From Candidatus Mnemosynella biddleae (GTDB lineage Archaea; Halobacteriota; Archaeoglobi; Mnemosynellales; Mnemosynellaceae), in NCBI GenBank assembly GCA_002011165.2, contig MTMI02000009.1:62001-126000 (forward strand): a DNA stretch of 64,000 nucleotides. The letters are read 5' to 3'. Shown one piece after another: positions 1 through 64,000 of the stretch (its first letter is position 1; the number at the start of each line of letters is the position of its first letter). Below the pieces are notes generated by a model that did not search any database, was not told where the DNA came from, and worked only from the letters and a program-made list of their open reading frames with translations. The translations under genes and the position numbers were made by a program.

Positions 1-213
1 CACTTTCACAAGAACATCGGATTTCATTCTGAGAAGAATTGAAGCATAGAGAAGCGTTCTTCCAGAAATTCTCAGATCGAGTTTTCTCATCTCCTCAAGT
101 CGTCTCAGAAATTTATCAGTGACCTCGACTATGTCTATGTTCCAAGGATCTATCTCTCCTCTCTCTGCCATTTCCACAAGAATCTTTATGGGCTGTTCAA
201 ATTCTTCGTTAAT
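1..213 (-). CDS. scpA: Segregation and condensation protein A (ScpA), N-terminal part; cut by window edge
   Basis: Reading leftward from the smc stop gives about 70 residues matching the ScpA/kleisin N-terminus: a PIKILVEMAERGEIDPW segment, then VTDKFLRRLEEMRKLDLR and an SGRTLLYASILLRMKSD stretch. ScpA bridges the heads of SMC in the archaeal condensin. The frame is closed by a TGA immediately upstream of an ATT codon (211-213) that overlaps the smc TAA. No ATG, GTG or TTG lies between that stop and the family's conserved start, so initiation is either at this ATT or inside the conserved region, at GTG 175-177 or ATG 169-171. The smc-scpA order with overlapping ends supports co-transcription. 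The C-terminus lies outside the window. Confidence 0.75.
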   Translation of the reverse strand, partial: MNEEFEQPIKILVEMAERGEIDPWNIDIVEVTDKFLRRLEEMRKLDLRISGRTLLYASILLRMKSDVLVKV

Positions 214-3200
214 TCAGCTTCACCCCCGTGACTGTTGATTTTCCATCTTCTTGCATCACAACTCCGACGGTTCTATTCGCCGATTCTATCATTGGTCTTC
301 TCAGTGAGACGACTATGAACTGAGCATCTTTCGAGAGTCTTCTTATCATAGAAGCGACTCTCTCAACATTTGCACCATCCAAAAACATATCTATCTCATC
401 GAGAACGTAAAAAGGAGCGGGTTTATATCTTTGAATTGCGAAAATGAATGAAAGAGCGGTTAAACTTTTTTCCCCTCCACTCATAGCACTCAATTTGTTT
501 ATCGTCTTAGCTTTTGGTCTGGCCTTTATGAGAAGGCCACCTTTAAATGGATCTTCAGGATTTTCCAGAATGAGTTCTCCTTCTCCTTCTGAGAGCTCAT
601 GAAAGATCTCTTTAAAATGCCTGTTAATTTCGTTGAAGGCATCCATAAAAGTCTTCTTTTTCATGGCCTCGTATTTTTCAATTCTCTTGATTATCTCATT
701 CATCTCCGTGTAAAGCGTATCTCTCTTCTTTTTCTTATCCTCTAATCTTCTTGAAATTTCCTCATACTCTTCTGGTGCTTTCATATTCACGATTCCCAGA
801 GCTTCCATCTCTCTGTCAATCTCTTCTATCCTCTTCATCAATTCCTCGTAACTTATCTCCTCTTTTAACTCCTCTACTTCCTCTACTTCGTTTTCGCTCT
901 CCAAAGACCTAACATAATCTCTAAGTTCATCTCTTCGCATCTCAAAACGCTTTATTCTCTCCTCTATCCTGGAGATCTCCGACGAAATTACGTTTTTCTC
1001 AACTTCCATCCTCCTAATACTCTCAATTCTCATGTCTCTCTCTTTTCTGAGTTGATTTACTCTCTCTTCAAAAACGGAAAGTCTCTCCTCAAGATTTTTC
1101 AAGAGCTCTGATCTTTTCTCGATCTCTTCTCTTTCACTCTTTATTGTCTCTTCAAGTTCTCTCACTCTTATATCACTTTCTTCGACGCTCCTTCTCAGAT
1201 CCTTTATGAGCTTCTCCAAATATTCAACCTCAAGTTTTGCAGAGTTAATTCTTGAATCGCTCTGTCTAATCTGTTCTTTTACATCTTCTATCTCTCCTCT
1301 CAGCTCCTCCTCTTTTCTCTTCATTTCTGGGATTTTTGAGCTTTTTATCATTTTTTCGTATTTTTCAAGCTCTTTTGCTATCGAAGAGAGCTCCTCATCA
1401 ATTTTCATTGAATGCTCGTCTATTTCTCCAATTCTGTTCACAAGGAATCTTATTTCCTCCTCGATTTCCTTTATCTCACGCTCAATGAGAGTTCTCTCCT
1501 CTTTCAAATTTTCCACTTCTGATTTCAGTTCCTCAATCCTCTTCGGAACCTCATCGAGCCTCCTCTCATTTGAATAGAGAGCTTCTCTTAAAGATCTGAG
1601 CTCATTTTCTTTCAAAACATATTCCTGTTTTTTGATCTTCAATTTACCTTCAAGCTCCTCTATTTGTTCTTCTATTGCAACAAGCCTCTCTTCATCCTCA
1701 TCTACGAAACTGAACCTTGATCTCGGTGTATAGCCTCCAGTAATTGCACCTCCTTTTTCGATGAGCTCTCCATCAAGTGTTACCATCCTCCATTTTCCAA
1801 TGTGCTTTCTCGCAGACTCAAGATCTCTCATCACCAGTGTATCTCTGAAAACATACCAAAACGCAGATTCAAACTTCTTATCATAAGTGATCAAATTGAT
1901 CGCATAATCTATGGCTCCCTCAACTTCAGGCTTTATGAGTTTCGGAGGGGAATCCCGAATGACATTCAATGGAAGAAACGTTGCTCTTCCCACTCTTTCA
2001 GTCTTGAGCATTTCGATAGCTCTTGCAGCATCTTCATCAGTTGCCACAACTATGTACTGCATCCTCTGACCCGCTGCGATCTCGAGAGCTTTTGCATATT
2101 CTGATTTTACCTTTCCAAGCTCTGCAATTGCTCCATAAATACCTGGAAGAATTCTGTCATCTCTCCATCTGAGAACTTTTTCAACCGCAGAAGAATATCC
2201 AGAGAGTTCTCTCACTGCACTTATTTTAGCTTCTATAGAAGACCTCTCTCTCTCGAGAGCTCTTAGCTTGGAGTCCAAATTCTCCATTTCCTTAAGAATT
2301 AAAGTGAGCTCTTCTTCAGCTCTCTTAATTTCCTTTAAATTCTTCTCGATGATCTTTCTGATTAGCTCTTCTTCTCTTTCTATTTCATCTTTTTTAGATG
2401 ATATTTCCGATATTTTTCGATCTATTTCTCCGATCCTTTTCTTTTTCCTTTCAATCTCTTCAGATCTGCTTCTCAGATTATCGTAATGTCTGTCCCTCTC
2501 CCTCAAAAGATCGTTTTTTAGATCTTTCAATTCGTTTGTTTTAGCTCTCAATTCTTCGTATTTCGGAGCAACATCCGAATATTCCTCTTCAAGCTCCGCA
2601 ATTTGCATTCTCAAAACTCCGAGCTGAGATTCGAGATTGATCTTTCTATCCTCGAGATTTTTCTTTCTCTCTTCGAGAATGTTGATCTCTTGAAGAAGAG
2701 ATGTTCTTTTGTCCTCATTTTCTCTGATCTCTCTTCTTATGTTCAAAGACTTGTTTTTCTCTTCTTCAATTCTCCTCTCCGACTCTTTGATTATTCTCTC
2801 CGAAAGAGCGTTTGAGGATCTTAGATTTTCAATCTCCCTATTGAGTTTCAATCTCTCTTCAACCGCAATCTGATCGATTTCTGAATTTATTTTTGAGACT
2901 TCATCTTCCACTTCTCTGATCTTCCTATTCAGCACAGTCAAGTCACTTGTCATGGCATCTTTCTCTCTTTGAAGTCTTTCTATCTCCTTCTCAACTCTTC
3001 CGAGCTCTTCTCTATACTCTTTCAGCTTTACCGTGGCAATCATAGATTCATATCTCTTCTTCTTCTCTCTCAATCCGAGATATTTAAGAGCGACCTCTCT
3101 GTCTTTTTCAAGTTCTTTCAGCCTAATTTCATCCTCTTTTATCAGAATCTCCATCTGTTCGATTCTCTCCCTCACGATGTTCAGCTGTTCTTTTGCTTGC

Positions 3201-4216
3201 TCTTTCTTCTCATCGAACTCTGCTATTCCAGCAATCTCGTCTATTATCTTCCTCCTCTCAACAGGAGTCATCAAAGTTATTCTCGTTACATCTCCCTGAA
3301 GAACGATGTTATAAGCTTCTGAAGAGATTCCCGCATCGGAGAGAAGTTCATGAAGTTCGCTCATTGTCACGGGCTTCTCGTTGATGTAAAAGTAGCTGTA
3401 ATAATTCGATTCCGTCTCTTTAACTCTCCTCATTATTCTGATCTCATCACTCTCAACCGGAACTTTTCGATCCGAGTTATCCAAAACGATTTTCACGTAC
3501 ATCGAATTTGCTCTTTTCCCATTTTTCTCAGTATGAATCAAATCTGTGAGCTTTTCCGCTCTAAGAGCTCTTGAACCAGAAAGACCGAGTGCAAAAACTA
3601 TTCCATCAATTATATTGCTGTTATGCACGATTATTCCATTAGCAAGGAAATTATGTTCGCCTTCAACGCAGAGATCATAGACAAATGGGTATGGCGAGGG
3701 AACTTTTCTAACAGATTTAACTCTCTCAAAGCCCAGATCTGTGCTCAGTTGAAAATTCTCGCTCACTATCACGAAATCTCCAGGAATCAGAGAAGAAGCA
3801 GTCTTCACGATGATTCCTTCTTTCCAGAGAAAGAAGGGATGAGTTGGAGTGGTCATCAGAGTTCTTCCAGAGAGAAGTCTTACTTCTATGAGGGAGTTGG
3901 GAGAAGATCTTTTCATGAAAGCTGAAACAGGGCGTTCTACAAGTCTCATTTTCTTATCCATCGAAAGAATGTAAATTTTCCCCGAAAAAGAGACGAATCC
4001 ATCTTTAATCTTCGAAGAACTCTTTTTTAGGGCATTCTCTACAATAGATCCAATTGTTCTAACCTCTCCATTTGATAAAGTCACAAGAGCCTCAGGAGTG
4101 AGACACTTTCCAGATCCATTTGGACCTGTAATGACCGTGAAATCTCTGTAAAATGGTATTCGTGTTCTTCTTCCAAATGACTTGAAGTTATTGAATTCTA
4201 TTTCCTTGATATACAC
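209..4216 (-). CDS. smc: Chromosome segregation ATPase SMC with inserted intein
   Basis: Precursor of 1335 residues; removing the 162-residue intein leaves about 1173, the usual archaeal SMC length. The N-terminal ATPase half ends in Walker A (GPNGSGK, residues 31-37), directly interrupted by the intein and resumed at Ser200 with SNIIDGIVFALG. Two long Glu/Lys/Arg-rich coiled coils flank a hinge domain at about residues 690-830. The C-terminal head has the signature MSGGEKSLTALSF near residue 1245 and Walker B FYVLDEIDMFLD near 1270. SMC dimers with ScpA compact and segregate chromosomes. The start is GTG at 4214-4216, preceded by AAGGGG. A TATA-like element lies between it and aspS, so it probably has its own promoter while also following aspS. 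Confidence 0.97.
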   Translation of the reverse strand: MYIKEIEFNNFKSFGRRTRIPFYRDFTVITGPNGSGKCLTPEALVTLSNGEVRTIGSIVENALKKSSSKIKDGFVSFSGKIYILSMDKKMRLVERPVSAFMKRSSPNSLIEVRLLSGRTLMTTPTHPFFLWKEGIIVKTASSLIPGDFVIVSENFQLSTDLGFERVKSVRKVPSPYPFVYDLCVEGEHNFLANGIIVHNSNIIDGIVFALGLSGSRALRAEKLTDLIHTEKNGKRANSMYVKIVLDNSDRKVPVESDEIRIMRRVKETESNYYSYFYINEKPVTMSELHELLSDAGISSEAYNIVLQGDVTRITLMTPVERRKIIDEIAGIAEFDEKKEQAKEQLNIVRERIEQMEILIKEDEIRLKELEKDREVALKYLGLREKKKRYESMIATVKLKEYREELGRVEKEIERLQREKDAMTSDLTVLNRKIREVEDEVSKINSEIDQIAVEERLKLNREIENLRSSNALSERIIKESERRIEEEKNKSLNIRREIRENEDKRTSLLQEINILEERKKNLEDRKINLESQLGVLRMQIAELEEEYSDVAPKYEELRAKTNELKDLKNDLLRERDRHYDNLRSRSEEIERKKKRIGEIDRKISEISSKKDEIEREEELIRKIIEKNLKEIKRAEEELTLILKEMENLDSKLRALERERSSIEAKISAVRELSGYSSAVEKVLRWRDDRILPGIYGAIAELGKVKSEYAKALEIAAGQRMQYIVVATDEDAARAIEMLKTERVGRATFLPLNVIRDSPPKLIKPEVEGAIDYAINLITYDKKFESAFWYVFRDTLVMRDLESARKHIGKWRMVTLDGELIEKGGAITGGYTPRSRFSFVDEDEERLVAIEEQIEELEGKLKIKKQEYVLKENELRSLREALYSNERRLDEVPKRIEELKSEVENLKEERTLIEREIKEIEEEIRFLVNRIGEIDEHSMKIDEELSSIAKELEKYEKMIKSSKIPEMKRKEEELRGEIEDVKEQIRQSDSRINSAKLEVEYLEKLIKDLRRSVEESDIRVRELEETIKSEREEIEKRSELLKNLEERLSVFEERVNQLRKERDMRIESIRRMEVEKNVISSEISRIEERIKRFEMRRDELRDYVRSLESENEVEEVEELKEEISYEELMKRIEEIDREMEALGIVNMKAPEEYEEISRRLEDKKKKRDTLYTEMNEIIKRIEKYEAMKKKTFMDAFNEINRHFKEIFHELSEGEGELILENPEDPFKGGLLIKARPKAKTINKLSAMSGGEKSLTALSFIFAIQRYKPAPFYVLDEIDMFLDGANVERVASMIRRLSKDAQFIVVSLRRPMIESANRTVGVVMQEDGKSTVTGVKLN
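3620..4105 (-). other. Mini-intein in the SMC Walker A motif
   Basis: In-frame insertion of 162 residues between Lys37 and Ser200 of the SMC precursor. It starts with Cys (CLTPEALV, block A), has a block B with the TxxH motif (TTPTHPF) about 86-91 residues in, and ends with a block F/G signature (VYDLCVEGEHNFLANG, then IIVHN). The terminal His-Asn and the following Ser are the canonical splice-junction residues, so splicing looks functional. No LAGLIDADG or HNH endonuclease motif is visible, and the length leaves no room for one, so this is a mini-intein that cannot home by itself. It splits the ATP-binding P-loop GPNGSGK/S, so SMC cannot bind ATP until spliced. Confidence 0.95.
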
Positions 4217-4261
4217 CGCAAGCTACCCCTTTCTCTGGTTAGAATTTCAGAAATTTTGGAA

Positions 4262-4269
4262 TATATAAA
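4262..4269 (-). promoter_or_regulatory. TATA-like element upstream of smc
   Basis: On the minus strand TTTATATA lies just beyond the aspS stop codon, about 46 bases upstream of the smc GTG start. Archaeal initiation about 25 bases downstream would give a short leader carrying the AAGGGG ribosome-binding site. This suggests smc-scpA can be transcribed independently of aspS. Inferred from sequence only. Confidence 0.5.
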
Positions 4270-5556
4270 TTACGGGGTAACTCTTTTGCGATCTCTCGGG
4301 AAGAGAACCGCCTCCCTGATGTTATCGAGACCCAGAAGTGTCATAATCAACCTCTCAGCTCCAAGACCCCAGCCGGCATGAGGGGGCATTCCATAACGAA
4401 AAGCCTCGATATAGAACTCAAAACTCTCAGGATTGAGTCCGTTGGCTTCAATTCTTTCGGTTAAGAGGTCTGGAAGATGTATTCTTTGAGCTCCTGAAGC
4501 GAGCTCCATTCTGGGGTGCATGAGATCAAATGAGTGGGAGACCTTTGGATTCTCGCTACAGGGCATCACATAAAATGGTTTTGCATCAGTAGGCCATCTC
4601 GTTATGAAATAGTGCTCTCCGATATGCTCTCCAATCTTTTTCTCATCCTGAGTGGAGAGATCTTCTCCCCACCCTATTCCCGCAATTTCTACTGCTTCAT
4701 CATAGGTGATTCTCTCGAAAGGCACTTCAGGAATATTCAAAGAGACTTTCAGCAAGTTAAGTTCTTTTTCACAATTCTCTTGAACATCCAAGTATACTCT
4801 CTGGATGAGTCTTTCGAGAATATCCATAACATCTTCGTCTGTTGCAAATGCACACTCTATATCAATTGAGGTAACTTCGTTGAGGTGTCTTGTGGTATCA
4901 TGCTCTTCCGCTCTGAAAATTGGACCTATCTCAAAAACCCTATCCAGACCGGTTGCCATCATCATTTGTTTGTATAGCTGAGGGCTCTGATTGAGAAATG
5001 CCTCTCTTTCGAAGTATGAGATTGGGAAAAGTGCTGTACCTCCCTCTGTTGCAGTTGCAACGATTTTCGGAGTTGTTATTTCGAAGAACCCCTCAGAAGA
5101 GAGAAATCTCCTAACTGATTGCATCACATGATGTCTCACTCTAAAAATCGCCTGAATTCTTGGTCTTCTGAGATCGAGATATCTTGCATCCAGTCTTGTA
5201 TCGAGTTCTGCAGGAATTCTATCTGTTGTATCCAAAGGAAGCGGAGTTGCAGCTTTATTCAGAATTTCAATCTCTTCGGGAAGAATTTCGAATCCATTTG
5301 GAGCTTTTTGCTCTCTCTTTACCTTTCCCAAAACCGAGATGACAGTCTCTCTAGATAGCTCTCTAGCTCTCTTCAACAGTTCTTCTCCAAGTGCTTTCGG
5401 AATTGTTATTTGAAGAAGCCCTTCCCTGTCTCTCAGAACTATAAAGACTATCCCTCCGAGATCTCTTATCTCGTGAACCCAGCCAGCAACCCTAACACTT
5501 TCTCCATCCATATCGAGAGATATTTCATTTGAATAATGCGTTCTCCAAACCATCAT
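4270..5556 (-). CDS. aspS: Aspartyl-tRNA synthetase (archaeal type)
   Basis: A 428-residue class IIb aminoacyl-tRNA synthetase. An N-terminal OB-fold anticodon-binding domain (about residues 10-105, [20 protein letters not shown]) is followed by the catalytic core. Motif 2 is [15 protein letters not shown] near residue 215 and motif 3 is [15 protein letters not shown] near residue 400. It lacks the bacterial GAD insertion, as archaeal enzymes do. Many archaeal AspRS also charge tRNA-Asn for transamidation; the sequence alone does not decide whether this one is non-discriminating. The start (tandem ATG at 5551-5556) overlaps the hisD stop, so it is translationally coupled at the end of the CoA/histidine operon. 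Confidence 0.97.
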
Positions 5557-6827
5557 TCAAACCTCCATTTCACAGATTTCGCATGTTCGTGAAGCCCTTC
5601 GGCTTCTGCAAGCCTCACAATGATATCTTTTATCTCCTTCAGTCCTTCCTCTGTTAGATATTGAATTAAGATTCTTTTGATGAAATGCTCCACGTTAAGA
5701 CCGCTGTAAATTTTTGCCCCACCATTTGTCGGAAGAACGTGATTTGAACCCGAAGCATAATCTCCAGAGGCAACAGGAGAATAAGTTCCCAAGAATATCG
5801 CTCCTGCATTTTCAACAAATTCCATTTCCCTCATCGGATTCTTCGTCATGATGACCAAATGCTCTGGAGCGTAATCATTCACGAACTCTACTGCATCCTC
5901 GATAGAGGAATAGACAATTATCAGGGAATTTCTCAGTGATGAAATAAGAATTTCACTTCTTAAAGATTTGGATATTTCAGACTCCACTATTTCTTTGATC
6001 TTCTTGCCAAGATCCTCAGAATTTACAAGAGCTATTGATTGAGCCATAGGATCATGTTCTGCCTGAGCGAGAATCTCAGAGGCCACAAGTTTGGGATTTG
6101 CGGATTCATCAGCCAAGATCATAACTTCTGATGGACCTGCAGGAAAATCTATTTCACAGATTCCTCTTATTGCGAGTTTCGCTGCAGTGACGTAAATGTT
6201 TCCAGGACCGACTATTTTCTCCACTTCTCTGACACTTTCTGTGCCATATGCCATTGCTGCAATAGCCTGAGCTCCTCCGACTCTGTAAACCTCATCTACT
6301 CCAGCTATATCGGCTGCAACAAGAGTTAGAGGATTGACTTCACCGTTGCTGGATGGTGGTGTGCACATAACTACATGCTTAACTCCAGCAACAATTGCAG
6401 GAACAGAATTCATAAAGACTGAAGATGGATATGAGGCTTTTCCCCCAGGAACGTAAATTCCAACGGTTTTTAAGGGAGAGATTTTCTGGCCTACAAAAAC
6501 GCCTCTTCTTATCTCTTCTAACCAGATTTTCTTAGACATCTGCTTCTGGTGAAACGCATGGATATTATCGTATGCATAATAAAGAGCATTAACTAAGCTC
6601 TCATCCACCAACTCATAAGCCCTTTCAATTTCCTCTTCAGACACCCTAATCGAAGAAATCTTCACTCCATCAAACATCTCAGTGTATTTCAGAAGAGCTT
6701 CATCTCCATTTTCTGCAACATCCTCTATTATTGGTTTCACCTTCTCAACATACTCTTCGAGATTGATCTCTCTCTTCAGAAGCTCGGAATACTTCTCTCT
6801 CTCTTCTAATTTGAAAATTTGTATCAT
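5553..6827 (-). CDS. hisD: Histidinol dehydrogenase
   Basis: Catalyses the last two steps of histidine biosynthesis, histidinol to histidine with two NAD+. Typical HisD features are visible: VGIYVPGGKASYPSSV, the signature IVGPGNIYVTAAKLA, IDFPAGPSEVMILADE, a Zn-ligand region with AEHDPMAQS, and the C-terminal YAPEHLVIM and SGSNHVLPT segments. The start is ATG 6825-6827, which overlaps the upstream stop as ATGA and follows GGGAGAGATGG; an in-frame upstream start (6872) would overlap the preceding gene and lacks homology. That gives 424 residues, normal for the family. Other his genes are not in the window, so it sits apart from the rest of the pathway. Confidence 0.97.
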   Translation of the reverse strand: MIQIFKLEEREKYSELLKREINLEEYVEKVKPIIEDVAENGDEALLKYTEMFDGVKISSIRVSEEEIERAYELVDESLVNALYYAYDNIHAFHQKQMSKKIWLEEIRRGVFVGQKISPLKTVGIYVPGGKASYPSSVFMNSVPAIVAGVKHVVMCTPPSSNGEVNPLTLVAADIAGVDEVYRVGGAQAIAAMAYGTESVREVEKIVGPGNIYVTAAKLAIRGICEIDFPAGPSEVMILADESANPKLVASEILAQAEHDPMAQSIALVNSEDLGKKIKEIVESEISKSLRSEILISSLRNSLIIVYSSIEDAVEFVNDYAPEHLVIMTKNPMREMEFVENAGAIFLGTYSPVASGDYASGSNHVLPTNGGAKIYSGLNVEHFIKRILIQYLTEEGLKEIKDIIVRLAEAEGLHEHAKSVKWRFE

Positions 6828-7573
6828 TTTTCCATCTCTCCCTGAAGATGATTGATGATTTCTTCGATACACCTTTTCAGAATCTCCTTATTATCGTAAT
6901 TATTCTTAATCTCTTTCAACTCTTCTTTCTTCAACTCTTTCATCTCTTCAGCCATCTTCACCATATTTGGAATTGCTCTCACAACATTATCAACAATGGT
7001 GATTGTTGCAGTTCTAGCAGTTCTTGAAAAGGGATTGAGGTCAATTGCGATAACCTCCTTTCCCATCTTTATAAGAGCTTCGCACCTATCTCCATCCTCT
7101 AAAGGAACGAGAACAACATCAGAAGAAAAGATTCCTTCTCTATCGCATTTTCCTCGCTCATGTTCTAAACCGGGAATTCTGGCGTCTCCTTTCATTCCAA
7201 GAACCTTTTTTGCTCCATGCTTTTTTAAATGCTCAACAATCTTTTGGAGTCTTTCTTCAGTTCTATGAAAGAGATTAACTTCAATCGGAGCGCTTAAAAT
7301 TTCAGAGAGCTTCGATATTTCCGAGGCGACCAATACTGCAGTGTTTCCATTGACCGAAATGATGGGGCGAGAAGCAAGGAGGAGAGTTGCAACCGCTGTT
7401 CTCTCAGCCTCAAGGGCGTAGGGCATTGTTCTCTCTCCGATGAGATAATCAAAGGTCTCTCCTCTTCCATGAGCTATGAGACCCTCAAGTGCGACGATTC
7501 CATCTCTCATACCTTTCACAAGTCTCTCTCTGAGAATCAAAGACTCATATCTTGGATGAGACTTAGGAATCAT
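6824..7573 (-). CDS. 4-phosphopantoate--beta-alanine ligase (phosphopantothenate synthetase)
   Basis: A 249-residue COG1701 protein. Archaea make 4-phosphopantothenate by pantoate kinase plus this ligase instead of bacterial PanC/CoaA. Recognisable segments are HPRYESLILRERLVKGM at the N-terminus, GRGETFDYLIGERT, an SVNGNTAVL turn, GDARIPGLEHERG, and the strongly conserved LVPLEDGDRCEAL and IDLNPFSRTARTATI. It follows pantoate kinase with an 11-base overlap and overlaps hisD by ATGA, so the two pathway enzymes are co-translated. The C-terminal 40 residues are a charged helix of Glu/Lys. Confidence 0.95.
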   Translation of the reverse strand: MIPKSHPRYESLILRERLVKGMRDGIVALEGLIAHGRGETFDYLIGERTMPYALEAERTAVATLLLASRPIISVNGNTAVLVASEISKLSEILSAPIEVNLFHRTEERLQKIVEHLKKHGAKKVLGMKGDARIPGLEHERGKCDREGIFSSDVVLVPLEDGDRCEALIKMGKEVIAIDLNPFSRTARTATITIVDNVVRAIPNMVKMAEEMKELKKEELKEIKNNYDNKEILKRCIEEIINHLQGEMEK

Positions 7574-8423
7574 ATATTAACCTCCCTGGAGTTGTGGTGA
7601 TTCTCGTTTTCACAACCTCTCCATATTCTCTTAAATCGTCTCCGTTGATCTGAAAGATTGTTTCTCCAAGCATCGCTATTCCAGCTTTTCCTCCTCTTCT
7701 TTCAACTTCTTCAACTATTTCAATCAGTTCTCTATTAACAAGCTCGGTTTCTTTGGCGAAGAGTTTGGAGAGTTGAATAAAAGAATTAAGAGATTTATCT
7801 CTCAGAAATTCTCTAAAGCATTTTGCTCCAACCTCTTTAATCCGTCTGACAGCATCTTCATCTTCTAAAACACCTTTTGTGCTCTTTTCTCCAAGGAAAA
7901 GAAGAGTTACTGGTAGCTCCGGAGTAAGAATTCTATCCGCAATTCCCTTTCCGAGTGCTCCAGCTTTTCTTCTCAGAACAACTCCTCCAGTACTCTGGGC
8001 TATCACATCACCCAACCCTGTTTGATTAAGAACTTCCGCAATATGAGCAAATTCCGAGGCCTCGATGTAACTGAAATTGAGATTCTTCAGAAGTGAAATT
8101 GAGAGAGAGCTTCCCAGTACTATTGCCCCACTTACTCCGAGACCCACTCCCAAAGGAGGAGACTCCAAAATTCTTGCTCTGATGCCTTTAACTCCCATAA
8201 GTCTTAATAAAGTTTCGAATGTTGGCATTTCTATTCTCTTTCCGAGGAATAATAGTTCATTTCTATCGCCTTCTTCAACTTCGAGTCTCACAGAGAAGTC
8301 AAGCGTGAAACCGCATCCCACTGAACCCTTCTTAGAAGGATCTTTGTCTTCGACTACTGAAAAGAACCCTGTGATGTGTGAGGGAACTTCTGCTATTGCA
8401 GTTCTCTTTCTACTGCATCCCAT
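7563..8423 (-). CDS. Pantoate kinase (GHMP family)
   Basis: A 286-residue GHMP-superfamily kinase of the archaeal CoA pathway, phosphorylating pantoate with ATP. The N-terminus has the family-specific AEVPSHITGFFSVVED, followed by GSVGCGFTLDFSV. The GHMP motif PPLGVGLGVSGAIVLG (about residues 90-105) is the phosphate-binding loop, and GLGDVIAQSTGGVVLR follows near residue 150. The only ATG (8421-8423) lies inside the end of coaBC, overlapping it by 31 bases; homologous proteins begin close to the VPSHITG segment, so a slightly later non-ATG start is possible. The next gene is the pathway's next enzyme. Confidence 0.94.
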   Translation of the reverse strand: MGCSRKRTAIAEVPSHITGFFSVVEDKDPSKKGSVGCGFTLDFSVRLEVEEGDRNELLFLGKRIEMPTFETLLRLMGVKGIRARILESPPLGVGLGVSGAIVLGSSLSISLLKNLNFSYIEASEFAHIAEVLNQTGLGDVIAQSTGGVVLRRKAGALGKGIADRILTPELPVTLLFLGEKSTKGVLEDEDAVRRIKEVGAKCFREFLRDKSLNSFIQLSKLFAKETELVNRELIEIVEEVERRGGKAGIAMLGETIFQINGDDLREYGEVVKTRITTTPGRLIYDS

Positions 8424-9598
8424 ATACTCACCGCAATATCTTCTTTCCTTCCATTCACTTTCTCGATGCTCTCTCCAATGATATAAACTTCATTCTCCTC
8501 TCCGCCCATTCCTCCTCTGAGAACGTCGTTAGCTACGATGATTTTTGCCCCGATCTCCTCTTTTCTTCTCCTTGCAATTTCTATGAGCTCCTTCTCGCTC
8601 ACTCCCGTTTCCGCTTTGAAGGCGACGATAAAAACTTCGGGATATCTCTTGGAAACCTCAAAAATGATTTTCTTCGTCGGTTTCAGTTTCAAGGTGAGTT
8701 CATCCATTCCAGAGGGTATTTTCTTTTCGAATTTTTCGGGAGTGTAATCTGCAATTGCAGCCGAGGAGATAAAAATATCACATCCTCTTTCCATTTCTCT
8801 AAGAACTGCGGAAAGCATCTCTTCAGCACTTTCAACTCTCACTTCTTTTATACCCCTCAGACCCAGAGTTCCTCTATGAATTATTGTGACGCTTGCACCT
8901 CTTCTGTATGCTTCTTTTGCAAGCTCCTCTCCAGTTCTCCCAGAGCTCCTGTTTGTAAGAATCCTTATCGGATCTAAGCTCTCTGCAGTTGCTCCAGACG
9001 TTATTAGAACTCTCTTACCTTCGAGACTCTTACCGCAGAGTTCTCTCTCAACTTCTATAATAATCTCATCATTTTCCGCTATTTTTGCTGTTTCTTCCTT
9101 GATCACAGGAGAGATGATCTTGATACCCCATGATCTTAGAGTCTCAATGTGCTCTCTTATCTTGGGATGTGAAAACATTGAAAAGTGCATTGCAGGAACG
9201 ATAATGATTGGAAGACCTCTTCCAAGTGCTGTTGTCGCGAAAGTTGTCACAGGGGTGTCATCTATTCCGAGAGCGATTTTCGAAATTGTGTTTGCGGTTG
9301 CTGGAGCAATAAGTAGAAGATCTGCTTCCCCTCCTTCTCCGCAATATCTCACATGCTCCACCTCTCCGGTAATCTCCGTTATCACTTTATTTCCAGTTGC
9401 ATAGTGAAGAGCATCTGGATGAAGGATTTTCTGGGATGCTTCACTCATCACCGCAACAACTTCTGCACCCCTTCTTATGAGTTCTCTTGCGAGTTCAATC
9501 GTTCTTACTGCTGCAATGCTTCCAGTAACTCCAAGAACTATTGTCTTGCCTTCAAGTCTTTGGCTTTTCAAGCCTCGAATTTTCTTTGAAGGGTGCAT
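8393..9598 (-). CDS. coaBC: Bifunctional phosphopantothenoylcysteine decarboxylase/phosphopantothenate--cysteine ligase
   Basis: A 401-residue fused enzyme making 4'-phosphopantetheine in CoA synthesis. The N-terminal flavodoxin-like CoaC half has IVLGVTGSIAAVRTIELA, the FMN/decarboxylase segment ADLLLIAPATANTISKIA, and the PAMHFSM motif (PAMN in bacteria, PAMH common in archaea). The CoaB half starts near residue 200 with RVLITSGATAESLDPIR and continues with LTNRSSGRTGEELA, SSAAIADYTP and the Lys-rich KLKPTKKI segment. The start with MHPSKKIRG is typical of archaeal homologues. It is the first gene of the CoA operon and is divergent from cdhA across about 150 bases. Confidence 0.96.
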   Translation of the reverse strand: MHPSKKIRGLKSQRLEGKTIVLGVTGSIAAVRTIELARELIRRGAEVVAVMSEASQKILHPDALHYATGNKVITEITGEVEHVRYCGEGGEADLLLIAPATANTISKIALGIDDTPVTTFATTALGRGLPIIIVPAMHFSMFSHPKIREHIETLRSWGIKIISPVIKEETAKIAENDEIIIEVERELCGKSLEGKRVLITSGATAESLDPIRILTNRSSGRTGEELAKEAYRRGASVTIIHRGTLGLRGIKEVRVESAEEMLSAVLREMERGCDIFISSAAIADYTPEKFEKKIPSGMDELTLKLKPTKKIIFEVSKRYPEVFIVAFKAETGVSEKELIEIARRRKEEIGAKIIVANDVLRGGMGGEENEVYIIGESIEKVNGRKEDIAVSIWDAVERELQ

Positions 9599-9686
9599 CA
9601 GAGGATCTTCGGCAGAAATTCAGATAAACATTTCGCTGGTATTACGAATTTTTCGTTTTTTCATAACATAGGAAAAAAGAAAAGGG

Positions 9687-9746
9687 TTTAATAACCTTCC
9701 CGCTTCATTGAGTAAATGACATGATATATCGTTATTTTCGGGAGGT
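9687..9746 (+). promoter_or_regulatory. cdhA promoter and ribosome-binding site
   Basis: An AAAGGG-TTTAATAA element (BRE/TATA-like, TATA at 9687-9694) lies about 60 bases upstream of the cdhA TTG start. It would place transcription initiation near 9717 and leave a leader of roughly 35 bases. The leader contains a strong GGAGGT ribosome-binding site at 9741-9746, 6 bases before the TTG. The strength of this site argues for the TTG rather than a later ATG as start. Confidence 0.6.
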
Positions 9747-9752
9747 AGAAAC

Positions 9753-12128
9753 TTGAAGACGAAGTTCAACATTGAGAAGTTCGAATCACAGGGAATTTCG
9801 CTGAAAAACCTTGAGATCTTCATAGGAGAGGTTATAGAAGAAGAGGACTGGGAACCAATGGGACCCTATCCTTTTCCCTCTGCTACAGATCTAAGAGACT
9901 GGGATTTCAAGATTTTGAAGCGATACAAGCCATTCTATGCTCCTTATGATGATACATGTTCTCTCTGCACTCTTGGAAAGTGCGATCTCACTGGAAACAA
10001 GAAGGGTGCATGTGGAATTGACCTTAAAGCAACTCAGGGGAGAATAGTTCTCCTAGCCTGTGTCGTCGGGACTTCAGCACATGTCGCTCATGCACGACAT
10101 CTTTATCACGATATTGTGAAGAGGTATGGGAAAGATCTGCCGATTGATCTCGGAAGCGAGATAGAAGTTGAAGCACCTCTCACAAGATTGATTACGGGAA
10201 TAAGACCGAAAACAGTGGGAGACTTCGAGCCGGTGCTTGAGTATATAGAAGAGCAACTTGTTCAAATGGCTGACGCTCTTCATACGGGTCAGGAAGGATC
10301 TTATCTCGACTTCGAATCAAAAGCTCTTCATGTGGGAATGCTTGATTCCCTTGGAAAAGAGGTTGCCGACATCCTGCAGATCGTTGCCTTTAACTTTCCT
10401 AAAGGAGATTCGGATGTGCACCTTGTGGAAATGGGCATAGGAACGATGAGCCCAGAGAGGCCAACGATTCTGGTAATCGGTCACAATGTTCCTCCCGCCC
10501 TCGACATTGCAGATTACCTCATTGAGAATGGACTTGAAGATAAAGTGGACATAGCGGGCATCTGCTGCACTTCTCTAGACATCACAAGATACTATCCGAA
10601 TGCGAAGATTGTCGCTGCATTGAGTCATCAGATTAAAGCCATTAGAAGCGGTCTTGCGGATGTTATAGTTGTTGATGAGCAGTGCATCCGAGCCGACATC
10701 CTTGAACAGGCGAGAAGAGTGAGAGCTCCGCTAATAGCAACGATGGATAAAGCTCTTCATGGGCTTAAAGATAGAACTAACGATGACGTTGATAAAATCG
10801 TGGAAGATCTTGTGAGCGGAAAGGTTGATGGAGTTGCGATTCTCGACTCTGAAAAGATTGGAGAAGTTGCGGTGAAAGTGGCCCTCAAAGTACATGAATC
10901 GAGAAAAGACGTGAAGTCTCTTCCGAGCGATGAAGAGTTGAAGGAGCTCGTGAACAAATGCATCCACTGTAACAGATGCACTTTGGCGTGTCCGCAGAAT
11001 CTGAAAATAAGCGAAGCAAACAGAATTGCGAAAACTGGAGACCTCTCGAAGCTGAGAGAACTCTATGAAAGTTGCATCTCTTGCTTGAGGTGTGAACAAG
11101 TTTGCCCGGTGAACATCCCGATAAATGACGTTATTATGAAGGCTGCAATGCCTCTGATAAGGAACGAGAAGGGGAAGGTTCGTGCAGGAAGAGGTCCTAT
11201 CAAAGACACAGAGATTAGAAATGTTGGAGCTCCAATCGTTCTCGGAACAATACCTGGAATCATCGCTGCGATAGGATGTGATAACAATCCAAGAGGAGCT
11301 AAAGACGTGTGGCTCCTCGTTAAGGAGTTTCTAGATAGAAGATTTATCGTCACTGTTTCCGGGTGTGCTGCAATTAATCTTGGTTTGTATAAAGATGAAG
11401 ATGGAGAGACACTCTATGAAAAATATCCTGGAGAGTTTGATGCTGGAGGTCTTGTGAATGTAGGATCTTGCGTTGCAAATGCCCACATTCACGGAGCAGC
11501 CATAAAAGTTGCAAGTATTTTTGCAAGAAGGAAACTCAGAGGAAATTACGATGAAATTGCGGATTACATTTTGAACAGAGTTGGAGCTTGTGGAGTTGCA
11601 TGGGGAGCCTATTCTCAAAAAGCTGCAAGCATAGCAACTGGATTCAATAGACTTGGAGTTCCAGCTGTTGTCGGACCTCATGGAGTGAAATACAGAAGGG
11701 CATATCTGGGAAGAAGAGATCGGGAGGAGGACTGGACCCTCTACAATGCGAGAGATGGTTCAGAAGTGAGAGTGGAACCAGCTCCAGAACATCTTCTTGT
11801 TGCTGCAGAGACCATCGAGGAGGCAATTCCCTTAGTTGCGAAACTCTGCATGAGACCGAATGACACTCCACAGGGAAGGCAGATTAAACTCACTCACTAC
11901 TTAGATCTCAGCATGAAGTATCTGAAGAAGTATCCCGAGGATTGGTACCTCTTCGTGAGAAATGAAGCAGATCTTCCTTTGGCGAGAAAAGAAGAGCTCC
12001 TTAAGAGGCTTGAAGATGATTACGGATGGAAGATTGACTGGAAGACAAAGAGAATTCTTGAGGGTCCGATAAGGAAAGTGGATCCTTCTTTCGATCCGAC
12101 AAACCTTGAGAGACTCATTCGAAAGTGA
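9753..12128 (+). CDS. cdhA: Acetyl-CoA decarbonylase/synthase alpha subunit (Ni-Fe-S CO dehydrogenase)
   Basis: A 791-residue catalytic CODH subunit of the archaeal ACDS complex, oxidising CO or reducing CO2 at a Ni-4Fe-5S C-cluster. Near residue 68 a CSLCTLGKCDL cysteine cluster continues to GACGIDLKATQGR, typical of the B/D cluster region. Two inserted 4Fe-4S ferredoxin motifs, specific to archaeal CdhA, follow: CIHCNRCTLACP (about 402) and CISCLRCEQVCP (about 440). C-cluster segments include SGCAAINLGLY, VGSCVANAHIHG and GACGVAWG. TTG start supported by GGAGGT. First gene of cdhA-B-C-D-ferredoxin-E, so the whole complex is made from one transcript. Confidence 0.98.
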   Translation: MKTKFNIEKFESQGISLKNLEIFIGEVIEEEDWEPMGPYPFPSATDLRDWDFKILKRYKPFYAPYDDTCSLCTLGKCDLTGNKKGACGIDLKATQGRIVLLACVVGTSAHVAHARHLYHDIVKRYGKDLPIDLGSEIEVEAPLTRLITGIRPKTVGDFEPVLEYIEEQLVQMADALHTGQEGSYLDFESKALHVGMLDSLGKEVADILQIVAFNFPKGDSDVHLVEMGIGTMSPERPTILVIGHNVPPALDIADYLIENGLEDKVDIAGICCTSLDITRYYPNAKIVAALSHQIKAIRSGLADVIVVDEQCIRADILEQARRVRAPLIATMDKALHGLKDRTNDDVDKIVEDLVSGKVDGVAILDSEKIGEVAVKVALKVHESRKDVKSLPSDEELKELVNKCIHCNRCTLACPQNLKISEANRIAKTGDLSKLRELYESCISCLRCEQVCPVNIPINDVIMKAAMPLIRNEKGKVRAGRGPIKDTEIRNVGAPIVLGTIPGIIAAIGCDNNPRGAKDVWLLVKEFLDRRFIVTVSGCAAINLGLYKDEDGETLYEKYPGEFDAGGLVNVGSCVANAHIHGAAIKVASIFARRKLRGNYDEIADYILNRVGACGVAWGAYSQKAASIATGFNRLGVPAVVGPHGVKYRRAYLGRRDREEDWTLYNARDGSEVRVEPAPEHLLVAAETIEEAIPLVAKLCMRPNDTPQGRQIKLTHYLDLSMKYLKKYPEDWYLFVRNEADLPLARKEELLKRLEDDYGWKIDWKTKRILEGPIRKVDPSFDPTNLERLIRK

Positions 12129-12138
12129 GGTGGTGAAG

Positions 12139-12660
12139 ATGGAGACTCCATATGACATAGGAAACATCCCGGGACCAAAGATGGCAAGAGTTGTAACGCC
12201 AGAGGAGTTTGTGAAGCAGTTCAAAAAGGCAAAGAAACCCCTTCTAATTGTTGGCTCTGAGATCTCCCAAGAGGAACTGAGAAAGAGAGTTGAAAAGCTC
12301 ATAGATCTCGGAATCACAACAGTTGCAACTGGAGGGAGTATAAGGTATTTCGTAGAAGATGGATATGATGAGAAAGTTGAAGTGGCAGTTCTCCACGAAC
12401 TCACGAATATGCTCTTGGATGAGAACTGGAAGGGATTTGATGGAGAGGGAAACTATGACTTCGTGATCTTCCTTGGAATAACCTACTATCTGGCGTCTCA
12501 AATGCTCTCTGCTTTGAAGAACTTTGCTCCTCATATCAAAACCGCATCCATAGAGAGATATTATCATCCAAATGCAGATATCTCCTTCAAAAATCAGTTC
12601 AAGGATGAAAAATTCTTCCAGATGGTTGATGAAATAATTGATAAGATAGGAGAGGAGTGA
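12139..12660 (+). CDS. cdhB: Acetyl-CoA decarbonylase/synthase epsilon subunit
   Basis: About 173 residues. CdhB pairs with CdhA in the alpha2-epsilon2 CODH subcomplex and is proposed to bind FAD or assist electron transfer. Recognised by the N-terminal METPYDIGNIPGPKMARVV, then KKPLLIVGSEI and TTVATGGSIRYF, a Rossmann-like fold related to transhydrogenase domain III. ATG 12139-12141 is preferred over the longer frame from 12106 because GAGGTGG precedes it and the upstream part overlaps cdhA without homology. Its stop overlaps the possible GTG start of cdhC. Confidence 0.95.
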   Translation: METPYDIGNIPGPKMARVVTPEEFVKQFKKAKKPLLIVGSEISQEELRKRVEKLIDLGITTVATGGSIRYFVEDGYDEKVEVAVLHELTNMLLDENWKGFDGEGNYDFVIFLGITYYLASQMLSALKNFAPHIKTASIERYYHPNADISFKNQFKDEKFFQMVDEIIDKIGEE

Positions 12661-12662
12661 AA

Positions 12663-14048
12663 ATGGCTGAATTACCGGTTGAAATAGGACCGATGTATGA
12701 AGGGGAGAGAATCAGAGCAAAGCAGATGTACGTTGAGTTTGGAGGCCCTAAAGCTATTGGCGCAGAGCTTGTTCAAGCGAGAAGCATGGAAGAGGTGGAA
12801 GATGGAAAAATAGAGATCATAGGACCCGATTTGAATGAAATGGAAGAGGGCGGATCCTATCCGCTTGGAATTCTCATAGAGGTGGCTGGGAAGGACATTG
12901 AAAAAGATCTGGAAGGAGTAATTGAGAGAAGAATTCATGAATTCACCAACTACATTCAAGGGGTGATGCATCTTAATCAGAGAGATGACATATGGATAAG
13001 AATAAGTAAAGAAGCATACGGTAAAGGTTTGAACTCTTTGAAAATTATTGGAGAAGCTCTTCTTAGGCTGTTCAAAGCAGAACTGAGCTTCATAGAGAAG
13101 ATGCAAATAACTTTCTACACAGATCCGAAGAAAGTTGAGGAGTTCGTTGAGTTTGCAAGAAATGTTTATAATGAAAGAGATGCGAGAGCGAGGACTCTCT
13201 CAGAAGAGGATGTCGAAGAATTCTATAATTGTGTCCTCTGTCAATCCTTTGCACCGCAACATGTGTGCACGATTACGCCAGATAGAATTTCCCTATGCGG
13301 AGCAATTTCGTGGTTCGATGCAAGAGCAGCTGCAAGAGTTGATCCGCATGGTCCAATTTCGAGATGCGAAAAGGGCGAACTCCTCGATCCGACTGTATAT
13401 GAATACAGCGGAGTTAATGAAGCTTCAAAAGAGAAATCTGGAGGTGCAATTCAGAGAGTCTTTCTGCACAGCATGTTCGGATATCCTCACACTTCATGCG
13501 GTTGTTTCGAAGCCCTAGCTTTCTACATTCCCGAAGTTGACGGAATAGGAATTGTTGACAGAGATTACACAGGAGATACTCCATTTGGGATTCCTTTCAG
13601 CAGAATGGCAGGTCAAGCAGGAGGAGGAGTTCAGGTTGAGGGACTTGTAGGAATGGCAATAGAATATCTTCGAAGTCCGAAGTTCTTCATAGCAGATGGA
13701 GGAATTAGAAGAGTGGTTTGGATGCCCTCCAAAGTGAAGGAAGAAGTAAAGGATGCCATTCCAGAAGATCTCTATGATAAAATTGCAACTGAAAAAGATG
13801 CTGTAGATCTCGAGAGTTTGAAAAAGTTCCTTCAAGAAAAAGGACATCCTGTGGTTGAACGCTGGAAAGAAATGGAAGAAGAAGAGGTCGAGGAAGAGAT
13901 TGCTGAGGCAGAAACAACTCAAATTGCTCAGATTCCAGCTCAGGTCAGTGGAATGACGATTCCGCTGGGAGGAGGAATGAAGATTATTCTAGAAAACGCA
14001 AAGATCCATATAGACAAGGTGATTATCCGGAGGAAGGAGAAAGAATGA
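12663..14048 (+). CDS. cdhC: Acetyl-CoA decarbonylase/synthase beta subunit (acetyl-CoA synthase)
   Basis: Forms or cleaves acetyl-CoA at the Ni-Ni-4Fe-4S A-cluster. Numbering from ATG 12663, the A-cluster ligands are Cys190 and Cys193 (NCVLCQSF), with Cys279-Gly-Cys281 (TSCGCFEA) further on, as in archaeal ACS. Other conserved segments are ISLCGAISWFDARAA, DRDYTGDTPFGIPFS, GQAGGGVQVEGL and FFIADGGIRRVVWMP. Length (about 461) is that of the archaeal subunit, which lacks the bacterial N-terminal CODH-binding domain. A Glu-rich linker precedes the final MTIPLGGGMKIILENAK segment. The 3' end overlaps cdhD by ATGA. Confidence 0.98.
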   Translation: MAELPVEIGPMYEGERIRAKQMYVEFGGPKAIGAELVQARSMEEVEDGKIEIIGPDLNEMEEGGSYPLGILIEVAGKDIEKDLEGVIERRIHEFTNYIQGVMHLNQRDDIWIRISKEAYGKGLNSLKIIGEALLRLFKAELSFIEKMQITFYTDPKKVEEFVEFARNVYNERDARARTLSEEDVEEFYNCVLCQSFAPQHVCTITPDRISLCGAISWFDARAAARVDPHGPISRCEKGELLDPTVYEYSGVNEASKEKSGGAIQRVFLHSMFGYPHTSCGCFEALAFYIPEVDGIGIVDRDYTGDTPFGIPFSRMAGQAGGGVQVEGLVGMAIEYLRSPKFFIADGGIRRVVWMPSKVKEEVKDAIPEDLYDKIATEKDAVDLESLKKFLQEKGHPVVERWKEMEEEEVEEEIAEAETTQIAQIPAQVSGMTIPLGGGMKIILENAKIHIDKVIIRRKEKE

Positions 14049-15229
14049 AGAAAGAAGAGATGAGAATTCCTAAGCTCGTAATTGATGCACTCGACTGGCT
14101 GGAAGATTTGAAAGATGTCGAGGAGATCGAGCTTGAAAATGTGACAATAGATGTAAAAAACGGGATCATAGAGATTTCCGCTCCCACACTACTTCCGGCA
14201 ATGATAGAAAGAGAAGAGATAATGAAACCGGAGATTAAAATCCCAGAGTACGTCCCGTTCTCCCATGAGTGGCCGAATTCAATAGAGGAAATTCAGCTTG
14301 GAGCAACAAAAGAGGAAGGGGGAACAAGGAAGAAAATCTTCAGAATTGGTGGGGAGACTGGAATGCCATTCTACCCAGGAAGTGAGATGAAAAACAGACC
14401 TCTAGTGACTTTCGATGTTTTCGACATGCCTCCTCCACTTCCAAAGGCAATAAGAGAACATTTCGAAGATGTAATGGAGGATCCGGTTGCATGGGCAAGA
14501 AGAGGTCTTGAGCTTGGAGCAAATCTCGTAACGATTCATCTTGTTTCAACTGATCCCAGAACGATGAACAGAGCTCCAGAAGAGGCTGCTGAAACAGTTA
14601 GAGAGCTTCTGGACAACATTGATGTCCCTATTGTCATTGGAGGAAGCGGAAATCCGGAAAAGGATCCTCTGGTCCTTGAAGCCTGTGCGAGAACTGCGAA
14701 AGGAGAGAGATGTATTCTTGCTTCTGCAACTCTAGATATAGATTACGAGAGAATCGCTAAAGCTGCGATAGAAAACAATCATGTTGTTCTCGCGTGGACT
14801 TCCATTGACATCAATCAGCAGAAGGAGTTGAATCGAAAACTTCTGAATCTCGGGTTGAGAAGAGACCAACTCGTAATGGATCCAACTACCGCAGTTCTTG
14901 GATACGGAATTGAATACACAATTTCGGTGATGCAAAGGATGAGACTCGAAGGGCTCAGAGGAGATAAAGAAATATCTTTCCCCATGTCATCCGGAACAAC
15001 CAACGCCTGGGGTGCAAGAGAGGCGTGGATGAAAAGAGAGGACTGGGGAGACAGAATGTTGAGAGGTCCTCTGTGGGAGACTATTACTGGAATTACAATG
15101 CTTCTTTGCGGTGTCGATCTCTTTATGATGCTTCATCCGAGATCAGTTCAAACTCTTCAAAACGTCATAGATCAACTAAGTAAAATAGCTGAAAAAGGAG
15201 TTGAATACGAAAACTGGGTAACGATGTGA
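14045..15229 (+). CDS. cdhD: Acetyl-CoA decarbonylase/synthase delta subunit (corrinoid Fe-S protein small subunit)
   Basis: A 394-residue TIM-barrel subunit pairing with CdhE to form the corrinoid iron-sulfur protein that passes the methyl group between tetrahydromethanopterin and the A-cluster. It has PFSHEWPNSIEEIQLG, RIGGETGMPFYPGSEMKNRP, PVVTF-like strand segments, WARRGLELGANLVTIHL, and VIGGSGNPEKDPLVLEACA. C-terminal segments include MDPTTAVLGYGIEYTISVMQ and SFPMSSGTTNAWGAREAW. It overlaps cdhC by 4 bases and is followed after 4 bases by the small ferredoxin. Confidence 0.97.
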   Translation: MKKEEMRIPKLVIDALDWLEDLKDVEEIELENVTIDVKNGIIEISAPTLLPAMIEREEIMKPEIKIPEYVPFSHEWPNSIEEIQLGATKEEGGTRKKIFRIGGETGMPFYPGSEMKNRPLVTFDVFDMPPPLPKAIREHFEDVMEDPVAWARRGLELGANLVTIHLVSTDPRTMNRAPEEAAETVRELLDNIDVPIVIGGSGNPEKDPLVLEACARTAKGERCILASATLDIDYERIAKAAIENNHVVLAWTSIDINQQKELNRKLLNLGLRRDQLVMDPTTAVLGYGIEYTISVMQRMRLEGLRGDKEISFPMSSGTTNAWGAREAWMKREDWGDRMLRGPLWETITGITMLLCGVDLFMMLHPRSVQTLQNVIDQLSKIAEKGVEYENWVTM

Positions 15230-15233
15230 TTCC

Positions 15234-15692
15234 ATGTCTCTTCCTTCAGCTTACGAGATTTACAAGTATTTACCAAAGAAAAACTGTGGAAAATGTAGCC
15301 AGAAGAGCTGTATGGCGTTTGCAATGGCTCTAAGAGAGGGCAAGGCATCTATCGAAGATTGTGAACTTCTGATGTCTCCAAAATATCTAAGAGAGAGACT
15401 ATTTCTCAAAGAGATGCTCGGAGATACAGGAAGAGTCTTAGAAACAAGATTGAAGATTTACGAAGAGAAGTGCATCGGATGTGGCAATTGTGTGATTTCA
15501 TGCCCAGTAAACGTCTCACAAGATCTCAATGTTGCGGGAGGAAGAGGCCCTCAAAAACCAGTTACGCTGAGAATAAAGAATGGAAAGGTTGTAGAATGGG
15601 ATTTGACTCTCTGCAGAAGGTTTGAAACTCCAAAGCAATACTGTAATGTTTGTGTTGAGAACTGCCCTAGAAAGGCTTTAGAATTTGTGTGA
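15234..15692 (+). CDS. Ferredoxin with CdhE-type N-terminal Fe-S domain
   Basis: A 152-residue protein between cdhD and cdhE. Residues 1-45 resemble the N-terminal Fe-S domain of the adjacent CdhE: YKYLPKKNCGKCSQKSCMAFA here and YKMLPGDNCGECGEETCMAFA there share the Cys spacing. A 4Fe-4S motif follows (CIGCGNCVISCP, about residues 80-92). A second, looser Cys set near the C-terminus (CRRFETPKQYCNVCVENCP) may hold another cluster. Probably an electron carrier for reductive activation of the corrinoid protein or for CODH; this role is inferred from position. Homologous small ferredoxins occur in other archaeal cdh operons. Confidence 0.85.
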   Translation: MSLPSAYEIYKYLPKKNCGKCSQKSCMAFAMALREGKASIEDCELLMSPKYLRERLFLKEMLGDTGRVLETRLKIYEEKCIGCGNCVISCPVNVSQDLNVAGGRGPQKPVTLRIKNGKVVEWDLTLCRRFETPKQYCNVCVENCPRKALEFV

Positions 15693-15701
15693 GGTGTGAA
15701 A

Positions 15702-17045
15702 ATGGCGAGAAAGTCTCCTCTTGAAGTTTACAAAATGCTCCCGGGAGATAACTGTGGGGAATGTGGAGAAGAGACGTGCATGGCCTTTGCCTCAAAGCTC
15801 ATAGATAGAGATGCAAAGATTGAGGATTGTCCGAGACTGAAAGGAAAGAAAAAGGAGAAGCTTATCGAATATCTGACCCCTCCAGTCAGAGAAGTGAAGA
15901 TTGGAGATAGGACGATAGGGGGAGAAGAGGTAATTTACAGGCATGAGCTTACTTATTTCAATCCCACTGCCTATTTCGTTGCAATCTCGGATAACGATCC
16001 TTCGTTAGAGGAAAGAGCTCGGAAAGTGAAAAGCTTTGTTATGGAGAGATTTAAAACCGATTTAAAGTTCGATGGAATAGCAATAAGGAACAAAAGCGGA
16101 GATCCTGAGATCTTCAAAGAGGCTGTTGAAAAAGTGATGGAGATAGAGATGCCAATGATTCTGTGCTCCTTTAATCCAGAGGTAATCGAGCGTGCTCTAG
16201 AAGTTTCTTCTCAAAAAAGACCCCTCATTTATGGCGCAATCGATGAGAACCTCGAGGAGATGTGCGCTCTTGCAACTAACTATGAGTGTCCTCTTGCTGT
16301 TATTTCCTCAGATTTGAGGAAACTCTGGGAACTCTCAACAATTGCAACTGGAAGCGGAGTTCCTTCCATCGTTCTCGACCCTGTGACCGATTCTCTCAAC
16401 ATGAGGGGGACTCTAAATAGAATCGTCGAGATTAGACACCAAGCTATCGAAAAAAGAGCAGATCCTTTCAGATGGCCCATACTTGGAGTCCCTGCAGCTT
16501 CATGGCTTGTGGAAGGAAACGGATACTGGGAAGAAGCTGTAACAGCTGCAATTCTCCAAAATAGATTCGTGGATGCGATGATTCTGAATACTATTGAGAC
16601 TTGGGCAATTCTCCCGCTTCTGACGCTAAGACAGAATATTTATACAGATCCGAGATTTCCAGCAAGAGTCGAACCAGGAGTAAGGGAAATAGGCTCACCA
16701 AATGATGAATCTCCCGTGCTTCTCACAACGAATTTTGCTTTAACATATTATGCAGTCGAAGGGGACGTCGAAGGAAAGCTTGACTGTTACATTATAGTCG
16801 CAGATACAGAGGGTTTGGCGGTTGAGCCATCCATTGCAGGAGGAAAACTAAGAGCAAGTGATGTTGCTGAGATTATAAAAGAGAATAAATTAGAGGAGAG
16901 AGTCAAACACAAGAAGCTCATTATACCCGGAGCTGCTGCTAGAATGAGAGGAGATCTTGAAGATTCCACTGGATGGGAGGTGCTTGTTGGTCCAAAGGAT
17001 TCCTCGGGTATCGTGGATTTCGTTGAAAAACATTGGAAAAAGTGA
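15702..17045 (+). CDS. cdhE: Acetyl-CoA decarbonylase/synthase gamma subunit (corrinoid Fe-S protein large subunit)
   Basis: About 447 residues. The N-terminal domain has the 4Fe-4S ligands NCGECGEETC followed by a Cys about 18 residues later (IEDCPRL). A TIM barrel follows, and the C-terminal domain binds cobalamin (GPKDSSGIVDFVEKHW at the end). Methyl transfer subunit of ACDS. ATG 15702 follows GAGGTGTGAAA; an alternative GTG at 15696 would add two residues. Last gene of the cdh operon; thiL begins 26 bases later and may be co-transcribed. Confidence 0.97.
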   Translation: MARKSPLEVYKMLPGDNCGECGEETCMAFASKLIDRDAKIEDCPRLKGKKKEKLIEYLTPPVREVKIGDRTIGGEEVIYRHELTYFNPTAYFVAISDNDPSLEERARKVKSFVMERFKTDLKFDGIAIRNKSGDPEIFKEAVEKVMEIEMPMILCSFNPEVIERALEVSSQKRPLIYGAIDENLEEMCALATNYECPLAVISSDLRKLWELSTIATGSGVPSIVLDPVTDSLNMRGTLNRIVEIRHQAIEKRADPFRWPILGVPAASWLVEGNGYWEEAVTAAILQNRFVDAMILNTIETWAILPLLTLRQNIYTDPRFPARVEPGVREIGSPNDESPVLLTTNFALTYYAVEGDVEGKLDCYIIVADTEGLAVEPSIAGGKLRASDVAEIIKENKLEERVKHKKLIIPGAAARMRGDLEDSTGWEVLVGPKDSSGIVDFVEKHWKK

Positions 17046-17071
17046 TATAGAAGATCTGCAAATTTAATCAC

Positions 17072-17992
17072 GTGAAGCTCGGAGATATAGGTGAGAGAGA
17101 AGCGATTAAGTTAGTTCTTTCGATCATCAAAGACGTGAACGACGCTTTTGTTCCTGCAGGAGAGGATGACTGCGCAGTTGTTGAACTTGGAGAGGATCTG
17201 CTAGTGATAACCACAGATATGGTAATGAAGTCCACCGACTTTCCGGAGGGCTCCTCATATTTTCAAATGGGATGGAAAAGCGTTGCTGTGAATCTCTCTG
17301 ATATTGCCTCTACAGGAACGATTCCTCTGTGCTTCGTTGCCTCAGTAGCTCTTCCTTCTGAGACCGATGTAGAAGACTTCAAAGATCTTTTTAAAGGCAT
17401 GAAGGAGTGTTGTAAGAAGTATTCCATGAATTTCATCGGAGGAGACATGAACGAAGCAGATGAACTTATAGTGTCTGGATGCGCTCTCGGAATTTCAAAA
17501 AAGGGGCAACTCCTCCTCAGGAGAGGTGCAAGACCAGGAGATCTCCTCTGTGTTACCGGAACACTGGGAAAAGGAGCAGCATCTCTCATACTGAGAAATC
17601 TCGAAAAACTGAACATGGTAAGTCCAAGAGTTTTCGAGGGAATTAAAATAGCAAAAAGTGGGGTTGCTACAGCCATGACAGATATTAGCGACTCTTTAGC
17701 AATCTCGGTTCATGAAATCTGTGAGATGAGTGAAGTTGGCGCCAGAATTTATGCAGAGAAAATTCCGATTGACGAAGAGGCTATGAAACTTGAGAATCCA
17801 CTTGAACTCGCTCTTTTTGGAGGAGATGAATACGAACTGCTTTTCACTATAAAGAGAGATCGTGTGAGGGAGATAGAAAGCATTAAATTCACTATCATCG
17901 GAGAGATAACTAAGAACGGAGTTGAACTTGTGAAAGGAGGTAAAGTGGAGAGACTCGAAAAAAGAGGTTATGAACACCTTACTCAGCTTTAA
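17072..17992 (+). CDS. thiL: Thiamine-monophosphate kinase
   Basis: A 306-residue AIR synthase/PurM-fold ATPase converting thiamine phosphate to thiamine diphosphate. It starts with GTG (KLGDIGEREAIK). Conserved ThiL segments: PAGEDDCAVV (Mg/ATP-binding Asp pair), LVITTDMVMKSTDFP, MGWKSVAVNLSDIASTG, NFIGGDMNEADE, RRGARPGDLLCVTGTLGKG, and the C-terminal ALFGGDEYELLFT. It follows cdhE closely; no functional link to Cdh is evident. Its last 14 bases overlap the tail of the convergent rpo12 gene. Confidence 0.96.
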   Translation: MKLGDIGEREAIKLVLSIIKDVNDAFVPAGEDDCAVVELGEDLLVITTDMVMKSTDFPEGSSYFQMGWKSVAVNLSDIASTGTIPLCFVASVALPSETDVEDFKDLFKGMKECCKKYSMNFIGGDMNEADELIVSGCALGISKKGQLLLRRGARPGDLLCVTGTLGKGAASLILRNLEKLNMVSPRVFEGIKIAKSGVATAMTDISDSLAISVHEICEMSEVGARIYAEKIPIDEEAMKLENPLELALFGGDEYELLFTIKRDRVREIESIKFTIIGEITKNGVELVKGGKVERLEKRGYEHLTQL

Positions 17993-18131
17993 CTCTTCGA
18001 ACTCTTCCCACTGGAATTTTCATCCAGATCCTTCCACCACAGTAATCACATCTCTTAACCAAAGTTTGGCCTCCTTTCTTTTCGATGACATTTTCTTGAA
18101 TTCTCTTGCAGTAAATACACTTATAAGGCAA
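17979..18131 (-). CDS. rpoP: DNA-directed RNA polymerase subunit Rpo12 (RpoP)
   Basis: A 50-residue zinc-ribbon protein. PYKCIYCKRI at the start and RCDYCGGRIWMKIP followed by RRVKAE at the end match the archaeal RNAP P subunit pattern (CxxC, about 20 residues, CxYCGxRI, then a basic tail ending RRVKA). The start is taken as TTG 18129-18131, because AGGAGG lies 9 bases upstream and this gives the family's normal length. A longer reading from TTG 18173 would add 14 basic residues and overlap the preceding small gene. In many archaea this gene sits beside rpl37ae, which is not visible here. Confidence 0.88.
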   Translation of the reverse strand: MPYKCIYCKRIQENVIEKKGGQTLVKRCDYCGGRIWMKIPVGRVRRVKAE

Positions 18132-18144
18132 TTTCCTCAACCTC

Positions 18145-18303
18145 CTACTCAACGATTTCCTTCCAGTTCTCAATCATCTCCTTAGTTATGATTTTTATAC
18201 CTTTCTCTTTTGCTCTCTCCTCCAAACTTCTTCTTACGATTCCTCTAACTGAAGATGGTAATTTCATAAGAGCTTTCTCTGCATCTTCATCCCAGAGAAT
18301 CAT
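18145..18303 (-). CDS. Small PCP_red-domain-like protein, 52 residues
   Basis: Short ORF between top6A and rpo12, starting with an ATG that overlaps the top6A stop as ATGA. It translates to 52 residues beginning [19 protein letters not shown] and continuing with [13 protein letters not shown] and [10 protein letters not shown]. The pattern (Trp-Asp, Leu-x-Lys-hydrophobic-Pro, VRR, ExxAxEKG, ITxExh) matches the proto-chlorophyllide reductase 57 kDa-subunit C-terminal domain (PCP_red). That domain also occurs as isolated small archaeal proteins of unknown role. Function unknown; overlap on one side and a 13-base gap before rpo12 suggest co-translation with both neighbours. Confidence 0.75.
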
Positions 18304-19400
18304 ATTATGCCCATCTCGGTGAGTCGTTCTGGAAGATAAACGGAAGTGACGTAATCGAGACCGTATCTCGCTAAGGCCTGCTGCTCTGCTTTTTTATTCA
18401 TCTTCAACTGAAGTTCTATTTGTTCCCTCCAGAATTCTGTGTCAAATCTCGGGTCAGTCTTCATGGATTCAAGAGCTTTTATATCTTGGTCATTCAACCT
18501 GTCAGTTGGGAGTTTATATTTTTCAATGTCAACTGGTCTTATTCCAATAAACTGAGCGGATGGACATGCCATATACTCGGAGAGATGAGCGCTCTTAATT
18601 GAACCGTAAGCAACTGATGCATAAATTCTGTAAGACCACGGATCGCCATCCGTAAAGACGACAACAGGAAGTTTAAGCTCTTCATTTAGTCTCTTTATCA
18701 ATCTCCTCGTACTTCTCGCTGGCTGACCCTTCAGATGAACAAGAATTGCATCGTATTCGTCGTAAAAATTGTTCTCTATGAGTCTTGCATACATACCACC
18801 TGTCTCTATTGCGATGACCATTTTGGCATCATGTTCTATAAACTCCAGATTATCGACATTGCTTGGAATTGGATATCCTTTCTCTCCGACATCATCTATG
18901 CAATGGAATTCTCTTGTGTCTCCACTTCTCAGACGCTCTCTCAATCTTATTGGTCCGAAGATGTTTGCTCCATCTTCTTCAGGTGTTATGTGGAAGTATT
19001 CTCTCTGAACATCTGTTATAATTTCAAGATCTTCAATCAACCGATCGCTTTCTTGCTGTTCTCTAAATTTCGCTTTGCCCCATCCTTCGGAGATATAGTA
19101 AAGTTCTCTAAGAGTTGAGGATCTGTTCTCCTCAAGTTGATATTTTAAGAAATCTATCACGTAAGCGGTTTTTAGAAGCTGATAAGCTCCTCTTGCTCTT
19201 TTTGCACTCCTCTCGCTGAGTCTATCACCATAAACCCAGACTTCACTTTCTTCGTCAAATTCTATATTAAGCTTCGTTCTGGTGGGAATTTTAATATGGG
19301 GAATTTCCTCTCTTACGATCTGAGAATAAAGATCTTCGACCAAGTTCATGAGGATTTTGAGTGTTTTGAAGTCCCTCTCATTAATAATTGATTTAGTCAA
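18300..19400 (-). CDS. top6A: DNA topoisomerase VI subunit A
   Basis: A 366-residue Spo11-like DNA-cleaving subunit of the type IIB topoisomerase. The catalytic tyrosine lies in [13 protein letters not shown] (about residues 99-111). The Toprim domain shows [10 protein letters not shown] and [15 protein letters not shown] (DxD metal site), and [15 protein letters not shown] follows. The start is TTG 19398-19400, overlapping the top6B TGA as TTGA and preceded by GGAGGTGA. With subunit B it relaxes and decatenates DNA. Confidence 0.97.
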
Positions 19401-21343
19401 ATAGAGTCACCTCCAATCATACCTATCGTCACCATTTCCTCCTCGATTCCATCAACCACCGGTTTTTGCGGTTCTCCTTTTGAGAAATACTCGATGAATT
19501 TCTCCTCACCGGGTTTGAGCTTGACATCCCAAGAAAGAGTTACCATCCCATCCATTCTTTTTATTTTACCATCTTTCGCATCCACAACATCACCCTTCAC
19601 ACTTTGATATAACCTGAAACTTCTCATCGCGTCATCGTAATTCTTCAGACGAATAATAACTCTGTATAGTTCTCCATTCCTCTCTACTTTACTCTGAATA
19701 AGAACATTACCCATGATTTTTGCAATTATTGGAGATATATCAGGCTTTTCTTTGTTCAACATCTTTGAAATTTTCTCAACAAAAAGGGGAAGGACCTCAC
19801 TTATGATTTCCTCCTTTTCCTTCCTCTTCTTCAAGATCTCCTGTCTGTCTAGGAATATCTTCAACTTCCTTGCCACAGCTCTAACCGCAAGTTCAATTTC
19901 GCTGAGAATTTCATCTACACTCGCAACAGCTTCCTTTGATTCTGAAGTATAAGGAACATTTGTAGACGCAACATGAACAACAATTATTGCGGGCCCAATT
20001 GGAAGATTTCCGGTTCCTCCGGGTTGAGATAATCCATAATTCCTCCAGTTTATTTTTTCTATTGCTTGAGTTATGGCACAGCCACCTTGCTGATAGAGAA
20101 GAGGCGTTCTGTTAGCATACCTTATAAGCTCAACTTTCTCTTCCTTTGGGAATTTCTCGCTATAAGCTATAGCAGCTTCAACAAGAAATGGATTACCGAG
20201 ATAAACGGATGGTTGTCTCGTAACTGCCTCAACAAAATCTCCCTCCTTAGGATTGAGATTGAACTCCTTCATGAGTCCCTTTTTCAGCATCTCTTCACCA
20301 ATCGGAGAGAGGCAATCCAGTGGAGGCGCCGAGATTTTTACGGACTTTAACGCTTTTAGAATTCTCATCGCCTCTTCTCGAGATGCCTCTCTCGGATTCA
20401 TATCTGGATCAACATTTGCTATTGCACAGATCTCCTTTGCGGTTCTTCTTCCGAGTCTGCTGAATTCGTTCTCTAAAAAGGAAATTATCTTGGTTCTCTC
20501 AGTGTATCTCATCATCTTCATAAGCGTTCCGAGATCTATCCCTTCAGGATGCGGTTTAATTTCAATTGCCTTCTTCGGGAGTTCTGTTGTAGCTCTTTCG
20601 AAAAGCTCTTCAAAACCGTATGGATCTCTAAAAAAGATTCTTGCATGTGGATTGACTATAGCAGTGGATTTGAGATAGCCATAAACCGATTGTTTAACTC
20701 CAATCATTCTAAAAGAATTCTCTTCGGATTGGTTGCTCCCTCCCTCTTCCTGAATGGTTCCCTCCTTATACCCCGCAACATACTGACCTTCGAGTTCAAG
20801 CTCGACTCTGGTGCCTCTAGGAAATGGCGCTTCTGTCTCTCTTTCAACAACAATCTCCGGTTCATTGGTTTGAGTATTTATCATAAGCTCATAGTAGTAT
20901 GCTGGTTTAGAGGGATGAATTCTTGAAATAATTCTCGTGGGTTTTCCCGTAGTTAACTGAGCATAAAGAACCGCTGCAGATATTCCTATACCCTGCTGAC
21001 CTCTGCTCTGTCTGATAGAGTGAAAACGAGATCCATAAAGTAATCTTCCGAAGACATTAGGAATTTGCTCTTTTACAATCCCCGGACCGTTATCTTCAAC
21101 GATAACTTTGTAAACATCCTTCTCACCTTCAACTCTCTCAATCTCTACTCTCACATCCGGAAGAATTCCAGTTTCTTCACAAGCATCTAAAGAGTTGTCC
21201 ACTGCCTCTTTAACAGCGGTTATTAAGCTTTTTCTCTTCGAATCGAAGCCTAAAATATGTCTGTTCTTCTCGAAGAACTCTGCAACGCTAATCGCTCTCT
21301 GGCGTTTTGCAAGCTCCTCCGCAATCGTTAGAAAATCGGTCAT
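19397..21343 (-). CDS. top6B: DNA topoisomerase VI subunit B
   Basis: A 648-residue GHKL ATPase subunit. Bergerat-fold motifs are visible: N1 [14 protein letters not shown] near residue 45, N2 VEDNGPGI near 85, and the ATP lid [20 protein letters not shown] near 105. The transducer domain has a [15 protein letters not shown] segment (about 415) and the C-terminal region an Ig-like beta segment. A Gly/Ser-rich [11 protein letters not shown] stretch near residue 208 looks like a flexible loop. It lies directly upstream of top6A and is translationally coupled to it. Confidence 0.97.
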
Positions 21344-21352
21344 AAAAACCCC

Positions 21353-21586
21353 TCACCTGAGTTCCGCACCAACAATCGTTTGGGTGGAAAGAACACCTTC
21401 AATCTCTCGTATTTCATCAACTATTCTATTCAGAGCGCTCAAACCTTCAACCTCTATAATCACGACGAAATCGTACTCGCCGAAAACGTGAAAAACATCT
21501 CTGATTCCTTCTATTCTAACAAGCTTATCGTAAACAGGCCTCTCCTGACCAGGAACAACGTTCACCATAGTAACTCCTATAACCAT
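21353..21586 (-). CDS. Lrp/AsnC ligand-binding (RAM) domain protein, no DNA-binding domain
   Basis: About 77 residues consisting only of the AsnC_trans_reg/RAM fold: [19 protein letters not shown], then [19 protein letters not shown] and [14 protein letters not shown]. There is no helix-turn-helix, so it may bind small molecules or pair with full Lrp proteins. ATG 21584-21586 is chosen because GGTGAGG precedes it; a TTG at 21601 would add five residues. It lies 9 bases upstream of top6B and is probably first in that transcript. Its ligand cannot be read from the sequence. Confidence 0.85.
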
Positions 21587-21672
21587 TTGATCCTCACCCA
21601 AATGAAAATATGCGAAGAGAGCATAAAAAAGTTTTCAAGATGCCGGAAACATTTTCGTTCTATTAGGATAAC

Positions 21673-21700
21673 CTTTAAGAGGCTTTAAGAGAATCATCCG
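21673..21700 (+). promoter_or_regulatory. mre11 operon promoter with tandem CTTTAAGAG
   Basis: A tandem ten-base unit (CTTTAAGAGG then CTTTAAGAGA) occupies 21673-21692. The first copy is positioned as a TATA box, with initiation expected around base 21700, directly at the mre11 ATG (21701). No ribosome-binding sequence lies between, so the mRNA is probably leaderless. Inference from spacing. Confidence 0.45.
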
Positions 21701-22960
21701 ATGAATATGGAGTTCATTCACGTCGCTGATGTTCATTTAGGTTATGAGCAATATGGATCTCATGAGCGTTTTCTAGACTTTGGAGATGCTTTTAACAAAG
21801 TTGTAAACTATGCCATTGAGAACAATGTTGATTTCTTTCTTATCTCAGGAGATCTCTTCAACAAAAGAAATATCAATCCAAAAACGTTAATTCAAGCGAC
21901 TGCAATTCTGAGAAGGTTAAAAGAGAGTGGAATTCCAGTTATAGCAATAGAAGGAAATCACGATAGAGCTCTTTATGGGGATAAACTCTCGTGGATGAAT
22001 TATCTTTCGAAAGAGGGTTACATTCATCTTCTGAATGTCAAGATCGAAGAGAGCGGTGTGAAACTCAATCCATGGAATGAGAGATCAAGATCCGGTGGTT
22101 ATGTGGAGATAGGGGATGTAAGAATCATAGGTATAAGATATTATGGAGCTTCAACCTCGAAAGTCCTAGAGATGGTGGAAGATGAATTGAGAGCTCTAAG
22201 AGATGGAAAATTCACAATCCTTATGCTCCACGCTGGAATGGAGAGGTACATGCCCTATGCGGAGGGAGGATTGGGATATGATCAGCTCTCAAAAATAAGG
22301 AATTTCGTGGACTATGTCGCACTAGGACACATTCACAAACATTACGAAGTGGGTGGATGGATATTTAATCCCGGTTCACTGGAAAATTGGAATTCTCAAG
22401 AAGTTGGATGGAGGAAAGGATTTTTCCACATTAAACTGAAAAATGATGCTCTTGAAGTAAAACACATCGAAAGTGAGAGGAGACCATTCCTCAAAGAGGA
22501 TCTTGATATTGGAGCTCTGAAAACGCCTTCAGAAATAATGGAGAGAATTAAGACGCTCCTGAACTCACTTGAAATTCCAAATGGATGCATATTCGAGCTC
22601 AACTTGAAGGGCTCTCTGCTTTTTGATCGATCAGAACTTAGAGTTGAAGAAATAGAGGAAATTCTGAAAGAGAGGGGAGTTCTCATCCCGAGAGTTAATC
22701 TGAACGTAGAGACCAACTCAATGAGAGAAGTTGCAGAAAAGAGAGAAGATGTGGAAAGATCTGTTCTCAGAGAGCTTGTGAGGAGATACTCTCAATATTC
22801 AGAAATTCTGGAGGACTTCGTCTCTACAATAATGAGCTTAAGAAGAATCATTCCTGAAGATCCAAGTGCTGAGGAGATACTTTCGATACTTGAAAGAGGA
22901 ATATGGAAGGAAGAGGAAATTTGGGACTGGAGGCGTGCATTTGCTGATAAAAAGAATTGA
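21701..22960 (+). CDS. mre11: DNA double-strand break repair nuclease Mre11
   Basis: A 419-residue calcineurin-like phosphoesterase. The five phosphodiesterase motifs are present: VADVHLGYEQ (I), LISGDLFNKRN (II), AIEGNHDRALYG (III), LMLHAGMERY (IV) and ALGHIHKHY (V), followed by the FNPGSLENW strand. The C-terminal ~130 residues are helical and should bind the base of the Rad50 coiled coil. It resects and processes DNA ends with Rad50, HerA and NurA, all encoded next. A second ATG at 21707 is equally possible. Its 3' end overlaps rad50 by 20 bases. Confidence 0.97.
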   Translation: MNMEFIHVADVHLGYEQYGSHERFLDFGDAFNKVVNYAIENNVDFFLISGDLFNKRNINPKTLIQATAILRRLKESGIPVIAIEGNHDRALYGDKLSWMNYLSKEGYIHLLNVKIEESGVKLNPWNERSRSGGYVEIGDVRIIGIRYYGASTSKVLEMVEDELRALRDGKFTILMLHAGMERYMPYAEGGLGYDQLSKIRNFVDYVALGHIHKHYEVGGWIFNPGSLENWNSQEVGWRKGFFHIKLKNDALEVKHIESERRPFLKEDLDIGALKTPSEIMERIKTLLNSLEIPNGCIFELNLKGSLLFDRSELRVEEIEEILKERGVLIPRVNLNVETNSMREVAEKREDVERSVLRELVRRYSQYSEILEDFVSTIMSLRRIIPEDPSAEEILSILERGIWKEEEIWDWRRAFADKKN

Positions 22961-25592
22961 ACTTGAAAATGTGAAGAGCTACAGAAGAGCTTCCGTAGAT
23001 CTTTCTACAGGAGTGAATGCTATAACGGGAGAGAATGGAGCAGGTAAAACCACGATTCTCGAAGCAGTTGGTTTTGCTCTCTTCGATTATTTACCTTACA
23101 ATCAGAGGCAATTTATCAGATATGGGGAGAGGAGGGGATGTGTTTCCATTGAGATCGTAGGAAGAGACGGAAGGGATTACAGAATAGTGAGACAGTTTGG
23201 AAACTCTCCAAAGTATTACGTTGAAGATGTTGAACTGAGAAGACAGATAGTTGAAGGCAAAGAAGATGTCATGAGATGGCTCAGAGATCAAATGAGAATT
23301 TCTAGTTCAATAGAGCCAGATGTCCTTTTCAGGGAAGTTGTAGGGGTTCCTCAGGGTAATTTCACCTCGATTTTTCTAAGGAGGAGGTCGGAGAGAGCTC
23401 CAATTTTCGAGGCTCTTTTCGGTATAGAGGATTACAGAAAAACAGCTGAAAGAATGAATGACGTGCTTAGGAAAATTGAAAGTGAAATAGCAGAGCAAAA
23501 GGAGAAATTAGGTGAACTGAGAGGTAGGACAGTTAATTACGAAGAGAGAAAGAAGGAGATGGAAAAATATGAGAAAATCGTTGAAGATCTCAGAAAAAGA
23601 ATTGATGGTGTTGAGAAAGAGGTTAAAAAAACACAAAAATCTCTCCAAAGGTTAGATGGGCTGAAGAAAAGACTGGAAGTTTTGGAGAATGAGTTGAGGA
23701 CTAAAAAAGATTTGAAACATATAATTTTCAAAAATTACGAGACTCAGAAGAGAGAACTTGAGGAATTGGAGAAGAATAGAAGAGAAATTGAGAGATTGAA
23801 GGAAGCTTTTGAAGAATTCGAAAAATTGAAGAGAGAGGTTGAGGAGCTGAGAGAGAAATTGAACGAGAAAGAGAAGAGAGATAGAGAGCTTCATTCAAAG
23901 ATTGAACTTCTCAAGAGAATTGAGGAAGAATTCGAGAATCTGAGAGAGGAGCTGAAAGTAATTGAAGAGGAGAAAAAGAGAATAGAGGATATAGAACGTT
24001 CCATAAGAGAGTTGGAAAGTTTGGAGACGAAATTGAACGAGTTAAATGAGAAGGAGGAAAAGAGAAAATTCGCGATAAAAAGGATTGAGGAATTGAGAAA
24101 AGAAGTAGAAAAGAAAATTAGAAGAATCTCAGAAATTGAAGAAAATCTCAAAAACCTTGATGAGATCAAAAAGAAGGTTAAAGTTCTAGAAGAGAAAAGA
24201 GAGAAGTTAAAAGAGATCTCTGAAGGGCTCAGAGGAATTGATGAGAGTTTGAAATATCTAGAAGAACTTAGAAATTTCCTTTCTTCAGGAATCTGTCCTT
24301 TCATTCAGGAGACTTGCTCCAGAGTTTCCGAAGAAGTAATAGAAGAGAGGAGAATGAATTTGAAAGAGGAGAGGGAGAGATTGATTTCAATTTCAAAAAA
24401 ATTGAGAGATGAGATCAAGAACTTTGAACAATATGAAACTAAATTGAGCGAATTAAAGATATTTGAGAGAGAGAGAGAAATTTTGAGAGAAGAGCTCGAA
24501 GAAATTAGAAAAGAGATCAAGAGACTGGAGAAATTTGCAGAAATCTCGTTTGAACGTGAATTAAAGGAGGTTAAGAGTGAAGTTGAAGAACTCAGGGTCC
24601 AAAAGAAGGTGCTTGGGGAACTGAAGAAGAGGGTGCAAAGAGAAGAAGAAATAAAAATATTGCTAAAAAGGAGAGAGAAGGAAATTTATACTCTTAAAAT
24701 TGGCATTGAAGAGATCAAAAAAGAGATATCTGACTTAAATGAGCTCAGAGATGAAATTAATAGGAAAAGTGCAAGAATGGAGAATCTGAAAAATGATTAT
24801 GAGAATTACAGAAAACTTCCTGAAATAATCGAGAGAATTACAAGGATTAAAAAGGAGCTGGAAAAGACGACGAGAGAACTTGAAAGGATAGAAAGAGATG
24901 AAAAAACGATTGAAGATGAAATAAGAGAGATCAGAGAAATTTACGATGAAAAAGTGCACGAAGAAATTAAGAGAGAAGCAGAGAGGTTTTTAAATCTTTT
25001 GGGTGATCTAAAGGGAAGATTAAAAATCGCTGAGGATGTTCTAGGGAGACTTAGAGAAGAGATCAAATTCTATGAAGAGTGTATGAAAAAGATGAGAGTT
25101 TTGGAGGAAAGAATAAAAGAATTAGAGAGGAGGAGAGAAGATGTAAGAAGGATTAAAGAAATTCTGAGAGATGCCATACCTCTGATTACTGAGGCTCACG
25201 TTTCATCAGTTTCCGAGGAGGCCAGAAAAATTTATTCTGAAATAATTGGAGATTTTTCGCAGATTCTCAGCTGGAACAACGATTTTGGTATAAGAATTAA
25301 AAAAGGTGGAGAAGAGAGAGAGTTTCTCCAAATGTCCGGTGGAGAACAGATGTCAGCAGCTTTAGCGGTTCGATTGGCTCTATTAAAACATCTCTCAACA
25401 GTTGATTTTGCCTTCTTTGATGAACCTACGCAAAATATGGATGAAGAAAGAAGAGGTAATTTTGCAAACTGCATTTCAAACTTTAGAGGTATAAAACAGC
25501 TAGTTGTAATAAGTCATGACGATACGTTTGAGTCGCTAGTCTATAATGCTCTAAGGGTTGAAAAAACTCCGGAGGGTAGCAGAATAACATGA
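22941..25592 (+). CDS. rad50: DNA double-strand break repair ATPase Rad50
   Basis: About 883 residues. Walker A is GENGAGKTTILEAVGFA near residue 35, and the Q-loop region is VVGVPQGNFTSIF near residue 135. Long coiled coils follow, then the signature SGGEQMSAALAVRLALL and Walker B VDFAFFDEPTQNMDEE. TTG 22941 is favoured, 7 bases after GGAGG; the longer frame from 22866 lies inside mre11. The central hook is unusual: the expected CXXC zinc hook is replaced by Cys452-x6-Cys459 (ICPFIQETCSR). Rad50 tethers DNA ends and controls Mre11. It overlaps mre11 upstream and nurA downstream. Confidence 0.96.
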   Translation: MLIKRIELENVKSYRRASVDLSTGVNAITGENGAGKTTILEAVGFALFDYLPYNQRQFIRYGERRGCVSIEIVGRDGRDYRIVRQFGNSPKYYVEDVELRRQIVEGKEDVMRWLRDQMRISSSIEPDVLFREVVGVPQGNFTSIFLRRRSERAPIFEALFGIEDYRKTAERMNDVLRKIESEIAEQKEKLGELRGRTVNYEERKKEMEKYEKIVEDLRKRIDGVEKEVKKTQKSLQRLDGLKKRLEVLENELRTKKDLKHIIFKNYETQKRELEELEKNRREIERLKEAFEEFEKLKREVEELREKLNEKEKRDRELHSKIELLKRIEEEFENLREELKVIEEEKKRIEDIERSIRELESLETKLNELNEKEEKRKFAIKRIEELRKEVEKKIRRISEIEENLKNLDEIKKKVKVLEEKREKLKEISEGLRGIDESLKYLEELRNFLSSGICPFIQETCSRVSEEVIEERRMNLKEERERLISISKKLRDEIKNFEQYETKLSELKIFEREREILREELEEIRKEIKRLEKFAEISFERELKEVKSEVEELRVQKKVLGELKKRVQREEEIKILLKRREKEIYTLKIGIEEIKKEISDLNELRDEINRKSARMENLKNDYENYRKLPEIIERITRIKKELEKTTRELERIERDEKTIEDEIREIREIYDEKVHEEIKREAERFLNLLGDLKGRLKIAEDVLGRLREEIKFYEECMKKMRVLEERIKELERRREDVRRIKEILRDAIPLITEAHVSSVSEEARKIYSEIIGDFSQILSWNNDFGIRIKKGGEEREFLQMSGGEQMSAALAVRLALLKHLSTVDFAFFDEPTQNMDEERRGNFANCISNFRGIKQLVVISHDDTFESLVYNALRVEKTPEGSRIT

Positions 25593-26596
25593 GTCTCGAT
25601 TTCTCGAAATTGAAAGACCTTTTGAAGGAGCTCGAGGAATTTAGATTTGAATGTGAAATTGAAGAACTGGATGTTGAAGAAATAGACTGCCATGGAGAGT
25701 GGGATGGGGTTGAAGAAACTTTCAGGACTTTCGAAGATTATCAGAAGTGGGCAATGAAGATGTGTAAGGGTAAAACAGTTGCAGCAGTTGATGGAGGTCA
25801 GATAAATCCAGAGAGATCTTTCTACCCTCCGATCGGACTTGTTCAGTCTGCGGGTTTTGTGAATTTCAATAATGGAGAATATGAAAAGATCGTAGAAATG
25901 GATCTCGTTATACCTGAGTCAGAAACTCTGAGATTTGAGGAATTAACTTCTCTGAGAAGATTCTCTTTAGAATGTAAAATGATAAAAGAGATCATGAAAA
26001 AATTTGGAGATAGAGATCTCTTCATTTTCTACGACGGATCTCTTATAGCTTCTTTCCTCGTGGAGCTATCTTCGGAAATCAGAAGAGAATACCTAAGGAA
26101 TATCAACGAAGTGTTGGAACTTTCAGAGAAGATGGAGATACCTATAATAGGATATGTGGACTTATCCTATGCGAGAGATATCCTAAATGAAATTGAAAGA
26201 ATAAAAGGAAGAAAAATCAGAGGCTTTGATGCTATGCTGATGGCTAAAAAGCTCAAGAAGTGGGGAGATAGCTCTCCAGTTTTCATAGCGAAAAGAGAGA
26301 TAACTGAAGAGTATTCCACCCCTATTTGCTACACGTATTTTTTGAAGTCCGCAAAAGTTCCTCCTTCACGGATTGAATTTCCACACTGGATGAGAGACAT
26401 GAAGAGAGAGATCGTAAATCTTGTTTTATCTCAGTGCATTTTTGGGGGTGGAGGATATCCCTATGTCCTTGAATCAGCTGATTCTCTAGCTCATATTGGA
26501 AGAAAAGATAGAGAAAGATTCCAAACCATGATCTCAAGAATACTCTCATCCTCAAGATCTTTTAAAAGTGAGAGTAAACGACTAAGGAGGAGATAA
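25589..26596 (+). CDS. nurA: DNA end-resection nuclease NurA
   Basis: A 335-residue RNase H-like 5'-3' nuclease. The first catalytic Asp lies in TVAAVDGGQINPER near residue 66, followed by PIGLVQSAGFV. A second conserved Asp is in FIFYDGSLIASFL near 150, and a third in IPIIGYVDLSYARDIL near 190. NurA works with the HerA translocase to produce 3' overhangs for RadA. It overlaps rad50 by 4 bases (ATGA) and lies upstream of a HAS-barrel gene and herA, the standard thermophilic archaeal order. Confidence 0.95.
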   Translation: MSLDFSKLKDLLKELEEFRFECEIEELDVEEIDCHGEWDGVEETFRTFEDYQKWAMKMCKGKTVAAVDGGQINPERSFYPPIGLVQSAGFVNFNNGEYEKIVEMDLVIPESETLRFEELTSLRRFSLECKMIKEIMKKFGDRDLFIFYDGSLIASFLVELSSEIRREYLRNINEVLELSEKMEIPIIGYVDLSYARDILNEIERIKGRKIRGFDAMLMAKKLKKWGDSSPVFIAKREITEEYSTPICYTYFLKSAKVPPSRIEFPHWMRDMKREIVNLVLSQCIFGGGGYPYVLESADSLAHIGRKDRERFQTMISRILSSSRSFKSESKRLRRR

Positions 26597-26598
26597 AT

Positions 26599-27144
26599 TT
26601 GGAAATAGGTGTGATAATTGGATCGGAATCCCATATGAAATACGTTGTGAAAGTATTTAAGGAGAATGAAGTAAAGGAAGTGCCAAAACCTGAGGATTGT
26701 TCTCTGGGCAAATTTGTGAAGATAGGAGAAAAGATCGTTGGAATAATCTCAAATACGACTATAATAGATCCAGATTACGGCAGGAGAATTTACGGGAATG
26801 TTGAAGAACTGAAGATGTTTATCCCAGATTATCTCGACGAGAGAGAGAAACTCCTGAGTGTAGTGGCAATAGGAACTAAAGAAAGACAAGGAGTTATATC
26901 TTCAACTCCTTTCGTAGGAGATACAGTAAGATTAATGGAAAAAAATGAAATTAAAAGCTTTCACGAAGTTGATGGCAAATTAAGGATCTCTTATCTTCCC
27001 TATCTCTACGAGGAGCCTCTTTATGATGCGATAGTTAGTGAAATTGTTGAAGAGCTATCTTCAATCTTTCCAGAAAGGAAGAGTGTTCTTGAAGGAGTTA
27101 GAAAAATGGCAATATGGCAGAGAATGAAGGAGGTATATAAATGA
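26599..27144 (+). CDS. HAS-barrel-like protein of the HerA-NurA operon
   Basis: A 181-residue protein starting with TTG 26599, preceded by AAGGAGGAG. The segment KFVKIGEKIVGIISNTTIID resembles the HAS barrel found at the N-terminus of HerA-type ATPases, which mediates subunit assembly. No ATPase or nuclease motif is visible. It lies between nurA (2-base gap) and herA (ATGA overlap), so a role as an accessory to the HerA-NurA machine is likely, but this is inferred from position and weak domain resemblance. It could instead be a HerA-interacting regulator. Confidence 0.6.
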   Translation: MEIGVIIGSESHMKYVVKVFKENEVKEVPKPEDCSLGKFVKIGEKIVGIISNTTIIDPDYGRRIYGNVEELKMFIPDYLDEREKLLSVVAIGTKERQGVISSTPFVGDTVRLMEKNEIKSFHEVDGKLRISYLPYLYEEPLYDAIVSEIVEELSSIFPERKSVLEGVRKMAIWQRMKEVYK

Positions 27145-28715
27145 TCATTGGACTTGTAAAGGGGGTTGGAGAGACCCCGAATGATTTCGAGTTTGTAACA
27201 TCAGATATCTCGAAAATGAGCATAGGAGATTTTGTGACACTTGAATATGAGGGAATGGAGATAGTTTCGAGAATAACTGATTGCAGACCGATAACGGATT
27301 ATCCTCCAATTATGTATTCTAATCCGGAGATATCACCTTCTGAGATTGCTTTAATCCTCGGAGATGAGGAGAAAGAACTTTATCTGGTAACTGCAACGAT
27401 ATTGGGGTATTACGATGAGGAGAGAGGAGAATTCATAAATCCGAGAATAATTCCTCCTCAAGGAGCTCGAGTGAAATATGCCTCAGAAGAACTTCTGGTA
27501 AAATGCTTAAACAGAAAAACTTCCAGAATCGGAACTGCACATGTTGGATACATGTTAACGAGGAGAGATATCGAAGTTCCCGTCTATCTTGATGTCTCGG
27601 CAATCACAAGCGAGCACCTCTGCATTCTAGCTAGCACAGGAAGTGGAAAAAGCTATCTCGCAGGAGTGATAGTTGAAGAGCTTCTATCTCCAAAAAATAT
27701 GGCTTCAGTTCTGATTTTCGATCCTCACGGAGAATATCACACACTTACCGAAATGATGAGTAAAAATGAGTTCTCATCTGAGTGGTATTCTCCTCAAGTA
27801 GAAGTTATTCCGCCAGAGAAGATAAAAATAAGATTCTCTGAACTCGAGGTCTCAGATATTTCAGCATCACTTCCAGAAATGAGCGAGAGAATGGAGATGT
27901 TGTTAAGAAGAGCATACGAAAGAATAGCAAATGAGCCTATCATAACAAGAGCGATGCTCAAGAAAGCAATTGAAGAGATTGCTAATGAGAAGCCGGAAAT
28001 GAGCAATACCGCTTCCGCTCTCCTGTGGAGGATTAACAGATCTTTCGAGCAGAGTAGAATATTCGACGACTTCGAGCATCTCTCTCTTCAGAGACTGTTC
28101 TCACCTGGAAAATGCACAATTCTTGATTTAAGCACAATGGGAGACTGGGAACAGCAGATGGTTGCATTGATAGTCCTCCGAAAGCTTCTTTATGCAAGAA
28201 TGGCAACAGAAAAGGGAATTGCGAAAGGAGAGAACTATTTACCTTATCCTGTTTTCGTAATTCTCGAAGAAGCGCATAGATTTGCACCGAGAAGCGGAGA
28301 ATCCAAAGCTATTTCAATTATAAGAAGAATTCTGGCTGAAGGAAGAAAATTCGGAATAGGAATGTGCTTGATAAGTCAAAGGCCTTCTAAGATCGATGGA
28401 GATGTACTCTCCCAATGTATGACGAGCGTGATAATGAGAATTGTCAATCCTTCAGATCAGGAGAGTATAAGGACATCTGTTGAAAGTGTTGGTCGTGAGG
28501 TATTAAAAGAACTTCCGGGTTTGACAAAGGGTCAAGCGATTGTAAGCGGAAGAGCTGTGAATACAACTGTGATGATAAAAGTTAGAGAAAGAGTTACCTC
28601 CCATGGTGGAGAGAGTAAAAATGCACCAGAGGAGTGGAGAAAATATCTCGAAAATAAAAGAAAAGAAGAAACACTTCCCCCAATAGAAGAAGATATCCCT
28701 GTTCTGAGATCTTAA
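27141..28715 (+). CDS. herA: DNA double-strand break repair helicase/translocase HerA
   Basis: A 524-residue hexameric FtsK/HerA-type ATPase. The N-terminal HAS barrel spans about residues 1-120. Walker A is LASTGSGKSYLAGVIVEELL near 165, VLIFDPHGEYHTL follows, and Walker B is VFVILEEAHRFAP near 375. The arginine-finger/sensor region is RRILAEGRKFGIGMCLISQR near 395. It drives the NurA nuclease along DNA ends. Last gene of the mre11-rad50-nurA operon; its stop overlaps by 4 bases the stop of the convergent gene downstream. Confidence 0.97.
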   Translation: MIIGLVKGVGETPNDFEFVTSDISKMSIGDFVTLEYEGMEIVSRITDCRPITDYPPIMYSNPEISPSEIALILGDEEKELYLVTATILGYYDEERGEFINPRIIPPQGARVKYASEELLVKCLNRKTSRIGTAHVGYMLTRRDIEVPVYLDVSAITSEHLCILASTGSGKSYLAGVIVEELLSPKNMASVLIFDPHGEYHTLTEMMSKNEFSSEWYSPQVEVIPPEKIKIRFSELEVSDISASLPEMSERMEMLLRRAYERIANEPIITRAMLKKAIEEIANEKPEMSNTASALLWRINRSFEQSRIFDDFEHLSLQRLFSPGKCTILDLSTMGDWEQQMVALIVLRKLLYARMATEKGIAKGENYLPYPVFVILEEAHRFAPRSGESKAISIIRRILAEGRKFGIGMCLISQRPSKIDGDVLSQCMTSVIMRIVNPSDQESIRTSVESVGREVLKELPGLTKGQAIVSGRAVNTTVMIKVRERVTSHGGESKNAPEEWRKYLENKRKEETLPPIEEDIPVLRS

Positions 28716-29245
28716 TGCATCTTCTCCATTATTTTTTCAAGTATTCTCCTTAGCTCTTTAAGCTCTTCATTTATCTCATAAAGTGCTTCTTCGACTGTTC
28801 TTCCCTGATAGATAACAGATTGAAGTCTTGAGCGATAAAGCTTTTTTAGATCGATTTCATGATAAAATTCATGTCTTCTTTTGTATATGTCTCTCGCAGT
28901 TATACGAACATAAAGATAATCGTGAGTTTCTGCAAGTTCTTTCAGAGATTTGAACCCAAGCATGAACCTTTTGAATTCATCAGATCTTATGTAAGGAGCA
29001 TACATTAGGAAGTCTTCTCCACTCTCTTTCCTCTCAAAACCAAATCTTATTTCCACATCTTCTGCGACAGCGCCAACATTTCTCACGCATAAAACTGGTC
29101 CTACTTCTTCGAAAACATCAATTCTCGCTTCAAGAATGGGTCTCACATCATCGAGCCTGTATTGACGCATGTGCCAAGCGTAGTAACCGTTTGCAATAGC
29201 TAAGAAAGTTGTAACAATTACAGACGCCCAGAGTGCGTCAACCAT
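28712..29245 (-). CDS. Predicted membrane-anchored protein of unknown function
   Basis: A 177-residue protein not assigned to a family. Residues about 4-24 (ALWASVIVTTFLAIANGYYA) form one hydrophobic membrane segment. A soluble beta-rich region follows (EARIDVFEEVGPVLCVRNVG, EIRFGFERK), then a C-terminal coiled-coil helix (ALYEINEELKELRRILEKI). The topology suggests an N-terminal anchor with a cytoplasmic domain, but no motif indicates activity. An AT-rich TATA-like stretch lies about 25-30 bases before the ATG. It is convergent with herA and 32 bases upstream of the phospholipid/solute transferase gene, with no clear link to either. Confidence 0.7.
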   Translation of the reverse strand: MVDALWASVIVTTFLAIANGYYAWHMRQYRLDDVRPILEARIDVFEEVGPVLCVRNVGAVAEDVEIRFGFERKESGEDFLMYAPYIRSDEFKRFMLGFKSLKELAETHDYLYVRITARDIYKRRHEFYHEIDLKKLYRSRLQSVIYQGRTVEEALYEINEELKELRRILEKIMEKMH

Positions 29246-29277
29246 GAAAGTGGGATTTTACAATTGGACATAAAAAT

Positions 29278-29898
29278 CTACTGCTCTCTTTCAAAATTGA
29301 GTATAATTTCTGAGGTTTTAAGCACAACATAGCTCAGGGAGAGAGCTCCAATTATCATGAGAGCTTCGAAAACCATTCCAAAAAGTGAAAAAAGAAAGAG
29401 CACGAAAAGACGAATATCTCTTGAGGCCAATATCGGAACATTGCCAAAAGTTCCGGGATGAATCCCTAGGAGCCTCCTACCTTCACTATGAAGATAGCTC
29501 ACGAGAATAGATCCCGATATTGCAAGAAAGGCCACAAGAAAGATCTCCTCAGAAGCTTTCAAATTCCAAGCATAAAGAGATGCACCGAAAATTATGATAA
29601 AATCTGAGAATCTATCCAGCATCGTATCAAAAAAAGCTCCATAATTTGAGGATCTCCCGGTGGCTCTTGCTAATTCTCCATCCACTCCATCCAAGATGGA
29701 AGATATCTGAACCAATATTCCCGCAAAAATAGGATATTGAAAGAAATAAAGAGGGAACGTAAGAAGTGCGAGTAAAAAAGAGATTAATGATACTCCATTT
29801 GGAGTTAGAGGTATTTCATGAGAAATGATGAATGACGTGATCTTCATAGAAATTTTCCGATTCAAATGCTTTGAGATGAATCCATCGGAGTTTTTCAA
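29278..29898 (-). CDS. CDP-alcohol phosphatidyltransferase, probable di-myo-inositol-phosphate-phosphate synthase (DIPPS)
   Basis: About 206 residues. It contains the CDP-alcohol phosphotransferase signature DG(x2)AR(x8)G(x3)D(x3)D, seen as DGVDGELARATGR, then YGAFFDTMLDRFSD. Five or so hydrophobic helices follow. TTG 29896-29898 overlaps the upstream stop as TTGA and is preceded by GGAGGTGA; a longer reading from 29991 overlaps the partner gene. Because the partner is an inositol-phosphate cytidylyltransferase-like protein and inositol-phosphate synthase lies next door, DIPPS (CDP-inositol plus inositol phosphate) is the best reading. An archaetidylinositol-phosphate synthase is the alternative. 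Confidence 0.82.
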   Translation of the reverse strand: MKNSDGFISKHLNRKISMKITSFIISHEIPLTPNGVSLISFLLALLTFPLYFFQYPIFAGILVQISSILDGVDGELARATGRSSNYGAFFDTMLDRFSDFIIIFGASLYAWNLKASEEIFLVAFLAISGSILVSYLHSEGRRLLGIHPGTFGNVPILASRDIRLFVLFLFSLFGMVFEALMIIGALSLSYVVLKTSEIILNFEREQ

Positions 29899-30635
29899 AA
29901 ATTCACCTCCTGATAAAATGTTTCTAAAACCTTTCTTCTTTTTCCTCCCAGAAGCTCCCAGTAATCCTCGGGAGTGTCTATCTCTGTCCAAGGAATCTTA
30001 CCAATATCGGCAGTAAAAACTTTTAAACCAGAATCCACACACAGCTGAACGAACTCGAAAAGATTGACTTCTCTGTTCCATTCAATTTCTTTTACGACTT
30101 CTTTAACATTTTTAGACATCAAAAATAACCCTATGTCATAACCATCAAATTCGGAGAGTTTTTTCCCTATGTTCTTCACTCTGCCCTCCTCAACTTTAAT
30201 TTTAGTTGCCTCCGAAGGATCTATGTAACTCGAATTCCTACTCATCGCAACGAGAACGTCAGCCTCACCTCTTTGAGAGAACAATTTTAAGATTGCCGAC
30301 GGAGGATATATGGAATCACAGCACGAAACTACGAATCTCTCTGCTTCTATATTCTGAAGACCGAGGAAAAGTGAGTAAGCATTTCCTTTCTCTACAGAGT
30401 CGTTTTCGATAATCTTCACAGAAAAACCTCCAACTATTCTTTCAGCCCTTTGAGAATATCCTCTAGGAACAACAATTACGAATCTATTAATTCCAGCGGT
30501 TTTAAGAGCTCTCAACGGATAACTGAGCATAGGCTGAGATTCAAGTTTGTGAAAACACTTAGGAAGATCTCCTTTCAATTCTCTGAGCCTCTTACCCAGT
30601 CCAGATGCGAGAATGATTGCCTCCTCCGTCATCAT
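29895..30635 (-). CDS. Nucleotidyltransferase, probable inositol-1-phosphate cytidylyltransferase (IPCT)
   Basis: A 246-residue NTP-transferase fold protein. The N-terminal nucleotide-binding signature is ILASGLGKRLRELKGDLPKC, followed by KTAGINRFVIVVPRG and the metal-binding DSIYPPSAIL region. Sugar-phosphate cytidylyl- and thymidylyltransferases share this fold. Immediate coupling to a CDP-alcohol transferase and proximity to inositol-phosphate synthase indicate synthesis of CDP-inositol. In Archaeoglobus and Thermotoga IPCT and DIPPS are fused in one polypeptide; here they are two overlapping genes. A TTTAAA element about 29 bases upstream suggests a near-leaderless start. Confidence 0.82.
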   Translation of the reverse strand: MMTEEAIILASGLGKRLRELKGDLPKCFHKLESQPMLSYPLRALKTAGINRFVIVVPRGYSQRAERIVGGFSVKIIENDSVEKGNAYSLFLGLQNIEAERFVVSCCDSIYPPSAILKLFSQRGEADVLVAMSRNSSYIDPSEATKIKVEEGRVKNIGKKLSEFDGYDIGLFLMSKNVKEVVKEIEWNREVNLFEFVQLCVDSGLKVFTADIGKIPWTEIDTPEDYWELLGGKRRKVLETFYQEVNF

Positions 30636-30656
30636 CGAATTTCCTTTATTTTAGAA

Positions 30657-30668
30657 ACTTTTAAATAA
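30657..30668. promoter_or_regulatory. Shared AT-rich core of the divergent IPCT / inositol-phosphate synthase promoters
   Basis: ACTTTTAAATAA between the divergent solute genes can serve as TATA box on either strand. For the minus-strand cytidylyltransferase it would start transcription within a few bases of its ATG (30635). For the plus-strand synthase it would leave a leader of about 85 bases, ending in GGGAGGTGA before ATG 30776. Salt or heat control of this solute pathway is known in related archaea, but no operator is evident. Confidence 0.4.
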
Positions 30669-30775
30669 TTTTGGTTCTGAAAGAATTTTGTTCAGCGGTC
30701 TGAAGGAGTTTCTTCTGGCTCTATCCCTCGCTTTACTGATAAGTTTCGGGAGAAATTCTGAGGGAGGTGAAGTAG

Positions 30776-31930
30776 ATGGTAAGGGTTGTGCTACTCGGTC
30801 AGGGATATGCGGGTAGTATCTTTGCAATTGGTATTGAGAGAATAAAAAAAGGTGAGATCGAACCTTATGGTGTTCCCTTGGCAAATGAATTGGACGAAAA
30901 GATAGAGAATATTGAGATTGTAGGAAGTTATGATGTTGATGAGGAAAAAGTTGGAAAAACGGTTTATGATGTTGCTCAAAATTACTGGGAAGGAAATATT
31001 CCCGAAAGTTTGAAAGAAATAGAAGTTAAAAGAGGAGTGCATCTTGGAAGTCTTAAAAGTCTACCACTACAAGCGAAGGGTCTCGAAGAAGAGATGGGAT
31101 TGAAAGATGCGATAAACGTTCTCGTTTCAGAGTGGAAAGAGGTAAAGGCGGAAATCATAGTAAATGTGTGCACGACTGAGAAGGCACAACCCTTTGGAAA
31201 CAAAGAGAGTATAATAAGGGCAGTTGAAGAAGAGAGATCAGAGAGATTGTGCGCATCTCAAATCTATGCCTATGCAGCTTCTGAATATGCAAAAGAGAGG
31301 AGTGGGGCCACCTTCATTAATATGATTCCTGCGCTTATCGCGAACGACCCCGGGTATATCGCTCTGGCTGAGGAGAGAAATTTAGTGATATTTGGAGATG
31401 ATGGAGCCACAGGAGCTACACCCCTAACAGCGGATCTGCTAACACATATGGCTCAGAGGAACAGAAAGGTTCTTTCAGTTGCTCAATTTAATATAGGAGG
31501 AAATATGGACTTCCTAGCTTTGGTCGATGAGGAGAGAAATAAGTGCAAAGAACTTACAAAATCGAGTATAGTGAAGGACATTCTTGGATATGATGCACCA
31601 CATTTCATAAAGCCAACTGGTTATCTTGAGCCTCTCGGGGATAAGAAATTCATTTCCCTGCACATGGAGATCATAAGCTTCAATGGAGCTGTTGACGAAT
31701 TCATAGTGAATGGAAGAATCAACGACAGTCCAGCTTTAGCAGGACTTCTCGTTGATCTTGTAAGACTGGGGAAAATTGCAATGAGAAAAAGAGAGTTTGG
31801 AACAGTATACGATGTAAACGCATTCTACATGAAGAATCCGGGGCCTGAAAGCGCTATAAACATCCCGAGGATCTTAGCTTATGAGAAAATGAGAAAATGG
31901 GCAGAATTGGATCCAAAGCACAAAGTTTAG
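30776..31930 (+). CDS. ino1: Inositol-1-phosphate synthase (L-myo-inositol-phosphate synthase)
   Basis: A 384-residue NAD-dependent isomerase converting glucose 6-phosphate to L-myo-inositol 1-phosphate. The N-terminal Rossmann motif is VVLLGQGYAGSIFAIG, with an SYDVDEEKVGKTVYD acidic segment. The conserved catalytic parts are GDDGATGATPLTADLL, QFNIGGNMDFLAL and HFIKPTGYLEPLGDKK. It supplies inositol phosphate both for di-myo-inositol phosphate, a hyperthermophile compatible solute, and for inositol lipids. ATG 30776 follows GGGAGGTGA. Divergent from the cytidylyltransferase and transferase genes, forming a complete pathway. Confidence 0.95.
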   Translation: MVRVVLLGQGYAGSIFAIGIERIKKGEIEPYGVPLANELDEKIENIEIVGSYDVDEEKVGKTVYDVAQNYWEGNIPESLKEIEVKRGVHLGSLKSLPLQAKGLEEEMGLKDAINVLVSEWKEVKAEIIVNVCTTEKAQPFGNKESIIRAVEEERSERLCASQIYAYAASEYAKERSGATFINMIPALIANDPGYIALAEERNLVIFGDDGATGATPLTADLLTHMAQRNRKVLSVAQFNIGGNMDFLALVDEERNKCKELTKSSIVKDILGYDAPHFIKPTGYLEPLGDKKFISLHMEIISFNGAVDEFIVNGRINDSPALAGLLVDLVRLGKIAMRKREFGTVYDVNAFYMKNPGPESAINIPRILAYEKMRKWAELDPKHKV

Positions 31931-32154
31931 AATTTATTAACCTCTATTTTCCAAGTTGTGCTCCTAGAATGTCCCCATCTTTCTATTTTCAATGTTTTGC
32001 ACTCATTTGCAAGAATTCCAAGGAGAGTTCCAACTCTTTTTGAAGACATTCCGAGTTCTCTCGCTATATACTTCGCCTTAAAATATCTTTCTCCTCTTTT
32101 TACTTTCTCCATCAGATAATTCAGAAGCACATCTTTTGGCCTGACTTCCGTCAT
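31927..32154 (-). CDS. Small winged-helix protein (DUF7123-like)
   Basis: A 75-residue protein with a helix-turn-helix pattern: RPKDVLLNYLMEKVKRGER, then YIARELGMSSKRVGTLLGI as the recognition helix and a short wing (RSTTWKIEV). Similar small archaeal winged-helix proteins of unknown function exist (DUF7123); the family assignment is from memory of pattern. Probably a DNA-binding regulator. Its stop overlaps the inositol-phosphate synthase stop by 4 bases; the upstream side is divergent from rps8e. Whether it regulates the solute genes cannot be told. Confidence 0.7.
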   Translation of the reverse strand: MTEVRPKDVLLNYLMEKVKRGERYFKAKYIARELGMSSKRVGTLLGILANECKTLKIERWGHSRSTTWKIEVNKF

Positions 32155-32303
32155 CAGAAAAAGAAATTTGTTGAGAGAGAAGAAAAAACTTCCGTTTATT
32201 TGAGCATGCTTATAAACCGATGATTGTAATCTTCTTCACTCATCGCAAAGTTTTAAAATAAAGATGCAACACTTATACGCAGAACTGGAAAGGGTGTTGG
32301 AAA

Positions 32304-32690
32304 ATGATCTGGCAGGGAAGATCGAGAAGAAAGTTGACAGGCGGAGTACTGAAGATGGCAAGGAAAAAGAGGAAATATGAGATGGGAAGAGAGCCAGCTG
32401 AAACTCATATAGGTGAGACAAGAAAGAAGATTGTGAGGTGCAGAGGAGGGAACATCAAAATCAAGCTTTTAAGAGCAGAATATGCTGTTGTAACTGATCC
32501 GAAGACAGGAAAAACAACAAAAGCCAAAATAATAAGCGTTATAGAAAATCCTGCAAATCCGCATTTCACAAGACACAACATCATAACCAAAGGAGCGATA
32601 ATAAATACTGAATTGGGGAAGGCGAAAGTAACGTCAAGGCCAGGCCAATATGGCGTGATTAGTGCAGTTCTAATTGAAGAGAGTTTATAA
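32304..32690 (+). CDS. rps8e: 30S ribosomal protein S8e
   Basis: A 128-residue archaeal/eukaryotic ribosomal protein. Hallmarks are the start [31 protein letters not shown], the [20 protein letters not shown] segment and [32 protein letters not shown] element about 55 bases upstream and GGGTGTTGG near the ATG serve expression. It stands alone, with hypB convergent and overlapping its stop by 6 bases. Confidence 0.97.
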
Positions 32691-33350
32691 AACCTTTTCT
32701 CTTATCTCCAAGAGATTCTCAATAAATTTACCTACACCTTCTCCTTCTTTCAGATTTGTGAGTACAGGAATTGTTTCAGGAGAGATTATTTTTAAATCTT
32801 CCACCATTCTTTCCACATTTACTTCAACTGCTTCTGCGAGATCTATTTTATTTATAACGCATATTTGGCATTCTCTGAAAATCATGGGATGCTTTCTTAT
32901 GACGTCATCCCCTTCTGTGACGCTTACAACAACAACTCTGACATGAGAACCCAGAGGAAAATCAGTAGGGCAGATCATATTACCTACATTTTCAACAAAA
33001 AGAATATCTATCTTATCTAAAGGGAGCTCGTGAAGAGCGTGATGGACAAGATGGGCATCTAAATGACACTCTTTTCCCGTGTTCAAGTTTACAACAGGAA
33101 TTCCAAGTTTTTTCAATCTTTGAAAATCGTCCTCTCCATAGACGTCTCCTGCGATTGCTCCAACTCTGAAACCCTGACTTACAAGAAGTGGGGTTGAACG
33201 CTCGATTAACATGGTCTTTCCAGAACCTATAGCTCCGAGAATGTCAACTGCGAAGATGCCATGACTCTCAAGGTGTTTTCTGTTTTCTTCAGCCTCCCTT
33301 CTATTCACCTCTAAGATATCTGTGTTAACATCTATCTTAACCTCATGCAT
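32685..33350 (-). CDS. hypB: Hydrogenase nickel incorporation GTPase HypB
   Basis: A 221-residue SIMIBI GTPase delivering nickel to [NiFe] hydrogenase with HypA. P-loop [16 protein letters not shown] near residue 38, the [12 protein letters not shown] switch region, [12 protein letters not shown] (metal-binding Cys-His-His), [13 protein letters not shown] and the NKIDLAEAV specificity motif. ATG 33348-33350 is chosen: it follows GGGTG, and the 99 extra upstream residues of the open frame have no homology and overlap srp19. It would serve the group 3b hydrogenase at 45.4-49.2 kb. Convergent with rps8e. Confidence 0.96.
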
Positions 33351-33398
33351 GAAAGGCACCCAAAAAATTGAAGAGAGACGAAGAAGATAAATGTTGTG

Positions 33399-33683
33399 AT
33401 GAGTGAAATGGTGGTTTATCCTGCATACCTCGATCTCTCTCTGAAGAGGAGTGAGGGCAGATATATTGCCAAGAAACATGCTGTTCAAAACCCTACGTTT
33501 GAAGAGATCATTAAAGCTTGTAAGAATCTGGGAATTCTTATAGAGGTCGAAGCTGAGAAGGCTTATCCAAAGCAGTGGTGGAAAAAAGGAAGAGTGAAGG
33601 TAAAAAAAACTAAATCGAAAGGGGACGTCCTGAGGGATATTGCACACGAAATTAAGAGAATTCGATCATCTCAGCGATCCTGA
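33399..33683 (+). CDS. srp19: Signal recognition particle 19 kDa protein
   Basis: A 94-residue SRP19: [20 protein letters not shown] is the RNA-binding N-terminus, followed by [18 protein letters not shown] and a Lys-rich tail ([16 protein letters not shown]). It binds helices 6 and 8 of SRP RNA and promotes SRP54 assembly. ATG 33399 is preferred over the adjacent GTG. Only 48 bases separate it from the divergent hypB; it overlaps the convergent DUF211 gene by 13 bases. Confidence 0.95.
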
Positions 33684-33973
33684 AGTGTTCTAACCTCCTC
33701 AACAAGTTTTTTACCTGCTACAACCTCATCTATGCTGTGTATCACTCCTCCGTGTTCTTCTGTAATTTCTTTTATCTTTTCGAAATCTAAATCGCTACCC
33801 TCAATTGTTATTTTCACGTTTTCAGTTTGCTGGTCCACTTCATAGAGGCTTATGTTCACTCCGTGGACTCCATTGAGTCTCCCGAGTTCTGTTGCAAGTT
33901 CTATTATACTCGGTTCATGTGGTTTAAGGACATCCAGAACAAGCCGTTTTATTCCGTTCATATTCATCCTCAA
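33671..33973 (-). CDS. DUF211 family protein
   Basis: A 100-residue ferredoxin-like fold protein of the archaeal DUF211 family (COG1888): [55 protein letters not shown] and [14 protein letters not shown]. Structures in this family show oligomers with metal or phosphate sites, but no function is established. It is convergent with srp19 and about 40 bases divergent from the PHP gene. Confidence 0.9.
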
Positions 33974-34015
33974 AGGGGAAGTGTTTTATACTCCGTAATA
34001 ATACTTACGATCCAC

Positions 34016-34660
34016 ATGTATGATCTTCACACTCACACCGTTTTGAGCGATGGAATTCTTCTGCCCTCCGAACTCATAAGAACTGCGAAGGTGATGGGCT
34101 ATGAAGGAGTTGCGATAACAGACCACGTTGACTTTTCCAATCTTGAACATGTTGTGAGGTCTCTGAAAAAGATAGAGGAAGAGAATTGGGAAATTGAAGT
34201 GCTTATAGGTGTTGAGATTACACATGTTCCTCCAAGAAAAATTGAAAAAATTATCAGAAAAGCGAAAGAGTTGGGAGTTGAGTATATTGTAATACATGGG
34301 GAAACGATAGTTGAACCAGTAGAGAAGGGGACTAATAGAGCAGGAATAGAAGCAGGAGCAAATCTGATAGCCCATCCAGGTCTCATAACAGAAGAAGATG
34401 TAGAAAAAGCAAAGGAAAATTGCGTTTTCCTCGAAATAACCTCTAGAAGGGGACATTCATTGACGAATGGGCATGTAGCGAAACTCTCCTTGGAAATAGG
34501 TGCAAATTTGATTGTAAATAGCGATCTGCATGAACCAGAGGATTTAATGAGTAATGATCTTCTCAGGAACGTCGCAAAAGGGGCAGGAGTTGGAGAGAGC
34601 GATCTGAAAAAGGTTCTCGAAGAGAATCCAAGAAAACTTCTTGAGCTATTTCAAATATAA
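34016..34660 (+). CDS. PHP domain phosphoesterase (histidinol-phosphatase-like)
   Basis: A 214-residue PHP protein. The N-terminal metal motif is MYDLHTHTVLSDG, followed by GYEGVAITDHVDF, IGVEITHVPP, IVIHGETI, NLIAHPGL and, near the end, IVNSDLHEPEDL. These His/Asp residues form the trinuclear metal site. The small size and archaeal sequence resemble COG1387 members; the substrate is unknown, though histidinol phosphate is possible since hisD is present. ATG 34016 is chosen; the upstream open frame overlaps DUF211 with no homology. Confidence 0.85.
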   Translation: MYDLHTHTVLSDGILLPSELIRTAKVMGYEGVAITDHVDFSNLEHVVRSLKKIEEENWEIEVLIGVEITHVPPRKIEKIIRKAKELGVEYIVIHGETIVEPVEKGTNRAGIEAGANLIAHPGLITEEDVEKAKENCVFLEITSRRGHSLTNGHVAKLSLEIGANLIVNSDLHEPEDLMSNDLLRNVAKGAGVGESDLKKVLEENPRKLLELFQI

Positions 34661-34675
34661 AATTATTGCGTAAAG

Positions 34676-34682
34676 TTTATAT
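34676..34682 (+). promoter_or_regulatory. gar1-tfb promoter TATA box
   Basis: TTTATAT lies about 30 bases upstream of the gar1 TTG start, with no ribosome-binding sequence in between. Initiation about 25 bases downstream would give a leaderless or nearly leaderless gar1 message. Confidence 0.5.
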
Positions 34683-34708
34683 GCTGGTATTTTGTACACT
34701 ATTTAAGG

Positions 34709-34954
34709 TTGACGGCAAATAGGAAGCTTAGGAAACTGGGAGAAGTTATTGGTATTTCTTCACAGAGGAATTTGATTGTAAAAGTCCAGAGTTCGAGAAT
34801 ACCTAAGATAAATTCAAAGGTATTTGACAAAAGAAAGAGAGTAGTGGGATTCGTTTTTGACATCATCGGCCCCGTGGAGAGTCCTTATGCTGTTGTTAAA
34901 CCTGAAGTATATCATGAGGAAATGAAAGGAAAAATCCTTTACGTTTGGAGGTAA
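34709..34954 (+). CDS. gar1: H/ACA ribonucleoprotein subunit Gar1
   Basis: An 81-residue Gar1: [20 protein letters not shown], then [20 protein letters not shown] and [16 protein letters not shown], a six-stranded barrel typical of the H/ACA guide-RNA pseudouridylation complex. It starts with TTG. The gar1-tfb arrangement, 4 bases apart, is widely conserved in archaea and supports both calls. Confidence 0.92.
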
Positions 34955-34958
34955 GATT

Positions 34959-35945
34959 ATGGAGCTTGAAAAAATTAAAGAAAAAGAAATAGAAAAGAAA
35001 GAAAAAGAAGTTGAAAAAGAGGCAGAGGAGAAGGAATTTCTCGGGAACATTTGTCCAGAATGTGGTAGCAAGAGATTGGAATACGATTATGAAAGAGGTG
35101 AGCTTGTCTGCACTAATTGTGGGCTTGTTGTAGATGAAGACCTCATAGATATGGGGCCAGAATGGAGAGCATTCGATCATGAACAGAGAATGAAGAGGAG
35201 CAGAGTTGGTGCCCCAATGACATATACGATTCACGACAAGGGTCTTTCAACCATGATAGACTGGAGAAACAGAGATTCTTACGGAAAGTCAATATCGCCA
35301 AGCACCAGAGCCCAGCTTTACAGATTGAGAAAATGGCAAAGAAGAATAAGAGTTAGTAATGCAACTGAGAGAAATCTCGCTTTTGCTTTGAGTGAATTAG
35401 ATAGAATGGCATCTGCCCTTGGTCTTCCAAGAAATGTTCGAGAGACTGCAGCAGTGATCTACAGAAAGGCGGTTGAAAAGAATCTGATAAGAGGTAGAAG
35501 TATTGAAGGGGTTGCAGCTGCATCGCTTTATGCAGCATGCAGGCAGTGTAATGTTCCAAGAACGCTTGACGAAATTGCAGAGGTCTCGAGAGTCTCGAGA
35601 AAGGAGATTGGAAGAACCTACAGATTCATCGCAAGAGAGCTCAAGCTGAAACTTCTCCCGACCTCGCCAATTGACTATGTGCCAAGGTTCTGCTCAGGTC
35701 TCGGGCTCAGCAGTAAAGTTCAGCAAAAAGCTATAGAAATTCTCAAACAGGCCCAAGAAAAAGAACTGACAAGTGGAAGGGGTCCAACAGGAGTGGCAGC
35801 TGCAGCAATCTATATAAGTTCTGTACTATGTGGAGAGAGAAGGACTCAGAGAGAGGTCGCTGAAGTAGCTGGAATAACAGAGGTAACGATAAGAAACAGA
35901 TATAAAGAACTTGCGGAGAAGCTCGATATAGAGATCATTCTCTGA
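34959..35945 (+). CDS. tfb: Transcription initiation factor TFB
   Basis: A 328-residue TFIIB homologue. A very Glu/Lys-rich 25-residue N-terminal extension precedes the Zn ribbon ([13 protein letters not shown] and [13 protein letters not shown]). The B-reader region is [19 protein letters not shown]. Two cyclin repeats follow, with [11 protein letters not shown] and [13 protein letters not shown] in the first and [16 protein letters not shown] in the second, and a C-terminal TLIIB-type VRE-binding helix ([15 protein letters not shown]). Start ATG follows GGAGGT. The charged N-terminal extension is longer than usual. Confidence 0.97.
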
Positions 35946-36990
35946 TTCTCTCTCCATATTTGAACCATATTCTGCAGGCACCCTCAAAGGAGACCATGCA
36001 TGGACCAACTGGATGCTGAGGTGTGCACTTCTTAGCGAAAAGTTTGCAGTCATCTGGAACTGCAAGACCCCTTAATACTTTCTCGCATATACACCCGGTT
36101 TCTTTCTTCACACTTTCAAGTTTGATCTGGAAGTGCTCCAAAGCGTCAAATCTTTCGTACTCCTCTCTTAATGCCATTCTGCTCTTCTCAATTAAGGGAA
36201 AGCCTCTCCATTCAGAATCAATGGGATAAAAAACTTCATTCATAATCTTTTGAGCGACAGGATTGCCCTCTTCTCTCACAGCTCTTGTGTAGGCGTTCTC
36301 AACCTCACATCTTCCCTCTTTTATTTGCTTTACAAGCATGTAGAGACCGTAGAGGATGTCCAGAGGTTCGAAACCCGCAATGACCTGTGGAACGGAAAAC
36401 TCCCTATAAGGTCTCACTCCGATGATCGTAGAAACGTGTCCCGGAAGGATGAATCCATCAATGTTGGCATCTCCTTGGGAAAGGAGCCATCTCATCGCAG
36501 GTGGTATGTAGCGATGTGAGGGAATTATAAAGAAATTCTCTGGAGCACCTCTTTTAAGAAGTGCAGCTGTTGAAGGTGCTGTTGTCTCAAATCCAACTGC
36601 AAAAAAGACAACATCATTCTTCACTTTCTCCGCTATCTCCACTGCCTTATCTATGCTCTGAACCATCCTAACATCTCCTTCAACATCTGCAAGGCTTGTA
36701 TTTCTTCCGGGAACTTTCAAAAGATCTCCAAACGTCGTTATTGTGACTCCATCTTCAGCAAGTTTTATCGAGGCATCTACCTCACTTTGTGGAGTTATGC
36801 AGACTGGACATCCTGGACCCATGATCACATGAAGATTTTTTGGTAACAGATGTCTGAGACCATATCGAGCAATTGAGACCTCGTGAGTTCCGCAGACATG
36901 CATTATTGTCAGCTCTTCATCTTTTATGAGCTCCGCTATTTTTGAAGCTATTTTCTGTGCAAGACCTCTCTCAAACTCGTATTTTTGCAT
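35935..36990 (-). CDS. hypD: Hydrogenase maturation factor HypD
   Basis: A 351-residue Fe-S protein that, with HypC and HypE, builds the Fe(CN)2CO group of [NiFe] hydrogenase. Conserved: [69 protein letters not shown] and the C-terminal 4Fe-4S cysteines in [10 protein letters not shown] and ACRIWF. Together with hypB it fits the hydBGDA genes. Its tail overlaps tfb by 11 bases. HypA, C, E and F are not in the window. Confidence 0.97.
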
Positions 36991-37012
36991 ATAAATAACC
37001 TCAAAAAAGAAA

Positions 37013-37318
37013 TTAAACCTTTATCTGCTCGCTTGAAAATCCTTTCTCCATAAGCAAAGTTTTCACCTTTTCTCTGTGATTTCCTTGAAGTTCGATAGTT
37101 CCATCCTTCACAGTCCCACCGCACGCAAGTCTGGACTTCAGATACTTCGCAAGTTCATTTAAATCTATTTCGTGAGGATCCAAGCCCTCTATAATGGTCA
37201 CTTCTTTCCCATATCTCCTTTTTCCCACCCTCACGATTATCTTCTGCTGTTCTTTTGCCACTTCCTCGCAGATGCAAAGTTCCTTAGGCAACCCACAAAC
37301 ATTACATATTTCCGACAT
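37013..37318 (-). CDS. Translation initiation factor aSUI1 (aIF1)
   Basis: A 101-residue SUI1-domain protein. An N-terminal zinc-binding segment ([15 protein letters not shown]) is followed by the SUI1 core: [38 protein letters not shown], and [19 protein letters not shown]. It monitors start-codon selection on the small ribosomal subunit. A GGAGGT lies in the leader. Located 22 bases upstream of hypD, likely co-transcribed. Confidence 0.93.
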
Positions 37319-37605
37319 CTTTTTCCTGAGACCTCCTTCTCAGTTTGACAATTAACTATGGGGCATTTCAGCTTAAAAAATTTTGGTGATGTGGATTAAA
37401 AAATAAGACGAAAATAATTGAAGATAGGAGATATCTGTTTTTCTCTGGAAAAGTTCTTTAGATGCTTCTCACCTAATCGTTTTAGATTTCATTTACTTAG
37501 ACTTAATTTATCTATGCTAGACAGCCATAATTTTAATTTTTTATAGAGTTTATTTCAATATTTTATAAAAAAGTTTAAATAGCATAAGTGCGAGAGTTTC
37601 TAATC
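37319..37605. other. Intergenic region between aSUI1 and cooS
   Basis: About 290 bases, strongly AT-rich towards the cooS side. It holds the divergent promoters of SUI1-hypD and cooS. TTTAAATA at 37574-37581 is the likely cooS TATA box. No ORF with codon-like character, RNA gene or long inverted repeat was recognised. Confidence 0.5.
37574..37581 (+). promoter_or_regulatory. cooS TATA box; leaderless start
   Basis: TTTAAATA is centred about 28 bases before the cooS ATG (37606). Initiation is therefore expected within a few bases of the ATG, giving a leaderless mRNA. No ribosome-binding sequence lies upstream of the ATG, which agrees. Confidence 0.55.
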
Positions 37606-39474
37606 ATGAAACTCGAGGGAAAAGTTAGTAACCATGAAAGTGTGAACAGAATGTACGAAAAGGTGAACTCTGAAGGGATTACAAACATTGTCGAGAGATT
37701 CAACTCGCAAGAAAAAGGAAGATGTCCGTTCTGCATCGCTGGGCTGAGCTGTCAACTATGTAGCATGGGGCCGTGCAGAATTGGAAAGGATAAGCCGTAT
37801 GGAGCGTGCGGAATAGATGCTGCGGGAATGGTTGTAAGAAACTTCACACACAAGAACATGCTTGGAACTGAAGCATATACATATCATGCCATTGAAGCTG
37901 CGAAGACTCTAAAAGCGACTGCTGAGGGAAGGACGCCTTATGAAATAAAAGATATTGAAAAATTAAAGTGGTTTGCACAACAACTTGGAATAGAAGGAGA
38001 AGATATCAAAGAACTTGCAAAGAAGGTTGCAGATTTTGTGATATCAGATCTGAGTTCGGTTGAAGAGAGCAAGCTTGTAGAGATATTTGCTCCGGAAAAG
38101 AGGAAAGAGGTCTGGAAAAAGCTGGAGATCTTCCCGAATGGTGTTTTTCAGGAGCTTCTGACTATGGGATCCTCAGCGATGACAAATGTTGATTCGAATT
38201 ATGTTTCACTTGCGAAGAAGAGTATGGCAATGAGTATTGCAACCTGTATGGGAGCGCAAATTGCTCTTGAAGTGATTCAGGACATTCTTTTCGGAACTCC
38301 CATGCCACATGAAAGCTATGCGGATATGGGAGTTCTTGATCCAGAGTACGTGAATATCGCAGTTGACGGTCATGAGCCTTTCGTAGGAGTTGCTCTTATT
38401 AAACTCGCTGAAAAAGAAGAGATTCAAGAAAAAGCAAGAGCAGTTGGTGCAAAAGGACTGAGGATTATAGGATTTATTGAGACAGGACAAGAAATCCTTC
38501 AGCGTATTGATAGTCCGGTATTTGCTGGAATAGTTGGAAACTGGATCGCTCAGGAATATGCTCTCGCAACCGGGTGTATTGACGTATTTGCAGCAGATAT
38601 GAACTGTGCTCTTCCTTCTCTCCCAGAGTATCAGAAATATGGTGTTAAAATTATTCCTGTGAGTAAACTCGTGAGATTCAGAGGAATTGATGAAGGACTG
38701 AATTACGAGCCAGAAAAGGCAGAGGAGATAGCTAAGAAACTTATAGAGATTGCAATCGAAAACTTCAAACAGAGAGACAGGAGTAAAGCTGTGAAGATCG
38801 AAGATAAAAAGAAAATTGTGATTGGATTCTCACCAGAAGCAATTCTCAAGGCTCTCGGTGGGGATCTAAACGTTCTTCTGGATGCGATAAAGAAGAGAGA
38901 TATCAAGGGAGTCGTAGCTCTTGTAAGTTGTACAACTTTGAAAAATGGACCTCAGGATGAGAACACGGTGACGATTGCAAAAGAACTGATAAAAAGAGAT
39001 ATTCTCGTTCTTTCGATGGGATGCGGAAATGCAGCACTTCAGGTCGCTGGTTTAACCTCTCTTGATGCAATTGAACTTGCTGGAGAGAGGCTCAAAGTAG
39101 TTTGCAAGGATTTGAATATTCCCCCAGTTTTGAGCTTCGGAACTTGCACAGACACGGGAAGAGCTGCTTATCTGGTGAGGCTCATAGCAGATGCTCTGGG
39201 AGTGGACATTCCAGACCTTCCAGTTGCGGTAACCGCTCCTGAATACATGGAACAGAAGGCAACCATAGATGCTGTTTTCGCCGTCGCTTATGGATTAGTG
39301 ACACACGTTTCACCTGTTCCTCCGATAACCGGAAGTGAAGATGCAGTAAAGCTCTACACAGAAGATGTTGAAAAGCTAACTGGTGGAAAGGTTCTCGTAG
39401 AGGAGGATCCCCTGAAAGCTGCAGAACTTCTGGAAAAGGTGATAGAGAGGAAGAGGAAAAGGCTGGGAATCTAA
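37606..39474 (+). CDS. cooS: Anaerobic carbon monoxide dehydrogenase catalytic subunit CooS
   Basis: About 622 residues; Ni-Fe-S CODH of the bacterial-type CooS family, distinct from CdhA. The N-terminal cysteines are Cys40-x2-Cys43 (CPFC) for the D-cluster, and Cys49, Cys52 and Cys57 plus GACG for the B-cluster. Ser48 stands where the more common D-cluster Cys would be. C-cluster segments are AVDGHEPFVG, DMNCALPSLPEY, VSCTTLKNGPQD, SMGCGNAALQVAG and GTCTDTGRAAYL. It oxidises CO or reduces CO2. No CooF or energy-converting hydrogenase is adjacent, so the electron partner is unknown. A T-rich tract follows the stop. Confidence 0.96.
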   Translation: MKLEGKVSNHESVNRMYEKVNSEGITNIVERFNSQEKGRCPFCIAGLSCQLCSMGPCRIGKDKPYGACGIDAAGMVVRNFTHKNMLGTEAYTYHAIEAAKTLKATAEGRTPYEIKDIEKLKWFAQQLGIEGEDIKELAKKVADFVISDLSSVEESKLVEIFAPEKRKEVWKKLEIFPNGVFQELLTMGSSAMTNVDSNYVSLAKKSMAMSIATCMGAQIALEVIQDILFGTPMPHESYADMGVLDPEYVNIAVDGHEPFVGVALIKLAEKEEIQEKARAVGAKGLRIIGFIETGQEILQRIDSPVFAGIVGNWIAQEYALATGCIDVFAADMNCALPSLPEYQKYGVKIIPVSKLVRFRGIDEGLNYEPEKAEEIAKKLIEIAIENFKQRDRSKAVKIEDKKKIVIGFSPEAILKALGGDLNVLLDAIKKRDIKGVVALVSCTTLKNGPQDENTVTIAKELIKRDILVLSMGCGNAALQVAGLTSLDAIELAGERLKVVCKDLNIPPVLSFGTCTDTGRAAYLVRLIADALGVDIPDLPVAVTAPEYMEQKATIDAVFAVAYGLVTHVSPVPPITGSEDAVKLYTEDVEKLTGGKVLVEEDPLKAAELLEKVIERKRKRLGI

Positions 39475-39477
39475 GAA

Positions 39478-39520
39478 ATTTTTCCAGTCTTTTTTAATTT
39501 TTAATTTTTCTCTTTCATTC
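39478..39520 (+). terminator. T-rich terminator after cooS
   Basis: Immediately after the cooS stop the plus strand contains several T runs (TTTTTTAATTTTTAATTTTT), as in intrinsic archaeal terminators, which need U-tracts but no hairpin. It separates cooS from the branched-chain amino acid genes. Confidence 0.55.
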
Positions 39521-39873
39521 GTAATTTCAAATATTGTGACGAAGATCAAAAATCCTGAACCCAATTGAGAATAAAATTAATCCAAGATCCCGAAACTTCA
39601 AAAGATAAATTATTCCGAGAGTTACCCAAGAGATCCTCAATAGTAGAAAAGAACCTCCTCATAATAGAGCCCACGTCAGTAATACTGATCGCCTCAATTT
39701 TCTCATCTCACTCTCTGCTTTTCTTTTTTGCAAGTAATAAATCACACTTTCAGCGATTGCTCCATCGAAATACTAGTAAAGTAAACCTATGGGGCTTGAA
39801 TTCATACAATCCCAAGAAGCTAATAATTGCATAACCTGACAAGAAGAATGCTCAGATGCTCTTATGGCAAAAG

Positions 39874-39881
39874 TTTATAAA
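39874..39881 (+). promoter_or_regulatory. leuA-ilvB-ilvH promoter TATA box
   Basis: TTTATAAA about 43 bases upstream of ATG 39917. Initiation near 39902 would leave a short leader containing GGGTG. The spacing fits ATG 39917 as the intended start of the downstream gene and so bears on its apparent frameshift. Confidence 0.5.
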
Positions 39882-39916
39882 CCATAAATTCTTTTTCATT
39901 TCTCTGGGTGTAAAAA

Positions 39917-41417
39917 ATGAAAGCGTGGGATCGCTTTATTCTCTGAGGTACGGTTTTTTGACACAACACTGAGAGATGGAGAGCAAACGCCGAATGTTTC
40001 TCTGAAACCTGAAGAGAAGTTTGAGATTGCAGTTCTTCTAGATGAGGTTGGAGTCGACATCATAGAAGCTGGAACTCCAGTGATCTCCGAAGAAGAACTG
40101 AAAAGTATCAAAAGGATTGTAAGAGAGGGTTTGAGAGCCGATATTTGCGCTTTTTCAAGGATGAAAAAGGATGATATCAATGCGGTTCTAAGCTCTGAAG
40201 CAGACATTGTCCACTTGGTTGTCCCCTCATCAAGACTTCATATGGAGAAAAAGCTAAGAGCGAGCGAAGAAGAAGTTCTCTACTCCGCGGAAGAACTCGT
40301 GGAATACGCAAGAGAGAATGGACTAAAGGTTGAAGTTGGTTTAGAAGATGCGAGCAGAGCACATTTGAGTTTCCTCTTAAAATTAATGAGAACTGTGAAG
40401 AATGCTAAAGCTGAAAGAGTTTGCTATTGCGATACAGTTGGAATAATGACCCCAGAAAGAATTCGGGAGCTTTTCTCAAAGCTTAGAGAAGTCGGAATTC
40501 CTCTGAGCATACATTGTCATAATGACTTTGGGCTTGCAGTGATAAATAGTGTAGAGGCGCTGAAAAGCGGAGCGACTGAGGTTCACACAACGGTGAACGG
40601 ACTCGGAGAGAGATGTGGGAATGCATCTTTTGAAGAAATCGTAATGATTCTGGAGGAACTCTACGGAATTGAAACGAATGTAAAAAAAGAAAAACTCTAC
40701 GAGCTTTCTATGAAGGTTAGCAGATTAATTGGAATTTCTGTTCCTCTGAATAAGCCGGTCGTCGGTAAAAATGCTTTTACACATGAAAGCGGTATTCATG
40801 TCGATGGACTTCTCAAGGATCCGAGAACATATGAACCATACCCCCCAGAGAAGATAGGAAGAAAGAGGACGATAGCTATAGGAAAACATGCAGGAAGAAG
40901 GGCTTTGAATGCTTTGCTTATAGAGAATGGAATGGAGCTGAGTGAAGAGCAATTCGAAAGAGTCTATCGAGAGGTAAAGAGTCTGACAAGCAGAGGAAGA
41001 CACGTTTCATTGGATGATCTCCTCTCTCTTGCAGAAAGTTTAACAGGAAGGAGGGCAGAGAGGGATGTTAAACTAGAGGAGCTCACTGTGATCTCAGGAA
41101 ATAAAATCACTCCGACTGCAACAGTGAGACTGAGAATAAACGGAGATGAGATGATGAGTGCTTCGACTGGGGTCGGTCCTGTAGATGCAGCGATAAAAGC
41201 GATAAGAGATGCAATAATAAATGCCAATGTGGAACTTGAAGAATATCACGTTGATGCAATAACTGGAGGAACGGATGCGTTTGTTGACGTGAGTGTGAAA
41301 CTGAGAAGAGATCACAAAAGTGTGTTCTCATCTGCAACCGGAAAGGATATCGTGCTTACCTCAGTTGAAGCTTTTTTGGAGGGTCTGAACAAGCTGATTT
41401 CTGAAGGGGGTTCGTAA
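39917..41417 (+). CDS. 2-isopropylmalate/(R)-citramalate synthase family protein, with apparent frameshift near the start
   Basis: HMGL-family TIM-barrel enzyme condensing acetyl-CoA with a 2-oxoacid. The catalytic N-terminal motif FDTTLRDGEQTPNVSL is encoded from about 39957, then VCYCDTVGIMTP, LSIHCHNDFGLAVINS, ETNVNGLGER-like TVNGLGERCGNASFEE, NAFTHESGIHVDGLL, and a C-terminal LeuA regulatory domain (about the last 120 residues). The frame has no ATG, GTG or TTG between an in-frame TGA (39918) and GTG 40080, which would delete the active-site motif. ATG 39917 is in another frame, reaching a stop after 9 codons (MKAWDRFIL). Removing one base near 39941-39945 joins the frames. Leu, Ile or both pathways are possible. 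Confidence 0.9.
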
Positions 41418-41419
41418 AA

Positions 41420-43204
41420 ATGGAGAAAATATCTGGAGCAAAAGCGGTCGTTGAGTGTTTGAAGAAAGAGGGAGTTGAAGTTATTTTCGGAATACCCGGC
41501 GGAGCCAACATGCCAATTTATGACGAGCTTTTCTCCTCTGATATTCGCCATATTCTTGCTAGACACGAACAGGGAGCTGTGCACATGGCAGAAGGATATG
41601 CGAGGGCGAGTGGAAAGGTTGGTGTTTGCATGGCAACTTCAGGACCTGGAGCAACTAATCTCATTACCGGAATAGCGGATGCATATATGGACTCTGTTCC
41701 ACTCATCTGCATAACCGGTCAAGTTCCTACACAATTCGTAGGAACTGATGCATTTCAGGAAACTGATGTTGTTGGAATAACGACTCCGATTACGAAACAC
41801 AATTATCTTGTGAAAAATATTCAAGATCTTCCAAGAGTTTTCAAAGATGCTTTCCATATCGCAACTACTGGAAGACCTGGACCAGTAGTCATAGACCTTC
41901 CAAAAGACGTGCTCAATGACAGATTTGAGTTTTATTATCCAGAGAATGTTCATCTCAGAGGCTATAAGCCGACCTATAGAGGCCACCCTCTTATGGTTAA
42001 GAAGGCTGCGGAGCTAATCATGAGGGCAGAATCTCCCGTGATCGTAGCTGGAGGGGGAGTGATAATTTCAGGAGCGACAGAAGAACTCATTACTCTGGCT
42101 GAAATGACTATGACTCCAGTAGCAACCACTCTGATGGGTAAGGGAGCCATTCCCGAAAATCATCCACTCTCTCTCGGAATGGTGGGGATGCACGGGAGCA
42201 AATACGCAAATTATGCGGTCATGGAAGCAGATCTGATCATAGCAGTGGGTGTGAGATTCACAGACAGAACTACGGGTAGATATGAGACTTGGGCACCTAA
42301 TGCGAAAAAAATTCACATAGACATCGATCCTGCAGAAATAGGGAAGAATATAGAGGTTGATGTACCGATAGTTGGAGACGCCAAAAGTGTTCTGAGAGAT
42401 ATCATAAAAAGATTGAGTCCAAAGATTAATAAAGAGTGGGTAGAGAGGGTTAATCAGTTGAAACAGAGCTATCCCTTCACTTTTGAGGATTCTGAAGACG
42501 AGATCAAGCCCCAATACGTAATAAAGAAGCTAAATGAGATAGTTCCAGATGCAATAGTTACAACTGAAGTTGGTCAGAATCAGATGTGGAGTGCGATGTT
42601 CTGGAGAGCCCTTAAACCGAGAACTTTCATAACCTCTGGAGGGCTTGCAGCAATGGGCTTCGGATTTCCTGCTGCTCTTGGAGCAAAGGTTGCGAGACCA
42701 GAGGAAGTTGTTATTGACATCGCGGGTGACGGTAGTTTCGTCATGACCTGTCAGGAGCTCGCGACGAGCATCACAGAAGATATTCCGATTATCGTTGCAA
42801 TTCTTAACAATGGATATCTGGGAATGGTCAGACAATGGCAACAGATTTTCCATGAAGGAAGATACTCCGAAGTTGACCTCGGAGGAGTTCCAGATTTTGT
42901 AAAGCTTGCAGAAGCTTATGGAGCAGAGGGAATAAGGGTTACGAGAAAGGAAGATGTGGAAGATGCAATAAAAGAAGCTCTAAAGAATGATGTAACGACG
43001 GTGATAGATTTCGTCGTCTCAAGAGAGGAAAATGTCCTCCCAATGGTTCCTCCAGGAATGCCGATAACTCAGATACTCGATGAAAAGAGTATAAAGCCCG
43101 TGAGAGGAAAAGTGAGGCCAAAACCGGGCGTTCGAAAGAGGGAGGGAGAGAGAAGAATGGAAATAGAAGAGAGAGAAGAGGGAGCAGAGGTGATGGAAGA
43201 ATGA
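41420..43204 (+). CDS. ilvB: Acetolactate synthase large subunit
   Basis: A 594-residue thiamine-diphosphate enzyme. The N-terminal PYR domain has VIFGIPGGANMPIYDEL and the catalytic Glu in LARHEQGAVHMAEGYAR. The central domain begins near residue 190, and the C-terminal PP domain carries the ThDP motif DIAGDGSFVMTCQELATS through NNGYLGMVRQWQ. First enzyme of Val/Ile synthesis. A Glu/Arg-rich tail of about 30 residues (ERRMEIEEREEGAEVMEE) is an unusual C-terminal extension. It starts 2 bases after the LeuA-type gene and overlaps ilvH by 4. Confidence 0.97.
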   Translation: MEKISGAKAVVECLKKEGVEVIFGIPGGANMPIYDELFSSDIRHILARHEQGAVHMAEGYARASGKVGVCMATSGPGATNLITGIADAYMDSVPLICITGQVPTQFVGTDAFQETDVVGITTPITKHNYLVKNIQDLPRVFKDAFHIATTGRPGPVVIDLPKDVLNDRFEFYYPENVHLRGYKPTYRGHPLMVKKAAELIMRAESPVIVAGGGVIISGATEELITLAEMTMTPVATTLMGKGAIPENHPLSLGMVGMHGSKYANYAVMEADLIIAVGVRFTDRTTGRYETWAPNAKKIHIDIDPAEIGKNIEVDVPIVGDAKSVLRDIIKRLSPKINKEWVERVNQLKQSYPFTFEDSEDEIKPQYVIKKLNEIVPDAIVTTEVGQNQMWSAMFWRALKPRTFITSGGLAAMGFGFPAALGAKVARPEEVVIDIAGDGSFVMTCQELATSITEDIPIIVAILNNGYLGMVRQWQQIFHEGRYSEVDLGGVPDFVKLAEAYGAEGIRVTRKEDVEDAIKEALKNDVTTVIDFVVSREENVLPMVPPGMPITQILDEKSIKPVRGKVRPKPGVRKREGERRMEIEEREEGAEVMEE

Positions 43205-43710
43205 AAGCAAAACACACTATAGCAGTTCTTGTCGAGAACAAGCCCGGGGTTTTAGCCAGAGTTGCGGGACTATTCGCAAGAAGAGGTTATAACATCGAGA
43301 GCCTCTCGGTTGGAGTTACTGAAAGTTCAGATCTCTCAAGAATGACCATCGTAGTTGAAGGAGATGAAAGAGTCGTAGAGCAGGTGACCAAACAGCTCAA
43401 CAAACAGATTGATGTGATCAAAGTAAGTCACATGGAGCCCCATGAGACAGTGAATAGAGAGCTCGCACTCTTTAAAATTGCAGTTGAACCTCATGAGAGA
43501 GGAGAAATTATGCACCTCGTGGAAATCTTCAGAGGTAGAATAGTGGATGTTGGAACAAAGACGATGATAATAGAGGTTACTGGAGATGAAGATAAGATTT
43601 CTGCGATGCACCAGTTGTTAAAGAAATACACTATCAAGGAGATGGTTCGAACTGGAGTTATCTCAATGGTGAGAGGACCGAAGATTCTCAAATCCGAGAA
43701 GGAGGAGTAG
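43201..43710 (+). CDS. ilvH: Acetolactate synthase small (regulatory) subunit
   Basis: A 169-residue subunit with an N-terminal ACT domain (HTIAVLVENKPGVLARVAGL, RRGYNIESLSVGVTE) that binds valine for feedback control. The C-terminal ALS_ss_C domain follows (ELALFKIAVEPHERGEI, RGRIVDVGTKTMIIEVTG). It stimulates the adjacent IlvB. Its end overlaps the convergent DUF1614 gene by 23 bases, the longest tail overlap in the window. Confidence 0.96.
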   Translation: MKAKHTIAVLVENKPGVLARVAGLFARRGYNIESLSVGVTESSDLSRMTIVVEGDERVVEQVTKQLNKQIDVIKVSHMEPHETVNRELALFKIAVEPHERGEIMHLVEIFRGRIVDVGTKTMIIEVTGDEDKISAMHQLLKKYTIKEMVRTGVISMVRGPKILKSEKEE

Positions 43711-44374
43711 TCGAAGAGTGAGAGACAAGAGCGGCGAGAAAAACTGAGAGCACACCAGTGAGAAAGATTCCATCGAAAATTCCAGCACCTCCAATTGAAA
43801 GGGTTCCGACTAGACCCCGAGAGAGTAAATCAAGAACATCCCGATTGAATATATTGAGAAGATCTGCTCCTATAAGAGTTCCCATAGTTCCACTAACGTA
43901 AGCTAAAGCAGGAGGATTTTTCTGATTGAAGCCTAGAAGAGCTCCGCAAATCCCTGCCATAATAGGAGAGACATAAAATGGCATAACAATTCCAATTCCT
44001 CTCACCGGTTCTGCAATATAGTAAGAGACAAGAGTTACAATGAAGATTCCGATAAAGGCTCTCTTCAGGCTCACTCTTCTTTTAATAAATATTTCGAACG
44101 TTATGAGGACTGGAATTATGCTACCTCCTAGATTTACAGCTATGAGTATATCACGATAATGAAGAATGGGGATATCTATGAAACTTCCTAAAAGAGCTCC
44201 AACCGTCATGAGTATAGCATGACGGGTTTTAAAGCCTATAAGTTCGAATGCTTCTTCAGTTACTCGAAGAAAGAAATAGATTATGAGAAAGGGGATTAAG
44301 ATAATGAAGATTAAAAGAATGACCAGAATTGGAAGAAAAAAGATTGGAATAAGAAAAGAATGCAGTGGCAACAT
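43688..44374 (-). CDS. DUF1614 integral membrane protein
   Basis: A 228-residue protein with about six hydrophobic helices and the DUF1614 (COG4089) segments: GALLGSFIDIPIL, VNLGGSIIPVLITFEIF, PVRGIGIVMPFYVSPIMAGI, YVSGTMGTLIGADLLN and SIGGAGIFDGIFLTGVL. Family function is unknown. It starts one base within the end of the small basic gene upstream, so the two are translationally coupled. Confidence 0.88.
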   Translation of the reverse strand: MLPLHSFLIPIFFLPILVILLIFIILIPFLIIYFFLRVTEEAFELIGFKTRHAILMTVGALLGSFIDIPILHYRDILIAVNLGGSIIPVLITFEIFIKRRVSLKRAFIGIFIVTLVSYYIAEPVRGIGIVMPFYVSPIMAGICGALLGFNQKNPPALAYVSGTMGTLIGADLLNIFNRDVLDLLSRGLVGTLSIGGAGIFDGIFLTGVLSVFLAALVSHSSTTPPSRI

Positions 44375-44547
44375 CAGCCTACCACTGAATTGGGTGATCT
44401 CGGAAGTTTTCTCCTTTTCTTACCCTCAGATGTATATTTCTGAGCTGGACCTGGCCTCTTTTTATATGCCCACCGCTCTGGAACAAGCCTTGTTTTACCT
44501 CTTCTATTCTTAACCTTCACCCAAGTTATGTTTCCTGTCTTCCCCAT
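44374..44547 (-). CDS. Small basic archaeal protein (DUF5350-like), 57 residues
   Basis: Short ORF between the phosphoesterase and the DUF1614 gene. It begins MGKTGNITWVKVKNRRGK, continues with TRLVPERWAYKKRPGPAQK and YTSEGKKRRKLP, and ends NSVVG. It is strongly basic, with a conserved look (GPAQKYTSEG) that I associate with the small archaeal DUF5350 proteins; that family name is from memory. Immediate stop-start contact upstream (TGAATG) and TGATG overlap downstream argue it is a real gene. RNA binding or ribosome association is possible but unproven. Confidence 0.75.
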   Translation of the reverse strand: MGKTGNITWVKVKNRRGKTRLVPERWAYKKRPGPAQKYTSEGKKRRKLPRSPNSVVG

Positions 44548-45219
44548 TCAAACACCTCTTAAGAGTCTCTCAGCGAGAAACTCGGGTAAACCTACTTCTA
44601 TAATTCTCTCATAGACTTCCTCGATATTATATTTAACTCTTCTCATCTCTATACTTTCTTCAGAGATAATGAGATAGCAGGCTCTTGGATCACCATCTCT
44701 CGGTTGTCCTACGCTTCCAGCATTTGCAACAATCTTCGAATCGAGCTTTCTGATAAATGGCATATGGGTATGACCGAGAACGATAACTCGCTCTTTCACT
44801 TCTTTTACAATCTCCTCCAAAAAAGACCACTCATAAACATATTCTTTATTTGATCTCGGGCTACCATGGAAAACTGAAATCCAATCTCTTTTCACAGAAA
44901 ACGGAAGTTCGGAGAGAAATCTAAGTTCATCCCCTCTAAGGATTCTTCTTGTCCAAGAGATTGCGTAAGCTGCAATAGGATTGAACCATGAGGTATCACC
45001 AGTTACAACCGCTTCGTCATGGTTTCCCATAATGCAGGGGATCTCATTGCTTCTGATGATTTCGATGACTTCCGAAGGATATGGATTGTACCCAACTAGA
45101 TCTCCAGCGCAGAGTATTTCATCCACTCCTCGGATATCTCTCAGAACAGCTTGAAGAGCGGGAAGATTTCCGTGAATGTCCGAAATGATTGCCAATTTCA
45201 CAAACTGGATTGATGACAC
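44548..45219 (-). CDS. YfcE/MJ0936-type metallophosphoesterase
   Basis: A 223-residue calcineurin-like phosphodiesterase. Motifs are in order: LAIISDIHGNLPAL, LCAGDLVGYNPYPSE, CIMGNHDEAV, SVFHGSPRSN and VLGHTHMPF, with NAGSVGQPRDGDPRACY typical of the family. Substrate unknown; related archaeal enzymes act on model phosphodiesters. First gene of a three-gene operon with the small basic protein and DUF1614. Confidence 0.9.
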   Translation of the reverse strand: MSSIQFVKLAIISDIHGNLPALQAVLRDIRGVDEILCAGDLVGYNPYPSEVIEIIRSNEIPCIMGNHDEAVVTGDTSWFNPIAAYAISWTRRILRGDELRFLSELPFSVKRDWISVFHGSPRSNKEYVYEWSFLEEIVKEVKERVIVLGHTHMPFIRKLDSKIVANAGSVGQPRDGDPRACYLIISEESIEMRRVKYNIEEVYERIIEVGLPEFLAERLLRGV

Positions 45220-45302
45220 TTAAAGTTAAAAATCATTTCCATTCATTTCCATCGCAGATGAGGGAGATTGTAAAAATTCGAACTTTTTTAATTTTTCAAT
45301 CG

Positions 45303-45310
45303 AATAAATA
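45303..45310 (+). promoter_or_regulatory. hydBGDA promoter TATA-like element
   Basis: AATAAATA about 55 bases upstream of the hydB ATG (45362). Initiation near 45332 would leave about 30 bases of leader with GAGGGTGAAG as ribosome-binding site. Confidence 0.4.
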
Positions 45311-45361
45311 GGCAAAATTTAAAAATTGAAAAAGAGGACTGAAAAGGAAGAGGGTGAAGCG

Positions 45362-46339
45362 ATGAAATTCTTGAAATTAAAAAAAGATCAAATAGAGGAT
45401 TTTTTCGATTCAATTCACTCTTTTGGTATAGTTTATGCTCCAGTAAAGAGTGATGGTAAAATCTCTTTCAGAAGAGCTCAAAACTTTTCAGATGTCTCTC
45501 TCGAATACACGAGGAGTCAGATCCCTCCCAAGCATGTTATTCTTCCTATGGAGGAGCCTATACTGAAATTCAGAGAGGAGGAGTATTTTGAAGTTGTGGA
45601 TGATGAGAATAAAGTTCTCTTGGGTGTTCATCACTGTGATATCATTGCATTTAAAATGCTTGATGAAGTGTATCTTCAGCCCCCAAAAGACATATACTAT
45701 CACGAAAGAATTAAGAGAACTTTAATCATAGGTTTGAGCTGTATTCCTGATAATTATTGCTTCTGTAAGGCAACGAACAGCTTTTACACTTCAGATGGAT
45801 TCGATATTTTTCTCCACGACTGTGGAGATTTTTATTTTGTGAGAGTTGCAACTCCGAGAGGATTGAAAGTCACCGAGAACTCCAAGAATCTTTTTGAAAA
45901 AGTGGATGAGAAAGATATGGAGCTTTTCGTGAAAGCTGAGAAAGAGAGATTTGAGAGAGTGAAGGGAAAAAATCTTTGGATGATTGGAGATCTCATCGAA
46001 CTTAGGGACGAGAATTTCTGGAAAATATTCTCCGAGAGATGTTTGAACTGTGGAAATTGCACACTTGTATGTCCAACCTGCCAGTGTTTTGAAGTTTACG
46101 ATGAACTTGAAGAAGATCTCAAAAGCGGAAATAGATTCAGGAGATGGGACTCTTGCATGCTCAGAGCTCATGGACTAGTCGCAGATGGTCATAATTTCAG
46201 GGAGAGAACTGAAGAGAGATTGAGGAATAGACTGAGCTGTAAGCTCGGAGAGATGAGATGCGTGGGTTGCGGAAGATGCACGGTTTACTGTCCAACCGGG
46301 ATTGATATTCTAGAAATCGTGAGAGCTTTGAAGGAGTGA
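45362..46339 (+). CDS. hydB: Group 3b hydrogenase (sulfhydrogenase) beta subunit, Fe-S electron transfer
   Basis: About 325 residues. N-terminal domain with HHCDIIAFKMLD and an IIGLSCIPDNYCFC segment. The C-terminal region has two 4Fe-4S ferredoxin motifs, CLNCGNCTLVCPTCQC (about residue 225) and CVGCGRCTVYCPTG (about 300). It links the NiFe module HydDA to the flavin subunit HydG. ATG 45362 after GAGGGTGAAG is preferred over a TTG at 45326. First gene of hydB-G-D-A, the gene order known from Pyrococcus. Confidence 0.94.
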   Translation: MKFLKLKKDQIEDFFDSIHSFGIVYAPVKSDGKISFRRAQNFSDVSLEYTRSQIPPKHVILPMEEPILKFREEEYFEVVDDENKVLLGVHHCDIIAFKMLDEVYLQPPKDIYYHERIKRTLIIGLSCIPDNYCFCKATNSFYTSDGFDIFLHDCGDFYFVRVATPRGLKVTENSKNLFEKVDEKDMELFVKAEKERFERVKGKNLWMIGDLIELRDENFWKIFSERCLNCGNCTLVCPTCQCFEVYDELEEDLKSGNRFRRWDSCMLRAHGLVADGHNFRERTEERLRNRLSCKLGEMRCVGCGRCTVYCPTGIDILEIVRALKE

Positions 46340-46344
46340 GAGGA

Positions 46345-47175
46345 ATGGAGAATGAATTTCTTCCGAGAAGAGTGAGAATTGAGGAGACGAAGATGATGAC
46401 ATCTCTTGAGAAGTGGTTCAAACTTGATGCTCAGCTGGATTTTAAACCAGGTCAGTTTCTTGAGATCAGCGTTGCTGGAGCTGGAGAAGCTCCAATCTCC
46501 ATATGCTCTTGGAACGGAGTTGAGATATGCGTGAGAAAAGTCGGAAGAGTCTCTTCAGCTCTTCATCAGAGGGAGAAAGGAGATTTCATCGGAATAAGAG
46601 GTCCCTACGGAAATGGTTTTCCAATGAAAGAGATAGAAGGAGAGAAGCTCATTCTCGTCGCAGGCGGTCTTGGGATGGCGCCTCTGAGAAGTGTTCTTCA
46701 GTATGTTCTGAAGAACAGAAAGAAATATGGAGAAGTGACTTTCTTTTATGGAATAAAATGCCTCGAGATGATGCTCTTCAGAGACGAACTACTCAAACTA
46801 ATGGAAGAAGAGAATGTAAATCTTCACATCGCATATGAAATAGAAGATGAAGAGATTAGAAATCTCAAAAAGAGGTTTCCTGAAAGATTTCACAAAGGTA
46901 TGGTGACCACTCTTTTCGAGAAAGTTAAAGTTAACACTGAATCTTTTGTCGTTGTTTGTGGCCCTCCGATAATGTATAAGTTCGTGTTAAAGAAGATGGA
47001 AGAGCTTGGATTCTATAAAGAGAGAATCTACATGACACTTGAAAGAAGAATGAAGTGTGGAACGGGGAAGTGCAGACATTGCGTCGTTGGAATTGGAAGT
47101 TCTTCAAAACTCATCTGCAGAGATGGACCTGTCTTCTCAGCTATCGATGCAGAGCTCATAAGGGAGCTGGTGTGA
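46345..47175 (+). CDS. hydG: Group 3b hydrogenase (sulfhydrogenase) gamma subunit, FAD/NAD(P)-binding
   Basis: About 276 residues of ferredoxin-reductase fold. FAD-binding domain with QFLEISVAGAGEAPISICS, NAD(P)-binding domain with LILVAGGLGMAPLRSVLQYV, and a C-terminal 2Fe-2S motif MKCGTGKCRHCVVG. It exchanges electrons with NAD(P)H. GTG 46336 overlaps the hydB stop, but ATG 46345 starts at the point of homology. Downstream hydD begins one base later. Confidence 0.94.
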   Translation: MENEFLPRRVRIEETKMMTSLEKWFKLDAQLDFKPGQFLEISVAGAGEAPISICSWNGVEICVRKVGRVSSALHQREKGDFIGIRGPYGNGFPMKEIEGEKLILVAGGLGMAPLRSVLQYVLKNRKKYGEVTFFYGIKCLEMMLFRDELLKLMEEENVNLHIAYEIEDEEIRNLKKRFPERFHKGMVTTLFEKVKVNTESFVVVCGPPIMYKFVLKKMEELGFYKERIYMTLERRMKCGTGKCRHCVVGIGSSSKLICRDGPVFSAIDAELIRELV

Positions 47176-47176
47176 A

Positions 47177-47929
47177 ATGAAACCGAAAATTGGAATTTTA
47201 GGATTTACTGGATGTGCTGGATGTCAGCTGATGATTCTAAATTTAGAAGATGAACTTTTGGATATCTTCAAAAGAATTAAGCTTGTTTCATTCCAAATGG
47301 CGAGCAGTGAGATGAAAGATGAAAAGCTTGATATAGCATTTGTTGAAGGATCAATTACAACGGAAGAGCAGAAAAAAGAGCTTGAGAAAATAAGAAAAAA
47401 ATCTAAAATTCTCGTTGCCATCGGAAACTGCGCAACTCTTGGAGGAGTTCAGGCTCTTTCAAATGGAATAAAAAGTTCTAGAGAGATGATGAAAGAAGTT
47501 TACGGAGGAGAATTCTGGAGGCTCATGGACTCAAAACCTTTATCAGAGTTTGTTGAAGTTGATTTCGAACTCTTTGGATGTCCAATTGAGAAGCAAGAAT
47601 TTCTGGAAATGATCAGATTCCTTCTTAGAGGTTTTATACCTTTAAAAAGGGACTATCCAGTCTGTTTAGAGTGCAAATTAAAAGATAATGAGTGTATTCT
47701 TCTTGAAAAGAGAATCTGTCTCGGCCCTCTTACTGTTGCAGGATGTGGTGCCAGATGCCCATCACTAGGTCTCGAGTGCTTGGGTTGTAGAGGAGTGATA
47801 GAAGGAGAAGCCAGATTGGAGAGTGCAATAAAGATTTTTGAAGATGCTGGAGTTTCTGCTGAAGATGTGAAAAAAATTTTCAGAATTTTCTCGGCGAACT
47901 ATCCTGACATTCTGGAGGTGAAGAGTTGA
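47177..47929 (+). CDS. hydD: Group 3b [NiFe] hydrogenase small (delta) subunit
   Basis: A 250-residue NiFe small subunit. The proximal cluster ligands are in GFTGCAGCQLMIL, GNCATLGGVQAL and FGCPIEKQEF. Additional cysteines (CLECKLKDNEC, GCGARCPSLGLECLGCRG) hold medial and distal clusters. Electrons leave the active site of HydA through it. Its stop overlaps the hydA TTG start as TTGA. Confidence 0.95.
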   Translation: MKPKIGILGFTGCAGCQLMILNLEDELLDIFKRIKLVSFQMASSEMKDEKLDIAFVEGSITTEEQKKELEKIRKKSKILVAIGNCATLGGVQALSNGIKSSREMMKEVYGGEFWRLMDSKPLSEFVEVDFELFGCPIEKQEFLEMIRFLLRGFIPLKRDYPVCLECKLKDNECILLEKRICLGPLTVAGCGARCPSLGLECLGCRGVIEGEARLESAIKIFEDAGVSAEDVKKIFRIFSANYPDILEVKS

Positions 47930-49200
47930 GACTCAAGATAAATCCTCTCACAAGAGTCGAGGGTCACGGTGGAATATATGTTGAGATTAAAGGAAAAGAA
48001 GTAAAAGATATAAGATTTGAGATTTATGAAGGGTCAAGATTTTTTGAATCGATAATAAAGGGCTTCAAATATCCAATCGTCCCTGACATCATGAGGAGAA
48101 TTTGCGCTATCTGCACAGCGTCCCACAGCATGGCATCGATAAGAGCTCTTGAAGATGCTCTGAAAGTTGATATCTCAGAACAAACAGAGCTACTAAGAGA
48201 TCTCCTCATCCATGGGGAGATGATAGAGAGTCACGCTCTTCATGTTTATGTTCTCTCTCTTCCAGATTACCTTGGATTTCCGAGCATTGTGGAAATGGCA
48301 GAAAAACATCCAAAAGAGGTCAAAGGAGCTCTCCAATTGAAGAAAGCCGGAAATATGGTTCACGTTGCACTGAGTGGAAGAGAAGTTCACGGGATGAACG
48401 AGAGGGTTGGAGGATTTTCGAAAATTCCTGATGAAAGAGAACTTCAGAAAATTTTAGAAGAAATGAAAAAAGTGAGAGAATTCGCAGTTCTTGCAGTTGA
48501 AATCTTCTCCACATTTGATATCCCGGAGTTTCCAAAATCGGAGAATTTGATGGTTGCGGTTGAACCAGAAGAGGCATTTGGATATTATGGAAATAGGATC
48601 TCAAATTCCGAGAATGACAGATGGGAGGTTCACAAATACAGAGAGAAACTCAAAGAAAGAGTTGTGGAGTATTCTAGAGCGAAGCATGTGTTCTATGATG
48701 AGAGGCCCTTCATGGTTGGAGCTCTTTCGAGAATTTCTTTGTTCGGGAATAGGTTGAGAGGGGAGGCTCGAGAACTTTACAGAGAGAATGAAGATAAGAT
48801 TGATGAAAGTAACAGCCTGACAATAAATTTAGCTCAAGCTATCGAGCTGGTTCACTGTGTTGAGAGATGTATAGAGCTCCTTGAAACTCTGATATCAAGA
48901 GAAGTTGAAAAAGAGGGACTTCCGAAGATTGAGACTTTTGAATCTCATGGAATTGCATGTGTGGAGGCACCGAGAGGTACTTTAATTCATAGCTATAAAC
49001 TGGACGAAGAAGGGAGAGTTGTGGAGGCAGATGTGATAACACCAACTGCAATGAATGCAGCTAACATCGAAAAAGATCTCAGAATTTCTGCATTGAGACT
49101 TATGGAAGATGAAGAGCTTGAGAGGAAACTTCAGCTTATTCCGAGAGCTTACGATCCATGCATTTCATGTGCGACTCACCTGATCGTGAAGAGATCTTGA
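47926..49200 (+). CDS. hydA: Group 3b [NiFe] hydrogenase large (alpha) subunit
   Basis: A 424-residue catalytic subunit. The N-terminal Ni ligands are in RICAICTASHSMASIRALED; the C-terminal pair is in AYDPCISCATHLIV. Like Pyrococcus HydA it ends a few residues after the last His (LIVKRS), the short tail expected to be removed by a maturation protease. TTG start preceded by GAGGTGAAG. Group 3b enzymes are cytoplasmic, bidirectional with NAD(P)H, and can reduce polysulfide. HypB and HypD are encoded 12-16 kb upstream. Confidence 0.96.
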   Translation: MRLKINPLTRVEGHGGIYVEIKGKEVKDIRFEIYEGSRFFESIIKGFKYPIVPDIMRRICAICTASHSMASIRALEDALKVDISEQTELLRDLLIHGEMIESHALHVYVLSLPDYLGFPSIVEMAEKHPKEVKGALQLKKAGNMVHVALSGREVHGMNERVGGFSKIPDERELQKILEEMKKVREFAVLAVEIFSTFDIPEFPKSENLMVAVEPEEAFGYYGNRISNSENDRWEVHKYREKLKERVVEYSRAKHVFYDERPFMVGALSRISLFGNRLRGEARELYRENEDKIDESNSLTINLAQAIELVHCVERCIELLETLISREVEKEGLPKIETFESHGIACVEAPRGTLIHSYKLDEEGRVVEADVITPTAMNAANIEKDLRISALRLMEDEELERKLQLIPRAYDPCISCATHLIVKRS

Positions 49201-49213
49201 ATTTCATGGAACC

Positions 49214-49220
49214 TTTATAA
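49214..49220 (+). promoter_or_regulatory. TATA box before the HD phosphohydrolase gene
   Basis: TTTATAA 27-33 bases before ATG 49247, in the 46-base gap after hydA. It predicts a leaderless transcript and a promoter for the HD-ubiX-ubiD-aminotransferase group separate from hydBGDA. Confidence 0.5.
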
Positions 49221-49246
49221 GTTCTCGAGAAAAAAACATCTGAAAG

Positions 49247-50425
49247 ATGGTAGAGATTCGAGATCCAATTCACGGATACATAAGAGTTGAGGGGATCTTT
49301 CAGGAACTTCTTGACACTCCAGAAATTCAACGACTTCGCAGAATTCGTCAGCTTGGTTTTTCTTATCTTGTCTATCCCGGTGCAAACCACACGAGATTTG
49401 AACACTCTTTAGGTGTTTTTCATCTATCCTCCTATTTCGAAAATAGAGTAGGAGAAGATGCTGAACTTCTTCAAATTGCCTCCCTTCTCCATGATGTTGG
49501 TCATGGACCTCTCTCTCATGTTTCGGAGGATGTGTTGAGGAAGTATTTGAGGATCGAACATGAAAATCTGAGATGGTTGAGAAATACCAAATGTGGAGAG
49601 GTTGTGGAAAAAAGTGGATATTCGCTAAGAGAAATCTCTGAAGTGGTCTTGGGAAGGAAATATCCCGGAGAGCTACTCAACGGAGTAATAGACATAGATA
49701 GAATGGATTATCTTCTTAGAGATTCTCACTACACAGGGGTTGCTTACGGAATTTTCGATCACTTAAGATTGATCAGAGAAATGGAATTTTTTGGAGAAAA
49801 GCTGATGATTCTCGAAGGAGGAATTCAAGCTGCAGAATCACTTCTTATCTCAAGATTTCTGATGTATCCCACCGTTTACAATCATCATGTCTCTAGAATT
49901 GCAGAAAGAATGTTCTCCAGAGCGATAGAATACATGTTCGAGAACAGAGAGCTCAACACAGAAGAGTTCAGGATGATGGATGACTATACAATAACCATGA
50001 GGCTTCTGCACTCTGAGGGGTTTCCTTCTGAGATTATGAAGATGATAAACGAGAGAAGACTTTTTAAAAGAGCGCTTTACGTTAATCTAAGTTCTGTTTC
50101 TGCAGATATCTCAAAAATGAATGTAAAAAGACTCGAAAGAAGGATTGCTGAGGAAGTTGGAATCGACCCTCTGTATATCATTGTAGATGTCCCAGAAGAT
50201 GAAGAGAGGGAGTTCAACGTCCCCGTAAAAACCTCAAAAGGAGTTGCAGATCTAGAAGAGCTCTCACCTCTGGTAAAAATGTTGAAAGATGCTCATAAAG
50301 CCACGAGAAAGATTGGAATTTATGCTCCGAAAGAAATTAGGGAAGAAGTTGAGAAGATTTCAAGAGATATTCTTGGAATTGAGAGAGTAAAGATTCAAAA
50401 ATCTCTGGAGGAAAGATGGAGTTGA
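49247..50425 (+). CDS. HD-domain phosphohydrolase (dNTPase-like, COG1078)
   Basis: A 392-residue protein. MVEIRDPIHGYIRVEG at the start and HTRFEHSLGVFHLSSYF, ASLLHDVGHGPLSHVSED, and DIDRMDYLLRDSHYTGVAYG carry the HD metal ligands of the SAMHD1/dGTPase-like COG1078 family. Likely hydrolyses (d)NTPs or nucleotides, but the exact substrate is unknown. Its end overlaps ubiX by 10 bases. Confidence 0.9.
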   Translation: MVEIRDPIHGYIRVEGIFQELLDTPEIQRLRRIRQLGFSYLVYPGANHTRFEHSLGVFHLSSYFENRVGEDAELLQIASLLHDVGHGPLSHVSEDVLRKYLRIEHENLRWLRNTKCGEVVEKSGYSLREISEVVLGRKYPGELLNGVIDIDRMDYLLRDSHYTGVAYGIFDHLRLIREMEFFGEKLMILEGGIQAAESLLISRFLMYPTVYNHHVSRIAERMFSRAIEYMFENRELNTEEFRMMDDYTITMRLLHSEGFPSEIMKMINERRLFKRALYVNLSSVSADISKMNVKRLERRIAEEVGIDPLYIIVDVPEDEEREFNVPVKTSKGVADLEELSPLVKMLKDAHKATRKIGIYAPKEIREEVEKISRDILGIERVKIQKSLEERWS

Positions 50426-50970
50426 GAGTGATTCTCTGTATTACCGGGGCGAGTGGTGTGATATACGGAGTGAGACTTCTAGAGGAGCTTAAAGAGAGAG
50501 CCGAAGTGCATCTCGTGATCTCGAAAAGTGCAAAAAAGATTATTGAAATAGAAACTGACTACAGTGTTGAAAAATTAGAGAGTATGTGTAGAAGAAGTTA
50601 CGAGGACAATGAGCTTGAAGCACCGATTTCAAGCGGTTCGTTTAAATACGATGCTCTCCTCATAGTTCCGTGTTCGATGAAAACGCTCTCCTCAATTGCG
50701 AACGGAATTTCAGACAATCTCATTACAAGAACTGCAGATGTTGCGCTGAAAGAGAGAAGAAAGATTATTCTCGTACCCAGAGAGACCCCTCTCAATTCTA
50801 TACATCTTGAGAATATGAAAAAATTGAGTGATCTTGGAGTGATTATCATGCCCGCATCTCCCGCTTTCTATCACAAACCCACTTCAATTCATGAGCTCGT
50901 GAATTTCATCGTTTCAAGAATTCTTGATCATCTTGGAATAGAGAACTCCTTGATAGGAAGGTGGGAATGA
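50416..50970 (+). CDS. ubiX: UbiX-type flavin prenyltransferase
   Basis: A 184-residue flavoprotein. Signature segments are LCITGASGVIYGVRLLEEL, EAPISSGSFKYDALLIVPCS, and MKTLSSIANGISDNLITRTA, followed by LVPRETPLNSIHLENM and MPASPAFYHKP. It makes prenylated FMN, the cofactor of UbiD decarboxylases, from dimethylallyl phosphate and FMN. The next gene is UbiD with overlapping ends, an obvious functional pair. Confidence 0.95.
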   Translation: MELRVILCITGASGVIYGVRLLEELKERAEVHLVISKSAKKIIEIETDYSVEKLESMCRRSYEDNELEAPISSGSFKYDALLIVPCSMKTLSSIANGISDNLITRTADVALKERRKIILVPRETPLNSIHLENMKKLSDLGVIIMPASPAFYHKPTSIHELVNFIVSRILDHLGIENSLIGRWE

Positions 50971-52220
50971 TGAGAGGATTCCTTGAAACACTTAAAAAAC
51001 GAGGAGAAGTTTTGAAGATTGAAAAGAGAGTATCGAGAAAGTTTGAAGCTGCTTTAATTGCGAAGAGAACGAAGAAAACAGTTTTCTTTGAAGATCTCGA
51101 AGGAAAAAAAGCGATCGCAAATCTCGTGAACACGAGAGAGAAACTTGCCATGGCTCTTGGAGTCGATCCCAAAGATCTAACGAAATATCTTTCAACTGGA
51201 GATCTCGGAGAGGTTAAAATCGTTGACGAATCTCCAACGAAAGAGAGAAAAGGATCTCTGAAAGATATTCCAGCTTTACTTCACTACGAAAAGGATCCGG
51301 GATATTACATAACCTCAGGAGTTCTAATTGCGTCTTACGAGGGAGAAATTAATGCTTCCATTCACAGACTGCTTATTCTCGACGAGAAAAGACTTGTCGC
51401 AAGACTTGTACCTCCAAGACATACGTATCTCATGCATCAAAAAGCGTCTGAAAAAGGAGATCCTCTTTCGATTGCTATCGCAATAGGTGTCTCTCCGCAG
51501 TTTCTCCTAGCAGCTTCAACAAGAGTGCCTGAGGGTACAGAGTTCAAATATGCTGCATGGCTTTCGGGTGGAGAGATTGAAGTCTGGGAATGCGACAACG
51601 GAGTTTTGACTCCTCATGCAGAATATGTGATTGAAGGATTCATTCATCCAGAAGAGAGAGCACCAGAAGGTCCTTTTGTCGACATAACTGGAACTTATGA
51701 CAGAGTAAGACATGAACCAGTGATTCATGTTGAAAGAGTTTGGATGAGAGAAGATCCAATTTATCATGCACTTATCCCAGCATCTGGAGAGCATTTCGTG
51801 CTTATGGGAACCCCTTACGAGCCTCTGATCTACAAGAGAGTCTCAGAAAATGTGGAAGTTCTTGATGTTCATCTTACTCAAGGTGGTTGCAGTTACCTTC
51901 ATTGTGCGGTGAAAATTAGGAAGAGAACTGAAGGGGACGGGAAAAATGCAGGAATTGCAGCATTATCAGCTCATCCTAGCTTGAAACATGTTGTGGTCGT
52001 AGATGAGGACATAGATATTTTCAACCCTCAGGAAATCGAATACGCAATAGCAACAAGGGTGAGAGGAGACAAAGACATTATTTTTATTCCTGGAGCTCGT
52101 GGATCTTCTCTTGATCCCTGTGCGGATGAGGAGGGGAGGACGACGAAAATGATAATAGATGCAACAAAAGAGCTGAAAAGAAAAGAGGAGTTTGAAAGAG
52201 CGAGAATTCCGGAGGTTTGA
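50967..52220 (+). CDS. UbiD-family prenyl-FMN-dependent decarboxylase
   Basis: About 417 residues. Conserved UbiD segments include VFFEDLEGKKAIANLV, INASIHRLLILDEKRLVARL, AIAIGVSPQFLLAAST, APEGPFVDITGTY and the metal/prFMN region HLTQGGCSYLHCAVKIRK; DEDIDIFNPQEIEYAIATR closes the active site. In archaea such an enzyme decarboxylates trans-anhydromevalonate 5-phosphate in the modified mevalonate pathway; other UbiD members act in quinone synthesis. Which applies here is not settled by sequence, but tight coupling to UbiX is clear. Start could be either ATG at 50967 or 50970. Confidence 0.92.
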   Translation: MMRGFLETLKKRGEVLKIEKRVSRKFEAALIAKRTKKTVFFEDLEGKKAIANLVNTREKLAMALGVDPKDLTKYLSTGDLGEVKIVDESPTKERKGSLKDIPALLHYEKDPGYYITSGVLIASYEGEINASIHRLLILDEKRLVARLVPPRHTYLMHQKASEKGDPLSIAIAIGVSPQFLLAASTRVPEGTEFKYAAWLSGGEIEVWECDNGVLTPHAEYVIEGFIHPEERAPEGPFVDITGTYDRVRHEPVIHVERVWMREDPIYHALIPASGEHFVLMGTPYEPLIYKRVSENVEVLDVHLTQGGCSYLHCAVKIRKRTEGDGKNAGIAALSAHPSLKHVVVVDEDIDIFNPQEIEYAIATRVRGDKDIIFIPGARGSSLDPCADEEGRTTKMIIDATKELKRKEEFERARIPEV

Positions 52221-52223
52221 AGA

Positions 52224-53348
52224 ATGAAAGTGATGAGACCTTTTCTTGTAATGGAAGTTCTTCAGAGAGCCAATGAAATGGAGCGAGAGGGGAAAAGCAT
52301 TATTCATCTCGAAGTTGGGGAACCAGATTTCCCAACTCCAGAACACATAAAAAACGCAGCAAATGAAGCAATAAAAAAGAACTTTACCGGATACACACAC
52401 AGTAGAGGCATTCCAGAACTCAGAGAAGCGATTTCAGAATATTATGATGAAAGATATGGTGTTGACGTTCCAGAATCTAGAATCATAATAACAAATGGAA
52501 CTAGCCCCGCAATGCTCATGATATTTTCCGTGATTATTAAAAAAGGGGAGAAAATTCTTCTATGTAACCCCTACTATCCCTGCTATCCGAATGCAATAGA
52601 GTTCCTCGGAGGAGTTCCGAATTACTCTTATGGACAGGAGGACGATGGTTTCAAGTTACGAGAAATAAAAAAGGATGAGAAAACTAAAGCCGTTCTTGTG
52701 AATTCACCTTCTAACCCATCTGGAGCGGTGCTTACCAGAAGAGAACTTGAGAAAATAGTGGAAGAATCGAAAAACTTGACTATTGTCTCAGATGAAATCT
52801 ATCACGGCATCTCATACGAAAAAGATTGTCACTCAATTTTGGAGTTTACAGAAGATGCTTTCGTTGTGGATGGCTTCTCAAAGAGATACTCGATGACCGG
52901 ATGGAGAATCGGATACATAATAGCTCCAGAAAAATATGTGAAGAAACTCGAGATTATTCATCAGAACTTTTTCATCTCTACAAATTCAATTTCTCAGTAT
53001 GCAGCTTTGATGGCACTTCGAGGAGATCAAAAATGCGTTGAAGAAATGATAAGAGAATTTAAAAGAAGGAGGGACTTCATGTTTCAGAGGCTTAACGAAA
53101 TTGGATTGAAAGTTAAAAAGCTCCCAGAAGGAGCTTTCTACATGCTTGCAAATATCAGCGAGTTCTCAAATGACTCTGTAAGATTTGCATACGAACTTCT
53201 CGAGAACACAGGAGTGGCGGTGACTCCGGGTATAGATTTTGGAGATGCAACCAGAACTCACGTGAGATTTTCCTATGCAAACTCAATGGAGAACATAGAA
53301 GAGGCGATGAACAGAATCGAAGATTACATTCTGAGTCTCAACGTTTGA
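52224..53348 (+). CDS. Class I/II pyridoxal-phosphate aminotransferase
   Basis: A 374-residue fold-type I aminotransferase. N-terminal IIHLEVGEPDFPTPEHI, substrate segment TGYTHSRGIPELREAI, IITNGTSPAMLM, LVNSPSNPSGAVL, and DEIYHGISY with the PLP Lys in VDGFSKRYSMTGWRIGY. Resembles archaeal aspartate/aromatic aminotransferases; specificity cannot be told. It begins 3 bases after ubiD. The stop overlaps the convergent small helical gene by 11 bases. Confidence 0.93.
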   Translation: MKVMRPFLVMEVLQRANEMEREGKSIIHLEVGEPDFPTPEHIKNAANEAIKKNFTGYTHSRGIPELREAISEYYDERYGVDVPESRIIITNGTSPAMLMIFSVIIKKGEKILLCNPYYPCYPNAIEFLGGVPNYSYGQEDDGFKLREIKKDEKTKAVLVNSPSNPSGAVLTRRELEKIVEESKNLTIVSDEIYHGISYEKDCHSILEFTEDAFVVDGFSKRYSMTGWRIGYIIAPEKYVKKLEIIHQNFFISTNSISQYAALMALRGDQKCVEEMIREFKRRRDFMFQRLNEIGLKVKKLPEGAFYMLANISEFSNDSVRFAYELLENTGVAVTPGIDFGDATRTHVRFSYANSMENIEEAMNRIEDYILSLNV

Positions 53349-53529
53349 GGATTTCGAGAGCCTTAGTTAGAATCTCTTCTCCTTCTCTGAACTTTTTGAC
53401 TGCTTCAGCAAGAAGCTCAGAGATCTCAGGATTGTTCTCTTTTGTTCTTTCTGCCCATTCCTCATACTTCTTGGTATGTTCTCTGCTATGATCTAACCAG
53501 TGTTCGAGAAGATGTTTCAGACGCTCCAT
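53338..53529 (-). CDS. Small alpha-helical protein of the DsrE/TusA cluster
   Basis: A 63-residue, highly charged, all-helical protein (ERLKHLLEHWLDHSREHTKK, then EEWAERTKENNPEISELLAE and KFREGEEILTKALEILK). No Cys. The His-rich LEHWLDHSREH stretch could bind metal. I recognise no confirmed family. It lies 40 bases downstream of the DsrE-like gene with an AT-rich gap that could hold a promoter (TTTAAAT near 53570), so it may or may not belong to the sulfur-relay operon. Convergent with the aminotransferase gene. Confidence 0.65.
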   Translation of the reverse strand: MERLKHLLEHWLDHSREHTKKYEEWAERTKENNPEISELLAEAVKKFREGEEILTKALEILKR

Positions 53530-53569
53530 AGAAAAAAGAGGGATAAGAGAGGAGAAAAATCTTCCGAAT

Positions 53570-53989
53570 TTAAATAAAGAGGTTTATTTGAGACTCCTTA
53601 GCATGAGATAGATATTCGACAGCACCAACGTATCCATCCACTTCAACAAGATCTTCTTTGGATATCCCCATCACATCCATGGTCATGCTACAAGCGAGCA
53701 TTTTGACTCCAAGCTCTCTGGCATCTCTGAAAAGAGCTTCCAAACTCATCACATTGGCATCCTCCATATTCTTTTGCATCATCATCTTTCCGAGACCGAA
53801 CATGTTCATCTTAGATAGAGGTGCTTTCTGTAGTCCCCCTTTCTTCAAGAGATTCAAGCCCCAGAACGTGAAGAACATAGTCACATCCATATCCATTGCT
53901 GCTGCGGAAGAAGCGAGAATGAAGGCAGCGTAAGCTTTGTCCATATCTCCGCTGAAAACTATTATCGTCATCTTTTTCTTTTCACTCAC
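53570..53989 (-). CDS. DsrE/DsrF/DrsH-like sulfur carrier (DsrE2/DsrE3 type)
   Basis: A 139-residue protein of the peroxiredoxin-like DsrE fold: MTIIVFSGDMDKAYAAFILA, MDMDVTMFFTFWGLNLLKK, a Met-rich loop (LGKMMMQKNM), and VKMLACSMTMDVMGISKED, in which the Cys in LACSMT is the expected sulfur-carrying residue. DsrE2/3 proteins pass persulfide sulfur together with TusA, whose gene lies 13 bases upstream. The start ATG is ambiguous only by a few residues (MSEKKKM). Confidence 0.88.
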   Translation of the reverse strand: MSEKKKMTIIVFSGDMDKAYAAFILASSAAAMDMDVTMFFTFWGLNLLKKGGLQKAPLSKMNMFGLGKMMMQKNMEDANVMSLEALFRDARELGVKMLACSMTMDVMGISKEDLVEVDGYVGAVEYLSHAKESQINLFI

Positions 53990-54002
53990 CTATCATCACC
54001 TT

Positions 54003-54233
54003 TCAAGCTTTCTTTATCTTTATCACCCAGTTGTTCGGCTCTCCTTCAACCTCACATTCATGCCCACTTTCTTTCATCGCCTTTGGAATTTCAGTGAAAG
54101 ACTCTGGATGGTCCCCTATCACTTCAACAATCTCTCCAGATTGAATTTTTCTCAATGCTTTCTTAGCCTCGACAAGCGGTTGTGGGCAGTTCATTCCTCT
54201 TGTATCCACTTTAATTTTCACCAATTTCCTCAC
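54003..54233 (-). CDS. tusA: TusA/SirA-like sulfurtransferase
   Basis: A 76-residue TusA: VDTRGMNCPQPLVEAKKAL contains the CPxP sulfur-carrier motif, followed by GEIVEVIGDHPESFTEIPKA and NWVIKIKKA. It carries sulfane sulfur as a persulfide on the single N-terminal Cys and passes it between proteins. Encoded in the middle of four DsrE-like genes (three upstream, one downstream), with 4 bases to the preceding gene. Confidence 0.94.
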   Translation of the reverse strand: MRKLVKIKVDTRGMNCPQPLVEAKKALRKIQSGEIVEVIGDHPESFTEIPKAMKESGHECEVEGEPNNWVIKIKKA

Positions 54234-54237
54234 CTCC

Positions 54238-54588
54238 TCAAAAAGTTAATATCACATCATGAGATTCAATTAGCTCGAGATAACTCGAAATTAGCTCTAC
54301 ACCACTAATCAAGTCATTTTTTGTGAGACCTCTTGCTCTCATATCCTCTTCGCTCACGTAAACCTTTCCTCCGAGCTCAATGAAATCCTGAAGAAGATCA
54401 AGATTATTCGGTACTCCTATTTTAGAGGGATCTTGATTTTTGTGGGCGACATAAACCCCATTATCTCTGAGGACAATCGAAATATCCATATCTCGCGCTA
54501 AAATCGCATTTCCGAGAGCTATTGCTGCAAACGCGTCTTCATGACCGTAAGGTCCTATAGTTAAACAAAGAAGGATTGAGTTATTCAT
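54238..54588 (-). CDS. DsrE/DsrF-like protein lacking the carrier cysteine
   Basis: A 116-residue DsrE fold: NSILLCLTIGPYGHEDAFAA, MDISIVLRDNGVYVAHKNQ, and VYVSEEDMRARGLTKNDLIS. At the position where the two neighbouring paralogues have Cys (VCGASAQARG and ACERCSSARG) this one has Ser (VSEEDMRARG). It may therefore be a structural subunit of a heteromeric DsrEF-type complex. It lies 6 bases downstream of the next DsrE gene. Confidence 0.88.
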   Translation of the reverse strand: MNNSILLCLTIGPYGHEDAFAAIALGNAILARDMDISIVLRDNGVYVAHKNQDPSKIGVPNNLDLLQDFIELGGKVYVSEEDMRARGLTKNDLISGVELISSYLELIESHDVILTF

Positions 54589-54594
54589 TTTTCA

Positions 54595-54963
54595 TCACCC
54601 CAAAATAGGAAGGACCTTATCACATTCCTTCAGCATCTGTACGAAATCGTAGAGAGATGTTATCTTTCCCCCATTCACAATGTCCTCTTCATTTATACCC
54701 CTCGCAGAAGAGCATCTCTCGCAAGCTCTGACGTCAGCACCAAGAGATATTGCACCTTCAAGCTCTTTTCCCACGTTTGGAAAAACTTTTGGAGACTGTC
54801 TTGCATGCTGAACCCACACACCATCCATATATAAGAACATCTTCACATCGTATCCTTTTTCCATCGCTTTTTTGGCTATTCCAACCCCTATATCAGCATA
54901 CTCAGAAGCATAAGGACCTCTGCAAAGAAGAATTGCTAGAGATTTTTTCTTCAATTCCTCCAC
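54595..54963 (-). CDS. DsrE-like sulfur carrier with CxxC
   Basis: A 122-residue DsrE fold: SLAILLCRGPYASEYADIGV, GYDVKMFLYMDGVWVQHARQ, and ADVRACERCSSARGINEED. Two cysteines (CERC) lie at the family's active position, so it can hold a persulfide and possibly resolve it as a disulfide. A further Cys near the C-terminus is in MLKECDKVL. Four bases separate it from the upstream DsrE gene. Confidence 0.88.
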   Translation of the reverse strand: MEELKKKSLAILLCRGPYASEYADIGVGIAKKAMEKGYDVKMFLYMDGVWVQHARQSPKVFPNVGKELEGAISLGADVRACERCSSARGINEEDIVNGGKITSLYDFVQMLKECDKVLPILG

Positions 54964-54967
54964 CTCC

Positions 54968-55300
54968 TCAGCAAACCACCACTTTATCCCATTTCTCCAT
55001 AACGAGATCTACGAGGTCTCCGTATGAATCCTCGGAGAGAACAAACCCCTCAAGAGTCTCTTCAGTTATTCCCCTTGCCTGTGCACTTGCTCCACAAACG
55101 TAGATATTTCCTCCGTTTCTGATCTCCCTTAGAAGTGCTTTAATTTCTTTGTCCTGAATCTTTGAAAGCCACACGCCATCTGAGATTAAGAAGAGATCTA
55201 CGGAATTTCCCTTTTTAAGTGCTAATGAGGCTGTTTGAAGAACTGTCTCTACTTTTCTGGACCCTAGCGGAGATTTTACAAGAATAATTCCGAGCTTCAT
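54968..55300 (-). CDS. DsrE-like sulfur carrier, first gene of the cluster
   Basis: A 110-residue DsrE fold: MKLGIILVKSPLGSRKVETV, NSVDLFLISDGVWLSKIQD, and GGNIYVCGASAQARGITEE with the carrier Cys. It ends in VVVC. The GDGVW-type loop is shared with the next gene, so the three small DsrE paralogues arose by duplication. CGGGTGAAAG precedes the ATG; the promoter is shared with the divergent thioredoxin gene. Confidence 0.88.
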   Translation of the reverse strand: MKLGIILVKSPLGSRKVETVLQTASLALKKGNSVDLFLISDGVWLSKIQDKEIKALLREIRNGGNIYVCGASAQARGITEETLEGFVLSEDSYGDLVDLVMEKWDKVVVC

Positions 55301-55336
55301 TCTTTCACCCGAATAATAGTGATGTTTTCCGACTAC

Positions 55337-55382
55337 TTAAAGTTTTGCATGGTTTTGTAAATATTATACAAAACTTTAAATA
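55337..55382. promoter_or_regulatory. Divergent promoter region with mirrored core elements (dsrE cluster / thioredoxin)
   Basis: TTAAAGTTTTG (55337-55347) is matched by its exact reverse complement CAAAACTTTAA (55369-55379), so both strands carry the same CAAAACTTTAA box as BRE/TATA. Between them GTTTTGTA (55352-55359) and TACAAAAC (55367-55374) form a further 8-base inverted repeat. Initiation about 25 bases out on each side fits the dsrE ATG (55300) and the thioredoxin start. The symmetry would let one regulator or one TBP/TFB occupancy pattern set both genes. Confidence 0.6.
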
Positions 55383-55404
55383 GATTAAATTAAGTAAATA
55401 AAAA

Positions 55405-55425
55405 TGACACCTTGAAGAGGTGTCA
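55405..55425 (+). promoter_or_regulatory. Perfect inverted repeat over the thioredoxin ribosome-binding site
   Basis: TGACACCT, five-base loop TGAAG, AGGTGTCA: an 8-bp stem. The AGGTG in the 3' arm is the Shine-Dalgarno sequence for ATG 55429. The predicted transcription start (about 25 bases after the TATA at 55374-55382) falls at the base of the hairpin. It may be an RNA structure that hides the ribosome-binding site or a DNA operator at the transcription start. Confidence 0.65.
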
Positions 55426-55428
55426 GAA

Positions 55429-55833
55429 ATGGATGAAGAAATAGAAAGAATAAAAGAGAAGAAAATCAAAGAAATGATTAAAAGAATGGAAAAAAGAGGA
55501 GGTGAAATGATGAGTGAGCCAATAAAAGTGACAGATGAAAATTTTGAAGAAGTTATTAGTAAATATGATCTTGTGGTTATAGACTGCTGGGCTCCATGGT
55601 GCATGCCATGCAGGATGATTTCTCCTATCATAGATGAGCTTGCAAAAGATTATGCTGGAAAAGTTGTCTTTGGAAAACTGAACACTGATGAGAACAAAGA
55701 AACAGTGATGAAATTCGGAATCATGAGCATTCCAACTCTGTTGATCTTCAAGAAAGGAAAGCTTGTTGACAAAATAATAGGAGCTGTGCCCAGACAGTTC
55801 ATAGAGGCGAAACTCTCCGCTTATATAGACTGA
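55429..55833 (+). CDS. Thioredoxin
   Basis: A thioredoxin with the active site DCWAPWCMPCRMISP, cis-Pro MSIPTLLIFKKG and GAVPRQFIE. From ATG 55429 it is 134 residues with a 26-residue charged N-terminal helix (DEEIERIKEKKIKEMIKRME). From the in-frame ATG at 55507, preceded by a strong GGAGGTGA, it would be a canonical 108 residues. Both starts look usable. It reduces protein disulfides and could also regenerate persulfide carriers encoded divergently. Convergent with the mfnF gene, overlapping by 13 bases. Confidence 0.95.
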   Translation: MDEEIERIKEKKIKEMIKRMEKRGGEMMSEPIKVTDENFEEVISKYDLVVIDCWAPWCMPCRMISPIIDELAKDYAGKVVFGKLNTDENKETVMKFGIMSIPTLLIFKKGKLVDKIIGAVPRQFIEAKLSAYID

Positions 55834-56786
55834 GAGTTTCCCTCTTTTTTCATCAAATTAGCAACAGCAAAGGCGGGGAAGAGATTCGAGATCTGCTTTC
55901 CATAAATTTTCGATGCTGAAATGAATTCCAGATCGATTCTCTCACAAGCTTCTATCAAAAGGAATTCTCCAATTCCACATCCGAAAACCGAGGACAAGTT
56001 ATGAAGATTAGCTAAATAACGTATAGCTTCTTCTATTTCTGCTATCTGAGCTTCTCGAACTCTTCTACAGAAATCCAAGATTATTTCCTCTTCAATTTCC
56101 TCGAGATCGGCGCAGAACATTCGGGAAAGTCTTCTGAGAGAGTCTTTCCTTTTTTTACCTCTTCCATCTGGGGTCTCGCACAGATACTCCTCCTCTTTCA
56201 GCTCTCCAAGAACTATGTAAACATCTCCAAGTGATGCAAAATACTCGGATGCAACTCTAATTTTCCTCCCTTTAAACTCGAAAAATGGTAAAACAGATGA
56301 TACCGGTGTTCTGACGACTCCAAAATACAGCAACTCAGAGTTCATAATCCTTTCGAGGTCCCTCAAATGAGCTTTGATCTCTCCATGGACAATCGGAATT
56401 AAATCAGTAGTGGTACTTCCCACATCCGCAAAAATAACATCCGAAAATTCTAAAGAAACAAACTTGGCTGAAGCGAGCCAATTAGAGGCATCAAGAAGTG
56501 GTGAAGGTGACTCGTGAAAATTTGCATCCAGACCGAAGAACTTTGCAGAAGGAAATCTTTTCTTTATCTCTCCAAATATCCATTTAATTCCTTCGAATTT
56601 CGTTGGAAAAATATCCGAGAGTTCTCCCGTCATTACAACTGCAAGCTCCACTCCTTTCGGGATTTCCTTGAGAGGTTTTTCAAGAGATTTATTCTTCCAC
56701 AAAGGGTTGTAAAAGATTCTACAGAATTCTCCTTTTTCGTCACAGATCTTTGTATTCGCTCCTCCGATATCCAAACCAAAGATCAA
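55821..56786 (-). CDS. mfnF: MfnF-like (COG1548) sugar-kinase-fold enzyme of methanofuran biosynthesis
   Basis: A 321-residue ASKHA/hydantoinase-fold protein: IFGLDIGGANTKI (phosphate loop), VVMTGELSDIFPTKFEGI, FADVGSTTTDLIPIVHGEI, ELLYFGVVRTPVSSVLPFF, ASEYFASLGDVYIVLG and a C-terminal FGCGIGEFLL. The family (H4MPT-linked C1 transfer protein, MfnF) joins the aminomethylfuran and tyramine-glutamate parts of methanofuran. Presence implies an organism with methanofuran/tetrahydromethanopterin C1 chemistry, in line with the cdh operon. It overlaps the upstream MBL gene by ATGA. Confidence 0.85.
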   Translation of the reverse strand: MIFGLDIGGANTKICDEKGEFCRIFYNPLWKNKSLEKPLKEIPKGVELAVVMTGELSDIFPTKFEGIKWIFGEIKKRFPSAKFFGLDANFHESPSPLLDASNWLASAKFVSLEFSDVIFADVGSTTTDLIPIVHGEIKAHLRDLERIMNSELLYFGVVRTPVSSVLPFFEFKGRKIRVASEYFASLGDVYIVLGELKEEEYLCETPDGRGKKRKDSLRRLSRMFCADLEEIEEEIILDFCRRVREAQIAEIEEAIRYLANLHNLSSVFGCGIGEFLLIEACERIDLEFISASKIYGKQISNLFPAFAVANLMKKEGNSQSI

Positions 56787-57523
56787 AGTTCAATCACCAT
56801 CTGATCGTATCCCAAAGGATAAATTTCCGATGCTTCATCATGAGGAAGATAAAGATGGCTCAAATGGGTTAAAATAGTTTTTTTAGCTCCGATTTCTTTG
56901 GAGAGTTCCATAGCTTCTTCTGCATTCATATGCTTCTTAACTTTGTACTCTGGAGGAACTATCGCATCCACTATGAAGACATCTGGATTTTTTATGAGCT
57001 TGAGAGATTCATCAGGAATCTTTTTGTTCGTATCTCCGCTGATCACAAGCTTTTTTCCATTCCATTCAACAATGATTCCACAGGGAGTTCCAATACAATA
57101 ATGAGTGACGGGAAAGAGGGTAAAATTGACTTCTCCAATCCTGAAAGGTTTTAAGAGCTCCACATCATGCCTCACATAGCTCATGAAGTGGAGATAATGA
57201 AGAATGTAATCTAGTGTTTTCTTCTCTCCGTAGACATCAACATTGTTCTGAACTCTATAGAAATCACCAAACCCCGCATAATGATCATAATGGCTGTGAG
57301 TCCATATAACCGCATCCACATGAGATACTCCATTCCTTATGAGTTGCCATCTGAGATCTGGAGATGTATCCACCAGCACAACCCTCCCGCTGTATTCAAG
57401 CATAATGGAAAATCTCGTTCTTCTGGTTCTTCCACCCCCTAATGCCTCTCTGCAAGTTCTGCAATTACATCCTATTTTCGGAGTTCCCACAGAGTCTCCC
57501 GTGCCGAGGAGTGTAATCTTCAT
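56783..57523 (-). CDS. Metallo-beta-lactamase fold hydrolase (PhnP-like)
   Basis: A 246-residue MBL protein: MKITLLGTGDSVGTPKIG, GCNCRTCREALGG (an extra Zn-site Cys cluster typical of PhnP relatives), VVLVDTSPDLRWQLI, the HxHxDH motif WTHSHYDHYAGFGDFY, CIGTPCGIIV, VISGDTNKKIPDE and TILTHLSHLYLPHDE. PhnP-type enzymes cleave cyclic phosphodiesters; the substrate here is unknown. It overlaps both neighbours by 4 bases, in an operon with the AAA ATPase and mfnF. Confidence 0.9.
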   Translation of the reverse strand: MKITLLGTGDSVGTPKIGCNCRTCREALGGGRTRRTRFSIMLEYSGRVVLVDTSPDLRWQLIRNGVSHVDAVIWTHSHYDHYAGFGDFYRVQNNVDVYGEKKTLDYILHYLHFMSYVRHDVELLKPFRIGEVNFTLFPVTHYCIGTPCGIIVEWNGKKLVISGDTNKKIPDESLKLIKNPDVFIVDAIVPPEYKVKKHMNAEEAMELSKEIGAKKTILTHLSHLYLPHDEASEIYPLGYDQMVIEL

Positions 57524-58773
57524 TCAAACTTCTCCCTGAGGTTTTCCCTTTCAGAGAGTTTTGAAATAGCGTCGAGAAAATCACCCATTTCCGGTTTTCT
57601 TCGACCCGTGGTAAGAGCATTGAGAACTGCATCTCTTACTATCATCTTCAAATCACTTCCCGAAAATCCTTCTGTCTTCTCAGCAAGAACCTCAACATCA
57701 TATTCTCCAATATTCCTGAGAAGATATCTGAGGATTCTCTTTCTCATTTCTTCATCGGGAAGTGGAAACTCAACAACTTCGTCGAATCTTCTCCAAACTG
57801 CCTTATCCAGAAGATCTGGATGATTGGTTGCAGCTATGAGAAGTACACCATCTTCAACAAGTGAGATCTCATCGACTGCCTTCAGAAGAGTGTTAACCGC
57901 TCTTTTAAGTGCAGCATGCTCATCAGACGTTCTTCTTTTAGCTATGTAATCAAACTCATCTATAAAGAGGATGCATGGAGCAAGCTTTTTGGCCAAAGAG
58001 AAAATCCGATCTATGTTTCTCGAAGTTTCTCCAAGATACTCGCTTACAATCATCGATAAACGTGCTTCAAGTATTGGAATTTTAAACCTCTTGGATAAAT
58101 TTCTCGCCATCGTTGTTTTTCCAGTTCCAGGCGGGCCTATAAAGAGCATCTTACCAACATCTTTAACTCCGATCTCTCTGAGAAAATCTCTCTGTTCCAT
58201 GGCCTTTGCAATCTTTTCAATCCTTTTTTCCTGATCTTCGCTAAGAATTATTTCATCAACCCTCTCTTCGATTTCCTCCGGTGAGAATATCACGAGCAAG
58301 TTCATCGCAATTTCTTCTTCCTTGCTCAACCTCTCAAGAAGAGATTTCACCCATTCAACATCACTTTCTTTCGGTGGATTTTTGCTTCTAACTTCTTCAT
58401 AAGAGATCTTCACAGAGTCATAGCTCTGATAGAAGTAAGCAAGCGCAGGATTTTCTTTGATTCTTTCTATTCCCCTTTTCAGAAACCACTCTGCAGCAAT
58501 CCGCAGATCTGTGAGTTTAATTTCTCTTCCGAGCTCGTCAGAAGTCACAAACGGAATATTCTTGAGAGCTCTTTCTGCTTCCTCTCCAAAGAGTCGAATT
58601 AAATCTGCTTTCCTAACAACAACGGGTCTTCGAACTCCTCCAAGAGAGAGATCCCAATAGTGTTTCCTGAATCTCCTCGGAAGATCACTCTCATCAAGCT
58701 TTTCATTCTCATTGTATATCTCTGCAGTGAGTAAGAGTTCAACTATCTTAACTTTTATTTCTTCGGCCTCCAT
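57520..58773 (-). CDS. AAA+ ATPase with one classical AAA domain
   Basis: A 417-residue protein. Residues 1-170 form a mostly helical domain without recognisable motif (a MEAEEIKVKIVELLLTAEIY start). The AAA domain has Walker A LFIGPPGTGKTTMARNL near residue 212, pore-loop-like SEYLGETSRN, Walker B CILFIDEFDYIAKR near 270, sensor 1 LLIAATNHPDLLD, arginine finger VWRRFDEVVEFPLP and the sensor-2 lid GFSGSDLKMIVRDAVLNAL. Similar to the proteasome/CDC48/spastin class, but no partner protein or role is known to me. A TATA-like TCTTTATTTT lies upstream. Confidence 0.85.
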   Translation of the reverse strand: MEAEEIKVKIVELLLTAEIYNENEKLDESDLPRRFRKHYWDLSLGGVRRPVVVRKADLIRLFGEEAERALKNIPFVTSDELGREIKLTDLRIAAEWFLKRGIERIKENPALAYFYQSYDSVKISYEEVRSKNPPKESDVEWVKSLLERLSKEEEIAMNLLVIFSPEEIEERVDEIILSEDQEKRIEKIAKAMEQRDFLREIGVKDVGKMLFIGPPGTGKTTMARNLSKRFKIPILEARLSMIVSEYLGETSRNIDRIFSLAKKLAPCILFIDEFDYIAKRRTSDEHAALKRAVNTLLKAVDEISLVEDGVLLIAATNHPDLLDKAVWRRFDEVVEFPLPDEEMRKRILRYLLRNIGEYDVEVLAEKTEGFSGSDLKMIVRDAVLNALTTGRRKPEMGDFLDAISKLSERENLREKFE

Positions 58774-58816
58774 GATTCCACATACATTAAATTCTGATCC
58801 AAAATAAAGATTTTTG

Positions 58817-59692
58817 CTACTCGGTTATCACTTCACAACCATCTTTCTCGACTATCACAGTATGCTCAAATTGAGATATTAAACCGCCAGATATCTCTCT
58901 GAGAACGGGATAAGCTTCAAGGACTCTCGAAGCTTTCATCTGTTTCAAAAGAAAATCCAATCCCTCTCGTTGTATCCACCTCTTGCAGAACGGAAGACCA
59001 CTATAAATCCTCAGTTCTTCCAATAACTCTCTAGCCTTGGGATGCCTTAAGGGTCTTTCTGAAACAACTCTGTAAATCTCAACCCTTCCTGTCTCTGCAA
59101 CCTTTCCTGCCCCATTAGTTGCAAAAGGCTCTATTGCTATAACTTCCCCCTCCTGAAGCACGTGATTTGCCGTTCTTATGAATCTGTTTGGAACATGCGG
59201 AGGGGCATGAACGTCGTATCTTTGTAATCCGTGACCTCCAAGATTGACGACCGGTTGAAATCCCCGAGAAGTTATAGCTTCTTCTATTACTTTTCCTATT
59301 TCTCCCGTGGTCCTCCCACTTCTCACTGTACTGATAGCATCTTCGAGAGCTACTCTAGCAGCTTCTACGAGTTCTTCCTCGCCTTTTAGATCCACAGTTA
59401 CGGCTGCATCAGCTATGTAACCATCGATATGGACTCCGACATCTACTTTCACAATATGATCCTCGAAAACCCTCTGATCTCCTGAAGAGGGTGTATCGTG
59501 AGCTGCATCTTCATTTAAAGATATGTTACACGGAAAAGCGGGTTGAGCGCCTCTTTTCTTTATTTCACTCTCTATCCATTCCGCAACTTCAAAAAGTGAG
59601 ACTCCAAGAGATATCTTGGAGGGGATCCTTTTCAAAATATCGGAAAGAACTTTCCCTGCTTGGATGTATTTTTCCATTACATCTTCATTCAA
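58817..59692 (-). CDS. map: Methionine aminopeptidase, type II
   Basis: A 291-residue M24A peptidase. Metal ligands: VKVDVGVHIDGYIADAAVTV (two Asp), GHGLQRYDVHAPPHVPN (His), AIEPFATNG (Glu) and SQFEHTVIVEKDG (Glu). The inserted helical subdomain after residue 200 marks type II, as usual in archaea. Removes initiator Met from nascent proteins. Overlaps the M24B peptidase gene by 8 bases. Confidence 0.97.
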   Translation of the reverse strand: MNEDVMEKYIQAGKVLSDILKRIPSKISLGVSLFEVAEWIESEIKKRGAQPAFPCNISLNEDAAHDTPSSGDQRVFEDHIVKVDVGVHIDGYIADAAVTVDLKGEEELVEAARVALEDAISTVRSGRTTGEIGKVIEEAITSRGFQPVVNLGGHGLQRYDVHAPPHVPNRFIRTANHVLQEGEVIAIEPFATNGAGKVAETGRVEIYRVVSERPLRHPKARELLEELRIYSGLPFCKRWIQREGLDFLLKQMKASRVLEAYPVLREISGGLISQFEHTVIVEKDGCEVITE

Positions 59693-60779
59693 ATTTCCAC
59701 ACCTCCAGAATTTTCGGAACTCCTCCCTCGATAATTTTTACGCCATCCCTATGAACAACTGCAACATCTTCTACTCTAACTCCAAATCTTTTGGGGAAAT
59801 ATAATCCGGGTTCAACAGTTATAACATTTCCCCTTTCCAGAGTTTCATCATTTTCCGAGATCAGCGGTGGCTCATGAATCTCAAGACCTATTCCGTGCCC
59901 CGTGGAATGGATAAAACCAGTTGATTTCTTCACATCAGTTTCATAACCGTGATCAGAGAAGTAGTCTTTCACCGCACTGTGAAGTTCTCTACATGAGAGA
60001 CCCGAATGAATCATAGAGAGAGCAAGTTGCTGAGCGTTTAGAACATGATCATAAGCTTCTCTCAACTCCTGAGCGGGTTCTCCTACCACAAAAGTTCTTG
60101 ATAGATCTCCGTGATATCTGAAGAGTGTATGCTTCGGAAAAATATCTACAACTATACTCTCCCCACTCTTTATCTCACCTTCACCACGATGATGAGGAAT
60201 TGCGGTTTGCGTTCCAGAGGAGATAATCATCATCTCACATGAGGAGGAGAGGGATATAAGCTTTAAACTAACTAGAGTTTTGAGTCTCTCGGACGTGAGA
60301 GGAAAATCTCCATAATAAAGTATTCCCCCCTTTTCTTTCGACTTTTTCAGAATTCTGAGGACCATTTTCATAGCTTCTCCGGCAATTCTTTGAGAGATAG
60401 AGATTTTCTTCACCTCCTCTGGGTTTTTAATCCTTCTCTGAGGAACGATATCTGAAATAACTTTCAATTTCATTCCCTCACTTTTTAATCTCTCAGCAAT
60501 CGAAAGAGGAAAATAAGGAGGAACGGAGATATTCTTCAATTCTCTTTTCTTCAGAATTTCAACCAAAGCTTCTTCAATTTTCTTCCCGTAATCTTGGAGA
60601 GATTCCACTGAGACCTTAGACTCCCTTTTGGCTCTTTCGAATTCCATAGAAGAGACGAAGATCGTGGGAGAAGGGGCGCTCAAATACACGAAATCATCCT
60701 CAGAGAGGAAGTTTGAGAGATAGAAAAGGTCTACACAATTAACTGAATTTCCCACTATAAGAACGGTCTCATTTTTCAT
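59685..60779 (-). CDS. M24B (Xaa-Pro-type) metallopeptidase
   Basis: A 364-residue pita-bread peptidase. N-terminal creatinase-like domain of about 135 residues, then the catalytic domain: IVVDIFPKHTLFRYHGDLSR (two Asp), HSTGHGIGLEIHEPPLI (His), NVITVEPGLYFPKRFGVRVED (two Glu). All five metal ligands are intact. Probably an Xaa-Pro dipeptidase or aminopeptidase. Tandem with methionine aminopeptidase of the same fold, co-translated; the pair is well suited to processing N-terminal Met and following residues. Confidence 0.92.
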   Translation of the reverse strand: MKNETVLIVGNSVNCVDLFYLSNFLSEDDFVYLSAPSPTIFVSSMEFERAKRESKVSVESLQDYGKKIEEALVEILKKRELKNISVPPYFPLSIAERLKSEGMKLKVISDIVPQRRIKNPEEVKKISISQRIAGEAMKMVLRILKKSKEKGGILYYGDFPLTSERLKTLVSLKLISLSSSCEMMIISSGTQTAIPHHRGEGEIKSGESIVVDIFPKHTLFRYHGDLSRTFVVGEPAQELREAYDHVLNAQQLALSMIHSGLSCRELHSAVKDYFSDHGYETDVKKSTGFIHSTGHGIGLEIHEPPLISENDETLERGNVITVEPGLYFPKRFGVRVEDVAVVHRDGVKIIEGGVPKILEVWKFE

Positions 60780-60878
60780 TATCAGGAATAAAATGTTTAA
60801 AGTCCTATATTATCCTTTTGAGAAGCATGAAAAATAGAAAGATTTTAAGAGAGGAAATCAATACTAAGAGAGAAGACT

Positions 60879-62975
60879 ATGCTGGAAGATATGTTTAATC
60901 CAGATTCGATTGCTGTCATTGGTGCATCAAGAGATGTAGGTTCCGTAGGTCATAGCATACTAGTTAACCTGAAGAAAACATACAAAGGAAGAATCTATCC
61001 CGTAAATCCGAGAGCTGAAATGATCGAAGGACTAAAAGTATACAAATCAGTTAAGGAAATTCCAGATAAAATCGATCTCGCAATTGTTGTGGTGCCGAAC
61101 AAAATTGTTCCGAGTGTTCTCGAAGAATGTGGTCAGAAGAAAGTGAAATACGTTATAGTGATCTCTGCAGGTTTTAGAGAGACTGGAACAGAAGGAGCAA
61201 GGCTTGAGAGAGAGTGTCTAGGGATAGTCAAAGAATATAGCATGCGAATGCTCGGACCGAATTGTCTGGGAATCATAGACACACATACTCCGATGAATGC
61301 CACCTTTGCAGCGGGAATGGCAAAAAAAGGAAATATAGCCTTTATGTCGCAATCTGGAGCTCTCTGTACTGCGATACTAGATTGGACTCTTGTTGAAAAT
61401 GTAGGTTTCTCAAAATTCGTAAGTCTCGGAAATAAGGCAGATCTAAACGAAAAAGACTTCTTGCTTGAATTTCACAGAGATGAGAAAACAGAGGTTATTC
61501 TGGCCTATCTAGAAGGGATAAAAGAAGGAAGAAAGTTTATAGAAATAGCGAAAGAAGTTTCGAAGAAAAAACCAATAATCGTGCTAAAATCTGGTACTTC
61601 CAGAGCTGGATTGAGAGCTGTCTCTTCTCATACTGGAACTCTTGCCGGTTCAGAGGTCGCCTATGAAACTGCTTTTAAACAATTTGGAATTCTGAGAGCG
61701 AGGAGTATTGAAGATATGTTTGACTGGGCAAAAGCCTTCAGCACTCAACCGAGAATCAGAGGAGATAGGATTGCAATCGTCACCAATGCAGGAGGTCCTG
61801 GAATACTTGCAACAGATGCATGTGAAAAAGAGGGTTTGAAATTAGCGAGATTTAAAGATGAGACTGTTAAGAGGCTTCGAAGTGTTCTTCCGCCTGCAGC
61901 AAATTTCTACAATCCGGTTGATGTGCTTGGTGATGCAAGACCGGACAGATACAAACATGCCTTAGAGGCGGTTATTGAGGATGAGGGAGTTGATGGAATT
62001 CTCTGTATAGTTACTCCCCAAGCCATGACTGGTTCTGATGAAATAGCAGATGTCATTGTTGAGGTTTCTCGGAAATATAGAAAACCAATTCTTTGTTCTT
62101 TTATGGGCGGAGAGCTCATGGAAAAAGGAATAAAAATTCTGAGAGAGAACGGCATTCCGAACTATCCAGATCCAGAAAGAGCTGCTAAGACCTTCCGAGC
62201 TATGGTTGCCTTTGAAGAGAACAGAAAGAAAAAGAGAGGTGAATTCGTGAAATTCGATGTTGATTCTAATAGGGTGAAAAAAATCATAATGGAGGCAAGG
62301 AAAAAAGGAGTTACATATCTCGGACTCGAAACTCTTGATATACTGGATGCATACGGAATTCCAGTTGTGAGATCAAAAATTGTTAAAAGTGAGGAGGAGG
62401 CTGTAAAAGTTTCCCGAGAACTTGGTTATCCTGTCGTTATGAAAATTCTCTCTCCACAGGTCGTCCATAAATCTGATGTCGGAGGTGTGGTCATCGGGAT
62501 AAATTCGGATGAAGAGGCTAAACTCAGCTATAACAAGATTATCGAAAATGTCAAGAGATATGTCCCTGATGCTGAAATAAAAGGCGTTCTCGTTCAGCAG
62601 ATGGTTTCTGGAGGAGTAGAAACGATAATAGGAAGTACCAAAGATGCCCAATTTGACAACATGATAATGTTCGGGCTTGGTGGAATTTATGTTGAAGTTC
62701 TTAAAGATGTATCCTTCAGACTTACTCCGATAACAAAGGAAGAGGCAAAAGAAATGATCAAAGAAATAAAAAGTGGAAGAATTCTTCAAGGCTATAGAGG
62801 TAGTGAAGAATATGATATTGAAGCGATTTCTGAGGTCCTTCTTAGAGTTTCCCAGCTCATAACAGATTTCCCCGAAATTCTCGAATTGGACATAAATCCT
62901 CTTGTTGTTTTTGAAAAGGGTAAAGGTTGTATAGCAGTTGATGCAAGATTAACGTTGGAGGGAAAAATGGAATGA
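60879..62975 (+). CDS. ADP-forming acyl-CoA (acetyl-CoA) synthetase, fused alpha-beta
   Basis: A 698-residue single-chain enzyme converting acyl-CoA + ADP + Pi to acid + CoA + ATP. CoA-binding domain: FNPDSIAVIGASRDVGSVGH. Succinyl-CoA-synthetase-like region: MLGPNCLGIIDTHTPMN, AFMSQSGALCTAILDW, and the phospho-His in VSSHTGTLAGSEVA (about residue 250). The C-terminal ATP-grasp/beta part starts near residue 470: LGYPVVMKILSPQVVHKSDV and LVQQMVSGGVETIIG, ending DINPLVVFEKGKG. It makes ATP from acetyl-CoA delivered by the Cdh complex or peptide catabolism. It overlaps the downstream gene by ATGA. Confidence 0.96.
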   Translation: MLEDMFNPDSIAVIGASRDVGSVGHSILVNLKKTYKGRIYPVNPRAEMIEGLKVYKSVKEIPDKIDLAIVVVPNKIVPSVLEECGQKKVKYVIVISAGFRETGTEGARLERECLGIVKEYSMRMLGPNCLGIIDTHTPMNATFAAGMAKKGNIAFMSQSGALCTAILDWTLVENVGFSKFVSLGNKADLNEKDFLLEFHRDEKTEVILAYLEGIKEGRKFIEIAKEVSKKKPIIVLKSGTSRAGLRAVSSHTGTLAGSEVAYETAFKQFGILRARSIEDMFDWAKAFSTQPRIRGDRIAIVTNAGGPGILATDACEKEGLKLARFKDETVKRLRSVLPPAANFYNPVDVLGDARPDRYKHALEAVIEDEGVDGILCIVTPQAMTGSDEIADVIVEVSRKYRKPILCSFMGGELMEKGIKILRENGIPNYPDPERAAKTFRAMVAFEENRKKKRGEFVKFDVDSNRVKKIIMEARKKGVTYLGLETLDILDAYGIPVVRSKIVKSEEEAVKVSRELGYPVVMKILSPQVVHKSDVGGVVIGINSDEEAKLSYNKIIENVKRYVPDAEIKGVLVQQMVSGGVETIIGSTKDAQFDNMIMFGLGGIYVEVLKDVSFRLTPITKEEAKEMIKEIKSGRILQGYRGSEEYDIEAISEVLLRVSQLITDFPEILELDINPLVVFEKGKGCIAVDARLTLEGKME

Positions 62976-64000
62976 GACCTATTTATCTTTGTTCACCAAA
63001 AAAACATGCAGGTAAAACTTCGATAGGAATTGGACTTATCATGGCAATGAGAGAGAGAGGTTTGAAGATAGGATACATGAAACCTATAGGAACTGTTTTC
63101 AGGGATCTTGATGGTAGACTTGTTGACGAAGATCCATATCATCTGAAATCCATCCTTAAACTAGAAGATTCTCCTGAAGACATGTCGCCAATTGATCTCA
63201 CAACTGAGACTATCAGAGATATTCTAAGAGGAAAAGAAAAGCGAATAATGGAGAGGATAAAAGAATCCTTTGAGATAGTATCGAGAGATAAAGATATTAT
63301 GTTGATTGAAGGAGGGCCAAGCATGACTCACGGAATTTCCTTAGGGCTCTCAGATGCCTGTGTTGCGAGAGAGTTAAACACAAGAATCTTGCTCATTGCA
63401 AAATATGACACTGAAATTTCACTTGTTGATCAGATTATCCTCGGAACAACTTTAGCTCCTGAAGAACTTATCAGCGGAGTAATAATAAATGACGTTCCTG
63501 AAACTGCGATGGATTTTGTCCAAGGAGTTATCGTTCCATTTCTGGAGAAAAAGGGTGTTAATATCCTTGGAGTGATTCAAAGAGAGAGAATACTCCGAGC
63601 AGTTCCCATAAAACAGATTGTAGAAGAGCTCGGCGGAGAAGTTCTTGCTGGAAGATCGTCCTTGGACAAACTCGTTGACTACTTCCTAATAGGAGCAATG
63701 GAGGTAGGTTCAGCCATAAAATACTTCAGAAGAGCTCCAAACTCCGCGGTTATAACTGGAGGGGATCGATCAGACATTCAAATGGCTGCAATTGAGACCG
63801 GAATAAGATGTCTCGTGCTTACGGGGAATAGAAGGCCAAGCGAAGTTATACTGGCAGCTGCAGAGGAGAGGGGAATACCTGTAATACTTGTGCCAATGGA
63901 TACCATGAGCACAGTTGAAAGAATGGAGGGTATGCTCGGGAGATTGAAAGTTCAGAACGAGGAACAGATAAAGTGTATAAAAGAGCTCATAGAAAAATAC
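62972..64000 (+). CDS. BioD-like/DRTGG domain protein (COG0857), cut by window end
   Basis: At least 343 residues. N-terminal dethiobiotin-synthetase-like P-loop domain: IYLCSPKKHAGKTSIGIG and IGYMKPIGTVFRDLDG, IMLIEGGPSMTHGISLG. From about residue 215 a DRTGG domain is recognised (GSAIKYFRRAPNSAVITGGD, RSDIQMAAIETGIRCLVLTG, and ERGIPVILVPMDTMSTVERM). The same architecture forms the N-terminal part of long phosphotransacetylases and occurs alone in archaea next to ADP-forming synthetases. A regulatory or nucleotide-binding role near acetyl-CoA/acetate conversion is likely; the enzyme function is unknown. ATGA-coupled to the synthetase. Confidence 0.88.
   Translation, partial: MRPIYLCSPKKHAGKTSIGIGLIMAMRERGLKIGYMKPIGTVFRDLDGRLVDEDPYHLKSILKLEDSPEDMSPIDLTTETIRDILRGKEKRIMERIKESFEIVSRDKDIMLIEGGPSMTHGISLGLSDACVARELNTRILLIAKYDTEISLVDQIILGTTLAPEELISGVIINDVPETAMDFVQGVIVPFLEKKGVNILGVIQRERILRAVPIKQIVEELGGEVLAGRSSLDKLVDYFLIGAMEVGSAIKYFRRAPNSAVITGGDRSDIQMAAIETGIRCLVLTGNRRPSEVILAAAEERGIPVILVPMDTMSTVERMEGMLGRLKVQNEEQIKCIKELIEKY

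Follow-up and report, generated by a model that had tools for sequence, protein, structure and literature searches.

A respaced CX6C cysteine hook in a branch of archaeal and bacterial Rad50 proteins

Results

A Rad50 gene in a conserved repair operon

We analyzed a window of 64,000 nucleotides from Candidatus Mnemosynella biddleae (contig MTMI02000009.1, positions 62,001 to 126,000), numbered here from its first letter; "the window" refers to this whole stretch. It carries a Rad50 gene between genes for Mre11 and NurA, and we located the following genes and features:

21701..22960, forward strand: Mre11 nuclease, the Rad50 partner (Metallophos; Mre11_Pyroc 140 bits, below its 600-bit cut-off)
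22941..25592, forward strand: Rad50, 883 aa (TTG start at 22941, stop ending at 25592; head-coil-hook-coil-head)
23028-23051, forward strand: Walker A of Rad50, GENGAGKT
24183..24422, forward strand: hook and flanking coiled-coil arms, the 80-residue fragment used for alignment and structure modeling
24294..24317, forward strand: CX6C hook motif, C452-P-F-I-Q-E-T-C459, by in-frame translation
25335-25349, forward strand: ABC signature of Rad50, SGGEQ
25413-25430, forward strand: Walker B of Rad50, FFDEPT
25589..26596, forward strand: NurA nuclease (PF09376, E 9e-25)
26599..27144, forward strand: orf181, a conserved 181-aa ORF between NurA and HerA, without a Pfam match
27141..28715, forward strand: HerA helicase (PF01935 HerA central domain, E 8e-42)

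The Mre11 and Rad50 ORFs overlap by 20 bases at the 5' end of Rad50. Family matches and gene order bear out the initial annotation of Mre11, NurA and HerA as neighbors of Rad50. The order Mre11-Rad50-NurA-orf181-HerA is common to Archaeoglobi, Chloroflexi and Methanoperedens, and Mre11 adjoins Rad50 in most relatives. The position of orf181 in the gap between NurA and HerA is kept in the operons of Chloroflexi, Myxococcota and Methanoperedens; at the Myxococcota locus, the part of the operon from Rad50 to HerA was seen.

The window protein has a split head, a long antiparallel coiled coil that turns in a small loop at its apex, and an adjacent Mre11, features by which the Rad50/SbcC family is recognized. 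Its ABC-ATPase head is intact, with Walker A, signature and Walker B all present, and the protein matches AAA_23 (E 2e-21) and solved Rad50 heads (best E 1e-24). The best NCBIfam model is Rad50 PRK03918, at 231 bits, well short of its 700-bit cut-off, so the protein is Rad50-like yet lies outside the curated NCBIfam lineages. An identity as an Archaea-specific SMC-related protein (ASRP) was rejected, as that model reached 128 bits against a cut-off of 300 and the Rad50 models score above it. When the genome (1.50 Mb, 11 contigs) was searched for Rad50, the window protein was the single match.

No CXXC is present at the apex of this Rad50, which has CX6C instead. The codons TGT CCT TTC ATT CAG GAG ACT TGC (24294-24317, forward strand) read in frame as C-P-F-I-Q-E-T-C, confirming the Cys452 to Cys459 motif that had been reported at the hook position together with its residue numbering, and the motif falls inside the interval first assigned to it (24270-24340). 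It lies roughly halfway along the coiled coil, separated from the N-terminal head by about 290 residues and from the C-terminal head by about 280. The only other cysteines are at residues 67, 714 and 844, in agreement with the earlier remark that none lies nearby.

The cysteine pair is under selection in Archaeoglobi

All 24 Archaeoglobi Rad50s of the window's clade (the window, the same-genus genome G001 and 22 others) carry CX6C. The hook of G001, whose Rad50 is 57% identical to that of the window, reads CPFIQESC, so the CX6C of the window is not an assembly error; with the motif in all clade members, a frame error is ruled out as well. In a full-length alignment of 19 of the 24, the only invariant columns between residues ~170 and 745, about 580 coiled-coil residues, are the C, P and C of the hook. 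The pair thus keeps its spacing in every member and stands in the sole invariant columns of the coiled coil, which reflects purifying selection on it and not chance. The named relatives recovered for the window Rad50 belong to Archaeoglobales and Archaeoglobaceae.

A CX6C Rad50 and a CXXC Rad50 occurred together in none of the 40 Archaeoglobi genomes searched, and this mutual exclusion suggests functional equivalence. The CXXC Rad50s of other Archaeoglobaceae (L025, L030) come from the same archaeal class and also have Mre11 and HerA neighbors, but they form a separate deep clade with a CPVCGREL hook and the order HerA-Mre11-Rad50, the order seen in most of the Archaeoglobi CXXC genomes checked.

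Archaeoglobi loci L141-L157 carry one of two Mre11-Rad50 operons, of the CX6C or the CXXC type, apparently in a mutually exclusive manner. The existence of two exclusive operon types suggests whole-operon replacement. At L143 (genome G016, Archaeoglobi), there are two divergent CXXC Rad50s, each next to Mre11 and HerA.

CX6C hooks are widespread in archaea and bacteria

A scan of about 85,000 GTDB species yielded 477 encoded relatives, and hooks were read in the best 80 of these 477. Among those 80, CX6C hooks were found in Archaeoglobi, Acidobacteria, Lokiarchaeota/Prometheoarchaeum, one Sericytochromatia genome, one Myxococcota genome and some Chloroflexi. CX7C hooks were found in ANME-2, other Methanosarcinales, Methanoperedens and Methanocella, and many other Chloroflexi of the same clade have ordinary CX2C hooks. 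Across 100 distinct CX6C hooks, the taxa also include Asgard and other archaea. Within the window's phylum, 39 of 295 genomes gave hook-profile matches, and further matches came from the phyla of an acidobacterial, a Chloroflexi and a Lokiarchaeota locus (9/149, 29/151 and 6/99 genomes, respectively). Inspection of 40 hook-profile and related matches gave 36 CX6C hooks, one CX7C hook, two weak Asgard CX2C hooks and one sequence without the motif.

The variant had been presented as a peculiarity of one protein, but it is fixed across a broad Rad50 branch, and its occurrence in many archaeal and bacterial relatives rules out an oddity confined to the window's genome. The initial annotation had also allowed that CX6C might be common and bind zinc conventionally; on the first of these two points, the variant is indeed common. 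Three cyanobacterial clade members (L077, L102 and L107; two Roseofilum and one UBA2566) lack an apical cysteine pair, which indicates that at least one branch can do without a cysteine hook. No Mre11 match was found near these three genes.

The second cysteine and a core leucine differ in position between CX6C and CX2C hooks

The C, P and C are invariant in 67 aligned CX6C hooks and in the 100 distinct ones, for which the consensus is G-phi-CP[IFLYV][LFI]-x-[EQ]-x-C-x-[NR]-[ILVM]. Counting from the first cysteine, position +3 is Cys and position +7 is Leu in all 25 CX2C hooks examined, whereas in CX6C hooks +3 is Leu, Phe, Ile or Tyr (95/100) and +7 is Cys (100/100). Profile-profile comparison of the two hook types was gap-free from the CP through +7. 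This disfavors a simple four-residue insertion, and the earlier description of "four extra residues" between the cysteines is, judged from the hook profiles, probably wrong, or at least unsupported. The simplest reading of these profiles would be a swap of the second ligand with the core hydrophobic residue between +3 and +7, and the corresponding side chains may likewise have been exchanged in three-dimensional space. Hook peptides of Pyrococcus furiosus depend not only on the cysteines but also on Val446 and on Leu451 (at +7), which make up a stabilizing hydrophobic core (PMC5093744).

We modeled the 80-residue tip fragment of the window with AlphaFold2 from a 67-row alignment, as a monomer without metal. 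The predicted structure (mean pLDDT 88) is a helical hairpin with helices at 2-34 and 50-79 and the motif in the loop at 35-49, where pLDDT is about 66-75. A control CX2C tip from another Archaeoglobi genome was predicted with a shorter, confident loop. In the models, the first cysteine is 12 residues from the second helix in CX6C and 9 in the CX2C control, which also speaks against a simple insertion of four; as the CX6C loop is of moderate confidence, the model cannot settle insertion versus exchange. A Foldseek search with the hook model turned up nothing significant in the PDB (E 0.75 at best, with the Rad50 hooks 5gox and 1l8d among the weak matches), a result that is uninformative because helical hairpins weakly match everything.

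Hook types exchange within one clade and one operon

We built a Rad50 tree from head-domain columns only, leaving out the coiled coil; it has several long branches. The CX6C hooks, the CX7C hooks and some of the CX2C hooks fall in one well-supported group (100/99), outside which lie the CXXC Rad50s of other Archaeoglobaceae. The CX6C Chloroflexi sequences L059 and L067 are placed beside CX2C Chloroflexi. Five changes in total suffice for the four hook states on this tree, which was midpoint-rooted and therefore does not show the direction of hook change.

The gene order Mre11-Rad50-NurA-orf181-HerA occurs with a CX6C hook (L059, L065, L067 and L082), with a CX2C hook (L095, and L090 with a partial HerA) and with a CX7C hook (L100). 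The CX2C Chloroflexi Rad50s (L055, L095) belong to the same head-domain clade as the window protein, but their hooks are of the ordinary CXXC kind, for example CPVCEEPL and CPTCEADL. The CX7C Rad50s of ANME-2, Methanoperedens and Methanocella (L052, L100, L071) are also members of this clade and their motifs start with CPIL or CPVL/CPVF, but they have one more residue between the cysteines than CX6C. From the swapping of CX2C, CX6C and CX7C within one clade and operon, together with the exclusion between CX6C and CXXC in Archaeoglobi, we infer that the hook types do the same job.

Discussion

Strict conservation of the motif, its exchange with CX2C and CX7C within the clade, and the shared operon are best read as evidence of a working hook. 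We consider it likely that CX6C is a genuine Mre11-Rad50 dimerization hook in a respaced form, most probably a Zn(Cys)4 site built from two tips. Each Rad50 would present two cysteines from its apical loop and, where two tips meet, the four cysteines would together bind a single metal ion, in all likelihood Zn2+, in the manner of CXXC hooks. Compared with a CXXC hook, the second ligand would have shifted from +3 to +7, the former place of the conserved Leu, with Leu, Ile or Phe occupying +3. Both the intermolecular binding and the identity of the metal are proposals. The geometry of the metal site would differ from that of CXXC, as the initial annotation rightly anticipated. The Rad50 hook is a dimerization module that even an SMC hinge can replace (PMC6969161).

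The likeness to the canonical zinc hook (PF04423; P. furiosus 1L8D, human 5GOX) lies in the position at the coiled-coil apex, the Cys-Pro followed by a hydrophobic residue, the two cysteines per chain and the Mre11 partner. The CX6C hook differs in having its second Cys at +7 instead of +3, a hydrophobic residue at +3 in place of the invariant Leu at +7, and no EHR after the motif.

The apical loop could instead be locked by a disulfide between the two cysteines of one chain, or by a redox switch made of them, with Rad50 dimerizing in another way. Loop cysteines seven positions apart could come close, and disulfides occur in some cytosolic proteins of hyperthermophiles. However, the motif is retained in bacteria and archaea with very different redox lifestyles, exchanges with CX2C and CX7C inside the clade, and shares its Cys-Pro start and hydrophobic +2 with zinc hooks, so that we regard a disulfide as unlikely. 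Alternatively, the bridge between two Rad50 chains might be a different metal center, such as an iron-sulfur cluster held by two cysteines per subunit, as in the nitrogenase iron protein. With two cysteines from each chain, a two-fold interface would have four ligands, a larger center could be favored by the wider spacing, and the lineage of the window is presumably anaerobic, judging from its relatives. This proposal appears very improbable given that CX6C is also found in groups with aerobic members, Ktedonobacteria (Thermogemmatispora) and Pyrinomonadaceae, and that the CX2C hooks replacing it within the clade match the zinc-hook model PF04423, which points to zinc. Ktedonobacteria (Thermogemmatispora) and Pyrinomonadaceae are known to include aerobes.

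Zinc might otherwise be held within one chain or in a higher oligomer, the remaining ligands coming from other side chains. The conserved Glu/Gln at +5 and Asn/Arg at +9 could contribute, but neither position is invariant, and the surroundings of the apex offer neither a conserved His nor a third conserved Cys; we give this arrangement little credence. A disulfide or another metal had been put forward as explanations when the motif was first noted. Nothing favors either above zinc, and a metal-hook function common to all three spacings accounts better for the interchange of CX2C, CX6C and CX7C. In the CX6C hook, a disulfide or an iron-sulfur center is possible but less likely than the two-tip zinc hook.

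The zinc hook has been presented as a conserved CXXC motif from archaea to humans (PMC5093744), and in a 2025 paper the absence of CXXC was taken as evidence against a Rad50/SbcC identity (PMC12153180). With CX6C or CX7C hooks present in a large clade, CXXC fails as a criterion for Rad50. PF04423 (Rad50_zn_hook) likewise overlooks such hooks: it matches CX2C relatives of the window Rad50, and gave no match to the CX6C sequences tested (window, L059) or to the CX7C sequence tested (L052). Our literature search found no paper that names CX6C or an atypical zinc hook together with Rad50, although such an absence is no proof. Going by sequence comparison, CX6C appears to be a new form of a known hook, for which we found no description in the literature. 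More tentatively, it may represent a further class of Rad50 metal hook that has been overlooked in both archaea and bacteria, one whose metal ligand and core leucine have traded places and whose spacing (2, 6 or 7) has been re-tuned within one conserved repair operon. Such a class, if real, could have a different metal affinity or dimer angle, and possibly a non-zinc center. The natural CX2C, CX6C and CX7C hooks of this single clade offer a ready set for relating spacing to metal affinity and dimer geometry.

Among the remaining genes of the locus, we suspected orf181 to be a HAS-barrel relative of the HerA N-terminus; this found no support and seems most improbable. DNA topoisomerase VI subunits A and B (18300-21343, reverse strand) adjoin the Mre11-Rad50 operon in the window, and likewise in the same-genus genome.
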